Source: Clostridia bacterium
GTDB lineage: Bacteria; Bacillota; Clostridia; Oscillospirales; QAKW01
Direction of reading: 5' to 3'
NCBI GenBank assembly: GCA_017440465.1
Contig: JAFSHF010000006.1
Coordinates: 1 to 59,370, forward strand
DNA length: 59,370 nt
Both the position numbers and the translations under genes were made by a program. Positions 1 to 59,370 of this stretch are shown piece after piece. Position 1 is the stretch's first letter. The number at the start of each line of letters is the position of its first letter. The notes beneath the pieces are model-generated. The model searched no databases, was not told the DNA's origin, and saw only the letters and a list, made by a program, of their open reading frames with translations.

Positions 1-653
1 AGAGCCAGATCTTCTCCACTGCGGCAGATAATCAGCCCAGCGTTGAGATCCACGTTCTGCAGGGTGAACGCGAGATGGCGGCCGCCAATAAGACCCTGGG
101 CAGATTCCAGCTCACCGGTATCGCTCCCGCTCCCCGCGGTGTGCCCCAAATCGAAGTAACCTTCGATATCGATGCCAACGGTATCGTCAACGTATCCGCC
201 AAGGATCTGGGCACCGGTCAGGAGCAGAAGATCACCATCACCGCTTCCACCAACCTCTCCAAAGAAGAGATCGAAAAAGCGGTCAAGGATGCCGAGGCTT
301 GCGCAGCCGAGGATAAGAAACTGAAGGAATCCATTGAGATCCGCAATAACGCCGATCAGATGGTCTATCAGACCGAGAAATTGATGAAGGATGCCGGCGA
401 TAAGCTGGATGAATCCGATAAGACCGCGGTCAATGCGGAGTTGGATAAGGTGAAGGAAGCCCTGAAGGGTACCGATACCGATGCCATCAAGGCGGCTACC
501 GAAGGCTTGCAGAATAAGCTCTATGAGCTTTCTTCCAAGATCTATGCTCAAAACCCCGAAGCCGCCGCTGCAGCCGGTGCCGATGCCGGCGCCGCAGGCA
601 ACGCCGAGGGTGTCTATGATGCCGATTTCAAGGATGTCGACGAAAATAAATAA
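1..653 (+). CDS. dnaK: Chaperone DnaK (Hsp70), C-terminal part
   Basis: The reading frame is open from base 3, so the gene enters from the left edge and only its last ~216 codons are present. The fragment starts inside the substrate-binding beta domain ([12 protein letters not shown], then [12 protein letters not shown] and [15 protein letters not shown], all DnaK signatures). It continues into the helical lid and ends in an Ala/Gly-rich tail with an acidic DVDENK terminus, close to the EEVD-like acidic ends of bacterial DnaK. The ATGs near base 75 are internal. dnaJ follows 55 bases later on the same strand, the usual dnaK-dnaJ order. Role: ATP-dependent folding chaperone working with DnaJ and GrpE in the cytoplasm. 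Confidence 0.97.
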
Positions 654-708
654 TTAAGATTCTTTTCGGGCAGGGTCTCCCTACCCGAAAAACTCTATGG
701 AGATTAGA

Positions 709-1857
709 ATGGCAGATAAAAGAGATTATTATGAGGTGCTTGGTCTATCCAAAGGCGCATCCGACGATGAGATCAAAAAATCCTTCCGCAAACTCGCCAA
801 AAAATACCATCCCGACCTGAACCCCGGCGATACAAGCGCCGAAGAAAAGTTCAAGGAAGTCAACGAAGCCTACGGCGTTCTTTCCGACCCCGAAAAGAAA
901 TCCCGCTACGATCAGTTCGGCCATGCGGGGGTCGATCCCTCCTATGGCGGCGGCGCAGGCGACTTTGGCGGAATGGGCGGAATGGGCGATTTCGGCGATG
1001 TCTTTAGTTCGTTCTTTGGCGGAATGGGCGGCTTTGGCGGTTTCGGCGGCGGTGGCCGCCGCTCCAACGCGCCCCGTAAGGGCGAAGATATTGAAACGAT
1101 GGTCACCATCTCCTTTGAAGAAGCCGCCTTCGGCTGTGAAAAAGAGATCCATCTCCGCCGCCGCAAGAGCTGTAAGCATTGCAATGGCACCGGTGCGAAG
1201 GGCGGGGTAGAGCTGGAGACCTGCCCGCAATGTAAGGGGAGCGGTGTTGTCACCAGCGTTCAGCGTACCATTTTGGGCAATATCCAATCCCAAAGCACCT
1301 GCCCCACCTGCGGCGGGCGCGGTAAAAAAATTAAAGTTCCCTGCCCCCATTGCCAAGGCGGTATTATCACCGAAGATAAAAAGATCAAGGTCACCATCCC
1401 TGCGGGAATTGATAACGACCAGACTCTGACGATGCGGAACCAAGCCCACGCAGGGGTCAACGGCGGGCCGGACGGCGATGTCTATATCGGCATTCGTGTG
1501 CGCCCCCACGCATTGTTTGAGCGGCGGGGCACCGATCTGTATTGCAAGATCCCCGTCAGCTTCACCGATGCTACCTTGGGTGCTAAATTGCAGGTTCCTA
1601 CGCTGGAAGGCAAGGTGGAATACGATCTTCCCGAAGGGACCCAGACCGGCAGTACCTTCCGCTTCCGCGGTAAGGGTGTCACCCGCATCAATTCCAAGGC
1701 AAAGGGCGATCTTTATGTCACTGTGGAGGTGGAGATCCCCCGCGGACTTTCCAAAAAGCAAAAGGATCTGCTGAAGGAATTTGCCAAGACCCTTGACCAC
1801 AAAAATTTTGAAAAACGCAATACATTTATGGATAAACTTTCCAAGTTATTCAAATAA
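709..1857 (+). CDS. dnaJ: Chaperone DnaJ (Hsp40)
   Basis: 382-residue type I J-protein, the co-chaperone that stimulates DnaK ATPase. It has an N-terminal J domain with HPD at residues 34-36, a Gly/Phe-rich linker (about 75-120), a zinc domain with four Cys pairs ([32 protein letters not shown]), and the C-terminal substrate domain. The fourth zinc motif lacks its last glycine (GGI instead of GxG), a mild departure from CxxCxGxG. Start: an upstream in-frame ATG exists at 697, but GGAG at 699-702 lies 6 bases before the ATG at 709, so 709 is preferred. A strong terminator follows. Confidence 0.97.
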
Positions 1858-1862
1858 GACCA

Positions 1863-1894
1863 GCACCCGACCGCATCGGTCGGGTGCTTTTTTA
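1863..1894 (+). terminator. Intrinsic terminator of dnaK-dnaJ
   Basis: An 11-bp perfect GC-rich stem (1863-1873 with 1877-1887) closes a CAT loop and is followed by a run of seven T. Confidence 0.93.
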
Positions 1895-1963
1895 TATAAT
1901 ATCGTATATTTTTCATTATTTTTCCGAAAATAGAAAGGAAACATCGTTTAAGGAGGAAAAAGA

Positions 1964-3265
1964 ATGAAACGCATTTTATCATTTCTTTGTATTGCACTGT
2001 TGATTTTGGGCTGTCTTTCGGGCTGTGCCCGCGGCGGCGGGGAAGGTGCGGTCTATTATTTGAATTTCAAGCCGGAGCAGGACGCTCAATGGAAAGCATT
2101 GGCAAAAACCTATTCCGATGAGACCGGTGTGAAGGTGACCGTGGTCACCGCGGCGGCAGGCACCTATGAAGATACCTTGGCGGCGGAGATCGTCAAGAGC
2201 ACTCCGCCCACCTTGTTTCAGGTCAACGGCCCTGTGGGCTTGGCGGGCTGGAAGGATTATTGTTATGATCTCTCCGATTCCGCTGTTTATAACCAACTGA
2301 CCGAGGATGATTTTGTTCTGGAAGAAGACGATAAAGTTTACGGCATCGCCTATGTTCTGGAAACCTACGGATTGATTTATAATAAGAAACTGCTGGACCG
2401 TTATTTTGCGCTGGACAACGCCAAGGTGAAGTCGCTGAATGATGTTCGTTCTTTTGATGTTTTTAAGGCGTTGGCGGAGGATATTCAGGCGAATAAAGAG
2501 GCGTTGGGCATCAAGGGTGCTTTCACATCGGCAGGGATGGATTCTTCTTCCGATTGGCGGTTCAAGACCCATTTGGCAAACCTGCCGATCTATTATGAAT
2601 ATGAGGAGGACGATATCGATCTTTCCCCCGCCATCAAAGGCACCTATCTCAAAGAGTATCGGGCGATCTGGGATCTGTATCTGAAAAATGCCACCTGCGC
2701 TCCCGGCGAGATCGGCGCCAAGACCAGCGATGAAGCCGCCAATGAATTTAATAACGGCGAAGCGGTCTTTTATCAGAACGGTACCTGGGCGTGGGGCGAT
2801 GCAATGGAGCAAAAGATCGGTGCAGATAATGTGGGAATGATGCCCATCTATATCGGCGCGGAGGATGAAGAGGATCAAGGCCTTTGTACCGGTAGCGAGA
2901 ACTATTGGTGCGTCAATAAAAACGCAGGCGAAAAGAATATTCAAGCCACCTTGGATTTTATGGAATGGGTGGTGACTTCCGAAGCGGGCACCAAAGCGTT
3001 GGCGGAGGAGATGGGCTTTGTCAGCCCCTTTAAAAATGCCAAAAAATCCACCAATCCTTTGATCAAAGCGGCGGACCAACTGCTGGATGAAGGCAAGACA
3101 CCGGTCTCCTGGGACTTTTCCACCATTCCTTCGGATCAATGGAAGGATGGTGTGGGTGCCGCGTTGCTCGCCTATGCGCAGGGCGGGCTGACCGATGCCC
3201 TTTGGAAGGATGTGGAGACCGCGTTTGTTGATGGTTGGCGGAAAGAGTACACCGCCGCCCACTGA
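1964..3265 (+). CDS. ABC sugar-type substrate-binding lipoprotein
   Basis: 433 residues with a lipoprotein signal: Lys/Arg N-terminus, hydrophobic core and a lipobox ending in LSGC (Cys 21). The mature part resembles family 1 extracellular solute-binding proteins (VYYLNFKPEQDAQWKALAK start, FNNGEAVFYQNGTWAWG, SENYWCVNKNAG). It should be anchored outside the membrane and deliver a carbohydrate to the two permeases encoded directly downstream. The substrate cannot be read from sequence. RBS AAGGAGG lies ahead of the ATG. No ATPase gene is present nearby; importers of this family often share one MsmK/MsiK-type ATPase encoded elsewhere. Confidence 0.88.
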   Translation: MKRILSFLCIALLILGCLSGCARGGGEGAVYYLNFKPEQDAQWKALAKTYSDETGVKVTVVTAAAGTYEDTLAAEIVKSTPPTLFQVNGPVGLAGWKDYCYDLSDSAVYNQLTEDDFVLEEDDKVYGIAYVLETYGLIYNKKLLDRYFALDNAKVKSLNDVRSFDVFKALAEDIQANKEALGIKGAFTSAGMDSSSDWRFKTHLANLPIYYEYEEDDIDLSPAIKGTYLKEYRAIWDLYLKNATCAPGEIGAKTSDEAANEFNNGEAVFYQNGTWAWGDAMEQKIGADNVGMMPIYIGAEDEEDQGLCTGSENYWCVNKNAGEKNIQATLDFMEWVVTSEAGTKALAEEMGFVSPFKNAKKSTNPLIKAADQLLDEGKTPVSWDFSTIPSDQWKDGVGAALLAYAQGGLTDALWKDVETAFVDGWRKEYTAAH

Positions 3266-3266
3266 T

Positions 3267-4118
3267 ATGAACAGAACACTCAAGCGGTGGTTTCCGCTCT
3301 TTTTGCTCCCCACGCTGATCGCGTTTTTGATCGGCTTTGTCGTCCCCTTTTTTGTGGGACTATATCTTTCCTTTTGTGAATTTGCCACCATTGAAAATCC
3401 CACCTTTGTAGGCTTTGCCAATTATCTGCGGGTCTTTACCGCCGATAGCAACTTTTGGTATTCCTTCGGTTTCACCGCCTTGTTTACCTTGGTCTCGGTG
3501 GTGCTGATCAATCTTTGCGCCTTTGCGGTGGCGTTGGCACTTACCCGCGGCATCCGCGGCACCAATCTTTTCCGAACCCTGTTCTTTATGCCCAATCTGA
3601 TCGGCGGCATCGTTTTGGGCTATATCTGGAAGATGATTTTAAACTACGGTGTTTTGATCCCTCTGTTCGGCAAGGATCTAAGCTATAATTCCACTTTCGG
3701 CTTTTGGGGTCTGGTGGTGGTATTGGCATGGCAACAGATCGGTTATATGATGATCATCTATATTTCAGGCTTGCAATCCGTCCCCGAAGAGTTGAGCGAA
3801 GCGGCAAAGATCGATGGCGCAGGGCGGTGGCAGATCTTAAGGCACGTTACTGTCCCGATGGTGATGCCCTCCATCACCATCTGCATCTTTTTGACGCTGA
3901 CCAATTCCTTTAAACTTTATGATCAAAATTTGGCGCTGACCGACGGTAAACCCGGCAGAATGACCGAGATGCTGGCGATGGCGATCCGCAACACCTATGG
4001 AGTTACTCCCAAATCCCACGGTACTGCGCAGGCGATGGCGGTCATCTTCTTTCTGATCGTCGCCGTCATTGCCCTTTTTCAGCTCCGCAGTACCCATAAA
4101 AGGGAGGTGCAGCAATGA
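3267..4118 (+). CDS. ABC sugar-type permease (MalF-like)
   Basis: 283 residues with about six membrane segments and the binding-protein-dependent permease EAA loop SEAAKIDGAGRWQILRHVTV followed by PMVMPS, which docks the ATPase. The ATG at 3267 lies one base after the stop of the binding-protein gene and starts a normal N-terminus (basic residues, then the first membrane helix). The longer in-frame upstream extension lies inside the previous gene, so translation is probably coupled. It is the first of two permease subunits. Its stop overlaps the next start (ATGA). Confidence 0.9.
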   Translation: MNRTLKRWFPLFLLPTLIAFLIGFVVPFFVGLYLSFCEFATIENPTFVGFANYLRVFTADSNFWYSFGFTALFTLVSVVLINLCAFAVALALTRGIRGTNLFRTLFFMPNLIGGIVLGYIWKMILNYGVLIPLFGKDLSYNSTFGFWGLVVVLAWQQIGYMMIIYISGLQSVPEELSEAAKIDGAGRWQILRHVTVPMVMPSITICIFLTLTNSFKLYDQNLALTDGKPGRMTEMLAMAIRNTYGVTPKSHGTAQAMAVIFFLIVAVIALFQLRSTHKREVQQ

Positions 4119-4954
4119 TAGAGAAAAAACAAAATCGATGGCTTACCGTGTTGTTTTCGGTGATCTGCGCGGTCTATATCTATCCGCTGGTGGTGTTGCT
4201 CTTTAATTCCTTTAAGGAAAAGGAAGCCATCACCGGTCAGGTGTTTGGCTTGCCCACCGCCCAAAGCTTTGTCGGGTTTGAAAACTATCTTCGCGGTATC
4301 CGCTCCATTGATTTTTTTAATTCCGTAGGCTATAGTTTGGTGGTAACCGTCGGCTCGGTGGCGTTGATTTTAGTCTGCACCTCGATGTGCGCCTGGTATC
4401 TCAATCGGGTGGGCAGTCGTTGGTGTAAAGGGATCTACTATCTCTTTGTCTTTTCGATGGCGGTGCCCTTTCAAATGGTGATGTTCACCCTGCCTTATTT
4501 GGCGGATCGGTTGGGATTCACATCCCCTTGGACCATTCCGCTGGTCTATTTGGGCTTTGGTGCGGGGCTGGCGGTATTTATGTTCACCGGCTTTGTCAAA
4601 TCCATCCCCATCTCCATCGAAGAAGCGGCAATGATCGACGGTTGCAACCCGCTTTCCACCTTTTTCCGCGTGGTATTGCCGATTATGAAACCGACCTATA
4701 TTTCGGTGGCAATTCTGCAGACCATGTGGATCTGGAACGATTATCTGTTGCCCACCTTGGTATTGGATAAGACCAAAGGGTATTATACCATCCCGATGGC
4801 GATCCAATCGGCGGTCACCGATAGCTACGGAACGGTAGACTACGGTGCCTTTATGGCGTTGCTGGTGTTGGCAATCATTCCCATCGTTGTCTTTTATGCA
4901 TTGGCGCAAAAGCAGATCATCCGCGGGGTGATCTCCGGCGCAGTCAAAGGATAA
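4115..4954 (+). CDS. ABC sugar-type permease (MalG-like)
   Basis: 279 residues, about six membrane helices, EAA loop EEAAMIDGCNPLSTFFRVVL then PIMKP, and a C-terminus with the IIRGVISGAVKG ending typical of the MalG/LacG group. AGGGAGG precedes the ATG, which overlaps the stop of the first permease gene by four bases. It should form the heterodimeric channel with the product of the preceding gene. Last gene of a three-gene importer operon. Confidence 0.9.
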   Translation: MIEKKQNRWLTVLFSVICAVYIYPLVVLLFNSFKEKEAITGQVFGLPTAQSFVGFENYLRGIRSIDFFNSVGYSLVVTVGSVALILVCTSMCAWYLNRVGSRWCKGIYYLFVFSMAVPFQMVMFTLPYLADRLGFTSPWTIPLVYLGFGAGLAVFMFTGFVKSIPISIEEAAMIDGCNPLSTFFRVVLPIMKPTYISVAILQTMWIWNDYLLPTLVLDKTKGYYTIPMAIQSAVTDSYGTVDYGAFMALLVLAIIPIVVFYALAQKQIIRGVISGAVKG

Positions 4955-4955
4955 A

Positions 4956-4991
4956 AAAGAACGGCAGAGAAGAAATTCTCTGCCGTTCTTT
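4956..4991. terminator. Bidirectional terminator between convergent genes
   Basis: A 16-bp perfect stem (4956-4971 with 4976-4991) with a GAAA loop and A-rich/T-rich flanks separates the importer operon on + from the symporter gene on -. Confidence 0.9.
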
Positions 4992-5003
4992 GGTTTATAA
5001 ATA

Positions 5004-6560
5004 TTAGTCTGCGGAAACTTCGCGTGCAATTTCCTGCGCTTGTGTTTCGGGATCGAAATTATACATAGGCTCAATATCTTCGCCCTTCTTGGTTCTTCTC
5101 AGATAGTTGTTTGTGATCTTCACAACCAGGGGAGACAACGCAAGAACACCGATCAAGTTGGGGATCATCATCAAACCGTTAAAGGTATCCGAAATGTCCC
5201 AAGCAAGAGAAGAGGTGAGGACCGCGCCGAAGATGACGGTGCAGACGTGAATGATGCGGAAGATAAAGGTGGTCTTGGCACCAAAGAGATATTCCCAAGC
5301 TTTAGAGCCGTAGTGGGACCAACCCAGAACGGTGGTAAAAGCAAAGAGGAACATAGCGATAGCGATAAACTTTTCGCCGATATCGCCCCAAGAGAATACC
5401 GAGTTAAAGGCACCGCCGACCAAGGTGGCGTCGGTATAACCGGCAGCGATCTCACCGGTCACAGCGTTAAAGACACCGCCGTTCAGACCGCCGGCAGTCA
5501 GGATGACGAGCGCTGTCATGGTGCAGACGATCATCGTATCGGCAAATACTTCAAAGATGCCCCACATACCCTGCTTTACAGGCTCTTTAATGTTGGAGTT
5601 GGAGTGAACCATAACCGAAGAACCGAGACCCGCTTCGTTGGAGAAAACACCGCGTTTGAAGCCTTGGGTCACCACCTTGCTGATGACTGCGCCGATCCCG
5701 CCGCCGACAAAGGCTTCGGGCTGAAAGGCATTGACAAAGATGGCTTTGAATGCGGGAAGAATGTTGGCATAATTGATGCCGATGATTGTAAGACTTCCGA
5801 AAACAAAGAGGACGACCATAAAAGGAACGATCTTTTCGGCAACGTTGGCAATTCTCTTCAGACCGCCGAGGGTGATCAGAGCGGTAAGAGCCATAATGAT
5901 CGCGCCGAGGATGATATTGTAGAGCGAAACACCGCCAAACACTTCAATCGAAGAAAGAGCAGATACGTCAAATGCTTGCGCTATGTTTGTAACGATTTTG
6001 TTGACCTGACCCATGCTGCCGATGCCGAAAGAAGCCAGCATTGCAAAGATGCAGAAGAGGATGGCAAGGATCTTTCCGACGTATTTCATTCCTTTTTTCT
6101 TACCCAGACCGTCGTTAAGATAATACATCGCGCCGCCGGACCATTCGCCGTTTTCATTCTTACGGCGGAAATAGATACCGAGCACATTTTCGGCGTAGTT
6201 GGTCATCATTCCGAAGAATGCCGCCAGCCACATCCAGAACACAGCGCCTGCACCGCCGATGCTGATCGCCGCGGCAACACCGGCGATGTTACCGGTACCG
6301 ACCGTTGCGGCAAGTGCAGTGCAAAGGGCTTGGAAGGGCGAAATAGAGCCCTTTTCCTTACTGTGCTTGATGACATCCTTGTTGAAAAGACTGCCAAGCG
6401 TTTGCTTGAACCACAGGCCGATGTGGCTTACCTGAAAGAACTTGGTGAGTACAGTGATGATGATGCCCGTACCGACCAGAAGAAGCAGACCGAAAGTGCC
6501 CCAAACAACGCCGTTGATGTCGCCGTTGATGCTTTCGATCGTTTGCAAGATTTTGTCCAT
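5004..6560 (-). CDS. Sodium:amino acid symporter, AGCS family
   Basis: 518 residues with about 10-11 membrane helices. AGCS signatures include SPFQALCTALAATVGTGNIAG near residue 75, GAVFWMWLAAFFGM, and FSNEAGLGSSVMVHSNS in the middle. The family (AlsT/GlyP/DagA) imports alanine or glycine with Na+ or H+. Here the preceding glycine riboswitch argues that glycine is the physiological substrate. RBS AGGAGG precedes the ATG. The gene is transcribed alone and converges with the sugar ABC importer. Confidence 0.93.
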   Translation of the reverse strand: MDKILQTIESINGDINGVVWGTFGLLLLVGTGIIITVLTKFFQVSHIGLWFKQTLGSLFNKDVIKHSKEKGSISPFQALCTALAATVGTGNIAGVAAAISIGGAGAVFWMWLAAFFGMMTNYAENVLGIYFRRKNENGEWSGGAMYYLNDGLGKKKGMKYVGKILAILFCIFAMLASFGIGSMGQVNKIVTNIAQAFDVSALSSIEVFGGVSLYNIILGAIIMALTALITLGGLKRIANVAEKIVPFMVVLFVFGSLTIIGINYANILPAFKAIFVNAFQPEAFVGGGIGAVISKVVTQGFKRGVFSNEAGLGSSVMVHSNSNIKEPVKQGMWGIFEVFADTMIVCTMTALVILTAGGLNGGVFNAVTGEIAAGYTDATLVGGAFNSVFSWGDIGEKFIAIAMFLFAFTTVLGWSHYGSKAWEYLFGAKTTFIFRIIHVCTVIFGAVLTSSLAWDISDTFNGLMMIPNLIGVLALSPLVVKITNNYLRRTKKGEDIEPMYNFDPETQAQEIAREVSAD

Positions 6561-6592
6561 TGTAGATGAACCTCCTATAAAAAATTACAAAA

Positions 6593-6620
6593 TAAAAACC
6601 GCCGCGATTTCTCGCGGCGG
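6593..6620 (-). terminator. Riboswitch-controlled terminator
   Basis: On the minus strand a 9-bp GC-only-type stem (6620-6612 with 6607-6599) closes a GAAA loop and runs into UUUUUAUUUU. It sits between the glycine aptamer and the symporter start codon, so it works as an expression-platform terminator rather than a gene end. Its 5' arm is shared with a predicted antiterminator (see findings). Confidence 0.88.
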
Positions 6621-6660
6621 ACTCTGTTGATAGAACATAAAAATGCATAAGGCTGTTTTA

Positions 6661-6780
6661 TGAAACTCTATCCTTTTGCCTGAGAGATTCGGCGGTTTGC
6701 GCCTTGCACCTTCGGCACCCAATTGAATGGGATTCTCCAGAGTCCTCTCCGCGCTCGGTCTTTGCATCCCAAGCGTTTCA
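6661..6780 (-). ncRNA. Glycine riboswitch (gcvT element), single aptamer
   Basis: Read on the minus strand, the leader carries the hallmark glycine-aptamer blocks in order: ACUCUGGAGA, GCCGAAGGUGCAAGG, CUCUCAGGCAAAAGGAUAGAGU. P1 is formed by ACUCU (about 6743-6739) with AGAGU near 6671-6667. An outer stem UGAAAC (6780-6775) with GUUUCA (6666-6661) closes the element. Only one complete aptamer is visible, so this is a singlet, a type known upstream of Na+:amino-acid symporters. It lies about 100 bases upstream of the AGCS gene and downstream of a strong promoter. Confidence 0.93.
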
Positions 6781-6794
6781 ACGAGAATGGTATT

Positions 6795-6823
6795 ACTATA
6801 GCACACTAAAGCGGTGATTTCAA
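6795..6823 (-). promoter_or_regulatory. Sigma-A promoter of riboswitch-symporter transcript
   Basis: TTGAAA (6823-6818), a 17-base spacer, TATAGT (6800-6795). Expected start near 6788, just before the aptamer. Confidence 0.85.
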
Positions 6824-6910
6824 GTCTTTTTTTGAACTTTGTCGAAATATCCAAAAGCGGGTTGGAATTTAGCGGACCTTTGTCCAATTTAAATAGAAAA
6901 AAGGCGTAAG

Positions 6911-7915
6911 TCAATCTGCCTTTAATTTTTTCACTTTTCCTTTTTCATTTAATATATAGACCGCTTGTTGTTCGTAGGTCACAGCGATCGCCTTCTTTTC
7001 GCTGAGAAAGGTTGCTTCTTTGGTTGCAGGTTGGTAGCGCATCGGCAATCCGAACTCATTGATGTAGTAGAGGCATCCGTCCTCGCCACCGAAGATAGAG
7101 AGGGCAGGAGAGGGGAGCACCATCGAGGCGGTTCCTGCTTTGTCGATTGCAAGAACGCCTATGGCCGCACCGCTTTCGTCGTTGCAGGAGGCATATAGAG
7201 CATCGGATGCGGCGGCAAGGGCGCGGACCTTGTGTTCCGTTTTGATTTTCCTTCCGTCGCAGTAAAGATCATAATTTGTATCGATGATCCAGAGCGCATC
7301 CCCAAAGAACGCAAAACTGACCGCATCGATGGGGGAGATGGTCTCGATCTTATGCCCGTCTCGCGCAATGTACTGCACCTTTCGCTGAACATCGTTGAGA
7401 AAATACAATCCGTTCTCTGCGGCGATCAAGTGGCTGGCGCCGATGGCGGCGATCCGTTGCTTCAAGCCGCAATAATCGGCATAGATGCCCTCATCGGTCG
7501 CATAGTATGTCGTATCCGCCCCCTGCGCTACCGAATAGGAGTTTTTATAGTTCGGCATCTCTGCGATCCCGCCTCGATTTAAAAGAGCACCCGCTTGTTC
7601 CGGTGCCGTTTGCGCGGCAGGCGCGGCTTGGATGCCGTATTTCTGCTCCAAGGCATAAAGGGTCAAGGGGTCGGCACCCAAGACGGAAAAGTTTGCCAAA
7701 AGGTGCTCTTGATAGGCGGTGTTCTCGGGCTCCTCTTCCAAGAGTGCCATCAGGCAAAGGTTTTGCTTTGTGAGAGAATCAGCCTCTTCCAAAAGTGCTT
7801 TGGCATCGGGCTTCTTGGGACGCAGTAAAACAAAGGTTGCCGCCGCGGCCCCGATCAGCAAGGCTGCGATCAGCACCCAAAGAAGTATTGTTTTTTTGCG
7901 TTTTGTTGTAATCAT
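6911..7915 (-). CDS. Membrane-anchored protein with propeller-like repeats, unknown function
   Basis: 334 residues. A basic N-terminus and one membrane helix (about 10-30, LLWVLIAALLIGAAAATFVLL) are followed by a short helical stretch and then repeated beta-rich units alternating tyrosine/glycine strands (YYATDEGIYADY, ENGLYFLNDVQRKVQYI, DALWIIDTNYDLYCDG, CLYYINEFGLPMRY). This resembles DUF5050-like or beta-propeller ectodomains and suggests an extracytoplasmic sensor or scaffold. No catalytic motif is recognised. No terminator is visible after it; the riboswitch promoter begins about 90 bases downstream. Confidence 0.6.
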   Translation of the reverse strand: MITTKRKKTILLWVLIAALLIGAAAATFVLLRPKKPDAKALLEEADSLTKQNLCLMALLEEEPENTAYQEHLLANFSVLGADPLTLYALEQKYGIQAAPAAQTAPEQAGALLNRGGIAEMPNYKNSYSVAQGADTTYYATDEGIYADYCGLKQRIAAIGASHLIAAENGLYFLNDVQRKVQYIARDGHKIETISPIDAVSFAFFGDALWIIDTNYDLYCDGRKIKTEHKVRALAAASDALYASCNDESGAAIGVLAIDKAGTASMVLPSPALSIFGGEDGCLYYINEFGLPMRYQPATKEATFLSEKKAIAVTYEQQAVYILNEKGKVKKLKAD

Positions 7916-7971
7916 AGTAGTATCATACCATAAAAAAATTACGAATTAAAGCATAGAATGATATTTTTTTG

Positions 7972-8000
7972 TTGACAATTTTTTTTCTTGGTGCTAAAAT
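7972..8000 (+). promoter_or_regulatory. Sigma-A promoter of gdhA
   Basis: TTGACA (7972-7977), 17-base spacer, TAAAAT (7995-8000), 31 bases upstream of the start codon. Confidence 0.88.
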
Positions 8001-8030
8001 TTTTTTATTCTATTATAGGAGTGATGAAAG

Positions 8031-9383
8031 ATGGCATTGAAAAATGCATACCTCAACGATCTGTATGCACGCGTTGAGAAAAGAAATGCCGGCGAGAGCG
8101 AATTCTTGCAGGCAGTCTACGAAGTTTTAGAATCTTTGGAGCCGGTTGCCGAGCAACGCCCCGATCTGATTGAGGCGGGTGTCTTTGAGCGGATGGTCGA
8201 GCCCGAGAGAATGGTCTCCTTCCGTGTACCCTGGATGGATGATAACGGCAAGGTTCAGGTCAACCGCGGCTATCGCGTTCAGTTCAATTCCGCGATCGGT
8301 CCTTATAAGGGCGGTATCCGTTTCCATCCCACCGTTAATGCTTCCATTATGAAGTTTTTGGGCTTTGAGCAGACCTTTAAGAACAGCCTCACAAGCCTGC
8401 CCATGGGCGGCGGTAAGGGCGGCGCTGATTTCGATCCCAACGGCAAGTCCGATGCAGAAGTGATGCGTTTCTGCCAGAGCTTTATGACCGAGCTTTCCCG
8501 CCATATCGGCGCGGATACCGACGTTCCTGCCGGTGATATCGGTGTCGGTGCCCGTGAAGTCGGCTATATGTTTGGTCAGTATAAGCGCTTGCGCAACGAA
8601 TTTACCGGCGTTCTCACCGGTAAGGGTATTCCCTTCGGCGGTTCTTTGATCCGCCCCGAAGCCACCGGTTACGGTGCTGTTTATTATGTTGTGGAACTGC
8701 TCAAATCCTTCGGTGATACCATCGAGGGCAAGACCTTCGCCGTCTCCGGCTTCGGTAACGTTGCCTGGGGTACTGTCAAGAAGGTCCACGAGTTGGGCGG
8801 TAAGGTCGTTACCCTCTCCGGTCCCGACGGTTATGTCTACGATGCCGACGGTATCTCCACCGAAGAGAAGATCGATTATCTGCTGGAAATGCGTGCCTCC
8901 GGCCGCAATAAGGTGCAGGATTATGCCGATAAGTTCGGCGTCCCCTTCTATGCAGGTAAGCGTCCTTGGGAGCAAAAGGTGGATGTTGTTATGCCCTGCG
9001 CTACCCAGAACGAAGTGGGCATTGAGGATGCCAAGAACATTGTTGCAAACAATGTAAAATATTATGTAGAAGTTGCCAATATGCCCACCACCGCCGAGGC
9101 TGTTTCTTATTTGAAAGAGAACAAGGTGGTGATCGCTCCCTCCAAGGCTGTCAATGCAGGCGGCGTTGCGGTTTCCGGCTTGGAAATGAGCCAGAACTCC
9201 ATGCGCTATAGCTGGACTGCCGAAGAAGTCGATGCCAAATTGCATCAAATTATGACCAATATCTTCAAAGCATCCTATGAGGCTGCCGAGAAGTATGGTA
9301 TGAAGGGCGATCTCATCGCCGGTGCAAACATTGCAGGCTTCCTGAAGGTGGCCGAGGCTATGAAGGCCCAAGGCGTAGTATAA
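8031..9383 (+). CDS. gdhA: NADP-type glutamate dehydrogenase
   Basis: 450 residues, the usual length of hexameric class I enzymes. Dehydrogenase signatures: GPYKGGIRFHPTVN, the catalytic-lysine region LPMGGGKGGADFDP, and GVGAREVGYMFGQYKRL. The Rossmann region reads FAVSGFGNVAWGTVKKVHELG. It interconverts glutamate with 2-oxoglutarate and ammonia and is assigned to the ammonium-assimilating GdhA group by overall similarity; cofactor preference is inferred. RBS AGGAG lies 9 bases before the ATG. Single-gene unit with its own promoter and terminator. Confidence 0.96.
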   Translation: MALKNAYLNDLYARVEKRNAGESEFLQAVYEVLESLEPVAEQRPDLIEAGVFERMVEPERMVSFRVPWMDDNGKVQVNRGYRVQFNSAIGPYKGGIRFHPTVNASIMKFLGFEQTFKNSLTSLPMGGGKGGADFDPNGKSDAEVMRFCQSFMTELSRHIGADTDVPAGDIGVGAREVGYMFGQYKRLRNEFTGVLTGKGIPFGGSLIRPEATGYGAVYYVVELLKSFGDTIEGKTFAVSGFGNVAWGTVKKVHELGGKVVTLSGPDGYVYDADGISTEEKIDYLLEMRASGRNKVQDYADKFGVPFYAGKRPWEQKVDVVMPCATQNEVGIEDAKNIVANNVKYYVEVANMPTTAEAVSYLKENKVVIAPSKAVNAGGVAVSGLEMSQNSMRYSWTAEEVDAKLHQIMTNIFKASYEAAEKYGMKGDLIAGANIAGFLKVAEAMKAQGVV

Positions 9384-9406
9384 GACGCGCGAAAATGAGT
9401 TAGACC

Positions 9407-9445
9407 AATAAATCGGAACGCTTGCGTTCCGATTTATTTTTTATT
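9407..9445 (+). terminator. Terminator of gdhA
   Basis: Perfect long hairpin (9407-9421 with 9424-9438, apical pairs opening to form the loop) followed by T-rich sequence. Confidence 0.9.
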
Positions 9446-9470
9446 TTGAATCGAATATGGTATGGCAATA

Positions 9471-9498
9471 AAAAAGCACCTGCAAAAGCAGGTGCTTT
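9471..9498 (-). terminator. Terminator of the small membrane protein gene
   Basis: 11-bp stem (9473-9483 with 9488-9498), AAAA loop, followed on the minus strand by a T run. It lies 11 bases beyond the stop codon at 9510. Confidence 0.88.
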
Positions 9499-9509
9499 AA
9501 TGGTTTTTA

Positions 9510-9689
9510 TTACTCTTCGGTTGCGGGTTCTTCCGCGTCCTCTTCGGTGAAATCCGTCTCGAAAGAAAGATCGGCAGGGGCGATGGCGGCCTTTTTCTTC
9601 ATATGCTTTATGACCAGAACGGCAGCAGTCACTGCGGCGGCAACGCTCAGAATTACAGAAATTAAAATGATAATATGATTCTTTTTCAT
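9510..9689 (-). CDS. Small single-pass membrane protein, 59 aa
   Basis: Short gene read as MKKNHIIILISVILSVAAAV..., one membrane helix (about 6-28), a Lys-rich stop-transfer segment (KHMKKKAA) and an acidic tail rich in Glu/Asp (TEEDAEEPATEE). AAAGGGG lies ahead of the ATG, and a clean terminator follows its stop, which supports it being real although it is short. It lies 57 bases after the GtrA-like gene in the same direction. Function unknown. Confidence 0.7.
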   Translation of the reverse strand: MKKNHIIILISVILSVAAAVTAAVLVIKHMKKKAAIAPADLSFETDFTEEDAEEPATEE

Positions 9690-9746
9690 CCTTTTTCCCC
9701 TTTCGGTCGTTCACTTTAATTATTTTACCACAATTTGCGGCAAAAA

Positions 9747-10190
9747 TCAATCGTTTTTATCTTTAAAAATCCAAAATTGAAAGAGCAGGAAGTATAAAAC
9801 TTCTGCCAAAGCGCGGCAGATATAATTCATAATGATCGGATGTCCGGTGATATTTGCCAAAAAGATAGTGAGATAATTAATAACAAATTGAATGATAATG
9901 ACCGCCATAACGGTGATCATAATCTGCTTGAGAACAATAAAGATATCCTGATGAAGTTCCCGATAGACCCAATATTTTAAGATGGGGAAGAGCAGTAAAA
10001 ACCGCAGTAAAAAAGGTACCATTGCCACTTGCGGTTCGGGAAATAAAAACCGCTTCAAAAAGAATTCCGCCAAAGCGGTCACCAAGACGGCGGTAATAAA
10101 GCGCAAAATTTGCCCCTTGCGCCCGATTAAATAATCATAAAACTGATCGGCGCGCTGATTTAAATTCTTTTTTTCTTTCCGTTTCGCCAT
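9747..10190 (-). CDS. GtrA-like four-helix membrane protein
   Basis: 147 residues with a basic N-terminus and about four membrane helices (roughly 27-45, 55-72, 82-106, 120-143). It ends in FQFWIFKDKND, like the C-terminal FxxxRFWVF end of GtrA-family proteins, which are linked to polysaccharide or teichoic acid glycosylation and lipid-linked sugar transfer. No partner glycosyltransferase is encoded next to it, so the assignment rests on topology and the C-terminal motif only. Confidence 0.5.
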   Translation of the reverse strand: MAKRKEKKNLNQRADQFYDYLIGRKGQILRFITAVLVTALAEFFLKRFLFPEPQVAMVPFLLRFLLLFPILKYWVYRELHQDIFIVLKQIMITVMAVIIIQFVINYLTIFLANITGHPIIMNYICRALAEVLYFLLFQFWIFKDKND

Positions 10191-10434
10191 GGTGTTCCCT
10201 CCCTATTTTTTATCAGTATACCATAAATTTGGGCAGATGAAAAGGGCTATGCGAAAAAAACACAGCCCTTCTCACCCAAACAAAAGAGAAATATGAAAAG
10301 TGTGGCATCGACCACGCTTATAATTATAATGATTAAATATGAAATTGGTGTGAACGTCGTATTAATAAAGTTGACATTTTCCGATGAAAGGGGTATACTA
10401 ATCCAAGTATCATTAATTAAAGGAAGTGTTATCA
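10191..10434. other. Intergenic region between divergent genes
   Basis: No gene seen. It holds a TATACT-like -10 element facing the minus-strand GtrA-like gene near 10216, an imperfect hairpin around 10244-10272 (GGGCT/AGCCC arms around an A run) and the promoter of the Mrp-type gene. Confidence 0.5.
10371..10399 (+). promoter_or_regulatory. Sigma-A promoter of the Mrp-type gene
   Basis: TTGACA (10371-10376), 17-base spacer, TATACT (10394-10399). Confidence 0.88.
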
Positions 10435-11256
10435 ATGGGATGCACCCATAATTGCGAATCCTGCTCTTCCAACTGCTCCGGCAACAATAGCCCCGAGAGT
10501 ATGATGGAAAAGCCCCATGAATTAAGTAATGTTAAAAAGATCATCGGTGTTGTCAGCGGTAAGGGCGGTGTCGGCAAAAGTATGATCACCTCTCTTTCGG
10601 CGGTGGCAATGCAGCGCCGCGGGTTCCGCACAGCGATCTTGGATGCGGATATCACCGGCCCCTCCATCCCCAAGGCATTCGGTCTGCAGGGCAGAGCCGA
10701 GTCCGACGGAAACGCTCTCTATCCGGTCAATTCCAAAATGGGTACGCAGATTATGAGCCTTAATCTGCTGGTGGAGGATGAAGAATCCCCCGTGGTCTGG
10801 CGCGGCCCCATCATCGCCGGCGCGGTCAAGCAATTCTGGACCGATGTGATCTGGAATGATGTGGACTATATGTTTGTCGATATGCCGCCGGGCACCGGCG
10901 ATGTTCCTCTGACCGTCTTCCAATCCCTGCCGATCGACGGTATCATTGTGGTGACCTCGCCGCAGGATCTGGTATCAATGATCGTCGCCAAAGCGGTCAA
11001 GATGGCAAAGATGATGAATATCCCCATTTTAGGCATTGTGGAAAACTATAGCTATCTGCGCTGCCCCGATTGCGGCAAGGAAATTAAGGTCTTCGGCGAA
11101 AGCAAGCTGGAAGAGATCGCGAAAAAGAATGATCTGAAGATCTTGGCGCGCTTGCCCATCGATCCCGAGCTTGCATCCCTTTGCGATAAGGGAATGATCG
11201 AGCTCTTTGAAGGCGATTATGTCGAAACCATCGCTGATGCGCTCAGCCCTCAATAA
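10435..11256 (+). CDS. Mrp/NBP35-type Fe-S cluster carrier ATPase
   Basis: 273-residue P-loop ATPase. The N-terminal Cys cluster MGCTHNCESCSSNC is common to clostridial Mrp proteins. Deviant Walker A GKGGVGKS starts near residue 41; MPPGTGDVPLTVFQ and TSPQDLVSMIVAKAVKMA are typical of Mrp/ApbC. A Cys pair, CPDCGKE, sits near residue 210 where Mrp proteins hold the bridging Fe-S cluster. Likely role: carrying or assembling Fe-S clusters. Start: an in-frame GTG lies at 10426, but AAGGAAG is spaced correctly for the ATG at 10435. Confidence 0.92.
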   Translation: MGCTHNCESCSSNCSGNNSPESMMEKPHELSNVKKIIGVVSGKGGVGKSMITSLSAVAMQRRGFRTAILDADITGPSIPKAFGLQGRAESDGNALYPVNSKMGTQIMSLNLLVEDEESPVVWRGPIIAGAVKQFWTDVIWNDVDYMFVDMPPGTGDVPLTVFQSLPIDGIIVVTSPQDLVSMIVAKAVKMAKMMNIPILGIVENYSYLRCPDCGKEIKVFGESKLEEIAKKNDLKILARLPIDPELASLCDKGMIELFEGDYVETIADALSPQ

Positions 11257-11263
11257 TTGAATT

Positions 11264-11297
11264 AAAACCGAGATGCATTGCATCTCGGTTTTTTGCT
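11264..11297 (+). terminator. Terminator of the Mrp-type gene
   Basis: Perfect stem AAAACCGAGATGC / GCATCTCGGTTTT with a 3-base loop and T run; gpr starts 26 bases later. Confidence 0.9.
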
Positions 11298-11322
11298 TAT
11301 ACTACCTTTTGAGGTGATAAAA

Positions 11323-12189
11323 ATGAAGAGTCTTCCTTCGGATCTGATGATCGAACAGTTGGAAATGGCAAAGATGACCCTACCCAAAGGGGTGGAAAAC
11401 GAAGTTCAAACGCTGGAGCATTGCGTGGTGCATCAAGTTTCTATCCGCGATGAAGAAGGCGCAAAAGCGTTGGGGCGGGAGATGGGGCGATATGTCACCA
11501 TCGAAACCGATAAAAGTTATCAGATCGGCGAACCTGCCTTTGAAGAGATTGCTTCCGCCTTGGCAGATCAAATGAAGCGGATGCTTAAAAACCGCAAAAA
11601 GATTTTGGTGTTGGGGATCGGCAACCCCCATATCACCCCCGATAGTTTAGGCTCCAAGGCGGTGGAACGGCTGATGGTCACCCGCCCTTTAAAAGACCGC
11701 CCCAAGCAATATGCATCGGTCAGCGCGATGGCGGCATCGGTCTACGGTGTCAGCGGCATTGAAAGCGCCGAATTGGCGCAGGGGCTGGTTCAGTCCATCG
11801 CCCCCGAGGCAGTGATCTTGATCGATGCGATGGCAACGGCGCGTCTGGAACGCCTTTGCCAAACCATCCAACTTTCCGATTCGGGGTTGACCCCCGGCGG
11901 CGGGGTGGATAATACCCGCAAGGAGATCTCGGAAAAGACCTTGGGGGTGCCGGTCCTCTCGGTGGGGATGCCCACGGTGGTGGATTGCCGCGTGTTGCTT
12001 TGGCATGTCTTGGGGGAAGATTGGGAAAAATATAGTGTAAAACTACACCCTTTTGAAGAAAGCCTCATCGCCACCCCGCGCCAGATGGAGCTTGCCACCG
12101 ATATGGGCGCACGACTGATTGCCTTTGCCATCAATAAGGCACTGCATGGGGATATCTCTACCGAAGAAATTTTAAAGTATCTTTATTGA
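11323..12189 (+). CDS. gpr: Germination protease GPR
   Basis: 288 residues. GPR endopeptidase degrades small acid-soluble spore proteins at germination. Signatures: KKILVLGIGNPHITPDSLG, DAMATARLERLCQTIQLSDSGL, the GGGVDNTRKEIS block and GVPVLSVGMPTVVD. Start: GAGGTGAT precedes the ATG at 11323; the in-frame upstream extension lies in the terminator of the previous gene. A TATACTA element at about 11299-11305 could belong to a forespore (sigma F/G-type) promoter, but the -35 side is weak. gpr followed by spoIIP is the conserved order in spore formers. Confidence 0.93.
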   Translation: MKSLPSDLMIEQLEMAKMTLPKGVENEVQTLEHCVVHQVSIRDEEGAKALGREMGRYVTIETDKSYQIGEPAFEEIASALADQMKRMLKNRKKILVLGIGNPHITPDSLGSKAVERLMVTRPLKDRPKQYASVSAMAASVYGVSGIESAELAQGLVQSIAPEAVILIDAMATARLERLCQTIQLSDSGLTPGGGVDNTRKEISEKTLGVPVLSVGMPTVVDCRVLLWHVLGEDWEKYSVKLHPFEESLIATPRQMELATDMGARLIAFAINKALHGDISTEEILKYLY

Positions 12190-12239
12190 CTATTTGCGCT
12201 TGCTTGTGCATATGGTATAGGGAAAGGAAGTGTTTCCCC

Positions 12240-13253
12240 TTGCGTAAGTGGATAAGCATCGTTTTAATTTTGACCATCATTGTAGGGGCGGGGATTTATT
12301 GGGAACGCTGGCTGCCTTCCGCCACCGCCTTTGCCTTGCGCCAATATCAACCGATATCGATGAAAAATATCGGTATTTTTTTATTAAAGCATACCGACCC
12401 GATGATGAAAAATGTGGCGCGGTATCTGGCCTCCGCACCCGAAGAAGCGCCGGACGAGCTGTTTTTGTATTTTATGGAGCAGGAAGAGCCGACCGCCGCC
12501 GATGACTCGATGCAGGCGGCGAATCTTTCGGCAATTTCGGGCATCTATACGGAATATGACGGCACCGCGGTGGCAAACGCCACCGACTTTGACATCAGTC
12601 AAAATCTAAATGAAAGTGTAAAGATGCCGACCTTTACAGAAGGAAAGCCTGCCGTTTTGATCTACCATACCCATACCACCGAATGTTACCGCAATGCGGA
12701 AGGCATCACCAACACCGAAGATGAGTCCCAAAACGTGGTCGCGGTAGGGGAAGCGATGAAAAAGGTGTTTGAAGATGCGGGGTATGAGACCATCCATCTC
12801 AAAACGGTGCTCAATCGGGATTTCAATAACGCTTATCCCACCGCCCGTGCGGCGGTGGAAAAGGTTTTGAAAGAAAACCCGACCATTCAGGTGGTGCTGG
12901 ATGTCCATCGGGATTCCATCAGCAGTAATGGGGTGGATTATTATCCGGTCACCAAAGTCGATGGAAAGGAAGCGGCGCAGATTATGTTCGTCTGCGGCAC
13001 CGATGCCAAAGGACTTTCCCATCCAAATTGGCGGGAGAATTTTACATATGCGTTGCAGCTTTCCCGCAAGATGGGGGAGTTATACGGCGAATTATCCCGC
13101 CCTGTCAACCTGCGGCGCGATCGGTTCAATACCCATTTTACCCCCCATACATTGCTGGTGGAGGTGGGAAGCTCCGCCAATACCTTATCCCAAGCCGTCT
13201 ACGGTGGCGAGCTGACCGCCAAGGCAATGATCACCCTATGGAAAAATCCTTGA
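12240..13253 (+). CDS. spoIIP: Stage II sporulation protein P (spore peptidoglycan hydrolase)
   Basis: 337 residues: one N-terminal membrane helix (about 4-22), a variable stem, then the amidase/endopeptidase domain with VLIYHTHTTECY, VVLDVHRDSIS and LLVEVGSSANTLSQA, which supply the zinc-binding and catalytic His/Glu residues. SpoIIP acts with SpoIID and SpoIIM to thin septal peptidoglycan during engulfment. The start is taken as TTG at 12240 because AAAGGAAG lies 9 bases before it and the protein then begins with the usual basic residues plus helix. The upstream in-frame TTG at 12186 has no such site. It follows gpr by 50 bases. Confidence 0.92.
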   Translation: MRKWISIVLILTIIVGAGIYWERWLPSATAFALRQYQPISMKNIGIFLLKHTDPMMKNVARYLASAPEEAPDELFLYFMEQEEPTAADDSMQAANLSAISGIYTEYDGTAVANATDFDISQNLNESVKMPTFTEGKPAVLIYHTHTTECYRNAEGITNTEDESQNVVAVGEAMKKVFEDAGYETIHLKTVLNRDFNNAYPTARAAVEKVLKENPTIQVVLDVHRDSISSNGVDYYPVTKVDGKEAAQIMFVCGTDAKGLSHPNWRENFTYALQLSRKMGELYGELSRPVNLRRDRFNTHFTPHTLLVEVGSSANTLSQAVYGGELTAKAMITLWKNP

Positions 13254-13299
13254 TTATCTGCTTTGTTCGTTATATAATATTATTTAAGAATATTATATA
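13250..13299 (+). promoter_or_regulatory. Promoter with overlapping 11-bp inverted repeat (possible operator)
   Basis: TTGATT (13250-13255), 17-base spacer, TATAAT (13273-13278). An inverted repeat, TATATAATATT (13271-13281) and AATATTATATA (13289-13299), encloses the -10 in its left arm and nearly reaches the RBS of the desulfurase gene. This is good geometry for a repressor site. Confidence 0.65.
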
Positions 13300-13309
13300 G
13301 GAGAATAAA

Positions 13310-14425
13310 ATGGTCTATTTGGATAACAGCGCGACAACCAAACCCTATGCAGAAGTTTCGGCGCTGATCGCGGAGCAGGAGCAGAAGAATTTTGCCAACG
13401 CCTCCGCATTATATCGCTCCGCTGTGGCGGCGGAAGAGGGAATCCTTCAAGTAAAGTATGCCATTGCATCGGTGTTGCATTGCACCCCCGATGAGATCTT
13501 GCTGACAAGCGGGGGAACCTATTCCAATAATTTAGCGGTGTTGGGTGCCGCCGAGGCGAGAAAACGGATGGGAAACCGCATTGTTCTCTCAATGGTGGAG
13601 CATCCCAGTGTCTATGCCTGCGGCGCAGTACTGCAGGAGCGGGGGTTCGATGTGGTGTATGCCGCACCCACCGCCGAAGCCTTTGAAGAGGCGATCAATG
13701 AGAAGACGATCGTTGTGGCGGCGATGCTGGTCAATAATGAAGTGGGGAGTATTCTGCCCATCGCGCAGATCGCCCGCATCATCAAGCGCAAAAAAGCACC
13801 CGCCCATTTTCATGTGGATGGAGTGCAGGCGTTTTGCAAGATCCCCTGCAATGTCTCGACGCTGAAATGCGATAGTTTTTCCATCTCCGCCCATAAGCTC
13901 AAAGGCCCCAAGGGCATCGGCGCATTATACCTCAAAAAAGGGGTGCGGGTGAAGAATATCACCGTCGGCGGTGAGCAGGAAAAGGGCATCGTTCCCGGTA
14001 CCTATAACAGCCCTGCCGCCTTCGGTTTTGCCAAGGCGATTCAATTATACCAAAAGGAAGACCTCGGTCATTTGGAGCAGTTAAGAGCCCATTTTCTTGA
14101 GCGGGCAAAAAAGCTGCCCTTTGTGCAGATCAATTCCTCGCCCGAGGGTGTGCCGTATATTTTGAATATCTCTTGTATCGGCTATCTGGGCGAGAATATT
14201 CTTCACTATCTGGAAGAGCAAGAGATCTATGTTTCCCAAGGCTCTGCCTGCTCTTCCAAAAAGGCGCGCAGTCAATCGGTGTTGGCGCGGCTGGGAATGA
14301 ACGAGCAAAGCGTGATGGGCGCATTGCGGATCAGTTTCGGTATCGATACCACCGTCGAAGAGATCGACGCACTGATGGATGCGCTGGAAGCCGTCCCTCA
14401 AAAGATTCAGAAAATGTATAGATAA
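13310..14425 (+). CDS. Cysteine desulfurase (NifS/IscS-like)
   Basis: 371-residue PLP enzyme that removes sulfur from cysteine. Motifs: MVYLDNSATTKPY start, VEHPSV, VNNEVGSILPI, HVDGVQAF, the PLP lysine in SISAHKLKGPKGIGALYL, and the persulfide loop SQGSACSSKKA. AGGAG precedes the ATG. thiI follows 13 bases later, so this desulfurase most likely supplies sulfur to ThiI for tRNA 4-thiouridine (and possibly thiazole), as the NifZ-ThiI pair does in Bacillus. General Fe-S cluster supply is also possible; no iscU-like gene is nearby. Confidence 0.92.
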   Translation: MVYLDNSATTKPYAEVSALIAEQEQKNFANASALYRSAVAAEEGILQVKYAIASVLHCTPDEILLTSGGTYSNNLAVLGAAEARKRMGNRIVLSMVEHPSVYACGAVLQERGFDVVYAAPTAEAFEEAINEKTIVVAAMLVNNEVGSILPIAQIARIIKRKKAPAHFHVDGVQAFCKIPCNVSTLKCDSFSISAHKLKGPKGIGALYLKKGVRVKNITVGGEQEKGIVPGTYNSPAAFGFAKAIQLYQKEDLGHLEQLRAHFLERAKKLPFVQINSSPEGVPYILNISCIGYLGENILHYLEEQEIYVSQGSACSSKKARSQSVLARLGMNEQSVMGALRISFGIDTTVEEIDALMDALEAVPQKIQKMYR

Positions 14426-14438
14426 GGATGTTTTAAAA

Positions 14439-15602
14439 ATGGAACAAATGATTCTGGCAAAATGCGGCGAGATCGTATTAAAAGGGTTGAACCGCAGCCA
14501 TTTCGATTCAATTTTGCTGAAGAATTTAAAGGAGTCCCTGAAAGATTTAGGCTCTTTTGATATCAGCTTGGCGCAGTCCACCGTCTATGTGCGGGCGGTG
14601 GGGGAGGCGGATATGGACGAGGCGTTTGAACGCACCTGCCGTGTCTTCGGCTTTGCCGCCGTCTGCCGCGCCTATACCTGCGAAAAATCGATGGATGCGA
14701 TTTTGAAATTGGCAAAGGAATGTCTGGTCGATACCTTGGAAGAGGCGGAGACCTTTAAGGTGGAAGCCAAGCGCAGCGACAAGCGATTTCCCTTAAAATC
14801 GCCTGAGATCTGCCGCGAGGTCGGCGGTGCCTTGCTGGAAAAATTCCATCATTTGAAAGTCGATGTCCATAACCCCGATGTCACCGTCACCGTCGAGGTG
14901 CGGGATTTCGGTGCCTATATCCACGCGGTGCGGGTGCCGGGTGCGGGCGGAATGCCCTATGGCTCCAACGGACGCGCCTGCCTGCTGCTTTCGGGCGGCA
15001 TCGATAGCCCTGTGGCGGGCTATATGATGGCAAAGCGCGGCTTGAAACTCTCGGCGATCCACTTTTTCAGCCCGCCCTATACCGGCGAGCGCGCCAAGCA
15101 AAAGGTGCTCACCTTGGCAGAGCAGATGCGCGCGTATTGCCCGGGGATTAAAGTTCTGGTGGTGCATTTCACCGAGGTGCAGGAAGCCATCCGCGATCAT
15201 TGCAAGGAAGAATTTTTCACCGTCATTATGCGCCGCTTTATGATGCGGGTGGCGCGGGAATTGGAGCATCGCACCCGCAGCGGCTGCCTCATTACCGGCG
15301 AAAGTCTGGGGCAGGTCGCAAGCCAGACCATGGACGCCCTGCGACTGACCGATGGGGTGGTGGATTCCTTGATCTTGCGCCCCTTGATCGGGATGGATAA
15401 GGAAGAGATCGTGCGGATCTCCCGCAAGATCGGCACCTTTGAAACCTCCATCCAGCCCTATGAGGATTGTTGCACCGTCTTTACCCCCAAGCATCCCCGC
15501 ACCAAGCCGCTACTGCGGGATATCGAAAAAGAAGAAGCCAAATTAGATGTTGAAGCGCTGGTCTGGAAGGCGCTGGAAAATATTGAAATTGTGGAAGGAT
15601 AA
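14439..15602 (+). CDS. thiI: tRNA 4-thiouridine synthase ThiI
   Basis: 387 residues: N-terminal ferredoxin-like and THUMP region (about 60-165), then the PP-loop ATPase with LLLSGGIDSPVAGYM (starting near residue 182). The ending CTVFTPKHPRTKP is typical of Gram-positive ThiI. There is no C-terminal rhodanese domain, so sulfur transfer depends on the adjacent desulfurase. The start at 14439 follows AAGGATG; upstream in-frame codons overlap the desulfurase gene. Product: s4U8 in tRNA, a near-UV sensor base. Confidence 0.94.
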   Translation: MEQMILAKCGEIVLKGLNRSHFDSILLKNLKESLKDLGSFDISLAQSTVYVRAVGEADMDEAFERTCRVFGFAAVCRAYTCEKSMDAILKLAKECLVDTLEEAETFKVEAKRSDKRFPLKSPEICREVGGALLEKFHHLKVDVHNPDVTVTVEVRDFGAYIHAVRVPGAGGMPYGSNGRACLLLSGGIDSPVAGYMMAKRGLKLSAIHFFSPPYTGERAKQKVLTLAEQMRAYCPGIKVLVVHFTEVQEAIRDHCKEEFFTVIMRRFMMRVARELEHRTRSGCLITGESLGQVASQTMDALRLTDGVVDSLILRPLIGMDKEEIVRISRKIGTFETSIQPYEDCCTVFTPKHPRTKPLLRDIEKEEAKLDVEALVWKALENIEIVEG

Positions 15603-15608
15603 AAAAGT

Positions 15609-17255
15609 ATGAAATCTATCAAAAGACATTTGATCAGCGCGCTCGGAACAGTTTTGTTCGGCGCTGTATCCTATTATTTCACTCTGCCCGCTTTAAATAT
15701 TCATTCTTCGGGCCTGCTTACCTTTATCATCTCCCTTTGCATTGCTTATGGAGTGATCTATCTGGTGCTGGGGCTGAAAAAGCCCGCAGTTTCGGTTCTG
15801 GAAGTCAAGTTGGATAAAAAATCCTTGCTTTCTTTGCCCAAGACGATTAAAGTATTGCTGGCGATCATCGCCGCCTGCCTGCTGGTTGGCTTGATCGGCA
15901 ATATCGTCGGCGCCCGCATCTTCAATGCCGCCCGCTACCGCAATCTGCTGGAAGTTGAGGAGGGCAATTTCACCGAGGATGTCTCCGCCATCAGCTATGA
16001 CCAGATTCCCCGCTTGGATCTGGAATCGGCGCAAAAATTGGGCGATCGCAAGATGGGCGAGCTTTCGGATATGGTCAGCCAATTCTCTGTGATGGATAAT
16101 TATACTCAGATCAATTATAAGGGCCGCCCTGTCCGTGTCACTCCGCTGGAATATGTGGATGTTTTTAAATGGTTCTCCAATGTAAAAGAGGGTATCCCCG
16201 GTTACCTGATGATCGATATGGTGACGCAGGATGTGCAGTTGGTCCGCTTGGAAGAGGGGATGAAATATTCCACCGCCGAGCATTTCGGCCGCTATCTGGA
16301 ACGGCATCTGCGTTTCCAATATCCCACCAAGATCTTTGCTGAGCAGAATTTCGAAGTGGATGAGCAGGGCGTGCCCTATTGGATCTGCCCCACCTATACC
16401 TATCGCATCGGGCTTTATGCGGGCCGCGATATCGAGGGTGCGGTGCTGGTCAACGCCATCACCGGCGAAAGCACTTATTATAAAGTAGAGGAGATCCCCA
16501 GCTGGGTCGATCGTGTCTTTAACGCCGATTTGATCATCGAGCAATATGATTTCTACGGTACTTTGATCAATGGCTTCTGGAACTCGATTTTTGCCCAAAA
16601 GGACTGCCGTATCACCACCGACGGGTATAACTATATGGCGTTGGGCGATGATGTCTATATGTATACCGGCGTTACCAGCGTGGCCGCCGACCAATCCAAC
16701 ATCGGCTTTATTCTTTCCAACCAGCGTACCAAGGAGACCAAGTTCTATACCGTGGCGGGCGCGGAAGAATATTCGGCAATGAATTCTGCGCAGGGTCAGG
16801 TGCAGGAGATGCGCTATGTGGCGACCTTCCCGCTGTTGCTCAATATCAATAATGAGCCCACCTATTTTATGGCATTGAAGGATGCCAGCGCATTGGTGAA
16901 AATGTATGCGATGGTCAATGTTCAGCAATATCAGATCGTGGTCGCCGCCGATTCGCTGGAGGAATGTGAGCGCCGCTATATCGAAAAGATGAATAGTGCC
17001 GGCATCACCGAGCAACCGCAAGAGGCACCCATCACCGAAAAGACCGTTTCGGGTGTGATCGCTTCTATCCGCAGTGCGGTGGTCGACGGCAATACCTGCT
17101 TCTATTATCAACTGCAGGGTGTGGAAGGAACCTTCTCGCTGAGTATCGCCAAGGATGAGCGGGCAGTGACCCTGAATGTAGGGGATCAAGTCACCTTCAC
17201 CTATGATGAAAAGGCGGAATCTGCCATCATTCCCATCCGTAAATTAGAGTTTTAA
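15609..17255 (+). CDS. Large membrane protein of unknown function, 548 aa
   Basis: Three N-terminal membrane helices (about 7-27, 33-55, 80-102) anchor a long extracytoplasmic part rich in beta-strand patterns and Tyr (VDVFKWFSNVKEGIPGYLMI, YWICPTYTYRIGLYAGRD, YNYMALGDDVYMYTGVTSV). The region LVNAITGESTYYKVEEIPSW reads like a PepSY-style strand-turn unit, but this is only an impression. The last ~80 residues resemble a small beta-barrel (VSGVIASIRSAVVDGNTCFYYQLQG). No catalytic motif recognised. It starts 6 bases after thiI with its own terminator downstream, so it is probably co-transcribed with the sulfur genes. Confidence 0.75.
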   Translation: MKSIKRHLISALGTVLFGAVSYYFTLPALNIHSSGLLTFIISLCIAYGVIYLVLGLKKPAVSVLEVKLDKKSLLSLPKTIKVLLAIIAACLLVGLIGNIVGARIFNAARYRNLLEVEEGNFTEDVSAISYDQIPRLDLESAQKLGDRKMGELSDMVSQFSVMDNYTQINYKGRPVRVTPLEYVDVFKWFSNVKEGIPGYLMIDMVTQDVQLVRLEEGMKYSTAEHFGRYLERHLRFQYPTKIFAEQNFEVDEQGVPYWICPTYTYRIGLYAGRDIEGAVLVNAITGESTYYKVEEIPSWVDRVFNADLIIEQYDFYGTLINGFWNSIFAQKDCRITTDGYNYMALGDDVYMYTGVTSVAADQSNIGFILSNQRTKETKFYTVAGAEEYSAMNSAQGQVQEMRYVATFPLLLNINNEPTYFMALKDASALVKMYAMVNVQQYQIVVAADSLEECERRYIEKMNSAGITEQPQEAPITEKTVSGVIASIRSAVVDGNTCFYYQLQGVEGTFSLSIAKDERAVTLNVGDQVTFTYDEKAESAIIPIRKLEF

Positions 17256-17262
17256 AATCGTT

Positions 17263-17306
17263 TGCCCGCGCGCCGAAATCAGTGGCGCGCGGGCATTAAA
17301 AATTTT
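17263..17306 (+). terminator. Terminator of the desulfurase-thiI operon
   Basis: 12-bp GC-only stem (17263-17274 with 17284-17295), 9-base loop, then an A/T tail with a run of seven T. Confidence 0.85.
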
Positions 17307-17329
17307 TTTAAAAAATTATAAAAAAGTGC

Positions 17330-17358
17330 TTGACTTTCTTATAATGCTTTAGTATAAT
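17330..17358 (+). promoter_or_regulatory. Promoter of tRNA-Gly
   Basis: TTGACT (17330-17335), 17-base spacer, TATAAT (17353-17358). Confidence 0.9.
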
Positions 17359-17389
17359 ATAACACGTCGCCGGAACACCGGCGGAAAAT

Positions 17390-17465
17390 GCGGGTGTAGC
17401 TCATCTGGTAGAGCGCAACCTTGCCAAGGTTGAGGTAGCGAGTTCGAGCCTCGTCACCCGCTCCA
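17390..17465 (+). tRNA. tRNA-Gly (anticodon GCC), CCA encoded
   Basis: Complete cloverleaf: acceptor GCGGGTG/CACCCGC, D arm with GCTC...GAGC, anticodon stem CAACC/GGTTG with loop TTGCCAA, TTCGAGC T-loop, discriminator T and encoded CCA. Confidence 0.97.
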
Positions 17466-17468
17466 AAC

Positions 17469-17501
17469 AAAAATCCGTTCACGTAAGTGAGCGGATTTTT
17501 T
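17469..17501 (+). terminator. Terminator of tRNA-Gly
   Basis: 14-bp stem with one G-T wobble (17469-17482 with 17487-17500), GTAA loop, T run. Confidence 0.88.
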
Positions 17502-17514
17502 GTATTATTCACTA

Positions 17515-17613
17515 TTTGTTTTTCATCATTCATTATTCATTAAATAAAGAACAGATTTTTGAATGAATAATGAAAAATGAATGATGAATAATGAATGATG
17601 AATAATGAATGAT
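17515..17613 (+). repeat. AT-rich ATGAATGATGAATA repeats with inverted copy
   Basis: A 14-base unit (GAATGATGAATAAT) occurs about two and a half times at 17574-17613. An inverted version (TTCATCATTCATTATTCATT) lies at 17522-17541, so the block can fold back. It separates the tRNA-Gly terminator from the S23-type gene. Confidence 0.8.
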
Positions 17614-17663
17614 TTTAACTTTATTTTAATACAGTGCTATAATATTAAAAAGGAAGTGATAAA

Positions 17664-18020
17664 ATGAAAGAAAACATTTTAATAGATAAATCAATTACAT
17701 TTGCATCACGAATCGTTAAATTACATGATTTTTTAATTCGGAATAAAATAGGACTGCCCATTGCAAAGCAAATAATTCGTAGTGGTACAAGTATAGGTGC
17801 GAATATTAATGAAGCAAATTATGGGCAAAGTCCTGCAGATTTTATTTCGAAAATGCATATTGCCTTAAAAGAAACGGCGGAAACAGAATATTGGATTAAA
17901 TTGCTCAATATGTCTGAATATATAGACGATAAAATGAGCGAGTTGTTGCTTAATGATTGTTTAGAAATAAAAAGGATCTTGATTGCATCGATAAACACGG
18001 CAAAAGCAAACAACAATTAA
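17664..18020 (+). CDS. Four-helix-bundle protein, S23/IVP family
   Basis: 118 residues with the family core IIRSGTSIGANINEANYGQ, FISKMHIALKETAETEYWIKLL, and a C-terminal helix ending in SINTAKANNN. Members were first noted in 23S rRNA intervening sequences and share a fold with the Avd accessory protein of diversity-generating retroelements. Their function is unknown. AAAGGAAGTGAT precedes the ATG and TATAAT lies at about 17637. Visibly more AT-rich than its neighbours. A homologue lies at 33.1 kb; both are directly downstream of tRNA genes and beside repeat arrays. Confidence 0.9.
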   Translation: MKENILIDKSITFASRIVKLHDFLIRNKIGLPIAKQIIRSGTSIGANINEANYGQSPADFISKMHIALKETAETEYWIKLLNMSEYIDDKMSELLLNDCLEIKRILIASINTAKANNN

Positions 18021-18037
18021 TGGTATTCTCTATCGTA

Positions 18038-18067
18038 ACAGCACTTCTTCGGAAGTGCTGTTTTTTT
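18038..18067 (+). terminator. Terminator of the S23-type gene
   Basis: 10-bp stem ACAGCACTTC/GAAGTGCTGT with a UUCG tetraloop and seven T. Confidence 0.93.
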
Positions 18068-18069
18068 AT

Positions 18070-18131
18070 CCAAGCCATCGGCTTGGTATGTAATCGCCGA
18101 AGGCGTATGTCATCACCGTAGGTGTATGTTG
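18070..18131. repeat. Mini-hairpin array with GTATGT linkers
   Basis: Three consecutive small palindromes (AAGCCATCGGCTT, CGCCGAAGGCG, CACCGTAGGTG), each followed by (G)TATGT and then AT-containing spacer, repeating about every 19-25 bases. The linker GGTATGTAAT recurs inverted at 40.49 kb. Confidence 0.75.
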
Positions 18132-18146
18132 TTTTTGAACATAATT

Positions 18147-18182
18147 AAAAAGCAACCATTGGATTTCCAATGGTTGCTTTTT
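18147..18182. terminator. Terminator of trxA (symmetrical)
   Basis: 16-bp perfect stem (18147-18162 with 18167-18182), ATTT loop. It lies two bases beyond the trxA stop codon on the minus strand. Confidence 0.9.
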
Positions 18183-18184
18183 CC

Positions 18185-18496
18185 TTATTTCTCCATCATC
18201 TCCAAAAGTTGCTTCTTGGAGCGGGCACCGACCGCCTGGGCGGTGACTTTACCATCTTTAATAACAAAGAGGGTGGGGATGCTCATTACTTGGAATTGAG
18301 CGGCGAGCTCTTGATTTTCATCCACATCCACCTTGCATACCTTGATCTCAGGATGCTCCTCGGCGATCTGGTCCAGCACCGGTGCCAGCAGTTTGCAAGG
18401 GCCGCACCAGGTGGCAAAGAAATCCAGCAAAACAGGTTTTTCGCTTTGCAGAACTTCCTTATCAAAGGTTTCTTTATTGATTTTCAATGCTGCCAT
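18185..18496 (-). CDS. trxA: Thioredoxin
   Basis: 103 residues, full thioredoxin length. Active site WCGPCK with Cys 31 and Cys 34, the cis-proline turn SIPTLFVIKDGK, and the C-terminal helix KKQLLEMMEK. Cytoplasmic disulfide reductase using thioredoxin reductase. AGGAG-type RBS (GGAGGA) 8 bases before the ATG. Its first 23 bases overlap the end of the HAD gene, so the two are translationally linked. Confidence 0.96.
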   Translation of the reverse strand: MAALKINKETFDKEVLQSEKPVLLDFFATWCGPCKLLAPVLDQIAEEHPEIKVCKVDVDENQELAAQFQVMSIPTLFVIKDGKVTAQAVGARSKKQLLEMMEK

Positions 18497-19193
18497 AATT
18501 GGTCTCCTCCGTTTTAATGATATTTATAACCTCCGCAAGGGCGCGGATATTATAATCAATATGATATTCTTTGGGCAGGGGAATATTCTCGGGGTTATAA
18601 AAAACTGTTCGGATCCCTGCATTCATCCCGCCGCGGATATCGCCGGTCAGCGAATCGCCGACGATGATGCATTCTTCTCTCTTGAAGGGAATAGCGGCAA
18701 ATACCGCGTCAAAAAAGCGTTTATTCGGCTTTTCAAACCCAACCCGCTCGGAGATAAAGACACCGTCCAAAAGCCGATCCAAGCCGCTTTTTTCAAGCTT
18801 ACGATCCTGCGCCAGCGCCGTTCCGTTGGTGACCGCGTATTGCTTTACGCACTCCTTGAGTGCCTTGACCGTTTCTTCGCCGCCATCGCAGAAAAAGGCG
18901 TGATCTCCCAAATGAAACTGATAGCTTTTATTAAATTGAGGGACGCAATCGGTGGGGATCCCTTCGGTTTGGAAAAATTCCAAAAACCGCCCTTCCAAAA
19001 CCTCGGGTTTGGTACATTCATTCCGCTCCAGCCGCTGCCACCATTTGCGATTGATCTCAGAATACCGCGCCAACATTTCGTCGGTACATTCGCCTAAATT
19101 GAATTTTTCAAAGCAGGTGCGGATGCCATACTTTTCTGCCTTCAAAAAATCCAGCAGCGTTCCGTCGATATCCCATAAAACGGCCTTAATCAT
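18474..19193 (-). CDS. HAD-superfamily hydrolase (YjjG-like)
   Basis: 239 residues. HAD motif I WDIDGTLLDF near the start (nucleophile Asp 8), motif II around VTNGTA, and motif III/IV EKPNKRFFDAV with IIVGDSLTGDIRGGMNAGI. The helical cap between residues 15 and 90 places it in subfamily I, similar to noncanonical nucleotide phosphatases (YjjG/YfnB). Substrate not determinable. GAGGT RBS. It follows a terminator hairpin after pnp, so it may have reduced read-through or its own weak promoter. Confidence 0.85.
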   Translation of the reverse strand: MIKAVLWDIDGTLLDFLKAEKYGIRTCFEKFNLGECTDEMLARYSEINRKWWQRLERNECTKPEVLEGRFLEFFQTEGIPTDCVPQFNKSYQFHLGDHAFFCDGGEETVKALKECVKQYAVTNGTALAQDRKLEKSGLDRLLDGVFISERVGFEKPNKRFFDAVFAAIPFKREECIIVGDSLTGDIRGGMNAGIRTVFYNPENIPLPKEYHIDYNIRALAEVINIIKTEETNYGSIENQ

Positions 19194-19205
19194 AGTAAAT
19201 ACCTC

Positions 19206-19238
19206 AAAAAATGCGGGGAAGCAGTATTGCTTCCCCGC
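19206..19238 (-). terminator. Terminator after pnp
   Basis: 11-bp stem (19238-19228 with 19223-19213 on the minus strand), four-base loop, then ATTTTTTG, placed between pnp and the HAD gene. Confidence 0.85.
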
Positions 19239-19247
19239 GGATTTTAA

Positions 19248-21371
19248 TTATTCTTCCGATGCTTTCTGCGCATTCTCCATATCGATCAGCGCATCCTTGC
19301 GGGAAAGGTTATAGCGGCCCTTGGAGTCGACCTCCATAAATTTGACCCAGATCTCATCGCCTTCGCTCAGCAGATCTTCCACCTTCTCCACGCGCTTTTT
19401 ATCCAGCTTGGAGATATGAACCAAGCCTTCCTTGCCGGGCGCGAACTCGACAAACGCACCGAATTCCATGATCTTAACGACCTTGGCGCGATAAATAGCA
19501 CCGACTTCGGGCTCAAATACGATTCCCTTGATGATTTCCAGAGCCTGATTGGAAGAGGCAGGATTGGAAGCAGAGATGAATACAGAGCCGTCGTCCTCAA
19601 TATCGATCTTGGCACCGGTATCGGCAACGATCTTTTGAATGACCTTACCGCCGGTACCGATGACCTCGCGGATCTTATCGGGATGGATCTTCAAGGTGAT
19701 GACCTTGGGTGCCCATTCCTTAACATCGGCGCGGGGAGCGGCAATCGCGGGAGCGATTACATTGTCTAAAATATGATAGCGGGCATCGCGGGTCTTTTGC
19801 AGAGCCTCTTTGATGATGGCTTCGGTCAGACCGTCGACCTTGATGTCCATCTGAATGGCGGTGATACCTTTTTTGGTACCGGCCACCTTAAAGTCCATAT
19901 CGCCGAAGAAATCTTCAATACCCTGGATATCGACCATGGTAACGAAGGTATCGTCGGGGCGGGTGATCAAACCGCAGGAAATACCGGCAACAGGTGCCTT
20001 AATGGGCACACCGGCATCCATCAGTGCCAGAGTGGAGCCGCAGATGGCACCCTGAGAGGTGGAACCGTTGGAGGTCAGAACATCCGAAACCAAACGAATG
20101 GTATAGGGGAATTCTTCCACCGAGGGAATGACAGGCTCCAAAGCGCGCTCTGCCAAAGCACCGTGGCCGATCTCGCGGCGGCCGGGGCTGCGGGAGGGCT
20201 TTGCTTCGCCGACGGTGAAGCCGGGCATATTGTAGTGATGGATATAACGCTTGGATTCCACGTTATCCAGACCGTCTAAGATCTGCTCTTCGCTGACCAT
20301 ACCCAAAGTACATACCGTCATAACCTGGGTCTTGCCGCGGGCGAAAAGACCGCAACCGTGCACCTTGGGCAGCAGATCGACTTCGCCCCAGAGCGGGCGC
20401 ATATCATTGAGACCGCGATCGTCCACACGCTTGCCCTCTTCGGAGATCCAGTTGCGAACGATATATTTCTGCAGTTTATAAAGGCAATCGCCCAGCAGGT
20501 AAGCATCATCGCCCAATTCTTCGGCAAAACGCTCTTCCACCTTCTTGGTGACTTCCTTAATGTTGTTGTCGCGGGTTTCCTTATCGGAAGTGTGCAATGC
20601 TTCCTTCATCATCTCTTCGGCAAAATCCTTGACAGTTTCGAAAAGATCATGGGGAACATCATAGGAATCAAAACCAAACTTCTCTTTGCCGATCTCAGCA
20701 ACGATGCCGTTGATGAACTCGATCAGCTTAACGTTGGCTGCATGGCCTGCCATAATGGCTTCCAGCATCTTATCTTCGGGAACTTCGTTGGCACCCGCTT
20801 CGATCATGGTGACCTTCTTAGCAGAAGAAGCAACGGTAACCGCCATATCGGAATGAGCGCGTTGCTCTTCGGTGGGGTTCATGACGATCTCGCCGTCCAC
20901 CAAACCGACAGAAACACCGCTGATGGGGCCTGCGAAAGGAATGTCGGAGATGGAAAGGGCGATGGACGCACCGATCATACCGACGATCTCGGGAATGCAA
21001 TCTTGGTCTACTGCCATAATGGTCAGGTTGACGTTGACATCATTACGCATATCCTTGGGGAAGAGGGGGCGGATGGAGCGGTCGATGACGCGGCTGCTCA
21101 AGATCGCCTTCTCAGAGGGGCGACCCTCTCTCTTCAAAAATCCGCCGGGGATCTTGCCTGCGGCATACATTCTTTCCTCAAAATCAACCGAAAGGGGGAA
21201 GAAATCAATGCCGTCGCGGGGCTTGGCGGAAGCGGTAGCGGTAGCCAGAACAACGGTATCACCGTAGCGCACCAGTGCGCTTCCGTTGGCAAGCTGAGCA
21301 AATTTACCGGTCTGAACGGTTAAGGTTCTGCCGGCAAACTCGGTAGTAAAAATCTTGTGGTTTTCGTACAT
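19248..21371 (-). CDS. pnp: Polyribonucleotide nucleotidyltransferase (PNPase)
   Basis: 707 residues. Two RNase PH cores (first from residue 1, second with GRREIGHGALAERALEPVIP), a KH domain (IREVIGTGGKVIQKI) and an S1 domain (GAIYRAKVVKIMEFGAFVEF). Phosphorolytic 3'-5' exoribonuclease of the RNA degradosome. AAGGAG precedes the ATG at 21371; the ORF extension upstream has no RBS. It follows rpsO, the widely conserved rpsO-pnp order, and its leader carries a long hairpin. Confidence 0.97.
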   Translation of the reverse strand: MYENHKIFTTEFAGRTLTVQTGKFAQLANGSALVRYGDTVVLATATASAKPRDGIDFFPLSVDFEERMYAAGKIPGGFLKREGRPSEKAILSSRVIDRSIRPLFPKDMRNDVNVNLTIMAVDQDCIPEIVGMIGASIALSISDIPFAGPISGVSVGLVDGEIVMNPTEEQRAHSDMAVTVASSAKKVTMIEAGANEVPEDKMLEAIMAGHAANVKLIEFINGIVAEIGKEKFGFDSYDVPHDLFETVKDFAEEMMKEALHTSDKETRDNNIKEVTKKVEERFAEELGDDAYLLGDCLYKLQKYIVRNWISEEGKRVDDRGLNDMRPLWGEVDLLPKVHGCGLFARGKTQVMTVCTLGMVSEEQILDGLDNVESKRYIHHYNMPGFTVGEAKPSRSPGRREIGHGALAERALEPVIPSVEEFPYTIRLVSDVLTSNGSTSQGAICGSTLALMDAGVPIKAPVAGISCGLITRPDDTFVTMVDIQGIEDFFGDMDFKVAGTKKGITAIQMDIKVDGLTEAIIKEALQKTRDARYHILDNVIAPAIAAPRADVKEWAPKVITLKIHPDKIREVIGTGGKVIQKIVADTGAKIDIEDDGSVFISASNPASSNQALEIIKGIVFEPEVGAIYRAKVVKIMEFGAFVEFAPGKEGLVHISKLDKKRVEKVEDLLSEGDEIWVKFMEVDSKGRYNLSRKDALIDMENAQKASEE

Positions 21372-21424
21372 AGTTTTTTCTCCTTCTTTTAAATTTCGAT
21401 TTCCCATTTCAAGAAGGATTTTTA

Positions 21425-21471
21425 GCACTTAATCCAACCGCTTTTAGCGGCAAAGCGGCTGGATTAACTGC
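21425..21471 (-). promoter_or_regulatory. Long hairpin in the pnp leader (candidate RNase III site)
   Basis: A 20-base-pair-long stem (21471-21452 with 21444-21425) containing one mismatch and one G-U pair, 7-base loop, about 54 bases before the pnp start. In E. coli the pnp leader hairpin is cut by RNase III and autoregulated by PNPase; the same is inferred here by position. Confidence 0.7.
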
Positions 21472-21500
21472 TAAATGTTCCGCTCTCAAAATGGGAAAGA

Positions 21501-21535
21501 GGCGGAAAAGGAAGGGTAAACTTCCTTTTTCCGCC
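21501..21535 (-). terminator. rpsO 3' hairpin, likely partial terminator or processing site
   Basis: GGCGGAAAAAGGAAG/CTTCCTTTTCCGCC stem, almost perfect, 11 bases after the rpsO stop. The 3' flank has no clean T run, so it may be a stabiliser or processing hairpin, with read-through into pnp. Confidence 0.6.
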
Positions 21536-21546
21536 CGCTTTTGCAA

Positions 21547-21813
21547 TTACTTTCTGATGTTGAGCTTTTCGATGATCGCACGGTAGCGATTAATGTCGAC
21601 TTTGGTCAGGTAGTTCAGAAGATTTCTTCTGTTACCAACCATCTTCAACAAACCGCGACGGGAGTGATGATCATTGGGGTTCTTCTTCAGATGCTCGGTC
21701 AGCTCATTGATGCGAGCAGTCAGGATCGCGATCTGGACTTCGGGAGAACCGGTGTCCTTCTCGTGCAACTTATTTGCATCGATCACAGAATTCTTAATGT
21801 CCTTTTTCAGCAT
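21547..21813 (-). CDS. rpsO: Ribosomal protein uS15
   Basis: 88 residues, standard S15 length. Signatures [19 protein letters not shown] and [21 protein letters not shown]; ends IIEKLNIRK. The start is the ATG in frame with MLKKDIK, preceded by AAGGTGA; the longer open frame upstream is the leader. Binds 16S rRNA central domain. First gene of rpsO-pnp. Confidence 0.97.
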
Positions 21814-21906
21814 TTCTCTATTCACCTTTCTTTCAGATTTGTCCGGCCAAAGCTGAGTTGCCGCCTCGGTGAAAGGCGCGTAACCAAGCTCGGTCATACT
21901 GACAGC
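21814..21906 (-). promoter_or_regulatory. Candidate S15 autoregulatory leader
   Basis: The ~93-base leader between the rpsO promoter and start can form short helices: ACC/UGGU around GAGCU, GCCU/AGGC around UUCACCG, and an enclosing UGUC/GACA. S15 leaders in many phyla use unrelated folds, so this is a structural guess. Confidence 0.4.
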
Positions 21907-21912
21907 CAGATT

Positions 21913-21941
21913 ATTATACACCACCTTTTTCAAAAAGTAAA
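21913..21941 (-). promoter_or_regulatory. Promoter of rpsO-pnp
   Basis: TTTACT (21941-21936), 17-base spacer, TATAAT (21918-21913). Confidence 0.85.
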
Positions 21942-22012
21942 GCATTTTTTTATTATAATACATATTTGTTTGCTTTTGCGGGGAAGGAAGACATCCTTTT
22001 TTGGATTATACC

Positions 22013-22041
22013 TTGCAATTTCCTTTATATTCATTTATAAT
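22013..22041 (+). promoter_or_regulatory. Promoter of the lipoprotein/two-component operon
   Basis: TTGCAA (22013-22018), 17-base spacer, TATAAT (22036-22041). Confidence 0.85.
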
Positions 22042-22078
22042 ATAAAATTGGTACATTATAATTAAAAGAGGTTTATTA

Positions 22079-23356
22079 ATGAAGAAAACAAAATTAATAT
22101 CCTTCATATTGATTTTAGCGTTGTTGCTTTCGGGTTGCTCCCTGCCCGGCGGGGAGACCGGCCTGATGCTGATCCCGCCGATGATGAGTTCCCGCAGAGA
22201 AGCGCTGACCAAAGCCATCAAGGCGGCGGTGGGGGAAAGCTATGAATTGGTCTATCCCCAAGAGGGCTCTTATCGGACCGGCATTGTCTCCAAAGATTTG
22301 GACGGCGACGATAAGACCGAAGCCATCTGCTTTTATCGCCCCACCTCGTCGGGCGCAAAGCTGGGATTTTTGGTGATGAAAAATAATGAAGACGGAAGCT
22401 GGTCGCAGGTGGCGAAAAGCGTCAGCGCGGCCGCCTCGGTCGGCAAAGTGGAATTCGGCGATCTCAATGGCGACGGTATTTATGAGATCATCGTCGGCTG
22501 GCAGTATCTCTCCGATGCCGACGGGAGTTATGAGATCTTTTCCATCGATCAGGGCAAAGCGGTCAGCCATCATACCGGTCTGTATTCCAGCTTTATTTTG
22601 ATGGGCAGCCGCCCCGAACGGTTGCTGGTCTTAAATCGCAACACCGCCACCAAAGCGGTCACCGCCTCTTTGGTAGGGCAAACTAAAGATACCTTTGGGG
22701 TCATTAATACCGTTGCAATGAACGATCGGTCGACCGACTTTTTGAATTTCATCTCCGCCAAGACCACCCAGGGCAATCCCGCGGTCTATGTGGATGAATC
22801 GCTGGAAAGCGGCCAGACCACCACCGAAGTGTTGGTCATCAACGATCAAAACCGCCTGACCAATGAACTTTTAAACCAATTGAATTCTGCCGCATTGCGC
22901 TATACCGCGGTCCCCTGCCGCGATACCGATAATGACGGAATCCCGGAGGTTCCCTCGGAGGAAGCCTTGCCTTCCTACCTGCGCAACGGTGTGGAGGAAA
23001 ACCTTTATTTGATCCATTGGAATCAATTTGACGGAACCAACCTGATTCCCAAGAGCCGTTCCTTTGTGGATACTACCGAAAAATTCATTCTCAATTTCCC
23101 AAAAGGTTGGTATGGAAGGGTGACGGTGGAACGCCAAGCCAATTCCGACCGCGCCTTCGCGTTTAAGACAATGCGGGGCGAGCAGTTGTTTGTGATCCGC
23201 GTTTATGCCCTTTCGGAATATAATGATGAAATGGGAACCGCAGGGTGGCGCAAGTTATATGAAGACAGTGATCATGTCTATACCGTTTTTTGCGAAGAAG
23301 AAAACTCGATGAAGATCGACTATACCGAGGTCTATAGTCTGTTCAATGTTATTTGA
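22079..23356 (+). CDS. Lipoprotein with FG-GAP/VCBS-like calcium loops
   Basis: 425 residues. Lipobox LLSGC with Cys 20. Asp/Asn-rich loops DLDGD (73-77), DLNGDG (128-133) and DTDNDGIPE resemble the Ca2+-binding turns of FG-GAP/VCBS repeats, suggesting a beta-propeller outside the membrane. The C-terminal third (FILNFPKGWYGRVTVER...) is a separate domain. It is the first gene before a response regulator and histidine kinase, 12 bases apart, so it could be an accessory sensor. No catalytic motif seen. Confidence 0.75.
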   Translation: MKKTKLISFILILALLLSGCSLPGGETGLMLIPPMMSSRREALTKAIKAAVGESYELVYPQEGSYRTGIVSKDLDGDDKTEAICFYRPTSSGAKLGFLVMKNNEDGSWSQVAKSVSAAASVGKVEFGDLNGDGIYEIIVGWQYLSDADGSYEIFSIDQGKAVSHHTGLYSSFILMGSRPERLLVLNRNTATKAVTASLVGQTKDTFGVINTVAMNDRSTDFLNFISAKTTQGNPAVYVDESLESGQTTTEVLVINDQNRLTNELLNQLNSAALRYTAVPCRDTDNDGIPEVPSEEALPSYLRNGVEENLYLIHWNQFDGTNLIPKSRSFVDTTEKFILNFPKGWYGRVTVERQANSDRAFAFKTMRGEQLFVIRVYALSEYNDEMGTAGWRKLYEDSDHVYTVFCEEENSMKIDYTEVYSLFNVI

Positions 23357-23368
23357 GGTGAGTGAAGA

Positions 23369-24070
23369 ATGAAAAAAGTATTGATTTTAGAAGACGAAGA
23401 AGCGATCCGCGCATTTGTCGTATTAAATATGAAGCGCGCCGGCTACGAAACTATCGAGGCGGCAAGCGGCGAAGAAGCCTTGGAACTGTTTGATAAGCAT
23501 CCCGATATCGATATCGCGGTGTTGGACGTGATGCTGCCGGGGATCGATGGGCTGGAGGTCTGCAAGACCATCCGCGCCTCCAATCAAAAGATCGGTATCA
23601 TTATGCTCACCGCCAAGGCGCAGGAAAACGATAAGGTGGCGGGCTTGATGAACGGCGCCGATGATTATGTGGCAAAACCCTTCTCTCCGCTGGAGCTGAT
23701 CGTTCGGGTGGATAGCCTTTATCGCCGCGTCCAGATGATGAAGGGAATTGTGATCGAAAGTAGTGACGAACTCAAATCGGCTCCCTTTGTTCTCAATGTC
23801 AAAAGCCGCAAACTGACCAAGGGCGAAAAGCGGATCGAAGTTACCCAGGTGGAATTTCAGTTGATGAAGCATTTTCTGGAGAATACCGGCAAGGCATTCT
23901 CCCGCGAGGAGATCTTCCGTACCGTTTGGGGCGATCAGTTCACCGGCGACCGCCAAAAGATCGTGGATGTGAATATCCGCCGCCTGCGGTTGAAGATCGA
24001 AGATGATCCCTCTAAACCGGTCTATATCCAGACCGTCTGGGGCTATGGGTATCGCTGGGGCAATGAATAA
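23369..24070 (+). CDS. Two-component response regulator, OmpR/PhoB family
   Basis: 233 residues. Receiver domain with the acidic pair EDE (8-10), phosphoacceptor Asp 53 (VLDVMLPGIDG), the conserved Thr in MLTAKAQ and Lys in AKPFSPLEL. C-terminal winged helix (VNIRRLRLKIEDDPSKPVYIQTVWGYGYRW). DNA-binding transcription factor. Its last codons overlap the kinase start by 8 bases (ATGAATAA), so the pair is co-translated. Confidence 0.96.
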   Translation: MKKVLILEDEEAIRAFVVLNMKRAGYETIEAASGEEALELFDKHPDIDIAVLDVMLPGIDGLEVCKTIRASNQKIGIIMLTAKAQENDKVAGLMNGADDYVAKPFSPLELIVRVDSLYRRVQMMKGIVIESSDELKSAPFVLNVKSRKLTKGEKRIEVTQVEFQLMKHFLENTGKAFSREEIFRTVWGDQFTGDRQKIVDVNIRRLRLKIEDDPSKPVYIQTVWGYGYRWGNE

Positions 24071-25565
24071 GCAGACTTTTTTTGAAAAACTGAAGAATTG
24101 GGCGGTGACCGCCTATCGGGAGATCCGGCGCTGGATCGAATTGGCGCAAAAGCGGGTGTTTACAGGTATTACCCGCCGCTGGCTCTTTAATATCTTCGGC
24201 GTCATCCTGATCGTCGTCGTTTTGACCTTCTCGGTGCTGAGCGTTATGATCAAAAGTTTCTATTATTCGGAATGTACCAGTACGCTAAAGAACAGCGGCG
24301 AATATATGACGCGGTATTTTGAAGACCATATCTACCCGCAGTATCATAGCATTTCTGCCGGCTTTATGGCGATGGTTGAAGACTTTGAAGATAAAAGCAC
24401 CATGGAGATGCAGGTGATCTCCCTTAGCGGGAATGCCATTTATTCCTCCACCGGCTTTGCCATCGAAGAACTCAACGAGACCCCCGACCTTGTGCAGGCG
24501 CAGGAGGGAAAGACCTCCAGCTGGATCGGCTATAACGCCCCTTCGGATGAGCGGGTGGTCAGCGTATCGTTGCCGCTGTATACCGACGATGGCGTGCTGG
24601 TGGGTACCGTTCGGATGATGTCTTCCCTGCGGCAGGTGGATCGCACCTTAGCAACGGTGAATTTGATCATTTTCGGTATCGGTGCCTGCATTATTTTACT
24701 GACCGCCTTTACCGGTACCTACTTTATTAAGTCCATTATCATACCGGTCAGCGATATCAACGAAACGGCGATGGAGATTGCCAAAGGGGATATGACCGCG
24801 CGGGTGAAGGCGTTGGAAAAGAGCGATGAGATCGCGCAGTTGGGTCATTCCATCAATGTGATGGCGGAAGAACTTTCCCAGACCGAGCGGTTGAAGAATG
24901 AGTTTATCTCTTCCATCTCCCATGAACTGCGCACCCCGCTGACCGCCATCCGCGGCTGGACGGAGACCATGCTTGCCGCCGATGAATCGATGGATTCCAC
25001 CACCCGCCGCGGTGTGGAGATCATCTATAGCGAGACCGAGCGGCTTTCCAAGATGGTGGAAGAGCTGTTGGATATGTCCCGCCTGCAAAACGGCAGTATG
25101 AAACTCTCGGTGGAGCAGACGGATCTGCTGGCGGAGTTTGAAGAGACGGTATTTATGATGAGTGAGCGCGCCAAAAGCGAGCAGATCACCATCGAATACG
25201 TCCCCGAAGAGGATTCCATTCCCGCTCTGGTCGATAAGGATCGGGTCAAGCAGGTCTTCTTCAATGTGATCGATAACGCGATCAAGCATTCTCATCCGCA
25301 GGGGCGGATTGAAATTGCGGCGCGGTTGCAGGAAGATCAAGCGGCATTTATTGTGCAGGATTATGGCGAAGGCATCAGCGAAGAAGACCTTCCTCATATT
25401 AAGGATATGTTCTATAAAGGTTCTTCCCAAAAGCGCGGAAGCGGAATCGGGCTGGGTGTTTCAGACGAGATTATGCGGCTCCACGGCGGGTCGCTGGAGA
25501 TCGAAAGTACCCTCAATGTCGGAACGGTGGTCACCATCCGCTTCCCGGTGGAAAGCACCGAATAA
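24063..25565 (+). CDS. Sensor histidine kinase (HisKA-HATPase)
   Basis: 500 residues. Two membrane helices (about 41-63 and 199-220) flank an extracytoplasmic PAS/Cache-sized domain. Then HAMP, the H-box SISHELRTPLTAIRGW (His 287), N-box NVIDNAIKHSHP, and G-boxes DYGEGIS and GSGIGLG. The start at 24063 overlaps the regulator gene; the longer frame upstream lies inside it. Signal unknown; the operon's PAP2 and RCC1 proteins hint at an envelope role. Confidence 0.95.
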   Translation: MNKQTFFEKLKNWAVTAYREIRRWIELAQKRVFTGITRRWLFNIFGVILIVVVLTFSVLSVMIKSFYYSECTSTLKNSGEYMTRYFEDHIYPQYHSISAGFMAMVEDFEDKSTMEMQVISLSGNAIYSSTGFAIEELNETPDLVQAQEGKTSSWIGYNAPSDERVVSVSLPLYTDDGVLVGTVRMMSSLRQVDRTLATVNLIIFGIGACIILLTAFTGTYFIKSIIIPVSDINETAMEIAKGDMTARVKALEKSDEIAQLGHSINVMAEELSQTERLKNEFISSISHELRTPLTAIRGWTETMLAADESMDSTTRRGVEIIYSETERLSKMVEELLDMSRLQNGSMKLSVEQTDLLAEFEETVFMMSERAKSEQITIEYVPEEDSIPALVDKDRVKQVFFNVIDNAIKHSHPQGRIEIAARLQEDQAAFIVQDYGEGISEEDLPHIKDMFYKGSSQKRGSGIGLGVSDEIMRLHGGSLEIESTLNVGTVVTIRFPVESTE

Positions 25566-25603
25566 ATTGTGTGAATTAAGAAAGGCAAAAGAAACTAAAA
25601 ATT

Positions 25604-26134
25604 ATGGATATGGCAATTCTTCATTGGATCCAAGAAAATATTGTGGCCGATTGGCTGACCCCGCTGATGCGGTGCATCACCTTTTTCGGGGAATACGGCG
25701 CAGGCTGGATCCTTTTGGCGTTGGGGCTTTTGATCCCCAAGAAGACGCGATGGATGGGTTTATCGGTGGGCGCAGCGCTGCTGCTGGGTCTGCTGCTGGG
25801 CGAGTTCGGCATCAAAAATCTCATCTGCCGCCCGCGCCCCTTTGTGGCGGAGGAGATGGCGCTGTTGATTCCTGCGCCCCATGGCTTTTCCTGCCCCTCC
25901 GGGCATACCACTTCCTCCTTTGCGGCGGCAACCTCGCTGTTCCTCTATCATAAAAAATGGGGTGCGGTTGCCTTGGTGATGGCAGGTTTGGTCGCCTTTT
26001 CCAGAATGTATTTCTTTGTCCATTATCTTACCGACGTGTTGTTTGGTGTGGTTTTGGGGATCGCCTGCGCTTTGGCGGCGCGGTGGATCATTCAAAAAAT
26101 CCGAACCGCTACCGTTCGAAAGGAGCAAATGTAA
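25604..26134 (+). CDS. PAP2-family membrane phosphatase
   Basis: 176 residues, about five membrane helices. The PAP2 triad is intact: KNLICRPRPF, CPSGHTTSSFA, and SRMYFFVHYLTD (nucleophile-region His). Such proteins dephosphorylate undecaprenyl pyrophosphate or phosphatidic acid or PGP at the membrane surface. Ends in TAATG, which overlaps the next start. Likely part of the two-component operon. Confidence 0.9.
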   Translation: MDMAILHWIQENIVADWLTPLMRCITFFGEYGAGWILLALGLLIPKKTRWMGLSVGAALLLGLLLGEFGIKNLICRPRPFVAEEMALLIPAPHGFSCPSGHTTSSFAAATSLFLYHKKWGAVALVMAGLVAFSRMYFFVHYLTDVLFGVVLGIACALAARWIIQKIRTATVRKEQM

Positions 26135-27588
26135 TGGAAATCGGCTTGATTCTCGGCGTAGTGCTGTTTTATTTCTATACCGTCAGTTGCGCCTTCCTTG
26201 CGGTGCGTATCGCCGCTTTGAAAGGGCGCAAACGCTCTTGGGGCTGGCTGGGTGCGGTACTTGGTCTGCTCGGTGTGGCGATCCTCTGCTTTTTGCCTAA
26301 TGCCAAAGGGGTGAAAGGGGAAACCAACCCCATTAAGGCTGTCTTCAAAAAATGGACGCGGGTTTCTCCCGTCGCTGTCTGGATCGTCATCGTCGGCGTG
26401 TTCGTCGTCGCAGGCGGTGCCTTGCTGGGCAATACCATCCTCACCGCGGTGGAAAACCATCGCCACGCAAAGGAATTGGTGGTGGAAGAAGAGGATGTGG
26501 CGGTGCTCAATCCTTCGGCGGTCTATGGTGCGGTTGCCGATGTTTTTTGCGGCAAGGATCAGCAGTTTGCCATCACCGAGCAGGGCGATCTTTACGGTTG
26601 GGGTAAGCTGGATCTGAAGCCTTTGGGCGAAAGCGACCTGCTTTATAAAAACGCCGCTAAGGTGTATTCTGCAGGGGAGACCGTTTATGTGTTGACCAAG
26701 GATGGCGAGTTATACGGTGTGGGAAATAATGTAAATGCACTGATCCCCACCTCGAAAGAACCGTCCGTTTCGGAGTTCGTTTTGATCGATTCCGAGGTTA
26801 AGGCGGCAACCCTTTCGGATACCGTCGGCGCCTATATCAAAGAAAACGGGAACCTTTATGTATATGGTATCAATACCTATCATCAGTTGGGCAGCGATCA
26901 GCAACGCATTGATCATACCTCGTACCGCTTGGCGGAAAAGGCGGTCAAGGTGGTTGCTACTGCTCGTTCCTTGTATTATATGGCAGAGGACGGCACCGTC
27001 TATGCCTTGGGCAATAACGCCTATGGTCAGTTCGGTATCGGAAATAAGAAGACTTATAAGGCCGCGGTCAAGATTGCAACAGATTGTAAGGATTTTGCCG
27101 CAGGAAATGATTTCACCATCTTATTGAAAAAAGATGGCTCGGTCCATACCGCCGGCAGTAATGCCTACGGTCAGTTGGGGCGTCAGACGCTGGAGGAATG
27201 GGAAGAAGAGCAAAAAGCGATTCAGACCGTTCAAGAAGAGGAAGAAAAGCCCGAATTTGAAAAGCAAGTAAAATTCGGCGTCGTGGAGCTGGAAAAGAGC
27301 CCCTCGGCCATCGGTGCAGGCGCGCATAGTGCCTATGCATTGATCGGCGAAGAACTGTATGGCTGGGGCGATAATTGCTATCACCAGCTGGGCGGCGGTG
27401 CAGTAAAGCAAAAAGACCCGAAGGTGATCCATAAGACGGTGGCGGAATTTTCCGCAGGCGACCGTTGTGTTCTGGTCATCACCCAAGGCGGTAAGCTTTT
27501 GGGGGCAGGCGATCGGCGGTATGAGCAGTTGGGTGCTTTGTCCGGCGAGGGATTTGAAGCCGTAGCGCAGATCAAGGAGGCGAAATAA
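26134..27588 (+). CDS. Membrane-anchored RCC1-repeat protein 1
   Basis: 484 residues. Three N-terminal membrane helices (about 5-27, 36-55, 80-102) precede RCC1 (alpha-tubulin-suppressor-like) repeats, e.g. NLYVYGINTYHQLGSD, TVYALGNNAYGQFGIGNKK, SVHTAGSNAYGQLGR, ELYGWGDNCYHQLGGG, which should fold as a seven-bladed propeller. A Glu-rich insertion (LEEWEEEQKAIQTVQEEEE) interrupts the propeller. AAGGAG serves the ATG at 26134, which overlaps the PAP2 stop. In this position it is probably an extracytoplasmic binding or scaffolding protein; no partner is known. Confidence 0.85.
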   Translation: MEIGLILGVVLFYFYTVSCAFLAVRIAALKGRKRSWGWLGAVLGLLGVAILCFLPNAKGVKGETNPIKAVFKKWTRVSPVAVWIVIVGVFVVAGGALLGNTILTAVENHRHAKELVVEEEDVAVLNPSAVYGAVADVFCGKDQQFAITEQGDLYGWGKLDLKPLGESDLLYKNAAKVYSAGETVYVLTKDGELYGVGNNVNALIPTSKEPSVSEFVLIDSEVKAATLSDTVGAYIKENGNLYVYGINTYHQLGSDQQRIDHTSYRLAEKAVKVVATARSLYYMAEDGTVYALGNNAYGQFGIGNKKTYKAAVKIATDCKDFAAGNDFTILLKKDGSVHTAGSNAYGQLGRQTLEEWEEEQKAIQTVQEEEEKPEFEKQVKFGVVELEKSPSAIGAGAHSAYALIGEELYGWGDNCYHQLGGGAVKQKDPKVIHKTVAEFSAGDRCVLVITQGGKLLGAGDRRYEQLGALSGEGFEAVAQIKEAK

Positions 27589-27589
27589 A

Positions 27590-28888
27590 ATGATTCAAAT
27601 TATCAGTTATGTCAGTTTCGTCTTTGCCGGTCTGCTGGGCTTGCTGTTTTTGGTCAACGTCATTCGCGGTAAGAGCAAGAAAATCAGTAAAAAAGTGCGT
27701 AAAGAAATTGCCGCCCGCGTTCGGCTGTATGCGGTGGCGGGTGCCGTCTTTTTGATCGCGGGTGTGGCGCTTTCGCTGATCCCCGAAAAAACGCAGGAGA
27801 TCAAGCAGTTCATCAGCGAAGAATCGCCGGAGGATATCTATGAGCGATCGAAGAATACCAAAGATCTTCCCGCCCGCCTTTATGCTGTGGGCGATGATTA
27901 CTATGTGTTGACAGGGAAGGGCACCGCCTACGGTCATCTTTCCTTTAAGGAAGAAGAAAAGCTCGTTTATAAAGACGGTCTTTGCTATCGCAAACTGCAA
28001 TCGGTCGGCGGCGATGAGAATCTCTTGGCGACCTTGGATGTCAAAGGAAATCTCACCTTGAACGGTGCCTTTGAATATCTGACCTATGAGAATGATCCCA
28101 CCTATTTTTCCTCCGAACGCTATGCCAAAAAATGCAGCTTCTTGGCGGCAACGGGGAATAACCTGATGTATGTCTCCGATGGCGATCTGTATTCTGCCGG
28201 CTATAATGCCTTTGGTCGCTTGGGCGACGGAACGGAGCGCAACCGCACCGAAAGCACAAAGGTTTTGGAAAATGTCGGCTCGGTCTCGGTCAGCGATACC
28301 CATACCTTGGCAGTCGATGTATACGGAAACCTTTATGGCTTCGGCGATAACAGTTATTCCGAAATGGGCAACCGCACCACCGCGCCCAGCAGTGTTCCCA
28401 TCAAATTGGTGAACGGCATCAAGCAGGCGCAGGCAGGGCGGTATTTCAGCGTGGTTCTGACCAAAAACGGCGAGGTGCACGCCGCCGGCAGAAACGATTT
28501 GGGTCAGCTCGGCACCGGCGATGCCCGCGATTACGCCATCTTCAAAAAGGTGCTGGACGGGGTGATGAAGATCGCCGTCGGCGAGAATTCCTGCGTCGCC
28601 CTGACCGACCAAGGCGAACTTTATGTCTGGGGCGATAATTCCGAAGGGCAGTTTGGCCTCGAAGAAAAGCAGATCTTGGCACCTACGAAGATTGCCGACG
28701 ATGTCTATGATGTCGCTTTGGGCAAAGGCTCAATGGGGCTTATCCGCCTGGATCGGGACGTGGAATTCAGCGGTGTCGCCCGCGGGGAAGAAACGGAAAC
28801 ATTTTCCGCCGTTTATACCTTGGATGCCACCGTTCCCGAGGAAGAGCGATATCAAGAAACGATTGTTATGCCGGAGATTCAGGAATAA
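27590..28888 (+). CDS. Membrane-anchored RCC1-repeat protein 2
   Basis: 432 residues. Two membrane helices (about 4-25 and 45-63) separated by a very basic loop (GKSKKISKKVRKE), then RCC1 repeats: DLYSAGYNAFGRLGDGT, NLYGFGDNSYSEMGNRT, EVHAAGRNDLGQLGTGD, ELYVWGDNSEGQFGLEE. Shorter and divergent from the previous gene, which suggests an old tandem duplication. AGGAGG lies before the ATG, one base after the previous stop. Last gene of the unit. Confidence 0.85.
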   Translation: MIQIISYVSFVFAGLLGLLFLVNVIRGKSKKISKKVRKEIAARVRLYAVAGAVFLIAGVALSLIPEKTQEIKQFISEESPEDIYERSKNTKDLPARLYAVGDDYYVLTGKGTAYGHLSFKEEEKLVYKDGLCYRKLQSVGGDENLLATLDVKGNLTLNGAFEYLTYENDPTYFSSERYAKKCSFLAATGNNLMYVSDGDLYSAGYNAFGRLGDGTERNRTESTKVLENVGSVSVSDTHTLAVDVYGNLYGFGDNSYSEMGNRTTAPSSVPIKLVNGIKQAQAGRYFSVVLTKNGEVHAAGRNDLGQLGTGDARDYAIFKKVLDGVMKIAVGENSCVALTDQGELYVWGDNSEGQFGLEEKQILAPTKIADDVYDVALGKGSMGLIRLDRDVEFSGVARGEETETFSAVYTLDATVPEEERYQETIVMPEIQE

Positions 28889-28912
28889 AATTATAGTTTT
28901 TTAAAAAAATGC

Positions 28913-28941
28913 TTGATTTTGCAAACGAAGTATGATAATAT
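28913..28941 (+). promoter_or_regulatory. Promoter of rpmE
   Basis: TTGATT (28913-28918), 17-base spacer, TAATAT (28936-28941); an overlapping GATAAT is also possible. Confidence 0.65.
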
Positions 28942-28983
28942 TCTAAAGTAACGAAGTATGAAATCGAAAAAGAGGTGATATTC

Positions 28984-29187
28984 ATGAAGGAAGGGATCCA
29001 TCCCAATTACGATAAAGCTGTAGTAAAGTGCGCCTGCGGTAATACATTCGAGACCCGCTCCACCCAGAGCGAGATCCGTGTTGAAATCTGCTCCAAGTGC
29101 CATCCTTTCTTTACTGGTAAGCAAAAGCTGGTCGATACCGGCGGTCGTGTAGACAGATTTAAGAAGAGATATAATCTGGATAAGTAA
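28984..29187 (+). CDS. rpmE: Ribosomal protein bL31 (zinc form)
   Basis: 67 residues with the four zinc ligands Cys 16, Cys 18, Cys 36 and Cys 39 (CACGN ... [12 protein letters not shown]), so this is the zinc-binding C+ type rather than the zinc-free paralogue. AGAGGTGAT precedes the ATG at 28984; an in-frame GTG three codons earlier lacks a separate site. Component of the 50S central protuberance/intersubunit bridge. Confidence 0.96.
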
Positions 29188-29193
29188 TTTGAG

Positions 29194-29226
29194 AAAACCG
29201 AAAGGCGATGCCTTTCGGTTTTTTTA
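29194..29226 (+). terminator. Terminator of rpmE
   Basis: 13-bp stem AAAACCGAAAGGC/GCCTTTCGGTTTT, GAT loop, T run. Confidence 0.92.
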
Positions 29227-29230
29227 AACT

Positions 29231-29505
29231 TAAGGTGATAAAAGAAATCCGAACCTGCCTCAAAGCAGGATATTTCGGTGCTTTTCGTCCTTTTTTCTTT
29301 GATAGGCGACAGCCTATCTTCAAAAAAGAAGAACAAAAATCCCTCGAACCCCCCTTGCTTTGAGGTCGAAGATCTTAAAAAGAGCGGATTTGCGTTCAAT
29401 AAAGGCATAAAACGTAGCTAATGCTTTGCATTGGCGAGTATTTTAAGAAAGGTGAGCGGAAATCCGCCTTTTTAAGACAAGGTTCGGATTTCTTTTATCA
29501 CCTTA
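29231..29505. mobile_element. 275-bp element with perfect 25-bp terminal inverted repeats (MITE-like)
   Basis: Bases 29231-29255 are the exact reverse complement of 29481-29505 (outer part TAAGGTGATAAAAG). Inside, further inverted pairs occur: CTTAAAAAGAGCGGATTT (about 29371-29388) against CGGAAATCCGCC...TTAAG (about 29458-29475), CCTCAAAGCA (about 29258) against TTGCTTTGAGG (about 29354), and hairpins ATAGGC-GACA-GCCTAT and AATGC-TTT-GCATT. No protein is encoded. The right end abuts the RBS of the HAD gene. No target duplication is obvious. It could instead be a structured regulatory RNA. Confidence 0.65.
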
Positions 29506-29516
29506 GGAGGAACGCA

Positions 29517-30155
29517 ATGATCAACACGATCCTTTGGGATTTCAACGGAACGGTGATGGACGATATGGGTGCTTCGGCAGGTGCGGTCAACGCAATGCTC
29601 CGAAAGCGCAACCTGCCCTTGATCTCGGAAGAGTGGTATACGCTGAATTTAATTATGCCGCTGGAGGCCTTTTATGCAAGCGTCGGCTTTGATATGGAAA
29701 AAGAGCGGATCGAAGTGGTCTCGGAGGAATTTCAGCAGGAATGTAAGAACTTTCCCCGTCCGGTCTTCCCCGAAGTGCTTGCGGCTTTGGAGCAATTTCA
29801 AAAGGCGGGCTATCGCCAACTGCTCTTTTCGTCGTTGCACCACGATCTGCTGACCGCGCAGGCAAAGGAGCGGGGGATCGCCGATTATTTTGAAGGCATC
29901 GTCGGGCGGCAGGATCGTTCGCTGGGCGGCAAAGAGGCGGCGGTTTCCAAATACTTGGAAGAGCACGGGATCGCCCCGCAGGAAGTTTTGGTCGTCGGCG
30001 ATTTGACCACCGATGCCGCTATGGCGCGGTATGTGGGCAGCCCCTGCGCCTTGATCTGTAAAGGGCATCAGCATCGGGAGATTTTGGAAAAGACCGATGC
30101 CTATGTATTAAATAATGCCGCCGAAATTGCGGCGCTTTTGGAGGAATTAAAATGA
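29517..30155 (+). CDS. HAD hydrolase, phosphoglycolate-phosphatase-like
   Basis: 212 residues. Motif I WDFNGTVMDD (Asp in a DxNGT variant of DxDGT), motif II region FSSLHHDLL, Lys in SLGGKEAAVSKY, and VVGDLTTDAAMARY. This is an atypical motif I (Asn where the second Asp is usual), seen in some HAD sub-branches. AGGAGG at 29505-29510 fixes the start at 29517. The next gene overlaps by four bases (ATGA). Substrate unknown. Confidence 0.82.
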   Translation: MINTILWDFNGTVMDDMGASAGAVNAMLRKRNLPLISEEWYTLNLIMPLEAFYASVGFDMEKERIEVVSEEFQQECKNFPRPVFPEVLAALEQFQKAGYRQLLFSSLHHDLLTAQAKERGIADYFEGIVGRQDRSLGGKEAAVSKYLEEHGIAPQEVLVVGDLTTDAAMARYVGSPCALICKGHQHREILEKTDAYVLNNAAEIAALLEELK

Positions 30156-30784
30156 TCGAAAAAGTACTTGAGAATTTAAAGAAAAACCGTATGGACGCTT
30201 ATTTTGCGGCATCCAAAGAGGATGTGGTGCCTTTGGTCAAGGAATTGGTCCAAGAAGGCGCGTCGGTCGCGTCGGGCGGCTCCATGACCTTGAAGGAGAC
30301 CGGCGTTGCCGAATTGTTGCGTAGCGGCTACTATCAATTTTCCGACCGCACCGCCCCCGGTATTTCTTTGGAAGAAAAAGAAAAGATCGAGCGGGAAACC
30401 TTCTCTGCCGATGCCTTTTTCTGCTCCGCCAATGCCATCACCGAGCAGGGCGAGCTTGTCAATGTAGACGGAACTGCCAACCGCATTGCCGCCATTGCCT
30501 ATGGCCCCAAATCGGTCATCGTGGTGGCGGGAATCAATAAGATCGTCAAGAACGTGGAGGAAGGCATCCGCCGCGTCAAGACGATTGCCGCACCGCTCAA
30601 TACCAAGCGGCTTTCCTGCAAAACCTATTGTGAAAAAGAAGGTCATTGTATGGGGCTGGAGGGCGATCTGACCGCGGGTTGCGCTTCGCCCGAACGGATC
30701 TGTTGCAGTTATCTCATCTGCGGACCCCAACGCGCCAAAAACCGTATCAAGGTCATCCTTGTCAATGAGGAACTCGGTTTTTAA
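30152..30784 (+). CDS. LUD-domain protein (LutC/DUF162-like)
   Basis: 210 residues. Features of the LUD domain: VASGGSMTLKETGVAELLRSG, AFFCSANAITEQGELVNVDGTANRIAAIAYGPKSVIVVAGINKIVKN, then a Cys-containing C-terminus (CKTYCEKEGHCMGLEG, CASPERICCSYLICG). Stand-alone LUD proteins of this type are common in Clostridia without the LutAB partners, and their role is not established. Overlaps the HAD gene, so the two form a small operon ended by a strong terminator. Confidence 0.87.
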   Translation: MIEKVLENLKKNRMDAYFAASKEDVVPLVKELVQEGASVASGGSMTLKETGVAELLRSGYYQFSDRTAPGISLEEKEKIERETFSADAFFCSANAITEQGELVNVDGTANRIAAIAYGPKSVIVVAGINKIVKNVEEGIRRVKTIAAPLNTKRLSCKTYCEKEGHCMGLEGDLTAGCASPERICCSYLICGPQRAKNRIKVILVNEELGF

Positions 30785-30788
30785 TTTC

Positions 30789-30821
30789 AAAGCGTCTGTT
30801 TAAAAAACAGACGCTTTTTTT
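30789..30821 (+). terminator. Terminator of the HAD-LUD operon
   Basis: 13-bp stem (30789-30801 with 30805-30817), AAA loop, T run. Confidence 0.92.
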
Positions 30822-30917
30822 ATGATTTATCACCGCATCATTTTTTCTTTCGTAGACTGTATTAGATCCACCGTAGATGGAAATAATAACAGTGACTAAG
30901 ACGAAAGGATAGAAAAG

Positions 30918-31253
30918 ATGATCAAACGCGGTGATATTTATTATGCCGATCTTTCTCCGGTGGTGGGGAGCGAGCAGGGCGGATTGCGCCCGGTATTAAT
31001 TGTCCAGAACGATGTCGGCAATCGATACAGCCCGACCGTGATTGCGGCGGCCATCACCAGCAAGGTGGATAAAGGGCGGCTGCCGACTCATATCAATATC
31101 GAGGAGACCTGCGGATTGCAAAAGCGGTCGATGATCCTGCTGGAGCAGGTGCGTACATTAGATAAAGCCCGCCTGCGGGAGAAGATGGGGCATATCAGCC
31201 CGCACACCATGGAGCAGGTAGACCGTGCGTTACAAGTGAGTTTAGGATTATAA
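30918..31253 (+). CDS. MazF/NdoA-type endoribonuclease toxin
   Basis: 111 residues, MazF/PemK fold: [58 protein letters not shown]. Closely similar in layout to Bacillus NdoA, which cleaves UACAU in mRNA. AAAGGAT precedes the ATG. In Bacillaceae the antitoxin NdoAI lies immediately upstream; here only 96 non-terminator bases precede the gene and no ribbon-helix-helix antitoxin can be read there. Flanked by terminators on both sides, so monocistronic. Confidence 0.9.
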
Positions 31254-31286
31254 AAAAAGAACCGCAACTGCGTTGCGGTTCTTTTT
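31254..31286. terminator. Bidirectional terminator, mazF/deacetylase
   Basis: 15-bp perfect stem (31254-31268 with 31272-31286), TGC loop, between convergent genes. Confidence 0.92.
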
Positions 31287-31290
31287 GTTT

Positions 31291-32544
31291 TTAGTTGTTG
31301 ATGCCGTGGTGGGCGGTAGGTGCCGATGCCGATAAGGCTTTAAAGGTGTAGCCGTTGGCTTTGCCCCAGGTGATGATCTCCTGCACCGCGTTGACGCTGA
31401 AGCTCTTGATATCGTGTTGCAATACCACCGAGACGCTTTTATTGGATGCCCCGCGGGTCACATTGCGTACCACCTGCGCAGTCGAAGTGGTCTCGCCTGC
31501 ATCGCCGCTGGAAACATTCCAATCGAAATATTGGAAGCCGCGGTTGGTCAGCTCGCGGCTCAACCGTGTCATAATGCCGGGGTTAAAGCGGCTGACCAGA
31601 TTGGAACTTCCGCCGGGGAAGCGGCAAAGGGTGGTTTTGATGCCCGCCTTCGCCTCGATCAGATCCTGCATATGATAAAAATCATTAAAGAAGGCATCCT
31701 CGCTGGCATAGATCTTATCGTAGTCGTGGGAGGCGGAATGGATGCCGATGGCGTGCCCTTCCTGCGCCATCCGCGCCAACAGATGATTGTAATTGGAATG
31801 ATCGCAAACAAAGAAGGTGGCCTTGACATTATTTTGTTTCAAAATATCCAGCAATTTGGCGGTATAAGGGCCGGGGCCGTCATCAAAGGTCAGGTAAATG
31901 GTCTTTTCTCCGGGGATGACCTGCATCGGTTCGGCAGGCGCGGCCACCACCGGTGCGCGAACCACCACCGTCCGCCGGAGTTCTTCGGCGGCATTGCCGC
32001 TGCTGTCCGAAACTTTGTAGGTTAGGGTATAGGTTCCTGCCTTTTCGGTGTCGACCTTGCCCTCGACCTTTACCGCTTGGGTCAGATCGCCGTCGTAATT
32101 ATCCTCGGCGGTAAAGCCGGGTTCTTCATAGTCTTTCCCGCGGAGGATGGTGATCTTTTCTTCGCCTTTCAAAGTCAAGGTAGGCTTGGCAGTATCAATA
32201 ATGTTGATGGTGCGGGTCTCCTTGGCGGATTGCCCCCATTTCTCGGCGGAGTAGGTGATGGTGTAGGTGCCCAATTTCTTAGCATCCACCGCCCCTTCGG
32301 TCTTCAGTTCTACCGCCTTGCCGTCCTTCATAAAGTAGGTGCCGCAATAGCGGGCGGAGGCGCCGAGGTCGGCGTATTCCTGCCCATATTCCAAGGTGAT
32401 CTCTTGATCGCCGTCGATGGCGATCTCAATATGAAATTTATTGGCAAAAAAAGCAATCGCCATTCCAGCGACCAGCAGCAAAACCGCCGCCGCGCAGATC
32501 AACGCGATCCAAACTTTCTTTTTGGGCATCTTCAGTTCAAACAT
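31291..32544 (-). CDS. Polysaccharide deacetylase with two Ig-like domains
   Basis: 417 residues. Cytoplasmic start, membrane helix (about 11-34), two DUF5011-type Ig-like domains (about 38-115 and 118-197), then a NodB domain with YLTFDDGPG (219-225), HSASHD (His 269, His 273) and RFPGGSSN, i.e. the metal-binding Asp-His-His set is intact. Likely removes acetyl groups from peptidoglycan or another wall glycan outside the membrane, the Ig-like modules acting as a spacer. AAGGGG lies before the ATG. Its leader is rich in hairpins. Confidence 0.9.
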   Translation of the reverse strand: MFELKMPKKKVWIALICAAAVLLLVAGMAIAFFANKFHIEIAIDGDQEITLEYGQEYADLGASARYCGTYFMKDGKAVELKTEGAVDAKKLGTYTITYSAEKWGQSAKETRTINIIDTAKPTLTLKGEEKITILRGKDYEEPGFTAEDNYDGDLTQAVKVEGKVDTEKAGTYTLTYKVSDSSGNAAEELRRTVVVRAPVVAAPAEPMQVIPGEKTIYLTFDDGPGPYTAKLLDILKQNNVKATFFVCDHSNYNHLLARMAQEGHAIGIHSASHDYDKIYASEDAFFNDFYHMQDLIEAKAGIKTTLCRFPGGSSNLVSRFNPGIMTRLSRELTNRGFQYFDWNVSSGDAGETTSTAQVVRNVTRGASNKSVSVVLQHDIKSFSVNAVQEIITWGKANGYTFKALSASAPTAHHGINN

Positions 32545-32575
32545 AATTTTTCCCCTTCATTTTTAATTCTATTAT

Positions 32576-32719
32576 ATTATATCACAAATGCTGCGCATTT
32601 TGATATAATTGTCCATCATTTTCGGTTGCCTGCACTGCAGGCGAGAAAATTGGACATCCTATAATATCCACAATTTTTGCGAACATTGATGTTCGTCAAT
32701 GCTTTGTGTGGATATTATA
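32576..32719 (-). promoter_or_regulatory. Hairpin-rich leader of the deacetylase gene
   Basis: Three consecutive inverted repeats fill the leader. IR1 is 32660-32672 with 32707-32719 (13 bp perfect, containing TATAAT). IR2 is TGTCCA/TGGACA, ATTTTC/GAAAAT and GCCTG/CAGGC at 32610-32656. IR3 is 32576-32591 with 32595-32609 (15 bp with one bulge). None is followed by a clean T run, so function is open. Confidence 0.65.
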
Positions 32720-32741
32720 CCACATTTTATTAATATAGCAA
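32714..32741 (-). promoter_or_regulatory. Promoter of the deacetylase transcript
   Basis: TTGCTA (32741-32736), 16-base spacer, TATAAT (32719-32714). The -10 lies inside one arm of IR1. Confidence 0.65.
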
Positions 32742-32742
32742 A

Positions 32743-32886
32743 TAAAAAAAGAGCTTTCCACCCCGCGGACTTTACATGCCGCAGTAAACACCTATAAAGG
32801 TGCCAATGGAGAACTCTTTGTGAAATACAGCGTAAGTAAGTGAATGGGCGAGATATGTCCCAAACGCTATTAACGCTATATCGCTC
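32743..32886 (-). ncRNA. Candidate small RNA A with H-type pseudoknot
   Basis: A free-standing unit of about 144 bases with a strong promoter (32920-32893) and a terminal stem followed by seven U. Minus-strand reading: an AGCGU...ACGCU stem-loop containing UGGG-ACAUAUCUCG-CCCA; then a terminator stem GAGUUCUCCA / UGGAAAGCUC that encloses hairpin CACCU-UUAU-AGGUG; and a pseudoknot UUUAC-U-GCGG-CAU-GUAAA-GU-CCGC in which UUUAC pairs with GUAAA and GCGG with CCGC. No open reading frame of note. I could not match it to a known family (6S, SRP, tmRNA and common riboswitches considered). Confidence 0.65.
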
Positions 32887-32892
32887 AATAAT

Positions 32893-32920
32893 AGTATATC
32901 CAATTTTTCGAAAATGTCAA
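32893..32920 (-). promoter_or_regulatory. Promoter of small RNA A
   Basis: TTGACA (32920-32915), 16-base spacer, TATACT (32898-32893). Confidence 0.8.
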
Positions 32921-32959
32921 CATAAAGAATACAGAATAGTCCCACGCCTTATATAAAGT

Positions 32960-33038
32960 TATAAAATAAAGAGGGTCAGCAGTTCCCCTGCAAGCACCGA
33001 AAACGGCACTGAGGCAGGGCAAACAACCGCTGACACCG
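32960..33038 (-). ncRNA. Candidate small RNA B, one long hairpin
   Basis: Minus-strand bases 33034-32975 fold into a 60-base hairpin: GUCAGCGGUU with GAACUGCUGAC at the base (one wobble/bulge), CCCUGC with GCAGGG in the middle and GUGCCG-UUUU-CGGUGC at the tip, followed by a U-rich CUCUUUAUUUUAU. It lies directly after the S23-type gene and before RNA A. It could be that gene's terminator region rather than a separate RNA. Confidence 0.5.
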
Positions 33039-33043
33039 ATGAA

Positions 33044-33072
33044 AGGGTAACATATCCTAACAAAAATGTCAA
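33044..33072 (-). promoter_or_regulatory. Possible promoter of small RNA B
   Basis: TTGACA (33072-33067), 17-base spacer, TACCCT (33049-33044). The -10 is weak. It shares TTGACATTTT and GGATAT blocks with the RNA A promoter. Confidence 0.45.
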
Positions 33073-33098
33073 GAAATAGGGGACGATTCTCTGTCATA

Positions 33099-33449
33099 TT
33101 ATAAGTTTTCCTTTGCGGTTCTGCAGGATGCAATCAGCATCACGCGCAAGGACGTGCATTTGGATGAAAGTTTTTTATATAGTACTTCATCAATATAATT
33201 TGTTTTAAGTAATAATTCGAGCCAATAACCGGTTTCGCTGGCTTCTTTTAAGGCTATTTCAAGTTTGGAAATAAAATCCTTTTTTCCTTGAGCATAGTTG
33301 GCTTCGCGGATATTGGCACCAATGGAAGTGCCGCTTCTTCCGATTTGGTTGGAGATAATGGATTCGTGTTTGGATTTCAAGAATTTAACAAGATCGATAA
33401 TGTCTACTGAAAATTCCATTGAGAGTTCTGCGAGCTTATTTTCTTTCAA
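33099..33449 (-). CDS. Four-helix-bundle protein, S23/IVP family (second copy)
   Basis: 116 residues, clearly homologous to the protein at 17.7 kb (shared IGRSGTSIGANIREANYAQ versus IIRSGTSIGANINEANYGQ, and KKDFISKLEIALKEASETGYWLELL). The start codon is TTG at 33449, preceded by AAGGCGGTGAT; no in-frame ATG fits better. Function unknown for the family. It lies downstream of the tRNA-Met/Glu/Val cluster in the same direction, separated from it by the mini-hairpin array, repeating the arrangement of the first copy. Confidence 0.88.
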   Translation of the reverse strand: MKENKLAELSMEFSVDIIDLVKFLKSKHESIISNQIGRSGTSIGANIREANYAQGKKDFISKLEIALKEASETGYWLELLLKTNYIDEVLYKKLSSKCTSLRVMLIASCRTAKENL

Positions 33450-33490
33450 AGTATCACCGCCTTATACTATATATTACCATAAAATTTTGA

Positions 33491-33675
33491 TTTTTTCAAT
33501 GATGCATCGCCAGAGGCGATATGATGTTATGCAATCGCATAATGATGTTGCTCCCGATGGTCGCAATGATGCAATGTTTGCCTCGATATCATTAGCGAAG
33601 CGGCATCATTAGGCAATGCCGACATCATCAGCGAAAGCGGCATCATTTGCCAAAAGGCAAACATCATTCAAAAAG
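33491..33675. repeat. Mini-hairpin array with ATGATG/CATCAT linkers
   Basis: About eight units of 17-24 bases, each a short palindrome (ATCGCC-AGA-GGCGAT, ATGC-AATC-GCAT, TTTGCC-AAAA-GGCAAA and others) followed by ATGATG in the left half and CATCAT in the right half. The ends are near-inverted (TTTTTTCAATGATG against CATCATTCAAAAAG), so the whole block is an imperfect giant palindrome. Unit sequences differ, so it is not a CRISPR. Confidence 0.75.
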
Positions 33676-33706
33676 CCCTGATTTGCAAGGCAAATCAGGG
33701 CTTTTT
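33670..33706 (-). terminator. Terminator of the tRNA cluster
   Basis: 17-bp perfect stem (33706-33690 with 33686-33670), 3-base loop, with T run on the minus strand. Confidence 0.92.
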
Positions 33707-33708
33707 GT

Positions 33709-33784
33709 TGGTGGAAGTTAACGGGCTCGAACCGCTGACCCTCTGCTTGTAAGGCAGATGCTCTCCCAGCTGAGCTAAACTTCC
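33709..33784 (-). tRNA. tRNA-Val (anticodon TAC), CCA encoded
   Basis: Minus-strand cloverleaf: acceptor GGAAGTT/AACTTCC, anticodon stem CTGC.. with loop CTTACAA, GGTTCGAGC T arm, discriminator A and encoded CCA. Its 5' end is directly adjacent to the CCA of tRNA-Glu. Confidence 0.96.
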
Positions 33785-33859
33785 TGGTGACGCCTACGGG
33801 AATCGAACCCGTGATACCGCCGTGAAAGGGCGGTGTCTTAACCGCTTGACCAAGGCGCC
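33785..33859 (-). tRNA. tRNA-Glu (anticodon TTC), CCA encoded
   Basis: Minus-strand cloverleaf: acceptor GGCGCCT/AGGCGTC (one G-T pair), anticodon loop CTTTCAC between CCGCC and GGCGG, GGTTCGATTCC T arm, encoded ACCA. Confidence 0.96.
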
Positions 33860-33864
33860 ATATA

Positions 33865-33941
33865 TGGTGGCGCTAATTGGATTCGAACCAATGACACTGC
33901 GGGTATGAACCGCATGCTCTAGCCAACTGAGCTATAGCGCC
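33865..33941 (-). tRNA. tRNA-Met, elongator type (anticodon CAT), CCA encoded
   Basis: Minus-strand cloverleaf: acceptor GGCGCTA/TAGCGCC fully paired, anticodon loop TTCATAC, GGTTCGAATCC T arm, encoded ACCA. The paired first base and absence of the GGG/CCC anticodon stem argue against initiator tRNA; tRNA-Ile2 (lysidine) cannot be fully excluded. Confidence 0.9.
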
Positions 33942-33957
33942 GTAACAGACGACTTAT

Positions 33958-33986
33958 ATAATACAGCAAAACCTTCTTCTTGTCAA
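33958..33986 (-). promoter_or_regulatory. Promoter of the tRNA cluster
   Basis: TTGACA (33986-33981), 17-base spacer, TATTAT (33963-33958). Confidence 0.9.
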
Positions 33987-34070
33987 CATATTTTTTGAAT
34001 TTTTTTGATTTTTTTCTTAGAATCGGTAAAGGCTAAAAAAGAAAAAGAGTATTTTTCAAAGGAGAAAGCA

Positions 34071-34769
34071 ATGGAGCAAGAAAAGAAAAATAACGAGCTG
34101 CTGGAAGAGCTTTGCGAGCTGGGAACTGCGGATACCGAAAGCGGAATTCAGGTCCTATCGGTGATCGGGCAGGTGGAGGGTCATTTTCTGGCACCCGAAC
34201 AAAATAAAACCACCAAATACGAGCATCTGCTTCCGCTTTTGGTCTCGATGGAAGAGAAGGAATCGGTGCAGGGGGTGCTCATTTTGCTCAATACCATGGG
34301 TGGCGATGTGGAGGCAGGGCTGGCGATCGCCGAACTGATTGCCTCGATGCAGACCCCGACGGTCTCGTTGGTGCTGGGCGGCGGCCATTCCATCGGCGTT
34401 CCGTTGGCTTGCGCGGCGCGTTGCTCTTTTATTGTACCCACCGCGACGATGACCATTCATCCCGTTCGCGCCACCGGCACTATCATCGGTGTTCCCCAAA
34501 GCCTGCGGAATTTGGAAGAGATGCAAAACCGCATCTGCAAATTCATCGTCAAAAATTCAAAGATCTCCTTTGATCGCCTGCATAGTTTGATGACGCAGGT
34601 GGGAAATTTAGTCACCGATGTGGGAACGGTTCTGGATGGGGAACAAGCGGTCAAGGAAGGCTTGATCGATGGCGTAGGCGGATTAAAGGATGCGCTGGCG
34701 GCATTGAAAGAAATGATTGAAAAACAAGAGCAAAGCGGGTATAATAAAGAGTATGATGAAGATAATTAA
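34071..34769 (+). CDS. ClpP-fold peptidase, TepA-like
   Basis: 232 residues. ClpP/crotonase fold: VQGVLILLNTMGGDVEAGLAIAELIASM, the nucleophile region LGGGHSIGVPLA (candidate catalytic Ser in HSIG), and TIHPVRATGTIIGVPQSL (His). It resembles TepA/YlmB-group peptidases found in spore formers. The N-terminus is short and not a signal peptide. AAAGGAG 6 bases before the ATG at 34071 decides the start. The next gene overlaps its end. Confidence 0.82.
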   Translation: MEQEKKNNELLEELCELGTADTESGIQVLSVIGQVEGHFLAPEQNKTTKYEHLLPLLVSMEEKESVQGVLILLNTMGGDVEAGLAIAELIASMQTPTVSLVLGGGHSIGVPLACAARCSFIVPTATMTIHPVRATGTIIGVPQSLRNLEEMQNRICKFIVKNSKISFDRLHSLMTQVGNLVTDVGTVLDGEQAVKEGLIDGVGGLKDALAALKEMIEKQEQSGYNKEYDEDN

Positions 34770-35298
34770 AGCCGAAAAAACCGATATTGAGCAACTTTCT
34801 GCATTGTTGGCGGAAAGTTTTTGTCGCGATCCTTTGTATTGCCATTATGTGCCTTATGAGGAGGAGCGGCAGGGGATCCTGCTGCAGATCTTCCGCAAAT
34901 ACCTGAGTGATTTTTGGGAGGACCTGACGGTCTATACAACGCCGGAGCGTGCCGGTGTCCTTTGCCTCTGCCCTCATACCGCCAAAGGCGAAGAGCGGGT
35001 CACCCTGCCCATCGAGGTCCAAAAGGTCTACGACCGTATCAGCAGCGGGCTGGTGGACCAATTTTATGAAGAATATCTCCTTTTGGACCTGCTGGCGGTG
35101 GCGCCGCAGATGCGGGGGAAGGGCTTGGCAAGAGCGTTGGTGGAGGAGTTTCGCCGCGAAGTGCTGCGCCGCGGGGTGGCGGGCGTGGTGGAAATTTATG
35201 AGCCTGCCAATGTGGAGTTTTATGAAAAATTAGGGTTTCGCTTAGCGCACGTTCAGCCGGCGGGCGAGACCTTGAGTGCCTATCTTTTGGAGTGTTAA
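34756..35298 (+). CDS. GNAT-family N-acetyltransferase
   Basis: 180 residues. MMKIIKAEKTDIEQLSALLAESF start, acetyl-CoA site LAVAPQMRGKGLARALVEEFRRE (R/QxxGxG/A), and the C-terminal YEPANVEFYEKLGFRL strand-helix typical of GNAT. Start at 34756 (or the ATG one codon earlier) after AAAGAG, overlapping the peptidase gene. Substrate unknown. Stop directly abuts the ABC-F start. Confidence 0.88.
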   Translation: MKIIKAEKTDIEQLSALLAESFCRDPLYCHYVPYEEERQGILLQIFRKYLSDFWEDLTVYTTPERAGVLCLCPHTAKGEERVTLPIEVQKVYDRISSGLVDQFYEEYLLLDLLAVAPQMRGKGLARALVEEFRREVLRRGVAGVVEIYEPANVEFYEKLGFRLAHVQPAGETLSAYLLEC

Positions 35299-37134
35299 AT
35301 GGTCATTGCATCCTTAAAAAATTTAATTGTGGAATTTGGGGACCGTCGTGTCATCGATGATGTCAGCGTCCTTTGCGAAGAAGGCGCAGTGATCGGCTTG
35401 ATCGGCGGCAACGGCGCGGGAAAATCCACCCTGCTGAATGTCCTTGCCGATCGGCTGGAGCATACGGCAGGGGAGCGTTTTCTGCACCCCAAGACCCGCA
35501 TCGGCTATCTTTTGCAAAACAGCGGTCTTTCGGGCGGGAAAACCATCATTGAGGAACTGCGCAGTGTGGTTCAAGAAGGGTTGGAGGCGATCGAAAAACT
35601 GCCCCACACCCAAGACCCCAAAGAGTATGCCCGCCTGCAAGCCATTATCGATGCCACCGATGCCTATCAGATCGACGTCCGCATCAAGACGGTATTAAAC
35701 GGTATGGGTTTTGGCTCCTATGATCTGCAGATGGATGTCGCCGATCTTTCAGGCGGCGAGCAAACGCGGCTGGCGTTGTGCAAGCTGTTGATCGAACAGC
35801 CGAACCTTTTACTGCTGGATGAGCCGACCAACCATTTAGACTTCAAAACCCTCAGTTGGTTGGAAAACTACATAAATGAATATAAAGGCGCGGTCATCGT
35901 TGTCTCCCATGACCGCTTCTTTTTGGACCGTTGCGTTGATGAGATCTGGGAGATGCAGGAAGGGCATATCGAATGTTATAAAGGCAATTATACCGCCTTT
36001 AAAGAGCAAAAAGAGATTCGGGTCAAAGAGCAGATGCGGCTGTATGAGCAGCAGGAAAAGGAAGTGGCAAAACTCACCGATTATATCGATCGGAATTTGG
36101 TTCGCGCTTCCACCTCAGCAATGGCAAAAAGCCGCCGCAAGCAGCTGGAAAAGATGGAACTCATCGAAAAGCCCCATACCAATGAACGCCGCTTGCACTT
36201 GAAATTTCCGGTGGATCAGGCAGGAGGCAACGATGTCCTTCAATGCCGCGATCTTTCGGTAGTGGTGGGGGAAGACCATCAATTGTTTGAAGGGCTTTCC
36301 TTAGAGATGAAAAAAGGGGAAAAGATCGCCATCGTCGGCGGCAACGGTACTGGTAAATCCACCCTTCTTTCGGTGCTGATGGGGGAGCAGGAGCCAATCA
36401 GCGGCAAGATCCGCTGGGGTGCGAATATTCAGCGCGCCTTTTTCCGCCAAGCGACCCATTTTATCGACGATGAGCATACCGTCTTAGAGGAACTCTCCGC
36501 CCTCTATCCGCAGATGAATTATCAGCAACTGCGCTCCCTTTTGGCGCAGGTCTCCTTTATCGGCGAAGAGGTGGAACTGAAGGTCGGCACTCTATCGGGC
36601 GGGGAGCGGGCAAGGTTTCAATTTGCCGCCTTGATGCCGCTGCGATGCAATACCCTGCTGCTGGACGAGCCTACCAACCATTTGGATCTTCCCGCCCGCG
36701 AAGAGGTGGAGCGGAGCATTGCCGATTTCGGCGGCAATCTTTTGGTGGTCTCCCACGACCGTTATTTTCTCTCCAAGGTGCCCGATCGCATTTTGAAGTT
36801 GACCCCCAACGGTCTGGAAGAACTCAAAACGTTAGAAGAATATTGGCAGGAACCCCAAGAGCAACCGATTGCACCGCCCAAAGAGAAAAAGGCCCCGCCT
36901 TCTAATTATAAAAGCAAGGAGCAGCGGGCGCAGCAGGCGGCGCGCAGGCAAGCAGTTTCCCGCATTGAGCGGGAGCTGGAATCCATCGAGCAGGCGCTGG
37001 CGGAAAAGCAAGCGATCTTGGATGAAGGTACCGCCGATTATAAAGTGTTGGAAGACTGTTGCAACGAAATGGAAGTATTGCGCACCAAGCAAGACGAACT
37101 GACCGAGCAATGGTTGCTCCTTCAGGACGACTAA
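35299..37134 (+). CDS. ABC-F family ATPase
   Basis: 611 residues, no membrane segments. Two ABC domains: Walker A GGNGAGKST and GGNGTGKST, signatures LSGGEQTRLAL and LSGGERARFQF, Walker B LLLLDEPTNHLD twice. The inter-domain P-site-tRNA-interaction linker (NLVRASTSAMAKSRRKQLEKME) and a charged C-terminal coiled coil (about 545-610) are present. The group (YdiF/Uup-like) acts on ribosomes; some members give antibiotic resistance, others relieve stalling. Start fixed by GGAGTG, with ATG immediately after the previous stop. Confidence 0.93.
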   Translation: MVIASLKNLIVEFGDRRVIDDVSVLCEEGAVIGLIGGNGAGKSTLLNVLADRLEHTAGERFLHPKTRIGYLLQNSGLSGGKTIIEELRSVVQEGLEAIEKLPHTQDPKEYARLQAIIDATDAYQIDVRIKTVLNGMGFGSYDLQMDVADLSGGEQTRLALCKLLIEQPNLLLLDEPTNHLDFKTLSWLENYINEYKGAVIVVSHDRFFLDRCVDEIWEMQEGHIECYKGNYTAFKEQKEIRVKEQMRLYEQQEKEVAKLTDYIDRNLVRASTSAMAKSRRKQLEKMELIEKPHTNERRLHLKFPVDQAGGNDVLQCRDLSVVVGEDHQLFEGLSLEMKKGEKIAIVGGNGTGKSTLLSVLMGEQEPISGKIRWGANIQRAFFRQATHFIDDEHTVLEELSALYPQMNYQQLRSLLAQVSFIGEEVELKVGTLSGGERARFQFAALMPLRCNTLLLDEPTNHLDLPAREEVERSIADFGGNLLVVSHDRYFLSKVPDRILKLTPNGLEELKTLEEYWQEPQEQPIAPPKEKKAPPSNYKSKEQRAQQAARRQAVSRIERELESIEQALAEKQAILDEGTADYKVLEDCCNEMEVLRTKQDELTEQWLLLQDD

Positions 37135-37167
37135 AAAAATCCCACTGCTGATGCAGTGGGATTTTTT
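37134..37167. terminator. Bidirectional terminator, ABC-F/rqcP
   Basis: 15-bp perfect stem (37134-37148 with 37153-37167), TGAT loop. It overlaps the first bases of the rqcP stop. Confidence 0.9.
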
Positions 37168-37408
37168 AGTCGATGGGTTCAAACATCGTGTCGGCCTCTT
37201 CCGCCTTGATGAACTCGACGATCTTTTTGACGCGCACTTTCGTTTGCTTACCGCCGAACCCGATGCAGATGACATCGCCTTCCTTGACATCGGTGGAGGC
37301 TTTGGCAACCTTATCGTTGACGGTGATGCGGCCGCTGTTGCAGGCCTCGGTGGCGACCGTGCGCCGCTTGATCAGGCGGCTGACTTTCAGAAATTTATCA
37401 ATTCTCAT
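37166..37408 (-). CDS. rqcP: S4-domain RNA-binding protein RqcP (YabO)
   Basis: 80 residues that form one S4 fold: MRIDKFLKVSRLIKRRTVATEACNSGRITVNDKVAKAS. Hsp15/RqcP stabilises peptidyl-tRNA on split 50S subunits and works with RqcH in alanine tailing during ribosome rescue. The setting downstream of hup and mazG matches the yabN-hbs-yabO order of Gram-positive genomes. Confidence 0.9.
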   Translation of the reverse strand: MRIDKFLKVSRLIKRRTVATEACNSGRITVNDKVAKASTDVKEGDVICIGFGGKQTKVRVKKIVEFIKAEEADTMFEPID

Positions 37409-37428
37409 AATGGTTTCCTTTTGAAATT

Positions 37429-37457
37429 AAAATCCGGCACATTTCGTGCCGGATTTT
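37429..37457 (-). terminator. Terminator of hup
   Basis: 12-bp stem AAAATCCGGCAC/GTGCCGGATTTT, five-base loop. It lies 15 bases after the hup stop, before rqcP, so rqcP may be partly uncoupled. Confidence 0.85.
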
Positions 37458-37472
37458 ATATTTAATTTTGAA

Positions 37473-37745
37473 TTAGCCGATGTAATCCTTGAAAGCCTTA
37501 CCTGCTTTGAAAGCGGGAGCCTTGGAAGCGGGGATGTTGATGGTCTCGCCGGTGCGGGGGTTCTTACCGGTGCGAGCAGCCTTAGCGCGAACTTCGAAAG
37601 AACCGAAGCCAACGAGCTGAACCTTATCGCCCTTCTTCAGAGCGTCTTTGATTTCGTCCAGAACAGCGGCGACAACAACGCCGGCTTCCTTCTGAGAAAC
37701 ACCTGCTTTAGCTGCAACTGCAGCGATCAATTCTGCTTTGTTCAT
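37473..37745 (-). CDS. hup: DNA-binding protein HU
   Basis: 90 residues: MNKAELIAAVAAKAGVSQKEAG, GFGSFEVRAKAARTGKNPRTGETINIPASKAPAFKAGKAFKD, the full HU signature with the beta-arm. Nucleoid architecture. GGAGG precedes the ATG; the longer frame upstream is not coding. Confidence 0.97.
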   Translation of the reverse strand: MNKAELIAAVAAKAGVSQKEAGVVVAAVLDEIKDALKKGDKVQLVGFGSFEVRAKAARTGKNPRTGETINIPASKAPAFKAGKAFKDYIG

Positions 37746-37861
37746 TTTAAAATTCCTCCAAAATTTAGTGTAGATATTTTTTATCACAAACCGGTGATAA
37801 CCTATGTATTAATTATGCATCATTTTATTGCATTTTGCAAGTCTTTTTTGAAAAAAACTTG

Positions 37862-38509
37862 TTATTTTGAACAATTTTGGGCAATTTTACGCCGATTTTC
37901 TTTCTCAAGTGCCTGTTCGGGGTCGATTTTGGCTTGTTTTGCCGCGGCGCAGGCGGCAAAGAGCAATTTGCCCAGATTTTCTTCGCTGGGCGTTTCGGCG
38001 AACCTTTTGCCAAGTTTTTCCAAATTCTGCGCTTGATCGCGTTCATTGAGCTTGCCCGCGATCTTTTCGGCGCGGGTGAGGGCGGGGAGGGTCTTGGCAA
38101 TGCCGTCCAATTCCTCGGCTAAGGATTTTTGCCCCTTTTCCAGCCGCTTGAGTTCCTGCCAATCCATCGGTTCGCTACCCTCAAAGAGATTGGGGTGGCG
38201 GAAAATAAGCTTTTTGCAAAGGCGGTCGTAGACCTCTTGCAGAGTAAACCGCCCTTCCTGCCGCGCGATCTCCGCGTGGAAGAGGACCTGCATCAAAAGA
38301 TCCCCCAATTCCTCGATCATCATCGCATCATCCTGCCGATCGATCGCTTCTGCCACTTCGTAGGCTTCTTCGATCACCCCGCGGCGCACCGATTGATGGG
38401 TCTGCACCCGATCCCAGGGGCAACCCTCGTCGCTGCGCAGATAGGTGACTAAATCCAGAACATCCTCGTAGGAAAAATGCTCTTGCTTTTTGAACTGTTC
38501 TTTATTCAT
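37862..38509 (-). CDS. mazG: MazG nucleotide pyrophosphohydrolase (YabN C-terminal type)
   Basis: 215 residues with one MazG domain: YLRSDEGCPWDRVQTHQS, the EExxE metal motif in VIEEAYEVAEAID and EELGDLLMQVLFHAEIA. Hydrolyses NTPs to NMP and PPi. Unlike Bacillus YabN there is no N-terminal tetrapyrrole-methylase domain. The start at 38509 overlaps the end of the flippase gene by 8 bases. The C-terminal half is Lys/Glu-rich and less conserved. Confidence 0.92.
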   Translation of the reverse strand: MNKEQFKKQEHFSYEDVLDLVTYLRSDEGCPWDRVQTHQSVRRGVIEEAYEVAEAIDRQDDAMMIEELGDLLMQVLFHAEIARQEGRFTLQEVYDRLCKKLIFRHPNLFEGSEPMDWQELKRLEKGQKSLAEELDGIAKTLPALTRAEKIAGKLNERDQAQNLEKLGKRFAETPSEENLGKLLFAACAAAKQAKIDPEQALEKENRRKIAQNCSK

Positions 38510-40106
38510 GGATCCAGCCCTTCTTTTCCAAAAAGGCACCGATCTTGGCACCCTTGGGGATAAATGCCATATCTTCCTTGGCGAGCACCTTAAAGAGCAG
38601 CAGAGAGATCGCATAAACGACCACCGCAACCGCCAACCCTGCCATCAAGGAAAGATTGGAAGAAAGGCGGCAGAGATGATGGAGTCCCGCCCAGACACCG
38701 TATGCCGCACCACTGCAAAGGATACTGCAGAGCATCGGTTTCAATACCGTTGCCCGTATCGGCAGGCGGAATCCGATATAACGATAGATAAAGTATACAT
38801 TCAAAGCCGCAATGGTGCCATAGCAGGCAAAGGTGCCTAAGGGCGAGCCCATAATGCCGATGCGGCTGACCATAACAACGTTGACGATCAGCTTCATCGC
38901 GCCGCCGATCCCCATCGTCAAAAGCGAAGTTTTGACCTTGCCTGCCGCCTGCAAAAAGACTCCGGTCAGCGAAACAAAAGCGACAAAGAAGATGGAGATT
39001 GCCAGCAACCGCAGGGTGGGGATGGCAACCGCCCAATAGGATTCATTATAAAGAAGCTTGATGATGGGCTCTGCCATCGCGCTCATTCCCAAGGCGCAAG
39101 GCATTGCAATGATGGCAACCACCTTGGCGGAGGAACGCATATTGATAAAGGCTTCTTCCTTTTTATGCTCTGCCAAAGCAGAGGTCAAAAAGGGAAGAAC
39201 GGCAATTCCTACCGTCACCGTCAACGTGGGCGGTAAATTGAAGAGCGACCAGGTCGCGCCGGCATAAGAACCGTATTGCGCGGTCACCTCTTCCGGAGAA
39301 AGCCCATAGGCGGCCAAACTGCCCTTAACCAAGAACATATCCAAGGTGGAAGTCAGGCTCATCACCGCCGAACTCAAAGAGATGGGAATGGCAAGGGATA
39401 AAGTAGTCCCGATAATGCTCTTGGCGGAGCGGGAGGGGGTATATTCTTGGATGTGATGCCCTAAATCTTTTTCGGTGAGATAGCGGATCAGCAGGAAAAC
39501 ACCCGCCGCAAAGGAACCGAAGGTGACGCCCAAAATGCCGCCGCAGGCAAGGATCATCGGATCGGTGATGCCGCGGGTCCGCATAATAAAAACAATGCTT
39601 AAACCGACCAATTTAAAGGCTGCTTCAATAACCTGGTAGATCGCGGTGGGAGTCATGCATTTGTAGCCTTGGAAATAGCCCTTGATGGTGGCAGTGACCG
39701 AGGTTAAAAAGATGGCGGGCGCAATCAGATATAAGCAATAATTGACAGTGGAATAGCCAAAATAATCCGAAAGATAGCCGGCCGTCAGGAACATAATTAC
39801 CATTAGGATGAATCCGATAACGGCAAAGATGCCGGAGGAGGCGGCAAGGATCTTTTTGGGCTCCTTATGCCGCTGATCGACAATCGCTTCGCTTACCATC
39901 TTGGCGATCGCCACCGGCACACCGGCGGTGGAAAGAATAAAGAGTAAGCTGAAGATCTGATAGGCATCGTTGTAGAAATTCATTCCCTCAGGCTTGATCC
40001 AGTTGGCAAGAGGGATCTTATAGACCGCGCCGATGATTTTGACCATAATGTTGGCAACCGTCAAAATCAGCGCACCGCTTAAAAAGTTTTTCTGTGCTTT
40101 AGCCAA
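38502..40106 (-). CDS. SpoVB/MurJ-like polysaccharide flippase
   Basis: 534 residues, about 14 membrane helices, MOP-superfamily exporter layout. N-terminus KNFLSGALILTVANIMVKIIGAVYKIPLANWI and the later block MSLTSTLDMFLVKGSLAAYG are typical of SpoVB/YabM and related lipid II or oligosaccharide flippases. Neighbouring mazG, hup and rqcP match the yabM-yabN-yabO region, supporting a SpoVB-type role in spore cortex or wall synthesis. Weak RBS; first gene of this minus-strand unit after the small coiled-coil gene. Confidence 0.88.
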   Translation of the reverse strand: MAKAQKNFLSGALILTVANIMVKIIGAVYKIPLANWIKPEGMNFYNDAYQIFSLLFILSTAGVPVAIAKMVSEAIVDQRHKEPKKILAASSGIFAVIGFILMVIMFLTAGYLSDYFGYSTVNYCLYLIAPAIFLTSVTATIKGYFQGYKCMTPTAIYQVIEAAFKLVGLSIVFIMRTRGITDPMILACGGILGVTFGSFAAGVFLLIRYLTEKDLGHHIQEYTPSRSAKSIIGTTLSLAIPISLSSAVMSLTSTLDMFLVKGSLAAYGLSPEEVTAQYGSYAGATWSLFNLPPTLTVTVGIAVLPFLTSALAEHKKEEAFINMRSSAKVVAIIAMPCALGMSAMAEPIIKLLYNESYWAVAIPTLRLLAISIFFVAFVSLTGVFLQAAGKVKTSLLTMGIGGAMKLIVNVVMVSRIGIMGSPLGTFACYGTIAALNVYFIYRYIGFRLPIRATVLKPMLCSILCSGAAYGVWAGLHHLCRLSSNLSLMAGLAVAVVVYAISLLLFKVLAKEDMAFIPKGAKIGAFLEKKGWIHE

Positions 40107-40130
40107 AATAAACGTCCTCGATTCAAATGA

Positions 40131-40421
40131 TTATTTATTCAACGCATTGCGTTGTTGCTCTTTATCGGCGAGTTCGGCAAGTTTTGCATCCAGCTCGCAA
40201 AGATAATCGTCGATCTGAGCGGCATTGTCCATCTCGGTGGCGTGGGCGGCATAAACCGCTTTGCCCAGGGATTTATATAAGGTATTGATGCGGCTGCGCA
40301 GGGTGGTGATTTCCCCGGTCAAAACGGTATAATCCTTGGCAAGAACCGCTTTTTCGGTAATGAATTCGCCGGCAACCTTCGCGCCTTTGGAAATCTGATC
40401 TAAAATTTCATTATAGTCCAT
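40131..40421 (-). CDS. Small coiled-coil protein, 96 aa
   Basis: Soluble, highly helical, heptad-like (VLTGEITTLRSRINTLYKSLGKAVY, DYLCELDAKLAELADKEQQR). No Cys motif or membrane helix. AAGGAG RBS and a clear promoter support it as a real gene. It precedes the flippase gene by 24 bases, so the two may be co-transcribed. Function not recognised. Confidence 0.75.
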   Translation of the reverse strand: MDYNEILDQISKGAKVAGEFITEKAVLAKDYTVLTGEITTLRSRINTLYKSLGKAVYAAHATEMDNAAQIDDYLCELDAKLAELADKEQQRNALNK

Positions 40422-40455
40422 AAGAAAATCTCCTTTGTAATGATTTTACAGTAAT

Positions 40456-40484
40456 ATTATATCCATAGAATGAGAATTCGTCAA
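40456..40484 (-). promoter_or_regulatory. Promoter of the coiled-coil/flippase unit
   Basis: TTGACG (40484-40479), 17-base spacer, TATAAT (40461-40456). Confidence 0.8.
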
Positions 40485-40685
40485 GAAGATTACATACCGC
40501 AAAGCGGATTACATACACCGCGCAAGCGCGGTGATATTTTTGAGCAACGAAAACACCCTCCGCCGAAAGGCGAAGGGTGTTTCCGTCAATCTAAAAATAT
40601 TCCCGCAATCTGCGGGAATGTTTTTGCCCTTCGGGCCGATAGAACGAAAAAAGCCACCGCTTGCGCGATGACTTCTTCCGTTTTG
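40485..40685. repeat. Hairpin array between divergently spaced minus-strand genes
   Basis: The gap 40422-40802 has no gene apart from the promoter above. It holds successive palindromes: ACCGC-AAA-GCGG and CACCGCGC-AA-GCGCGGTG joined by GATTACATAC; then AAACACCCT..CGCC-GAAA-GGCG..AGGGTGTTT (about 40549-40581); ATTCCCGCA-ATC-TGCGGGAAT (about 40598-40620); and GCCC-TTC-GGGC (about 40626-40636). ATTACATAC is the inverse of the GTATGTAAT linker at 18.08 kb. Confidence 0.7.
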
Positions 40686-40802
40686 CATTAAAAATAGGAG
40701 GGGGATGAGATGGTTGTTTTCCATCTCGCTTGTAGTATAACACAGTTGAATCGAAAATATGTTATCAAACTGTAAACGAATCTTCAAAGAAGGGTGAATA
40801 AT

Positions 40803-41273
40803 TTATGAATGGGCTTTTTCGCGTTTTTTCTTTGCGCGTAAGTCTTTGAAAAAATTGCGCAGAATATCGCCGCATTCCTGCTCTAAGACACCAAAAGTAA
40901 CCTCGGGATGATGGTTCCAAGGTTGCTCCATCAAATCGGTGACACCGCCCATCGCGCCGCCCTTGGGATCCTTGGCGCCGATCACCACCCGCTCGATGCG
41001 GGTATTGATGATCGCTCCGGCACACATCGGGCAGGGCTCTAAAGTAACATAAAGGGTACAGCCGTCCAGCCGCCAGGATTTCAGTTTTTTGCACGCCTTG
41101 AGCATCGCAGTCAACTCTGCGTGGGCAAGGCCGTTTTGATCGATCTCCCGCCGATTATAGCCGCGGGCAATAATTTTTCCGTCTTTGGTAATCACCGCGC
41201 CGACCGGCACTTCGCCCAATGCGGCGGCTTTTTCCGCCAGCTTTAATGCGGCGCGCATCATTTTCTTATCCAT
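40803..41273 (-). CDS. tadA: tRNA adenosine(34) deaminase TadA
   Basis: 156 residues: zinc site His 51-Ala-Glu 53 and PCPMC (Cys 81, Cys 84), EVPVGAVI near the N-terminus, and a basic C-terminal helix for tRNA binding (RNFFKDLRAKKKREKA). Makes inosine at the wobble position of tRNA-Arg(ACG). Start chosen at 41273 because AGGAG lies 8 bases upstream. Confidence 0.96.
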   Translation of the reverse strand: MDKKMMRAALKLAEKAAALGEVPVGAVITKDGKIIARGYNRREIDQNGLAHAELTAMLKACKKLKSWRLDGCTLYVTLEPCPMCAGAIINTRIERVVIGAKDPKGGAMGGVTDLMEQPWNHHPEVTFGVLEQECGDILRNFFKDLRAKKKREKAHS

Positions 41274-41338
41274 TCCATCAACTCCTGCTATCATTTTATC
41301 CCGATGCTAAGAGAAAGTAAAGAAATTTTTAAAAATAC

Positions 41339-41367
41339 TTTACTTTAGTTATTCATTTTGATATTAT
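41339..41367 (+). promoter_or_regulatory. Promoter of the ddl-murI operon
   Basis: TTTACT (41339-41344), 17-base spacer, TATTAT (41362-41367). Confidence 0.78.
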
Positions 41368-41405
41368 ATTATATTGAATAACTATGGGACTATGGAGGAA
41401 CGCAA

Positions 41406-42455
41406 ATGAACGTAGTTGTATTATTCGGCGGAAGATCTTCGGAACACGAAGTTTCCTGCAGTTCGGCGTGCAATGTGCTGAATTTATTAAGCAATGAAAA
41501 ATATAATGTATATAAACTCGGAATTACCAAAGAAGGTGCTTGGTTTTTGACCGAAGCATCGCTGGAAGAGATCAAAAGCGGTGCTTGGGCAACCCGCTCC
41601 GATAACGAGCCTGCTTGGATCCTGCCCGACCCCTCGGTGGGCGGCATCCGTACCGCAAGCGGCAAGGAGATCGCCATCGATGTCGCGTTCCCGATCCTTC
41701 ACGGTAAGAATGGGGAAGACGGTACTGTCGCGGCTCTTCTGCAGTTAGCGGGCATCCCGCAGATCACCACCTCGATGACCAGCGCCGCCAATTCGATGGA
41801 TAAAGCGCTGACCAAACTGATCTGCGAAAAAGCAGGTATTTGCCAAGCGGATTGGACCTTTGTCTATTCCCGCGAGCTTGCCGATATGGATGCGGTGATC
41901 GCCAAGATCGAAAAAGCGTTGGATTATCCTATCTTCGTCAAACCCGCCAGCGCAGGCAGCAGCGTGGGCATCAGCAAGTGCAACGACCGCACCGCATTGA
42001 TAGAAGGTCTGCGCCTTGCGGCGGAACACGATTTTAAGATTGTTTTGGAGCAAACCATCGTCGGTCAGGAAGTGGAAGTTGCGGTTCTGGGGAATAATGA
42101 TCTGATCGCTTCTGTTCCGGGCGAGATCTGCCCCGCAGTGGAATTTTATACTTATGACGCTAAATATAACGATGCCGCCTCGCTGCTCTTTATTCCCGCC
42201 CGCCTGGATGAATCGGTGCAGGAAACGGTGCGTAAAGCCGCGTTGGAGGTCTTCCGCGCAATGGAGTGTAACGGCTATGCCCGCGTGGATTTCTTTGTCC
42301 AAAAGGATGGGAAGGTCATCTTCAATGAACTCAATACCATCCCCGGTTTTACCGATATCAGTATGTACCCCAAATTGATGGAAGCCAGCGGAATTGCAGG
42401 GGAGCAGTTGATCGAGCGGCTGATCGATTTGGCAATGGAGCATTTCAATGAGTGA
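41406..42455 (+). CDS. ddl: D-alanine--D-alanine ligase
   Basis: 349 residues, ATP-grasp fold: VVVLFGGRSSEHEVSCSSA start, HGKNGEDGTVAALLQLAGIP, FVKPASAGSSVGISK, and the C-terminal FFVQKDGKVIFNELNTIPGFTDISMYP metal-binding block. Supplies the D-Ala-D-Ala dipeptide for peptidoglycan. GGAGG before the ATG. Overlaps murI by eight bases, coupling two D-amino-acid steps of wall synthesis. Confidence 0.96.
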   Translation: MNVVVLFGGRSSEHEVSCSSACNVLNLLSNEKYNVYKLGITKEGAWFLTEASLEEIKSGAWATRSDNEPAWILPDPSVGGIRTASGKEIAIDVAFPILHGKNGEDGTVAALLQLAGIPQITTSMTSAANSMDKALTKLICEKAGICQADWTFVYSRELADMDAVIAKIEKALDYPIFVKPASAGSSVGISKCNDRTALIEGLRLAAEHDFKIVLEQTIVGQEVEVAVLGNNDLIASVPGEICPAVEFYTYDAKYNDAASLLFIPARLDESVQETVRKAALEVFRAMECNGYARVDFFVQKDGKVIFNELNTIPGFTDISMYPKLMEASGIAGEQLIERLIDLAMEHFNE

Positions 42456-43278
42456 GTTTTTAAATAAAAAAGCGCCCATCGGGGTGTTCGACAGCGGCCT
42501 TGGCGGGCTGACCGCTTTAAAGGCATTGCAAGAGGAACTTCCCAATGAGGATTATATCTATTTCGGCGATACCGCCCGCGTTCCCTACGGCGGCAGAGAT
42601 AAGGAGACCCTTGCTCGCTTTGCCGCCGATAATATCGCGTTGCTGCGCTCTTATGATGTCAAGGCGATCTTGGTCGCCTGCGGGACGATCTCGTCGGTAC
42701 TGCTGGAGGGGATCAAGGAAGAATACCCCATCGCCTTGGTCGGGGTGATCGAAAGCGCCGCTGCGGCGGCGGCCGCCGCCACCCGAAACGGAAAGATCGG
42801 CATTTGGGGTACCGCCGCTTCCATCGGTTCGGGTGCCTATGCCCGCCGCTTGGCGGCGCTGGGCTATGCCGATACTGTCGCAGTTCCTTGCCCCAAGCTG
42901 GTCCCGCTGATCGAAAGCGGGCGCACTTCGGCAGAGGATCCGATGGTGCGGCAGGCATTGGAAGAATATCTGGAGCCGGTCTTAAAGAGCGGTGCTGATA
43001 CCTTGATTTTGGGCTGTACCCATTATCCGCTGTTGGCGGAGGCGATCCGCGCAGTTGCAGGGGAGGAATTGGTGTTGATCGATTCCGGCAAGGAAAGTGT
43101 GGTCACTTTGCGGGCGGCATTGGAAGAAGCTGATCTTCTCAATGAGCAGGAGCAGGGTAATACCCGCTATATCGTCAGCGGTTCGCCCGAAGACTTTGCC
43201 CGCCAAGGCGGTGCTTTTTTAGGATCGGATCTTTCCGGAAAGGTGGAGCAGCAAGATGCAGAAAACCTCGGAAAGTAA
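42448..43278 (+). CDS. murI: Glutamate racemase
   Basis: 276 residues: IGVFDSGLGGLTALKAL, DTARVPYGG, first catalytic Cys 78 in VACGTISS, second Cys 190 in LGCTHYPLL. The usual first motif is ACNTA; the Asn after Cys 78 is Gly here, an unusual change at a substrate-contacting position. Both cysteines are retained, so racemisation of L-Glu to D-Glu remains likely. Overlaps ddl upstream and the DUF1934 gene downstream. Confidence 0.92.
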   Translation: MSEFLNKKAPIGVFDSGLGGLTALKALQEELPNEDYIYFGDTARVPYGGRDKETLARFAADNIALLRSYDVKAILVACGTISSVLLEGIKEEYPIALVGVIESAAAAAAAATRNGKIGIWGTAASIGSGAYARRLAALGYADTVAVPCPKLVPLIESGRTSAEDPMVRQALEEYLEPVLKSGADTLILGCTHYPLLAEAIRAVAGEELVLIDSGKESVVTLRAALEEADLLNEQEQGNTRYIVSGSPEDFARQGGAFLGSDLSGKVEQQDAENLGK

Positions 43279-43690
43279 AAAAGTAGATCTTCTTTTAGAA
43301 TCTTCCCAAAAGATAGAAGGGGAGCGGGAGCAATCCCAAACCAAAGCGCAAGGAACGCTTTACGTCAAAGAAGGCTCCACCCATATCCTTTATGAAGAGG
43401 GCGGAACCAAGACCCACATCCGCATCAGCGGCGATACTGCTCATATCCACCGCTTGGGTGAATTATCGGGGGATCTGTGGTTTGTTTGCGGGGTTCGCAG
43501 AGATACCCGCTATGAAACCCCCTACGGGCGGATGATCTTAACATTGGATACCCATAAATTGGAATGGGATCCGAAAAAGATGCGGCTTTATATCCGCTAT
43601 AATCTGCTGGTGGAAGATCAGCTGGCAAGTATGAATGAAATGACAATAACGATGAAGGAAAGAAACGACAATGAAGAATCCGGTAAATGA
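43256..43690 (+). CDS. DUF1934 beta-barrel protein (YwiB-like)
   Basis: 144 residues, lipocalin-like beta-barrel pattern (TLYVKEGSTHILYEEG, THIRISGDTAHIHRLGE, LTLDTHKLEWDPKKMRLYIRYNLLVE). In Firmicutes this family lies immediately upstream of argS, as here (20-base overlap). Biochemical role unknown. GGTGGAG RBS. Overlaps murI by 23 bases. Confidence 0.88.
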   Translation: MQKTSESKKVDLLLESSQKIEGEREQSQTKAQGTLYVKEGSTHILYEEGGTKTHIRISGDTAHIHRLGELSGDLWFVCGVRRDTRYETPYGRMILTLDTHKLEWDPKKMRLYIRYNLLVEDQLASMNEMTITMKERNDNEESGK

Positions 43691-45356
43691 AATGAACAAG
43701 AAGATCCGCGCGTTGCTTTTGGAAAGCTATCAATCTTGCGTTGCCGAAGGCTTGTTGCCCGAAGCGGAGTTGATGGCATTTGACATCGAGCAGCCCAAGG
43801 ATGCCAAAAACGGCGATTTTTCCAGCAACTTTGCGATGAAAAACGTCCGCGTTTTGAAAAAGGCACCTCAAATGATCGGTCAGATGCTGCTGGAGCACCT
43901 GCCTGCCTGCGCAGAGATTGAGCGGGCGGAGATCGCCGGCCCCGGCTTTTTGAATTTCTATCTGGGCGGCTCCTATTTTGCCGAGGTGGCGCGCTCTGCC
44001 GCGGCATTGGGCGCGGATTACGGTAAGACCGACCGCTTGAACGGTGAAAAAATTATGGTGGAATTCGTTTCCGCCAACCCCACCGGCCCGATGCATATGG
44101 GCAACGCCCGCGGCGGTGTGGTCGGTGATAGCCTTGCCAATGTTTTGGCTTGGGCGGGTGCCGATGTTCATAAGGAATTCTATGTCAATAACGCAGGAAA
44201 TCAGGTTTCTCTCTTCGGTCTTTCCCTCTATACCCGCTTGCAGCAACTGCTAAAAGGCGAGGATGCGGTGGAATTCCCCGAAAACGGCTACCACGGCGAT
44301 GATATCAAGGTGCTGGCAAAGACCTATTTGGAGAATCACCCCGAAGCCGCCGAAGAAGCAGAAGATGTGGTCACGTCCAAAATGATCGCCTTTGGTTTGG
44401 AAAATAATATCGCCCGCATGAAGAGCGATCTGGCAAAATATAAGATCCAATTTGATGAATGGTTCTTGGAATCCACCCTGCACGAAAGCGGTTATGTCGC
44501 CGAAACGGTCAAACTGCTGGAAGACCGCGGCTGGATGTATGAGCAGGAGGGCGCCAAGTGGTTTAAAGCCACCGAATTCGGCTGTGAAAAGGACGAAGTT
44601 TTGGTCAAGGCCAACGGCTTCTATACCTATTACGCGGTGGATATTGCCTACCATCGCAATAAGTTTGAAAAGCGCGGCTTTGACCGTTGCATCGATGTCT
44701 TCGGTGCCGATCACCACGGTCATACCCTGCGCTTTAAGGCGGCGATGGCGGCCATCGGGCAGGATCAGGAAAAACTGCAGTTTGTTTTAATGCAGCTGGT
44801 GCGGCTGATGAAGGACGGCGAACCCTTCCGTATGTCCAAGCGTACCGGTAAGAGCATCACCTTGGCGGATCTGCTCAATGAGATCCCCGCCGATGCCGCG
44901 CGGTTCTTCTTCAATCTGAACCGTTGCGATAGCGCGATGGATTTTGATCTGGATCTGGCATTGAAACAAGATAATGAAAACCCGCTCTATTACGTGCAGT
45001 ATGCCCACGCCCGTATCTGCTCCATTATTAGAACGATGGACGAGCTGGGCGTCACCTATCAGGATGCACCCATCGATGCGGCAATGTTCCAAACCGCCGA
45101 AGAGCGTGCGCTGATTCGCGCGGTTGCCAATTTCCCCGAAGAGATCGTCGGCTGCGCCGATGCGTTGGAAACTTCTCGCCTGACCCACTATGTGATGCAG
45201 GTGGCGGGCTGCTTCCATAGCTTCTATAACGCCTGCCGCATCAAAGGGGAGGCGGAAGATCTGCAAAAGGCGCGGCTCACCCTTTGCGTTGCTACCAAGA
45301 ACGTTATTGCCAATGCGCTTTCTGTGATGGGCATCGATGCACCCGAAAAAATGTGA
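43671..45356 (+). CDS. argS: Arginyl-tRNA synthetase
   Basis: 561 residues, class I: N-terminal Add-1 domain, HIGH variant HMGNARG (142-148) in FVSANPTGPMHMGNARGG, KMSKS variant RMSKRTGKS, and the C-terminal anticodon-binding DALR helices ending in SVMGIDAPEKM. Start taken at 43671 after AAGGAA; an alternative in-frame ATG lies seven codons later. Charges tRNA-Arg. Confidence 0.97.
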   Translation: MKNPVNEMNKKIRALLLESYQSCVAEGLLPEAELMAFDIEQPKDAKNGDFSSNFAMKNVRVLKKAPQMIGQMLLEHLPACAEIERAEIAGPGFLNFYLGGSYFAEVARSAAALGADYGKTDRLNGEKIMVEFVSANPTGPMHMGNARGGVVGDSLANVLAWAGADVHKEFYVNNAGNQVSLFGLSLYTRLQQLLKGEDAVEFPENGYHGDDIKVLAKTYLENHPEAAEEAEDVVTSKMIAFGLENNIARMKSDLAKYKIQFDEWFLESTLHESGYVAETVKLLEDRGWMYEQEGAKWFKATEFGCEKDEVLVKANGFYTYYAVDIAYHRNKFEKRGFDRCIDVFGADHHGHTLRFKAAMAAIGQDQEKLQFVLMQLVRLMKDGEPFRMSKRTGKSITLADLLNEIPADAARFFFNLNRCDSAMDFDLDLALKQDNENPLYYVQYAHARICSIIRTMDELGVTYQDAPIDAAMFQTAEERALIRAVANFPEEIVGCADALETSRLTHYVMQVAGCFHSFYNACRIKGEAEDLQKARLTLCVATKNVIANALSVMGIDAPEKM

Positions 45357-45403
45357 TTATTTAATTATAAGGAAAAGAAATTCAATATTTTCGAAAAAAA
45401 CAC

Positions 45404-45432
45404 TTGCAAAATGAAAAAGGCTATGTTATGAT
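45404..45432 (+). promoter_or_regulatory. Promoter of rplS
   Basis: TTGCAA (45404-45409), 17-base spacer, TATGAT (45427-45432). Confidence 0.82.
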
Positions 45433-45438
45433 ATTATG

Positions 45439-45505
45439 GCATAAAAACGGATAGTCCTCTGCACATTGCTCGCACGAATGTCCGATATATTAAGGAGGAA
45501 CTGTA
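45439..45505 (+). promoter_or_regulatory. Ribosomal protein L19 leader RNA
   Basis: The leader can fold CGGA (near 45449) with UCCG (near 45481) around CAUU/AAUG. The loop segment GUCCUCU is complementary to the AGGAGGA Shine-Dalgarno region, i.e. a pseudoknot that would mask the RBS. Position and shape fit the Firmicutes L19 leader class, an autoregulatory element. Confidence 0.6.
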
Positions 45506-45507
45506 AA

Positions 45508-45849
45508 ATGGATTTGTTGAAAGCAGTTACAAATGAGCAATTAAAGAATGAAGTTCCCGTTTTGAATATCGGTGATACCGTGCGTGTCAGCGTTAAGATC
45601 AAAGAGGGCAACAAAGAGCGTATTCAGGCGTTCGAGGGTACCATCATTGCAAAGCATAGCAACGGTATCTCCTCCACCTTCACCGTTCGCCGCGTAGCCT
45701 ATGGCTGCGGTGTTGAGAGAACCTTCCTGGTTCATTCTCCCAACGTTGCTAAGGTTGAGATCGTTCGCAGCGGTAAAGTCCGCCGCGCTAAGCTGTATTA
45801 CCTGCGTGATCGCGTTGGTAAGGCTGCCAGAGTTAAGCAAAAGGTTTAA
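45508..45849 (+). CDS. rplS: Ribosomal protein bL19
   Basis: 113 residues: [70 protein letters not shown], the complete L19 fold. TAAGGAGG decides the start; the 14-codon extension upstream is leader. Monocistronic with its own promoter and terminator. Confidence 0.97.
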
Positions 45850-45863
45850 TTCAAAAAAGAAAT

Positions 45864-45898
45864 AAAACCGTTTCCTTTTTGGAAACGGTTTTTCTTTT
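45864..45898 (+). terminator. Terminator of rplS
   Basis: 12-bp stem AAAACCGTTTCC/GGAAACGGTTTT, TTTTT loop, T-rich tail. Confidence 0.93.
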
Positions 45899-45964
45899 TG
45901 TCACATTTTATCATTTCCATACGATTTATATAATGAAAACACAAAGAGAAAGGACCCCAATAAA

Positions 45965-46501
45965 ATGCTGTCATTCTATTTGAGCCTTGCTTCTCTTCCG
46001 GAAGAAAAAAGCAAGATCGAAGAGATTTATTATAAATATAGAAAATTAATCTATCACATTGCCTATTCTAAATTGCAAAAGCGGGAATGGGCGGAGGATG
46101 CGCTCCATGATGTGATGCTTGCGGTGATCTCCAATATCGGCAAACTGCAGCAGATGAATGAGAAGGATACCAAAGCATTTTTATACATAATTACCCGCAA
46201 TGTCGCGGTGGATCTGCTCCGTAAAGAGCAGCGTCGCGTTGCCGCAGATATGGAAGAGATCCCCATCAGCGGCGGGGTCGATCCCCAGCAGGATTTGGGG
46301 GTGCAGGTGCTGGCGCATTGCATCGCCCAGCTCAAACCCATCTATCGGGATGTTTTGGAACTGACGGTTTATTACGGCTTCTCTGCCAAGGAATGTGCTT
46401 CCTTACTTAAGATCTCTTCCGTCACCGTCCGTAAGCGGCTGGAGCGCGCTCGCGCATTGTTAAAAGAACAAATGAAGGAGGAAGAACTTTATGTTGGATG
46501 A
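45965..46501 (+). CDS. ECF-type RNA polymerase sigma factor
   Basis: 178 residues. Region 2 (IYYKYRKLIYHIAYSKLQKREWAEDALHDVMLAV ... FLYIITRNVAVDLLRKE) and region 4 (LKPIYRDVLELTVYYGFSAKECASLLKISSVTVRKRLERARALL). Directs RNA polymerase to an envelope-type regulon. GAAAGGA RBS. Its end overlaps the probable anti-sigma gene by 11 bases. A TATAAT-type -10 lies about 30 bases ahead of the start. Confidence 0.93.
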   Translation: MLSFYLSLASLPEEKSKIEEIYYKYRKLIYHIAYSKLQKREWAEDALHDVMLAVISNIGKLQQMNEKDTKAFLYIITRNVAVDLLRKEQRRVAADMEEIPISGGVDPQQDLGVQVLAHCIAQLKPIYRDVLELTVYYGFSAKECASLLKISSVTVRKRLERARALLKEQMKEEELYVG

Positions 46502-47165
46502 ATCAAAACTTTATGATGCTTTTTCCCAATATACGCAGTTTGTGGCATCTCGATTGCCAAAGGAGGAAGATCTTCAAGAGATTTCCTTTTCGCCACGTTT
46601 TGAAGAAAGAATGGAGCGTCTGCTGCAGCGGCAAAAGCGGTTTTATTATCCGCTGATCAATACAATGTTGAAAAGAGTTGCTTGTATCGCATCCGCGGTT
46701 CTTGTCTCCGGCTCGGCTGTAGCGCTGAGTGTCTATAGTAATCAAAAAGAAGAATCCTATTTCAATGTCCGAAACTTTTCGGAAAACGGTGTATATGTTC
46801 ATTTCTTTAATATCGACCTTCCCTATGAAACAACAAAGGACCCAATTACCCCCAAGGTTCCTTCCTATCTGCCGGAAGGGTATTTCCTGAAGGAAGACCG
46901 AAGCGAACCTCGGAAGGTAGAGTTGATTTACGAGGGGGAAGGGACCGATTGCTTTTATTACGCCCAATATGGAAACAGCTCGGATGCCCAAGCCTATGCC
47001 GAAGATGCCCTCTGCGAGCGGATCCGCGTGGGTGAATATGAAGGGTATCTGCTCAAAAGCGAAAGTTGTACCCACCTGATCTTCAACGATGGGGAATATC
47101 TTTACCAACTCAACGGCACCCTGACCGAAGAAGAAATGTTCAAGGTCGCCGAATCGATTCAATAG
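46491..47165 (+). CDS. Probable anti-sigma factor with DUF4367-like ectodomain
   Basis: 224 residues: cytoplasmic N-terminus of ~60 residues, one membrane helix (about 63-83, ACIASAVLVSGSAVALSVY), and an extracytoplasmic domain with VPSYLPEGYFLKEDRSE ... EGYLLKSESCTHLIFNDGEYLYQLNGTLTEEEMFKVAESI, the DUF4367 pattern found beside ECF sigma genes. The operon position makes it the likely membrane sequesterer of the sigma factor. The cytoplasmic part has no zinc-anti-sigma HxxxCxxC motif. Confidence 0.8.
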   Translation: MLDESKLYDAFSQYTQFVASRLPKEEDLQEISFSPRFEERMERLLQRQKRFYYPLINTMLKRVACIASAVLVSGSAVALSVYSNQKEESYFNVRNFSENGVYVHFFNIDLPYETTKDPITPKVPSYLPEGYFLKEDRSEPRKVELIYEGEGTDCFYYAQYGNSSDAQAYAEDALCERIRVGEYEGYLLKSESCTHLIFNDGEYLYQLNGTLTEEEMFKVAESIQ

Positions 47166-47176
47166 GAGGAACGAAT

Positions 47177-47971
47177 ATGAAAAGAATCATTGCTATAGTA
47201 TTCATGTTGCTGTTGATCCTTTGCGGATTAATATTGTTGCTGAACATTTCCGGTTGTGCCAAGCCCGATCAGCCGCAGCAGGAGGCGGGCGCATTGCAGG
47301 AGCAACCGGCTCCGGAGCAAGAGCAAGGATTTGAAAATCCCGATGAAGAACCCCATGTCGATCCTAAACTCGATCCCCAATGGAAAGACCCCTCCATCAC
47401 CGATGAACAGCGCCGCTGGTTCTTCGATTTGGTCAAAGAATACCGCATCGATGCCATGTATGATTTCGATGCCGAGCACCCAATGGAATTGGATTGGTTC
47501 AAATATTATTGCGCCTATTTTGTCAAGGAAGAAGATAAGACCTATGTGGATATGGGGGTCAGCTACTCCGGAAAGGCGGTGGAGGAGATCGCTGAGCGAT
47601 TCGGCATCACCTACGGTCTCGCCGACGATGATCAAGTGTTTGTTAAAGCCGGCTCCCTGCTTGACCGTCCCTTTGCCGAACTGATTCAATATAAGAAAGA
47701 AAAGGTAGACGGAAAAACCTTGATTACCGCCCGTTGTATCAACTATGGTTTTAATCGCTATATCGGTGATGATCGTGTGGAAAGCAGAGCAACCTACCCT
47801 GCAGACTATGCAATGGTTTTGAAAGGCGAAGTGAAAGGCTTTGATAGATATTCGATTATCGACGTGTCTTTTTATACTGAAGATGAAAAGATGCCCTCGC
47901 AATTTGTTTCCGCAATGGAATACCATATGTTTTCTATAGAAGACGGTTCAGTGACCGTTCCTAAATTTTAA
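47177..47971 (+). CDS. Lipoprotein, tandem copy 1
   Basis: 264 residues. Lipobox ISGC after a long hydrophobic signal; a Gln/Glu/Pro-rich linker; then a compact domain starting DPKLDPQWKDPSITDEQRRWFFD and ending SIEDGSVTVPKF. The same domain is in the next gene at high identity, so this is a recent duplication. AGGAGG before the ATG at 47177. No known family recognised. It follows the anti-sigma gene by 11 bases. Confidence 0.82.
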   Translation: MKRIIAIVFMLLLILCGLILLLNISGCAKPDQPQQEAGALQEQPAPEQEQGFENPDEEPHVDPKLDPQWKDPSITDEQRRWFFDLVKEYRIDAMYDFDAEHPMELDWFKYYCAYFVKEEDKTYVDMGVSYSGKAVEEIAERFGITYGLADDDQVFVKAGSLLDRPFAELIQYKKEKVDGKTLITARCINYGFNRYIGDDRVESRATYPADYAMVLKGEVKGFDRYSIIDVSFYTEDEKMPSQFVSAMEYHMFSIEDGSVTVPKF

Positions 47972-48037
47972 CAATTTATTGCTTTGAGTAAGAAGGAGCC
48001 TCAAGGTTGCCAAATCCATTCGATAGGAGGAAAGAAA

Positions 48038-48814
48038 ATGAAGAAAATTATTGCTTTGTTGTTAGTGCTGTTGCTCATCCTCACCGGTTGCGCCAAACCC
48101 AATGAGACTGTGCAGGATGCAGGTGCATCGCAGGACCAACCTGCATCGGAGCAAGAGCAAGGATTTGAAAATCCGGAAGAGGAGCCTCATGTCGATCCTA
48201 AGCTCGATCCCCAATGGAAGGATCCGTCCATCACCGATGAACAACGCCGCTGGTTCTTCGATTTCGCCAAGGAATATCGCATTGATGCGATGTCGCTTTA
48301 TGGTTTTGAACCGGGAAAGCCGATGGAGTTGGAATGGTTCAAATATTATTGTGAATATTTTGTCAAGGAAGAAGATAAGACCTATGTGGATATGGGGGTC
48401 AATTATTCCGGAAAAGCAATTGAGGAGATTGCCAAAAAATGGTTTGGTGTTACCTACGGTCTTGCCGATGACGATCAAGTGTTTATTAAATCCGGTTCAT
48501 TATTGGATACACCCCTTGTTGAGTTGATTCAATATCGAAAAGAGGAAGTGGACGGAAAGACCTTGATTACTGCCCGTTGCATCAATTATAATTTTAATCG
48601 CTATAATTATGAGGAGACGGTAGAGAGCAGAGCAACCTACCCGGCAGACCGCGCAATGATTCTCAAAGGCGAGGTAAAAGGGTTTGATAGCTATTCAATT
48701 ATCGATGTATCTTTTTATTCGGAGGATGGGAAAATACCTGTTCAATTTATTTCTGCCAAGAATTATTATCAAGGACAAATTGAAGATGGCTCGGTTATCG
48801 TACCTAAATTTTAA
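48038..48814 (+). CDS. Lipoprotein, tandem copy 2
   Basis: 258 residues, paralogue of the preceding gene: lipobox LTGC, shared PHVDPKLDPQWKDPSITDEQ, YFVKEEDKTYVDMGV, YGLADDDQVFIKSGSLLD, same C-terminal VIVPKF. Differences cluster in the linker and near the C-terminus. GGAGG before the ATG at 48038. Extracytoplasmic, function unknown. Confidence 0.82.
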   Translation: MKKIIALLLVLLLILTGCAKPNETVQDAGASQDQPASEQEQGFENPEEEPHVDPKLDPQWKDPSITDEQRRWFFDFAKEYRIDAMSLYGFEPGKPMELEWFKYYCEYFVKEEDKTYVDMGVNYSGKAIEEIAKKWFGVTYGLADDDQVFIKSGSLLDTPLVELIQYRKEEVDGKTLITARCINYNFNRYNYEETVESRATYPADRAMILKGEVKGFDSYSIIDVSFYSEDGKIPVQFISAKNYYQGQIEDGSVIVPKF

Positions 48815-48931
48815 TAATGATCACCTTGAGTGATGATTATACTTAATCAAAAAGGGGGTGTAACCAATGGTTTGATGAGTCGATTTTTATGAGTAGAATG
48901 TTATGAATGATTTGAGAAAAAGGAGGTTATT

Positions 48932-50326
48932 ATGAAAAAAAGATTCGTATTATGTGTAATGATTTTATCGTTGGTTTTATTTTGCTTTCCGACTTATGCA
49001 ATCGGCGGAGGAAATCATTTGCTTGTCGGTGAATCTGCTTTGGTAAAAAAGATGGAGACCGGAGAATATTTTACTGCGGATGTTGCAAAAAATGCTTTGT
49101 TGAAAGTAAATAAAACAGCCAACGAATTGAATGTACTGAAAAAGATTTCGTTGCCTTCTTCGATGGATATTCAGGTTCCGCGTATCGATCCCAGCAAGAT
49201 CATCAGAGAAGATGATCGCGTGATCGGAACAATGGAAAACAATGCGGATTTTGTTCAAGCGTTGGAAGAACACGGAATAACCGAAGATCAATATATCGAT
49301 ATGTCGATGAATGAGTATCGAGCATTGGAAGATACTTGGCGTCTAACAGAAACTCAGGTCGATATCTATAAGAAATTCTATCCCGATCTAGAAAATGTTG
49401 ATATCAGCAGATGGACCAATGAGCAAATGAGAGAGTATTCCGAGGAGCAAGACCTTGCCACAATTAAACGCCGTTTTAAGGGTGTTCAATTGGCGCAGTT
49501 GTATCGTCGCGGAATTCAGGATGCCGATTTGTTCTATTTGTTCAAGGAGTACCATACTCCCGAAACCATCTTGGCTCAAAGTGATGCCGAACTAAAGAAT
49601 ACATTGGAAATTGCATATATCTCTTTGATAGACTTGACCTTTGGTGGCGGGACCTACATGCAATATAAAGAAGCGCAGTTGCAAAACCTTGAATTGATGA
49701 ATGTCGATGTTAATGAACTCAATGCTATGGATACGGCATATCCCAATTATACGTTGCCGTCGCATGCGAATGGTTATTATGAGTGGGTTTATTACCCCAA
49801 ATATGGAAATGATTATTTTAGTAATAGTGTCACAACGAGCGCGGCATGGATCGAGGTTCGTGTTCAGCGTGCTTTTGCGACCAAGGGGTTACTTTATCGG
49901 CGGATCTTGGATGAAAGTGAGGATTTGAACTGTACAAATATGTATGGGACATATTCTCAAAGCTCGGGAGGTGCACACGAAGGCCTGGATTATAATTATG
50001 GCGGAGCAGGTCGATATGTATATTCTCCGGTAGAGGGGACTCGAATAGACACCGAAGATCATAGAGTTTTCATTTATACCGGAACTTATAATAATCAAAC
50101 CGTAAACCAAACATATAGTTTTCATCACTTTAGTTCTCGCTCGCAGAATACGGGACAATTCACTCTCGGTCAGTATTTGGGGGTTCAGGGCGCAGAAGGA
50201 AATGCCACCGGAGCCCACGTTCATTTTGAGGTTCATTCCGGAAGAACAACGTCGCTGTGCAATGCGGGCGATAACCATACTGTAGAATCGTTATCTCCCT
50301 ATCAGTTACAAATATTCTATGAATAA
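48932..50326 (+). CDS. Secreted M23-family peptidase
   Basis: 464 residues: signal peptide (cleavage near AYA-IGG), long helical middle region (about 35-300), C-terminal LytM/M23 domain with zinc ligands HEGLD (His 349, Asp 353) and HVH (His 429, His 431). Such enzymes cut peptidoglycan cross-bridges or act as scaffold activators. The zinc set looks complete. AGGAGG before the ATG. AT-rich compared with the housekeeping genes. Confidence 0.82.
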   Translation: MKKRFVLCVMILSLVLFCFPTYAIGGGNHLLVGESALVKKMETGEYFTADVAKNALLKVNKTANELNVLKKISLPSSMDIQVPRIDPSKIIREDDRVIGTMENNADFVQALEEHGITEDQYIDMSMNEYRALEDTWRLTETQVDIYKKFYPDLENVDISRWTNEQMREYSEEQDLATIKRRFKGVQLAQLYRRGIQDADLFYLFKEYHTPETILAQSDAELKNTLEIAYISLIDLTFGGGTYMQYKEAQLQNLELMNVDVNELNAMDTAYPNYTLPSHANGYYEWVYYPKYGNDYFSNSVTTSAAWIEVRVQRAFATKGLLYRRILDESEDLNCTNMYGTYSQSSGGAHEGLDYNYGGAGRYVYSPVEGTRIDTEDHRVFIYTGTYNNQTVNQTYSFHHFSSRSQNTGQFTLGQYLGVQGAEGNATGAHVHFEVHSGRTTSLCNAGDNHTVESLSPYQLQIFYE

Positions 50327-50496
50327 TTTCAGCGAAAACTTTCTATTTTAAATAGAACTACGACTCGTAGGTGTCTTTGGTTGGGATAAGCGGAACGATT
50401 AACAAAGCGGTTTAGACAGTTTATAGCAGCAATGCCAATGAACCCATCGCTGATTATAGTAGTCAGAAGAAGTGTTAAAGGAGGGATATACTAATT

Positions 50497-51507
50497 ATGA
50501 AAAAATCATTATTTGTGTTTAGCATTATGATTTCTATGTTGATTACGATGATGCCAATCTGTAGTGCTTCGGAAGATCAAATTAATAAGAACGTCATTGT
50601 GCATTATCCTGAAATATTTGAGGCCGCAGTGCCGTCTGAAACCAGTAATTATGACGTGGCTGTTAGCAACATGTTACAAATGGGATGGTCTATGAAAGAA
50701 ATTGCTGACTTGCCGGAGAAGATGATTTTAGATTATGCCGACGCCCAATCAACATCCAAAAGTACTAAGTATTTTTGTTACTGTGCCGATGAGAGTGATG
50801 AAGAATATATTGTTGAAATGAAAAAGGATCAATTCGATTATCATGTCAACCAAGAAAAAAGTAAAATCAATGATGGCGCGGATGTAACGCAGTTGTCATC
50901 AACCGGGAAATTGGCGATATCTAATATTTGGTCTACTAGTACAGATTTGAATCAATATAACAGTACCGGATACTTAAAGCAAGATCAATATTTAGCTTGG
51001 GAGGGAAACAATACTTTTCTTAATTCTTATCGGTGGGAATGGGTTATTCATCCTGTGAATACGAGGGAGGATGTGTTTTATCTGACGCATCAAGATAATA
51101 CAACGATGATCCAAGATAGTGAGAATTATGTATATAAATATGATTTCGCTTTGAGTAATGATACTATAGTTTCAGAAACATATGAGAGTTATACTCCTGT
51201 CACATATTCATACGACGGCACTTCCGGTGTTGCATATACGGTTAATTTAAAAGATCCAGAAGCGTATGTTGCTTCGGATGGATTCATTAATTACAGATAT
51301 ACGAACCATAGAGGTTATATGTCATATAGAACGGTTCTAAATAATTCGAATGTGACGGCCACATCGGCTGCAGGTGGATATATTCATTGTACAAAAATAC
51401 CGATAGTTTCTCCCAGTGTTTCTTTTTCCGGACTGGATGTTTCTGTAAGTCCGAGTTATGCATTTGTTGATGAAACTCCGGGGACTTATTGTTCGACAAG
51501 AAAATGA
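50497..51507 (+). CDS. Secreted protein of unknown function, 336 aa
   Basis: Signal peptide (ends ICSASED) and a soluble ectodomain rich in Tyr, Thr, Ser and Asn, with likely beta structure toward the C-terminus (YTPVTYSYDGTSGVAYTVNL, FINYRYTNHRGYMSYRTVLNNSNVTATSAAGGYIHC). The last strands read like an adhesin or immunity-type coat. No motif recognised. GGAGGG RBS. Stop overlaps the protease start (ATGA), so the two are translated together. Confidence 0.7.
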   Translation: MKKSLFVFSIMISMLITMMPICSASEDQINKNVIVHYPEIFEAAVPSETSNYDVAVSNMLQMGWSMKEIADLPEKMILDYADAQSTSKSTKYFCYCADESDEEYIVEMKKDQFDYHVNQEKSKINDGADVTQLSSTGKLAISNIWSTSTDLNQYNSTGYLKQDQYLAWEGNNTFLNSYRWEWVIHPVNTREDVFYLTHQDNTTMIQDSENYVYKYDFALSNDTIVSETYESYTPVTYSYDGTSGVAYTVNLKDPEAYVASDGFINYRYTNHRGYMSYRTVLNNSNVTATSAAGGYIHCTKIPIVSPSVSFSGLDVSVSPSYAFVDETPGTYCSTRK

Positions 51508-52439
51508 AAAAACAAGTATCAAGACTTTTGTTTTCGGTGATAATCATTGCAATTATAGCATCTGTTATTGTGAGTGTTGGATGTAAAAAACATCGAGTCA
51601 ATACGGATGACCTGGTGAAAGCTACGGTTTCATTGTTTGGAGGTATTGATGTCAGAAATTCAAAAATAGTAGACGATGTTTCTGTTGGAACTGGTTTTTT
51701 CTTTGATGATGGATTGATAATGACGGCGAATCACAATGTTACATCCCAATGTGTTGTTATGACGTATGATGGAAAGATATTTGACACTGAAGTATTATAT
51801 TCAGACACTGTAAATGATATAGCAATCTTGCAAATTGAAGCTGAAGGCTATCCGTTTTTAAAAATATCGGACGATGAAATAGGAATTGACGAGAATATTT
51901 TATGCGTTTGTACACCTAAAACTATATTTTTGAAAAACACAGTTTTGAGTGGGAAGATAACAAATATTAATGTTAATGGTCTGGCAAATCAATATTTATT
52001 GCAAACCGATTTGCCATTAAGTCCGGGATGCAGCGGTAGTCCATTGATTAACGAGGACGGCGATGTAATTGCAATGAATGCTTTCAAATCGACGGAGTTT
52101 GCCACCGAGGGTTTATCTTTTGCGATATATGGAGACAAGTTAATAAATTCCATTAAGGTATTTAAAAAGAATGCGAAGCCGATTGAACTTGACTTGACTT
52201 TTTCTGAGAATTTAAATAACCAGTATGGTGTGTTCTTGTCTTCGGGCATAACGGTTATTGATGTAGGGGATGCCTCGATACTGAATGGTCAGATTTTGGC
52301 AAACGATGTTATTTGCTATGTTGACGAAAAAGAAATATTCACAAAAGCAGATTTTTATGAGAACTTTAGAGTTGGATCGTCCATTTCAATTGTTAGAGGC
52401 GGAAAATCGATAAAAATCACTGTTTTGGAGGCTTCATAA
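51504..52439 (+). CDS. Trypsin-like serine protease with PDZ-like tail (HtrA-like)
   Basis: 311 residues. N-terminal hydrophobic anchor (about 8-26), possibly ending in a Cys but with a poor lipobox. S1C-type catalytic triad: His 77 (MTANHN), Asp 105 (NDIAILQ), Ser 177 (GCSGSP). The C-terminal ~80 residues (LSSGITVIDVGDASILNGQILANDVICYVDEKEIFT) match a PDZ shape. Extracytoplasmic quality-control or regulatory protease; coupled with the preceding secreted protein. The upstream TTG in frame is less likely than the ATG overlapping the previous stop. Confidence 0.85.
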   Translation: MKKQVSRLLFSVIIIAIIASVIVSVGCKKHRVNTDDLVKATVSLFGGIDVRNSKIVDDVSVGTGFFFDDGLIMTANHNVTSQCVVMTYDGKIFDTEVLYSDTVNDIAILQIEAEGYPFLKISDDEIGIDENILCVCTPKTIFLKNTVLSGKITNINVNGLANQYLLQTDLPLSPGCSGSPLINEDGDVIAMNAFKSTEFATEGLSFAIYGDKLINSIKVFKKNAKPIELDLTFSENLNNQYGVFLSSGITVIDVGDASILNGQILANDVICYVDEKEIFTKADFYENFRVGSSISIVRGGKSIKITVLEAS

Positions 52440-53143
52440 TGAAAAAAAGAATTGCTCGTATTGCGTTGTTGATACTTATCATCTTGGTGGCAACGTCTTG
52501 CGATCTTGTGAACCTCAAATCGTTTCCTGAAGGAAATCTAAAGTATGCTTCTGAAAAGAATGCGAGCAAGTTTTCTGATTTTCAGAAAGATGGACTCAAA
52601 GTGTATGAGACATATGCCGATAACAATGTATTTAGTTTTATTGTTGATTTTTCGGGTGTGGATGGATTTAGCGGAACGTTCTATGCGGCGGATCAGAATG
52701 GAAATCTTAAATATACCAATATTGGAACACTTGGAGAATCTGTATATTTGGTTTATTTCCCTGATTATAATATAAGCGATAATTTAGTAATTGTCTGTAA
52801 ATCAGACGAACAGATTGTACCAATTGGAGAGTTTTTTCCTGGCATTACTGCGCAGGAAGAGGTTCACTATACCTCCGGGTCAACCTTTCTTTATAATGAT
52901 GAGCTTTATATCGTAGATGAAATAATAAAAACATTTGGTTACTGTATTGTTCGTTTTGATAGAGAAGGGGCAGATCCTGAAGGAATGAACTTTACCGTTT
53001 ATGATCACTTGCTTAAAAATCAATCCCCATATTTTATCGATAATTATACGATGTATCTCACTCATTTTATGGGCATAGAAGATCAACTGTATTTTAAGCT
53101 ACCCGATGATCCCGATGTATTCACTATAGCAATGAAGCCGTGA
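52439..53143 (+). CDS. Lipoprotein of unknown function, 234 aa
   Basis: Lipobox-like VATSC after a strong hydrophobic signal. The remaining sequence is beta-rich with DFSGVDGFSGTFYAAD, an aromatic-rich middle and a short acidic C-terminus. Start overlaps the protease stop (TAATG). Last gene of the envelope island before rpoB; a terminator follows. Confidence 0.72.
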   Translation: MKKRIARIALLILIILVATSCDLVNLKSFPEGNLKYASEKNASKFSDFQKDGLKVYETYADNNVFSFIVDFSGVDGFSGTFYAADQNGNLKYTNIGTLGESVYLVYFPDYNISDNLVIVCKSDEQIVPIGEFFPGITAQEEVHYTSGSTFLYNDELYIVDEIIKTFGYCIVRFDREGADPEGMNFTVYDHLLKNQSPYFIDNYTMYLTHFMGIEDQLYFKLPDDPDVFTIAMKP

Positions 53144-53156
53144 ACTTAAACTAGAC

Positions 53157-53197
53157 AAACGCCCTGAGGTTGCCAAGCATCTTCAGGGCGTTTTTTA
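53157..53197 (+). terminator. Terminator of the envelope island
   Basis: 11-bp outer stem AAACGCCCTGA/TCAGGGCGTTT (53157-53167 with 53183-53193) with an imperfect inner loop, then six T. Confidence 0.88.
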
Positions 53198-53232
53198 TTT
53201 ATCGATGAATTTTGAAAAAATGAAAATTCCCC

Positions 53233-53261
53233 TTGACAAGCCCATTGACAAATGATACAAT
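53233..53261 (+). promoter_or_regulatory. Promoter of rpoBC
   Basis: TTGACA (53233-53238), 17-base spacer, TACAAT (53256-53261), followed by a ~125-base leader. Confidence 0.85.
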
Positions 53262-53394
53262 ATTAAACTGCATCATAATGGAAAAATAGCGCTTGGAAAA
53301 CGATGGAAGTGTAGAAATTTCACAGAAATTTTGCGGTTTTATCGTGCAAAACAGAGAATTTTTCTTAATATAAAGGAAATGGAGTGATTTATTG

Positions 53395-56300
53395 ATGCCG
53401 AGAGAAAAGGTTCTGGGTAAAAACAAACGAATGAGCTTCAATAAGATCGATGAGATCTTAGAGATGCCCAACCTCATTGAGATCCAGAAGAATTCCTACG
53501 AATGGTTTTTGAAGGAAGGCTTGAAGGAGGTCTTTGCGGATGTTTCCCCCATCACAGATTATTCCGGTAATCTGGTGTTGGACTTTTTGGATTTCAGCAT
53601 GAACGAACCCCCGAAATACAGCGTGATCGAATGTAAATCGCGGGACACCACCTACGCAGCTCCCATTCAGGCATTGGTTCGCTTGACCAATAATGAGACC
53701 GGCGAGCTCAAAGAGCAGGAGATCTATATGGGTGATTTCCCGCTGATGACCGAGAGCGGTACGTTTGTGATCAACGGTGCAGAGCGTGTCGTTGTATCTC
53801 AGCTGGTCCGTTCCCCCGGTATCTATTACTCCAAGGAGTTGGATAAGGGCGGTAACCCCCTCTATAAGACCCAAGTCATCCCCAACCGCGGTGCTTGGTT
53901 GGAATATGAGACCGATTCCTTCGATGTCATTTATACTCGCATCGATAAGAACCGCAAACTGCCCATCACCACCTTTGTCCGTGCATTGGGTCATTTTGTC
54001 GCGCGCGATGCCTATAGCCCCTTTAACCATCTGGATCTGGGTGCGGATGCCACCATCACCGATCTCTTCGGTGCAGGCCCCTATATCACCAAGACCTTGG
54101 AAAAGGATATTGCACACGACAGCAACGAAGGCTTGATCGAGGTCTATAAGAAACTGCGTCCCGGCGAGCCTGCAGCGGTGGAAAGCGCCATCGCGCACCT
54201 CAACAATCTGTTTTTCGACGACAAGCGTTATGATCAGTCCCGCGTGGGCATCTATAAATATAATATGAAGATGGCGTTGGCAGACCGCCTGCTCCATCAG
54301 GTAACTGCCGAGCCCGTTGTCGCTCCCATGACCGGCGAAGTTCTGGCAGATGCAGGCGTGAAGATCGACCGCGTTTTGGCGCAGGCGATCGAAGATGCCG
54401 GTGTATTCAACGTTAAGATCCAGGTCGGCGATGTGGTGCTGAATGTGTTCTCCAACGGTATGGTGGATGCATCTAAGTTCCTCTCCTTCGATCCCAATGA
54501 ATGTGGTCTCAATGAGCGCGTTCGTTTCACCGTCTTGAAAGAGATTTTGGAAAGCTGCGAGACCGAGGAGCAGATCAAAGAGCAGTGCAACCTGCGCCGC
54601 CTCGAGCTGATCCCCAAGCATATCATTGTCGATGATATGTTGGCGACCGTCAGCTATCTGATCGGCTTGACCTACGGTGTCGGCACCCCCGACGATATCG
54701 ACCATCTGGGCAACCGCCGTATTCGTGGTGTTGGTGAGCTGTTGCAGAACCAGTTCCGTATCGGCTTTGCCCGTATGGAGCGTACCATCAAAGAGAGAAT
54801 GTCCCTGCAGGATACCGAGTCGGTGACTCCCCAGGCGTTGATCAACGTCCGCCCGGTGGTTGCCGCCATTAAGGAATTCTTCGGTTCTTCTCCCTTGTCT
54901 CAGTTTATGGATCAGAACAACCCCTTGGCGGAGTTGACCCATAAGCGCCGTTTGTCTGCGCTGGGTCCCGGCGGTTTGAGCCGTGATCGCGCAGGCTTCG
55001 AAGTCCGCGATATTCACTATACCCATTATGGCAGAATGTGCCCGATCGAGACCCCTGAAGGTCCGAACATCGGTCTGATCTCCTACTTGGCATCCTATGC
55101 TCGCATCAATGAGTATGGCTTCATTGAGGCCCCCTACCGTAAGGTCGATAAGGAAACCGGCAGAGTTACCGATGAGATCGTGTATATGACCGCCGATGTG
55201 GAAGATGCTTATACCATTGCTCAGGCGAATGAGCCGCTGGATGAAAACGGTTGCTTTGCCCGCGAGCGTGTCACCGCCCGCCGCCGCGATGAGATCATCG
55301 AAGTGGAAGGCAAATTTATTGATTATGTGGACGTTTCTCCCCGAATGATGGTCTCTTCCGCGACCGCGATGATTCCGTTCTTGGAGAACGACGACGCCAA
55401 CCGTGCTCTGATGGGTGCGAACATGCAACGTCAGGCTGTGCCCCTGCTGCGTCCCGAAGCCCCTGTTGTCGGCACCGGTATGGAATATAAGATTGCGCAC
55501 GATAGCGGCGTTTGCGTGGTTTCCAAGCGCGCCGGTACCGTTGAGTTCGTCTCTGCCGATAAGATCGTTATCGATTGCGGCGGTGGGGAAAAGGATACCT
55601 ATGAACTGACCAAGTTCCTGCGTTCCAACCAGGGTACCTGTATCAACCAAAAGCCCATCGTCAGCGTTGGTGAGATGATCGAAGCAGATCAGATCATTGC
55701 CGACGGTCCTTCCACCCAGAACGGTGAAATCGCCCTCGGCCGCAATATGCTGATCGGCTTTATGACCTGGGAAGGTTATAACTACGAAGATGCGGTTCTG
55801 CTGAACGAGCGTCTGGTCAAGGAAGATATCTACACTTCGATCCATATCGAAGAATATGAGATCGAAGCCAGAAGCACCAAGCTGGGTCCCGAAGAGATCA
55901 CCCGCGACGTTCCCAACGTCGGCGAAGATGCGCTGAAGGATCTGGATGCCAGCGGTATTATCCGCATCGGTGCTGAGGTTCGCTCCGGCGATATCCTGGT
56001 CGGTCGTGTTACCCCCAAGGGTGAGACCGAGCTGACCGCCGAAGAAAAACTGTTGCGCGCCATCTTTGGTGAAAAGGCGCGCGAAGTTCGCGATACTTCT
56101 CTGCGCGTACCCCACGGTGAGTACGGTACCATCGTGGATGTTAAGATCTTCACGCAGGAGAACAGCGATGAGCTTTCTCCCGGTGTCAATAAGGTTGTCC
56201 GTGTCTATATCGCCCAAAAGCGTAAGATCAGCGTCGGCGATAAGATGGCAGGCCGCCACGGTAATAAGGGTGTTATTTCCCGCATCCTGCCGCAGGAAGA

Positions 56301-57162
56301 TATGCCCTTCCTGCCGGATGGTACTCCCTTGGATATCGTTCTGAATCCTCTGGGCGTTCCCTCCCGTATGAATATTGGTCAGGTTTTGGAAGTGCACCTG
56401 GGCTATGCCGCTAAGGCGCTGGGCTGGAAGGTGATGACTCCGGTCTTCGACGGCGCGGTCGAAAGCGATATCCGCACCTGCCTGAAGGAAGCCGGCAAGC
56501 GGGAAGACGGTAAGACTGTCCTTTATGACGGACGTACCGGTCTGCCCTTCGATAATCCGGTTACCGTCGGTTATATGTACTTCCTCAAACTGCATCACTT
56601 GGTTGATGATAAGATCCATGCCCGTTCCACCGGTCCGTACAGCTTGGTTACTCAGCAACCGCTCGGCGGTAAGGCGCAGTTCGGCGGCCAACGTTTCGGT
56701 GAAATGGAAGTTTGGGCGCTGGAAGCATACGGCGCCGCATCCACCCTGCAGGAGATTTTGACCGTCAAGTCGGATGATGTTGTCGGCCGTGTCAAAGCGT
56801 TCGAAGCCATCGTCAAGGGTCAGAACATCCCCGATCCCGGCATCCCCGAGTCCTTCAAGGTTTTGGTCAAGGAACTGCAATCCTTGGGTCTGGACTTCAA
56901 GTGTCTGGATGGCAATATGGAAGAGATCGATCTGCGTGATTCCTTTGAGGACGACGATGACGATATCTACGAAGCACGTTTCCGCGCCAAGGCGAAGGAT
57001 GGTGCTGATATGGCCAATATGTTTGACGACGAAGACGAAGCGGCTCCCGCTGAGGAGGACGATGCCGAAGAGGATCTGACCGCTGATCTGGATCTGGGCG
57101 ATTGGTCTGAGGATGAAGACGAAGCAGATGAAGCCGATGCGGCTGATCTGGACGAAGAATAA
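53395..57162 (+). CDS. rpoB: RNA polymerase beta subunit
   Basis: 1255 residues. The rifampicin-binding block reads [20 protein letters not shown] followed by [20 protein letters not shown], with wild-type-like Asp, His and Ser at the classical resistance positions. C-terminal region [20 protein letters not shown]. Unusual tail: about 70 residues after the conserved end are strongly acidic (runs such as DDDDDIYEA and [14 protein letters not shown]). No rplJ-rplL pair lies upstream; it starts with its own promoter. Start: GGAGTG then TTG 53392 or ATG 53395; ATG preferred. Confidence 0.97.
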
Positions 57163-57185
57163 TTCGCGGAAAGGAGTATTTTAAT

Positions 57186-59370
<2,185 letters not shown>

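What the first reader, a model, noticed from the sequence alone, without database searches (positions are those of the whole stretch)
32743..32920. Free-standing small RNA with a predicted H-type pseudoknot (RNA A)
A consensus promoter, ~144-nt non-coding body, stem with poly-U end, and an internal UUUAC/GUAAA plus GCGG/CCGC pseudoknot are all legible. It is not part of a neighbouring mRNA. It matches no family I could recognise, so it could be a diverged known RNA or a new class.
Basis: partly seen in the sequence, partly recalled or inferred. Interest (0 to 1): 0.72.

Follow-up and report, generated by a model that had tools for sequence, protein, structure and literature searches.

The report
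Orphan RNA partnered with toxin domains
This small RNA belongs to a new RNA family whose genes normally sit on the opposite strand inside giant phage and mobile-element proteins, one directly behind each predicted RNA-cutting domain, so it is probably an RNA antidote; the copy here has no such domain beside it and may protect its host.

Summary
The RNA gene is real: promoter, structured body and U-tract are at 32744-32920 (minus strand), with no Rfam match. The H-type pseudoknot is not supported. In 13 relatives the basal stem, a second hairpin and the GCGG/CCGC helix covary strongly, while UUUAC/GUAAA does not, so the conserved 3' part is a three-way junction with an invariant GCAUGUAAAGUC loop.

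The relatives lead elsewhere. Most lie antisense inside ORFs of phage or mobile-element 'polyvalent' proteins, directly behind one LPD3-like domain; all nine distinct close homologues of that domain carry this RNA type. Starting from Pfam hits alone, 16 of 20 embedded LPD3/PBECR3 domains have an antisense promoter-stem-U-tract gene right behind them (control windows 20/342, codon shuffles 9/400). PBECR3, MuF_C and the LPD3-like domain each go with their own RNA motif. Codons over the antisense promoter are fixed (valine is GTC in 21/21; background 20%).

Best explanation: an RNA antitoxin (immunity RNA) for a predicted BECR-type RNase domain, as in type III toxin-antitoxin systems but nested antisense in the toxin gene. 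The window copy is an orphan; no domain was found in its 65%-complete genome. Inhibition is inferred, not shown.

The parts
32893..32920 (-). sigma-70-type promoter TTGACA-16-TATACT of RNA A
   Evidence: 11 of 12 consensus positions. Similar promoters (TTGACATTTTC-N7-TNGGATATACTA and variants) precede relatives L003, L004, L007, L048, L086, L089
32744..32886 (-). predicted RNA A transcript (~143 nt): two structured units, one promoter, one terminator
   Evidence: L045 shows the same layout with another 5' unit
32820..32886 (-). 5' unit of RNA A; hairpin predicted; no relative found; in L045 this place is held by a MuF_C-type RNA
32748..32819 (-). conserved 3' unit (three-way junction); P1 32819-32807/32760-32748, P2 32802-32799/32792-32789, P4 (GCGG/CCGC) 32783-32779/32768-32764
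   Evidence: 18 of 22 pairs with two-sided changes in 13 sequences, 0/500 shuffles
32769..32778 (-). P4 loop, core of the conserved GCAUGUAAAGUC motif
32740..32747 (-). U-tract of the terminator
   Evidence: sequence
32742..32843 (+). short open frame without a start codon, KKELSTPRTLHAAVNTYKGANGELFVKYSVSK*, reading antisense to RNA A; remnant of the polyvalent-protein linker that is intact in L002
32958..33070 (-). RNA B: second possible orphan of the same kind; long hairpin and U-rich tail, but -35/-10 look-alikes only 12 nt apart (probably decayed)
   Evidence: (z = -6.3); no relative found

Best explanation
RNA A carries, as its 3' unit, an RNA whose cognate partner is an LPD3-like, predicted BECR-type nuclease domain of polyvalent proteins of phages and mobile elements. 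In those elements the RNA gene (own promoter, 60-90-nt three-way-junction RNA, terminator) is nested on the antisense strand of the protein gene, at the C-terminal end of the domain. The RNA most likely works as an antitoxin or immunity RNA: made constitutively and folded into a compact structure, it binds and blocks the cognate RNase domain in the cell that makes or carries the element, as RNA antitoxins do in type III toxin-antitoxin systems. The window copy is an orphan that would protect against incoming elements with the cognate domain, or is a recent relic. Shown by comparison: RNA gene, structure, domain-specific association, nucleotide-level constraint, absence of the domain from the assembled part of the genome. 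Inferred: the domain is toxic, the RNA binds and inhibits it, the orphan is functional.
For: Covariation of the structure. All nine distinct close homologues of the domain carry this RNA, including G227 and G495, whose RNAs model R2 found without their being in its training set. Domain-first test 16/20 against 20/342 and 9/400, Fisher p ~1e-14. 13 of 16 named domain ends have an antisense RNA gene within -10..+30 aa; random placement gives 1.3, 0/20000 as high. Family-specific motifs: PBECR3 6/8, LPD3-like 8/9, MuF_C 3/4, none crossing over. PBECR3 RNA motif in two reading frames. Codon choice in linkers picked by peptide: GTC 21/21, ATA/GTA 21/21, third-base T 20/21. Orphans without the domain: window, L016, L045, L046, L047, L153, L161; L045 joins a 44-nt core identical to the MuF_C RNA of L152 with this RNA in one unit. 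PBECR domains are predicted RNases (PMC5512222); an RNA that neutralises a toxin by direct binding is shown for AbiF/RCd22 in Clostridioides difficile (PMC12373285).
Against: No expression or binding data. BECR fold of the cognate domain rests on a moderate model (pLDDT 70.8) and a weak match to the BECR tRNase CdiA-CT Kp342 (6cp9, Z 5.7; Foldseek had no hit with E <= 0.001). The LPD3 link is hhalign probability 88% and sub-cut-off Pfam hits. An antisense RNA could instead act by pairing with the mRNA. L150 carries the RNA type behind a domain the A6 profile does not reach. G000 is only 65% complete, so absence of the domain is weak evidence. The 5' unit of RNA A has no relative found.
Confidence: 0.6

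Rival explanations
1. Cis-antisense regulator: the RNA base-pairs with the polyvalent mRNA at the end of each nuclease domain and limits its expression (type I-like); orphans act in trans on incoming mRNAs.
For: Every embedded copy is fully complementary to its own mRNA by position.
Against: Complementarity alone needs no conserved loop, covarying three-way junction or domain-specific motif. The pairing region is in the middle of a 1000-4000-aa ORF, not at a ribosome binding site. The PBECR3 motif is kept in two reading frames.
Confidence: 0.17
2. The RNA is a partner rather than an inhibitor: it is bound by the domain and serves as guide, scaffold or cargo delivered with the polyvalent protein into the recipient.
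For: One RNA per domain, domain-specific motif, separate strong promoter.
Against: Orphan RNAs without the domain, one with two different units in one transcript, fit immunity better than a cofactor.
Confidence: 0.1
3. The window copy is a dead relic of a lost polyvalent gene; RNA A is transcribed by accident or not at all. (Compatible with the best explanation for the family.)
For: The antisense frame is cut to 34 aa without a start; RNA B next to it has a promoter-like site with a 12-nt spacer.
Against: RNA A keeps promoter, stem, loop motif and U-tract while the ORF is gone; L045 and L047 do the same in other families.
Confidence: 0.3
4. Small palindromic mobile element that inserts in frame into genes (like Rickettsia palindromic elements), or simply a coding-sequence relic with no RNA function.
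For: Early picture with three copies: homology stops at the palindrome ends and one copy lies in frame in an ORF.
Against: Copies sit at one place, behind one domain type, in all close domain homologues, with promoter and U-tract and fixed antisense-promoter codons; no copies scattered over unrelated genes were found.
Confidence: 0.03

Closest known systems
Type III toxin-antitoxin systems (ToxIN, CptIN, TenpIN)
   Same: A structured small RNA beside an RNase-type toxin gene; terminator-associated; inferred direct RNA-protein inhibition
   Different: There (from established knowledge) repeats of a pseudoknot lie upstream on the same strand and the toxin has a MazF/Kid-like fold. Here the RNA is antisense inside the toxin ORF, mostly one unit per domain, a three-way junction, and the domains are LPD3, PBECR3 or MuF_C in giant proteins
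AbiF/RCd22 of Clostridioides difficile (PMC12373285)
   Same: A small RNA neutralises a phage-encoded toxin by direct binding, in cis and in trans
   Different: Abi_2/AbiD/F (Cas13-related) toxin and its own abiF RNA motifs; only the paper's abstract and outline were read, which mention no RNA gene nested antisense in the toxin
Polyvalent proteins with PBECR/LPD3/MuF_C domains (PMC5512222)
   Same: The proteins in which these RNA genes are nested
   Different: A search of that paper's main text found no 'antisense' and no 'noncoding'
Polymorphic/CDI/MuF toxins with immunity genes and orphan immunity genes (PMC9086364, PMC5576092)
   Same: Domain-specific immunity and, from established knowledge, swapping of toxin-immunity pairs and orphan immunity copies
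   Different: There the immunity factor is a protein, typically encoded downstream; here it would be an RNA on the opposite strand

Membership tests
Type III toxin-antitoxin system | RNA antitoxin binds and inhibits a protein toxin directly | not testable with these tools
   needs binding and toxicity assays
Type III toxin-antitoxin system | antitoxin repeats upstream of the toxin gene on the same strand | tested here: not met
   RNA genes lie antisense behind the domain
Type III toxin-antitoxin system | pseudoknotted antitoxin RNA | tested here: not met
   the pseudoknot helix proposed here has no covariation support; another pseudoknot was not searched for
Any Rfam family | score above gathering threshold | tested here: not met
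New RNA family, type partnered with the A6 domain | P1-P2-P4 three-way junction with GCAUGUAAAGUC loop | tested here: met
   window copy 97.4 bits, 3e-27 (it is one of the model's three seeds); covariation
LPD3 (PF18798), for the cognate domain | Pfam match above cut-off | tested here: not met
   3 of 8 members match below the cut-off, best E 0.016; hhalign probability 88% to LPD3 hits
BECR-fold RNase, for the cognate domain | fold | tested here: inconclusive
   model pLDDT 70.8; 6cp9_A Z 5.7, rmsd 3.5 over 95 residues, next row 4.3

The most novel reading that the evidence does not exclude
BECR-type nuclease domains of polyvalent proteins (LPD3, PBECR3, MuF_C) commonly come with their own RNA antitoxin gene, nested antisense at the domain's 3' end, and bacteria and competing viruses keep orphan copies, alone or joined, as RNA-based immunity against injected effectors.
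Probability: 0.55. Interest if true: 0.95.

Novelty: new variant of a known kind. Interest (0 to 1): 0.87.

Why it matters
How makers of polyvalent, injected nuclease effectors avoid poisoning themselves is open; the 2017 survey of these proteins, as searched here, does not mention RNA antidotes. If the RNAs are antidotes, this gives matched toxin-RNA pairs for at least three domain families, a simple signature (antisense promoter plus stem plus U-tract behind a domain) to find more, and a form of orphan RNA immunity. The double use of one stretch of DNA, coding on one strand and RNA gene on the other, would also be directly measurable.

Tried and rejected
H-type pseudoknot: tested on 3, 7 and 13 sequences; support vanished as sequences were added. 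Known RNA: four Rfam searches, none. RPE-like palindromic element and pure coding relic: rejected after the domain-linked loci and the codon test. Exact pattern TTTACNGCNGCATGTAAAG gave mostly chance hits in ordinary genes; only L016 and L035/L002 were real. Promoter pattern with 3 mismatches mostly finds ordinary promoters. BLASTN and tblastn in phage and plasmid collections: no match for the RNA or (phages) the cognate domain. The promoter lies in one ORF phase in 20 of 21 cases, so a peptide motif might have explained it; the codon test argues against that. 5' unit of RNA A and RNA B: no relatives. Foldseek gave no confident match for the domain.

Full report
What is in the window. On the minus strand a TTGACA-16-TATACT promoter (32920-32893) precedes a ~143-nt stretch that folds far better than shuffles (z -4.9) and ends in a stem and U-tract near 32740. 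It lies in the gap between a minus-strand 417-aa ORF (31291-32544; polysaccharide-deacetylase-like by my reading, not tested) and a small ORF at 33099, and matches no Rfam family. So the gene is free-standing as described.

First relatives. BLASTN in 99 related genomes found the 3' half in one genome of the same genus (G004, 85%), and a pattern scan found a third copy in a Clostridia MAG (L016). A covariance model from these three found copies in four more genomes of the order (L045-L048). The 5' half of RNA A did not come along.

Structure. On 7 and 13 sequences the basal stem P1, hairpin P2 and the GCGG/CCGC helix P4 are supported by many two-sided changes (94.6% of cells paired, 18 of 22 pairs covary, 0 of 500 shuffles; slid controls 42-54% paired). 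The other half of the proposed pseudoknot, UUUAC/GUAAA, is at chance level. The GUAAA side is constant because the loop GCAUGUAAAGUC is constant; the UUUAC side drifts. The unit is a three-way junction. Caveat: A5 was aligned with a model of that structure, so absolute pair counts lean towards it; but R2 then found the G227 copy, not used in training, with E 2.6e-7.

The surprise. In G004 the RNA lies antisense inside a 2796-aa open frame, and the promoter-like sequences of other hits (L003, L004, L048, L086, L089) also lie antisense in open frames. Pfam shows PBECR3 or LPD3 domains ending where the RNA starts in L003, L086, L089 and L097. These are domains of polyvalent proteins, large multi-domain proteins of phages and conjugative elements; PBECR domains are predicted RNases (PMC5512222).

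Domain-first test. To avoid choosing by the RNA, all LPD3 and PBECR3 hits in 147 genomes of the order were taken. Of 20 domains embedded in larger frames, 16 are followed by an antisense promoter, a stem of at least 7 pairs enclosing 25 nt or more, and a T-rich tract. Controls: 20 of 342 windows elsewhere in the same loci, 9 of 400 codon shuffles, 1 of 23 on the sense strand (p ~1e-14). The criteria were set after reading the sequences, so the p-value is optimistic, but three of the four misses (L108, L116, L128) show the same layout by eye. Of three stand-alone domains (L121, L122, L129), two gave no hit and L129 gave a weak one (promoter 9 of 12, stem 8).

Several RNAs per protein. In long frames the antisense RNA genes recur about every 200 residues (L142: 996, 1199, 1418, 1624; L114: 221, 424, 623, 856). 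They coincide with ends of MuF_C, LPD3, PBECR3 and the LPD3-like domain (13 of 16 ends, random mean 1.3). In this set the ART domain of L140 has none behind it.

Cognate pairing. The domain in front of the window-type RNA in L002 was used as query. Its close homologues in G227 (64%), G495 (another order) and eight IMG/VR contigs (six distinct) all carry the window-type RNA directly behind it. PBECR3 RNAs share CGYUUYGGRCG (6 of 8), MuF_C RNAs share a GGC-AWUUGGA-GCC hairpin (3 of 4), and no motif appears behind another domain type (the motifs were read from the same data). More distant LPD3-like domains (L118, L133, L147) carry other RNAs.

Selection on the RNA gene, not only the protein. Linkers were picked by the peptide pattern [STI][IV]-x(5-7)-V[NK] without looking at the DNA. 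Valine is GTC in 21 of 21 (background 20%), the second residue uses ATA/GTA in 21 of 21, and the first ends in T in 20 of 21: exactly the bases of the antisense -35 and -10. The PBECR3 RNA motif occurs in two reading frames.

Orphans. The window, L016, L045, L046, L047, L153/L156 and L161 have the RNA without the domain on the stretch held. L045 has a single promoter and terminator around two units: a MuF_C-type RNA (44 nt identical to the one behind MuF_C in L152) and a window-type RNA. RNA A has the same layout with an unidentified 5' unit. L105 holds tandem antisense RNA genes of another type. This looks like the orphan immunity genes of polymorphic toxin systems, but made of RNA.

The partner domain. 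AlphaFold gives an alpha/beta domain (helices, then a sheet; pLDDT 70.8). The best VIA-align row is the BECR tRNase toxin CdiA-CT Kp342 (6cp9, Z 5.7, rmsd 3.5 over 95 residues; next row 4.3; BECR per PMC9086364); Foldseek had no confident match. This supports but does not prove an RNase fold.

Mechanism. Most likely the RNA binds and blocks its cognate nuclease domain, as RNA antitoxins of type III systems and RCd22 for AbiF do (PMC12373285). A domain-specific conserved loop on a covarying scaffold, one RNA per domain, separate promoters and joined orphan units fit this. Antisense pairing to the mRNA is the main rival. Inhibition, toxicity and expression are all untested. No paper found describes the arrangement, but the library holds open-licence papers only.

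Noticed in passing
window 32958-33070 (-): RNA B: long stable hairpin (z -6.3) with a U-rich tail behind TTGACA...TATGTT spaced only 12 nt; looks like a second, decaying orphan of the same kind.
   Followed up: partly
window 6658-6750 (-): Glycine riboswitch (Rfam RF00504, 64.9 bits).
   Followed up: no
window 33480-33705: Cluster of short GATGAT/ATCATT-type repeats ending in a strong terminator-like hairpin (18 pairs) next to the tRNA-Val/Glu/Met genes.
   Followed up: no
L105 (G014:C26:40200-43400): Tandem array of at least two near-identical antisense RNA genes of another type, each with its own promoter and terminator.
   Followed up: partly
L016 2381-2700: The orphan RNA follows a second, partial copy of what looks like a tRNA/tmRNA 3' end (GAATCTCGCCGTCTCCGCCA), as at an integration site.
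   Followed up: no
L114 / L151 (G006:C15): Behind MuF_C the antisense RNA region holds two similar ~60-nt units in tandem.
   Followed up: no
L153, L156, L161 (IMG/VR contigs): Viral contigs with the window-type RNA but no cognate domain on the stretch held; possible counter-immunity carried by competing viruses.
   Followed up: partly
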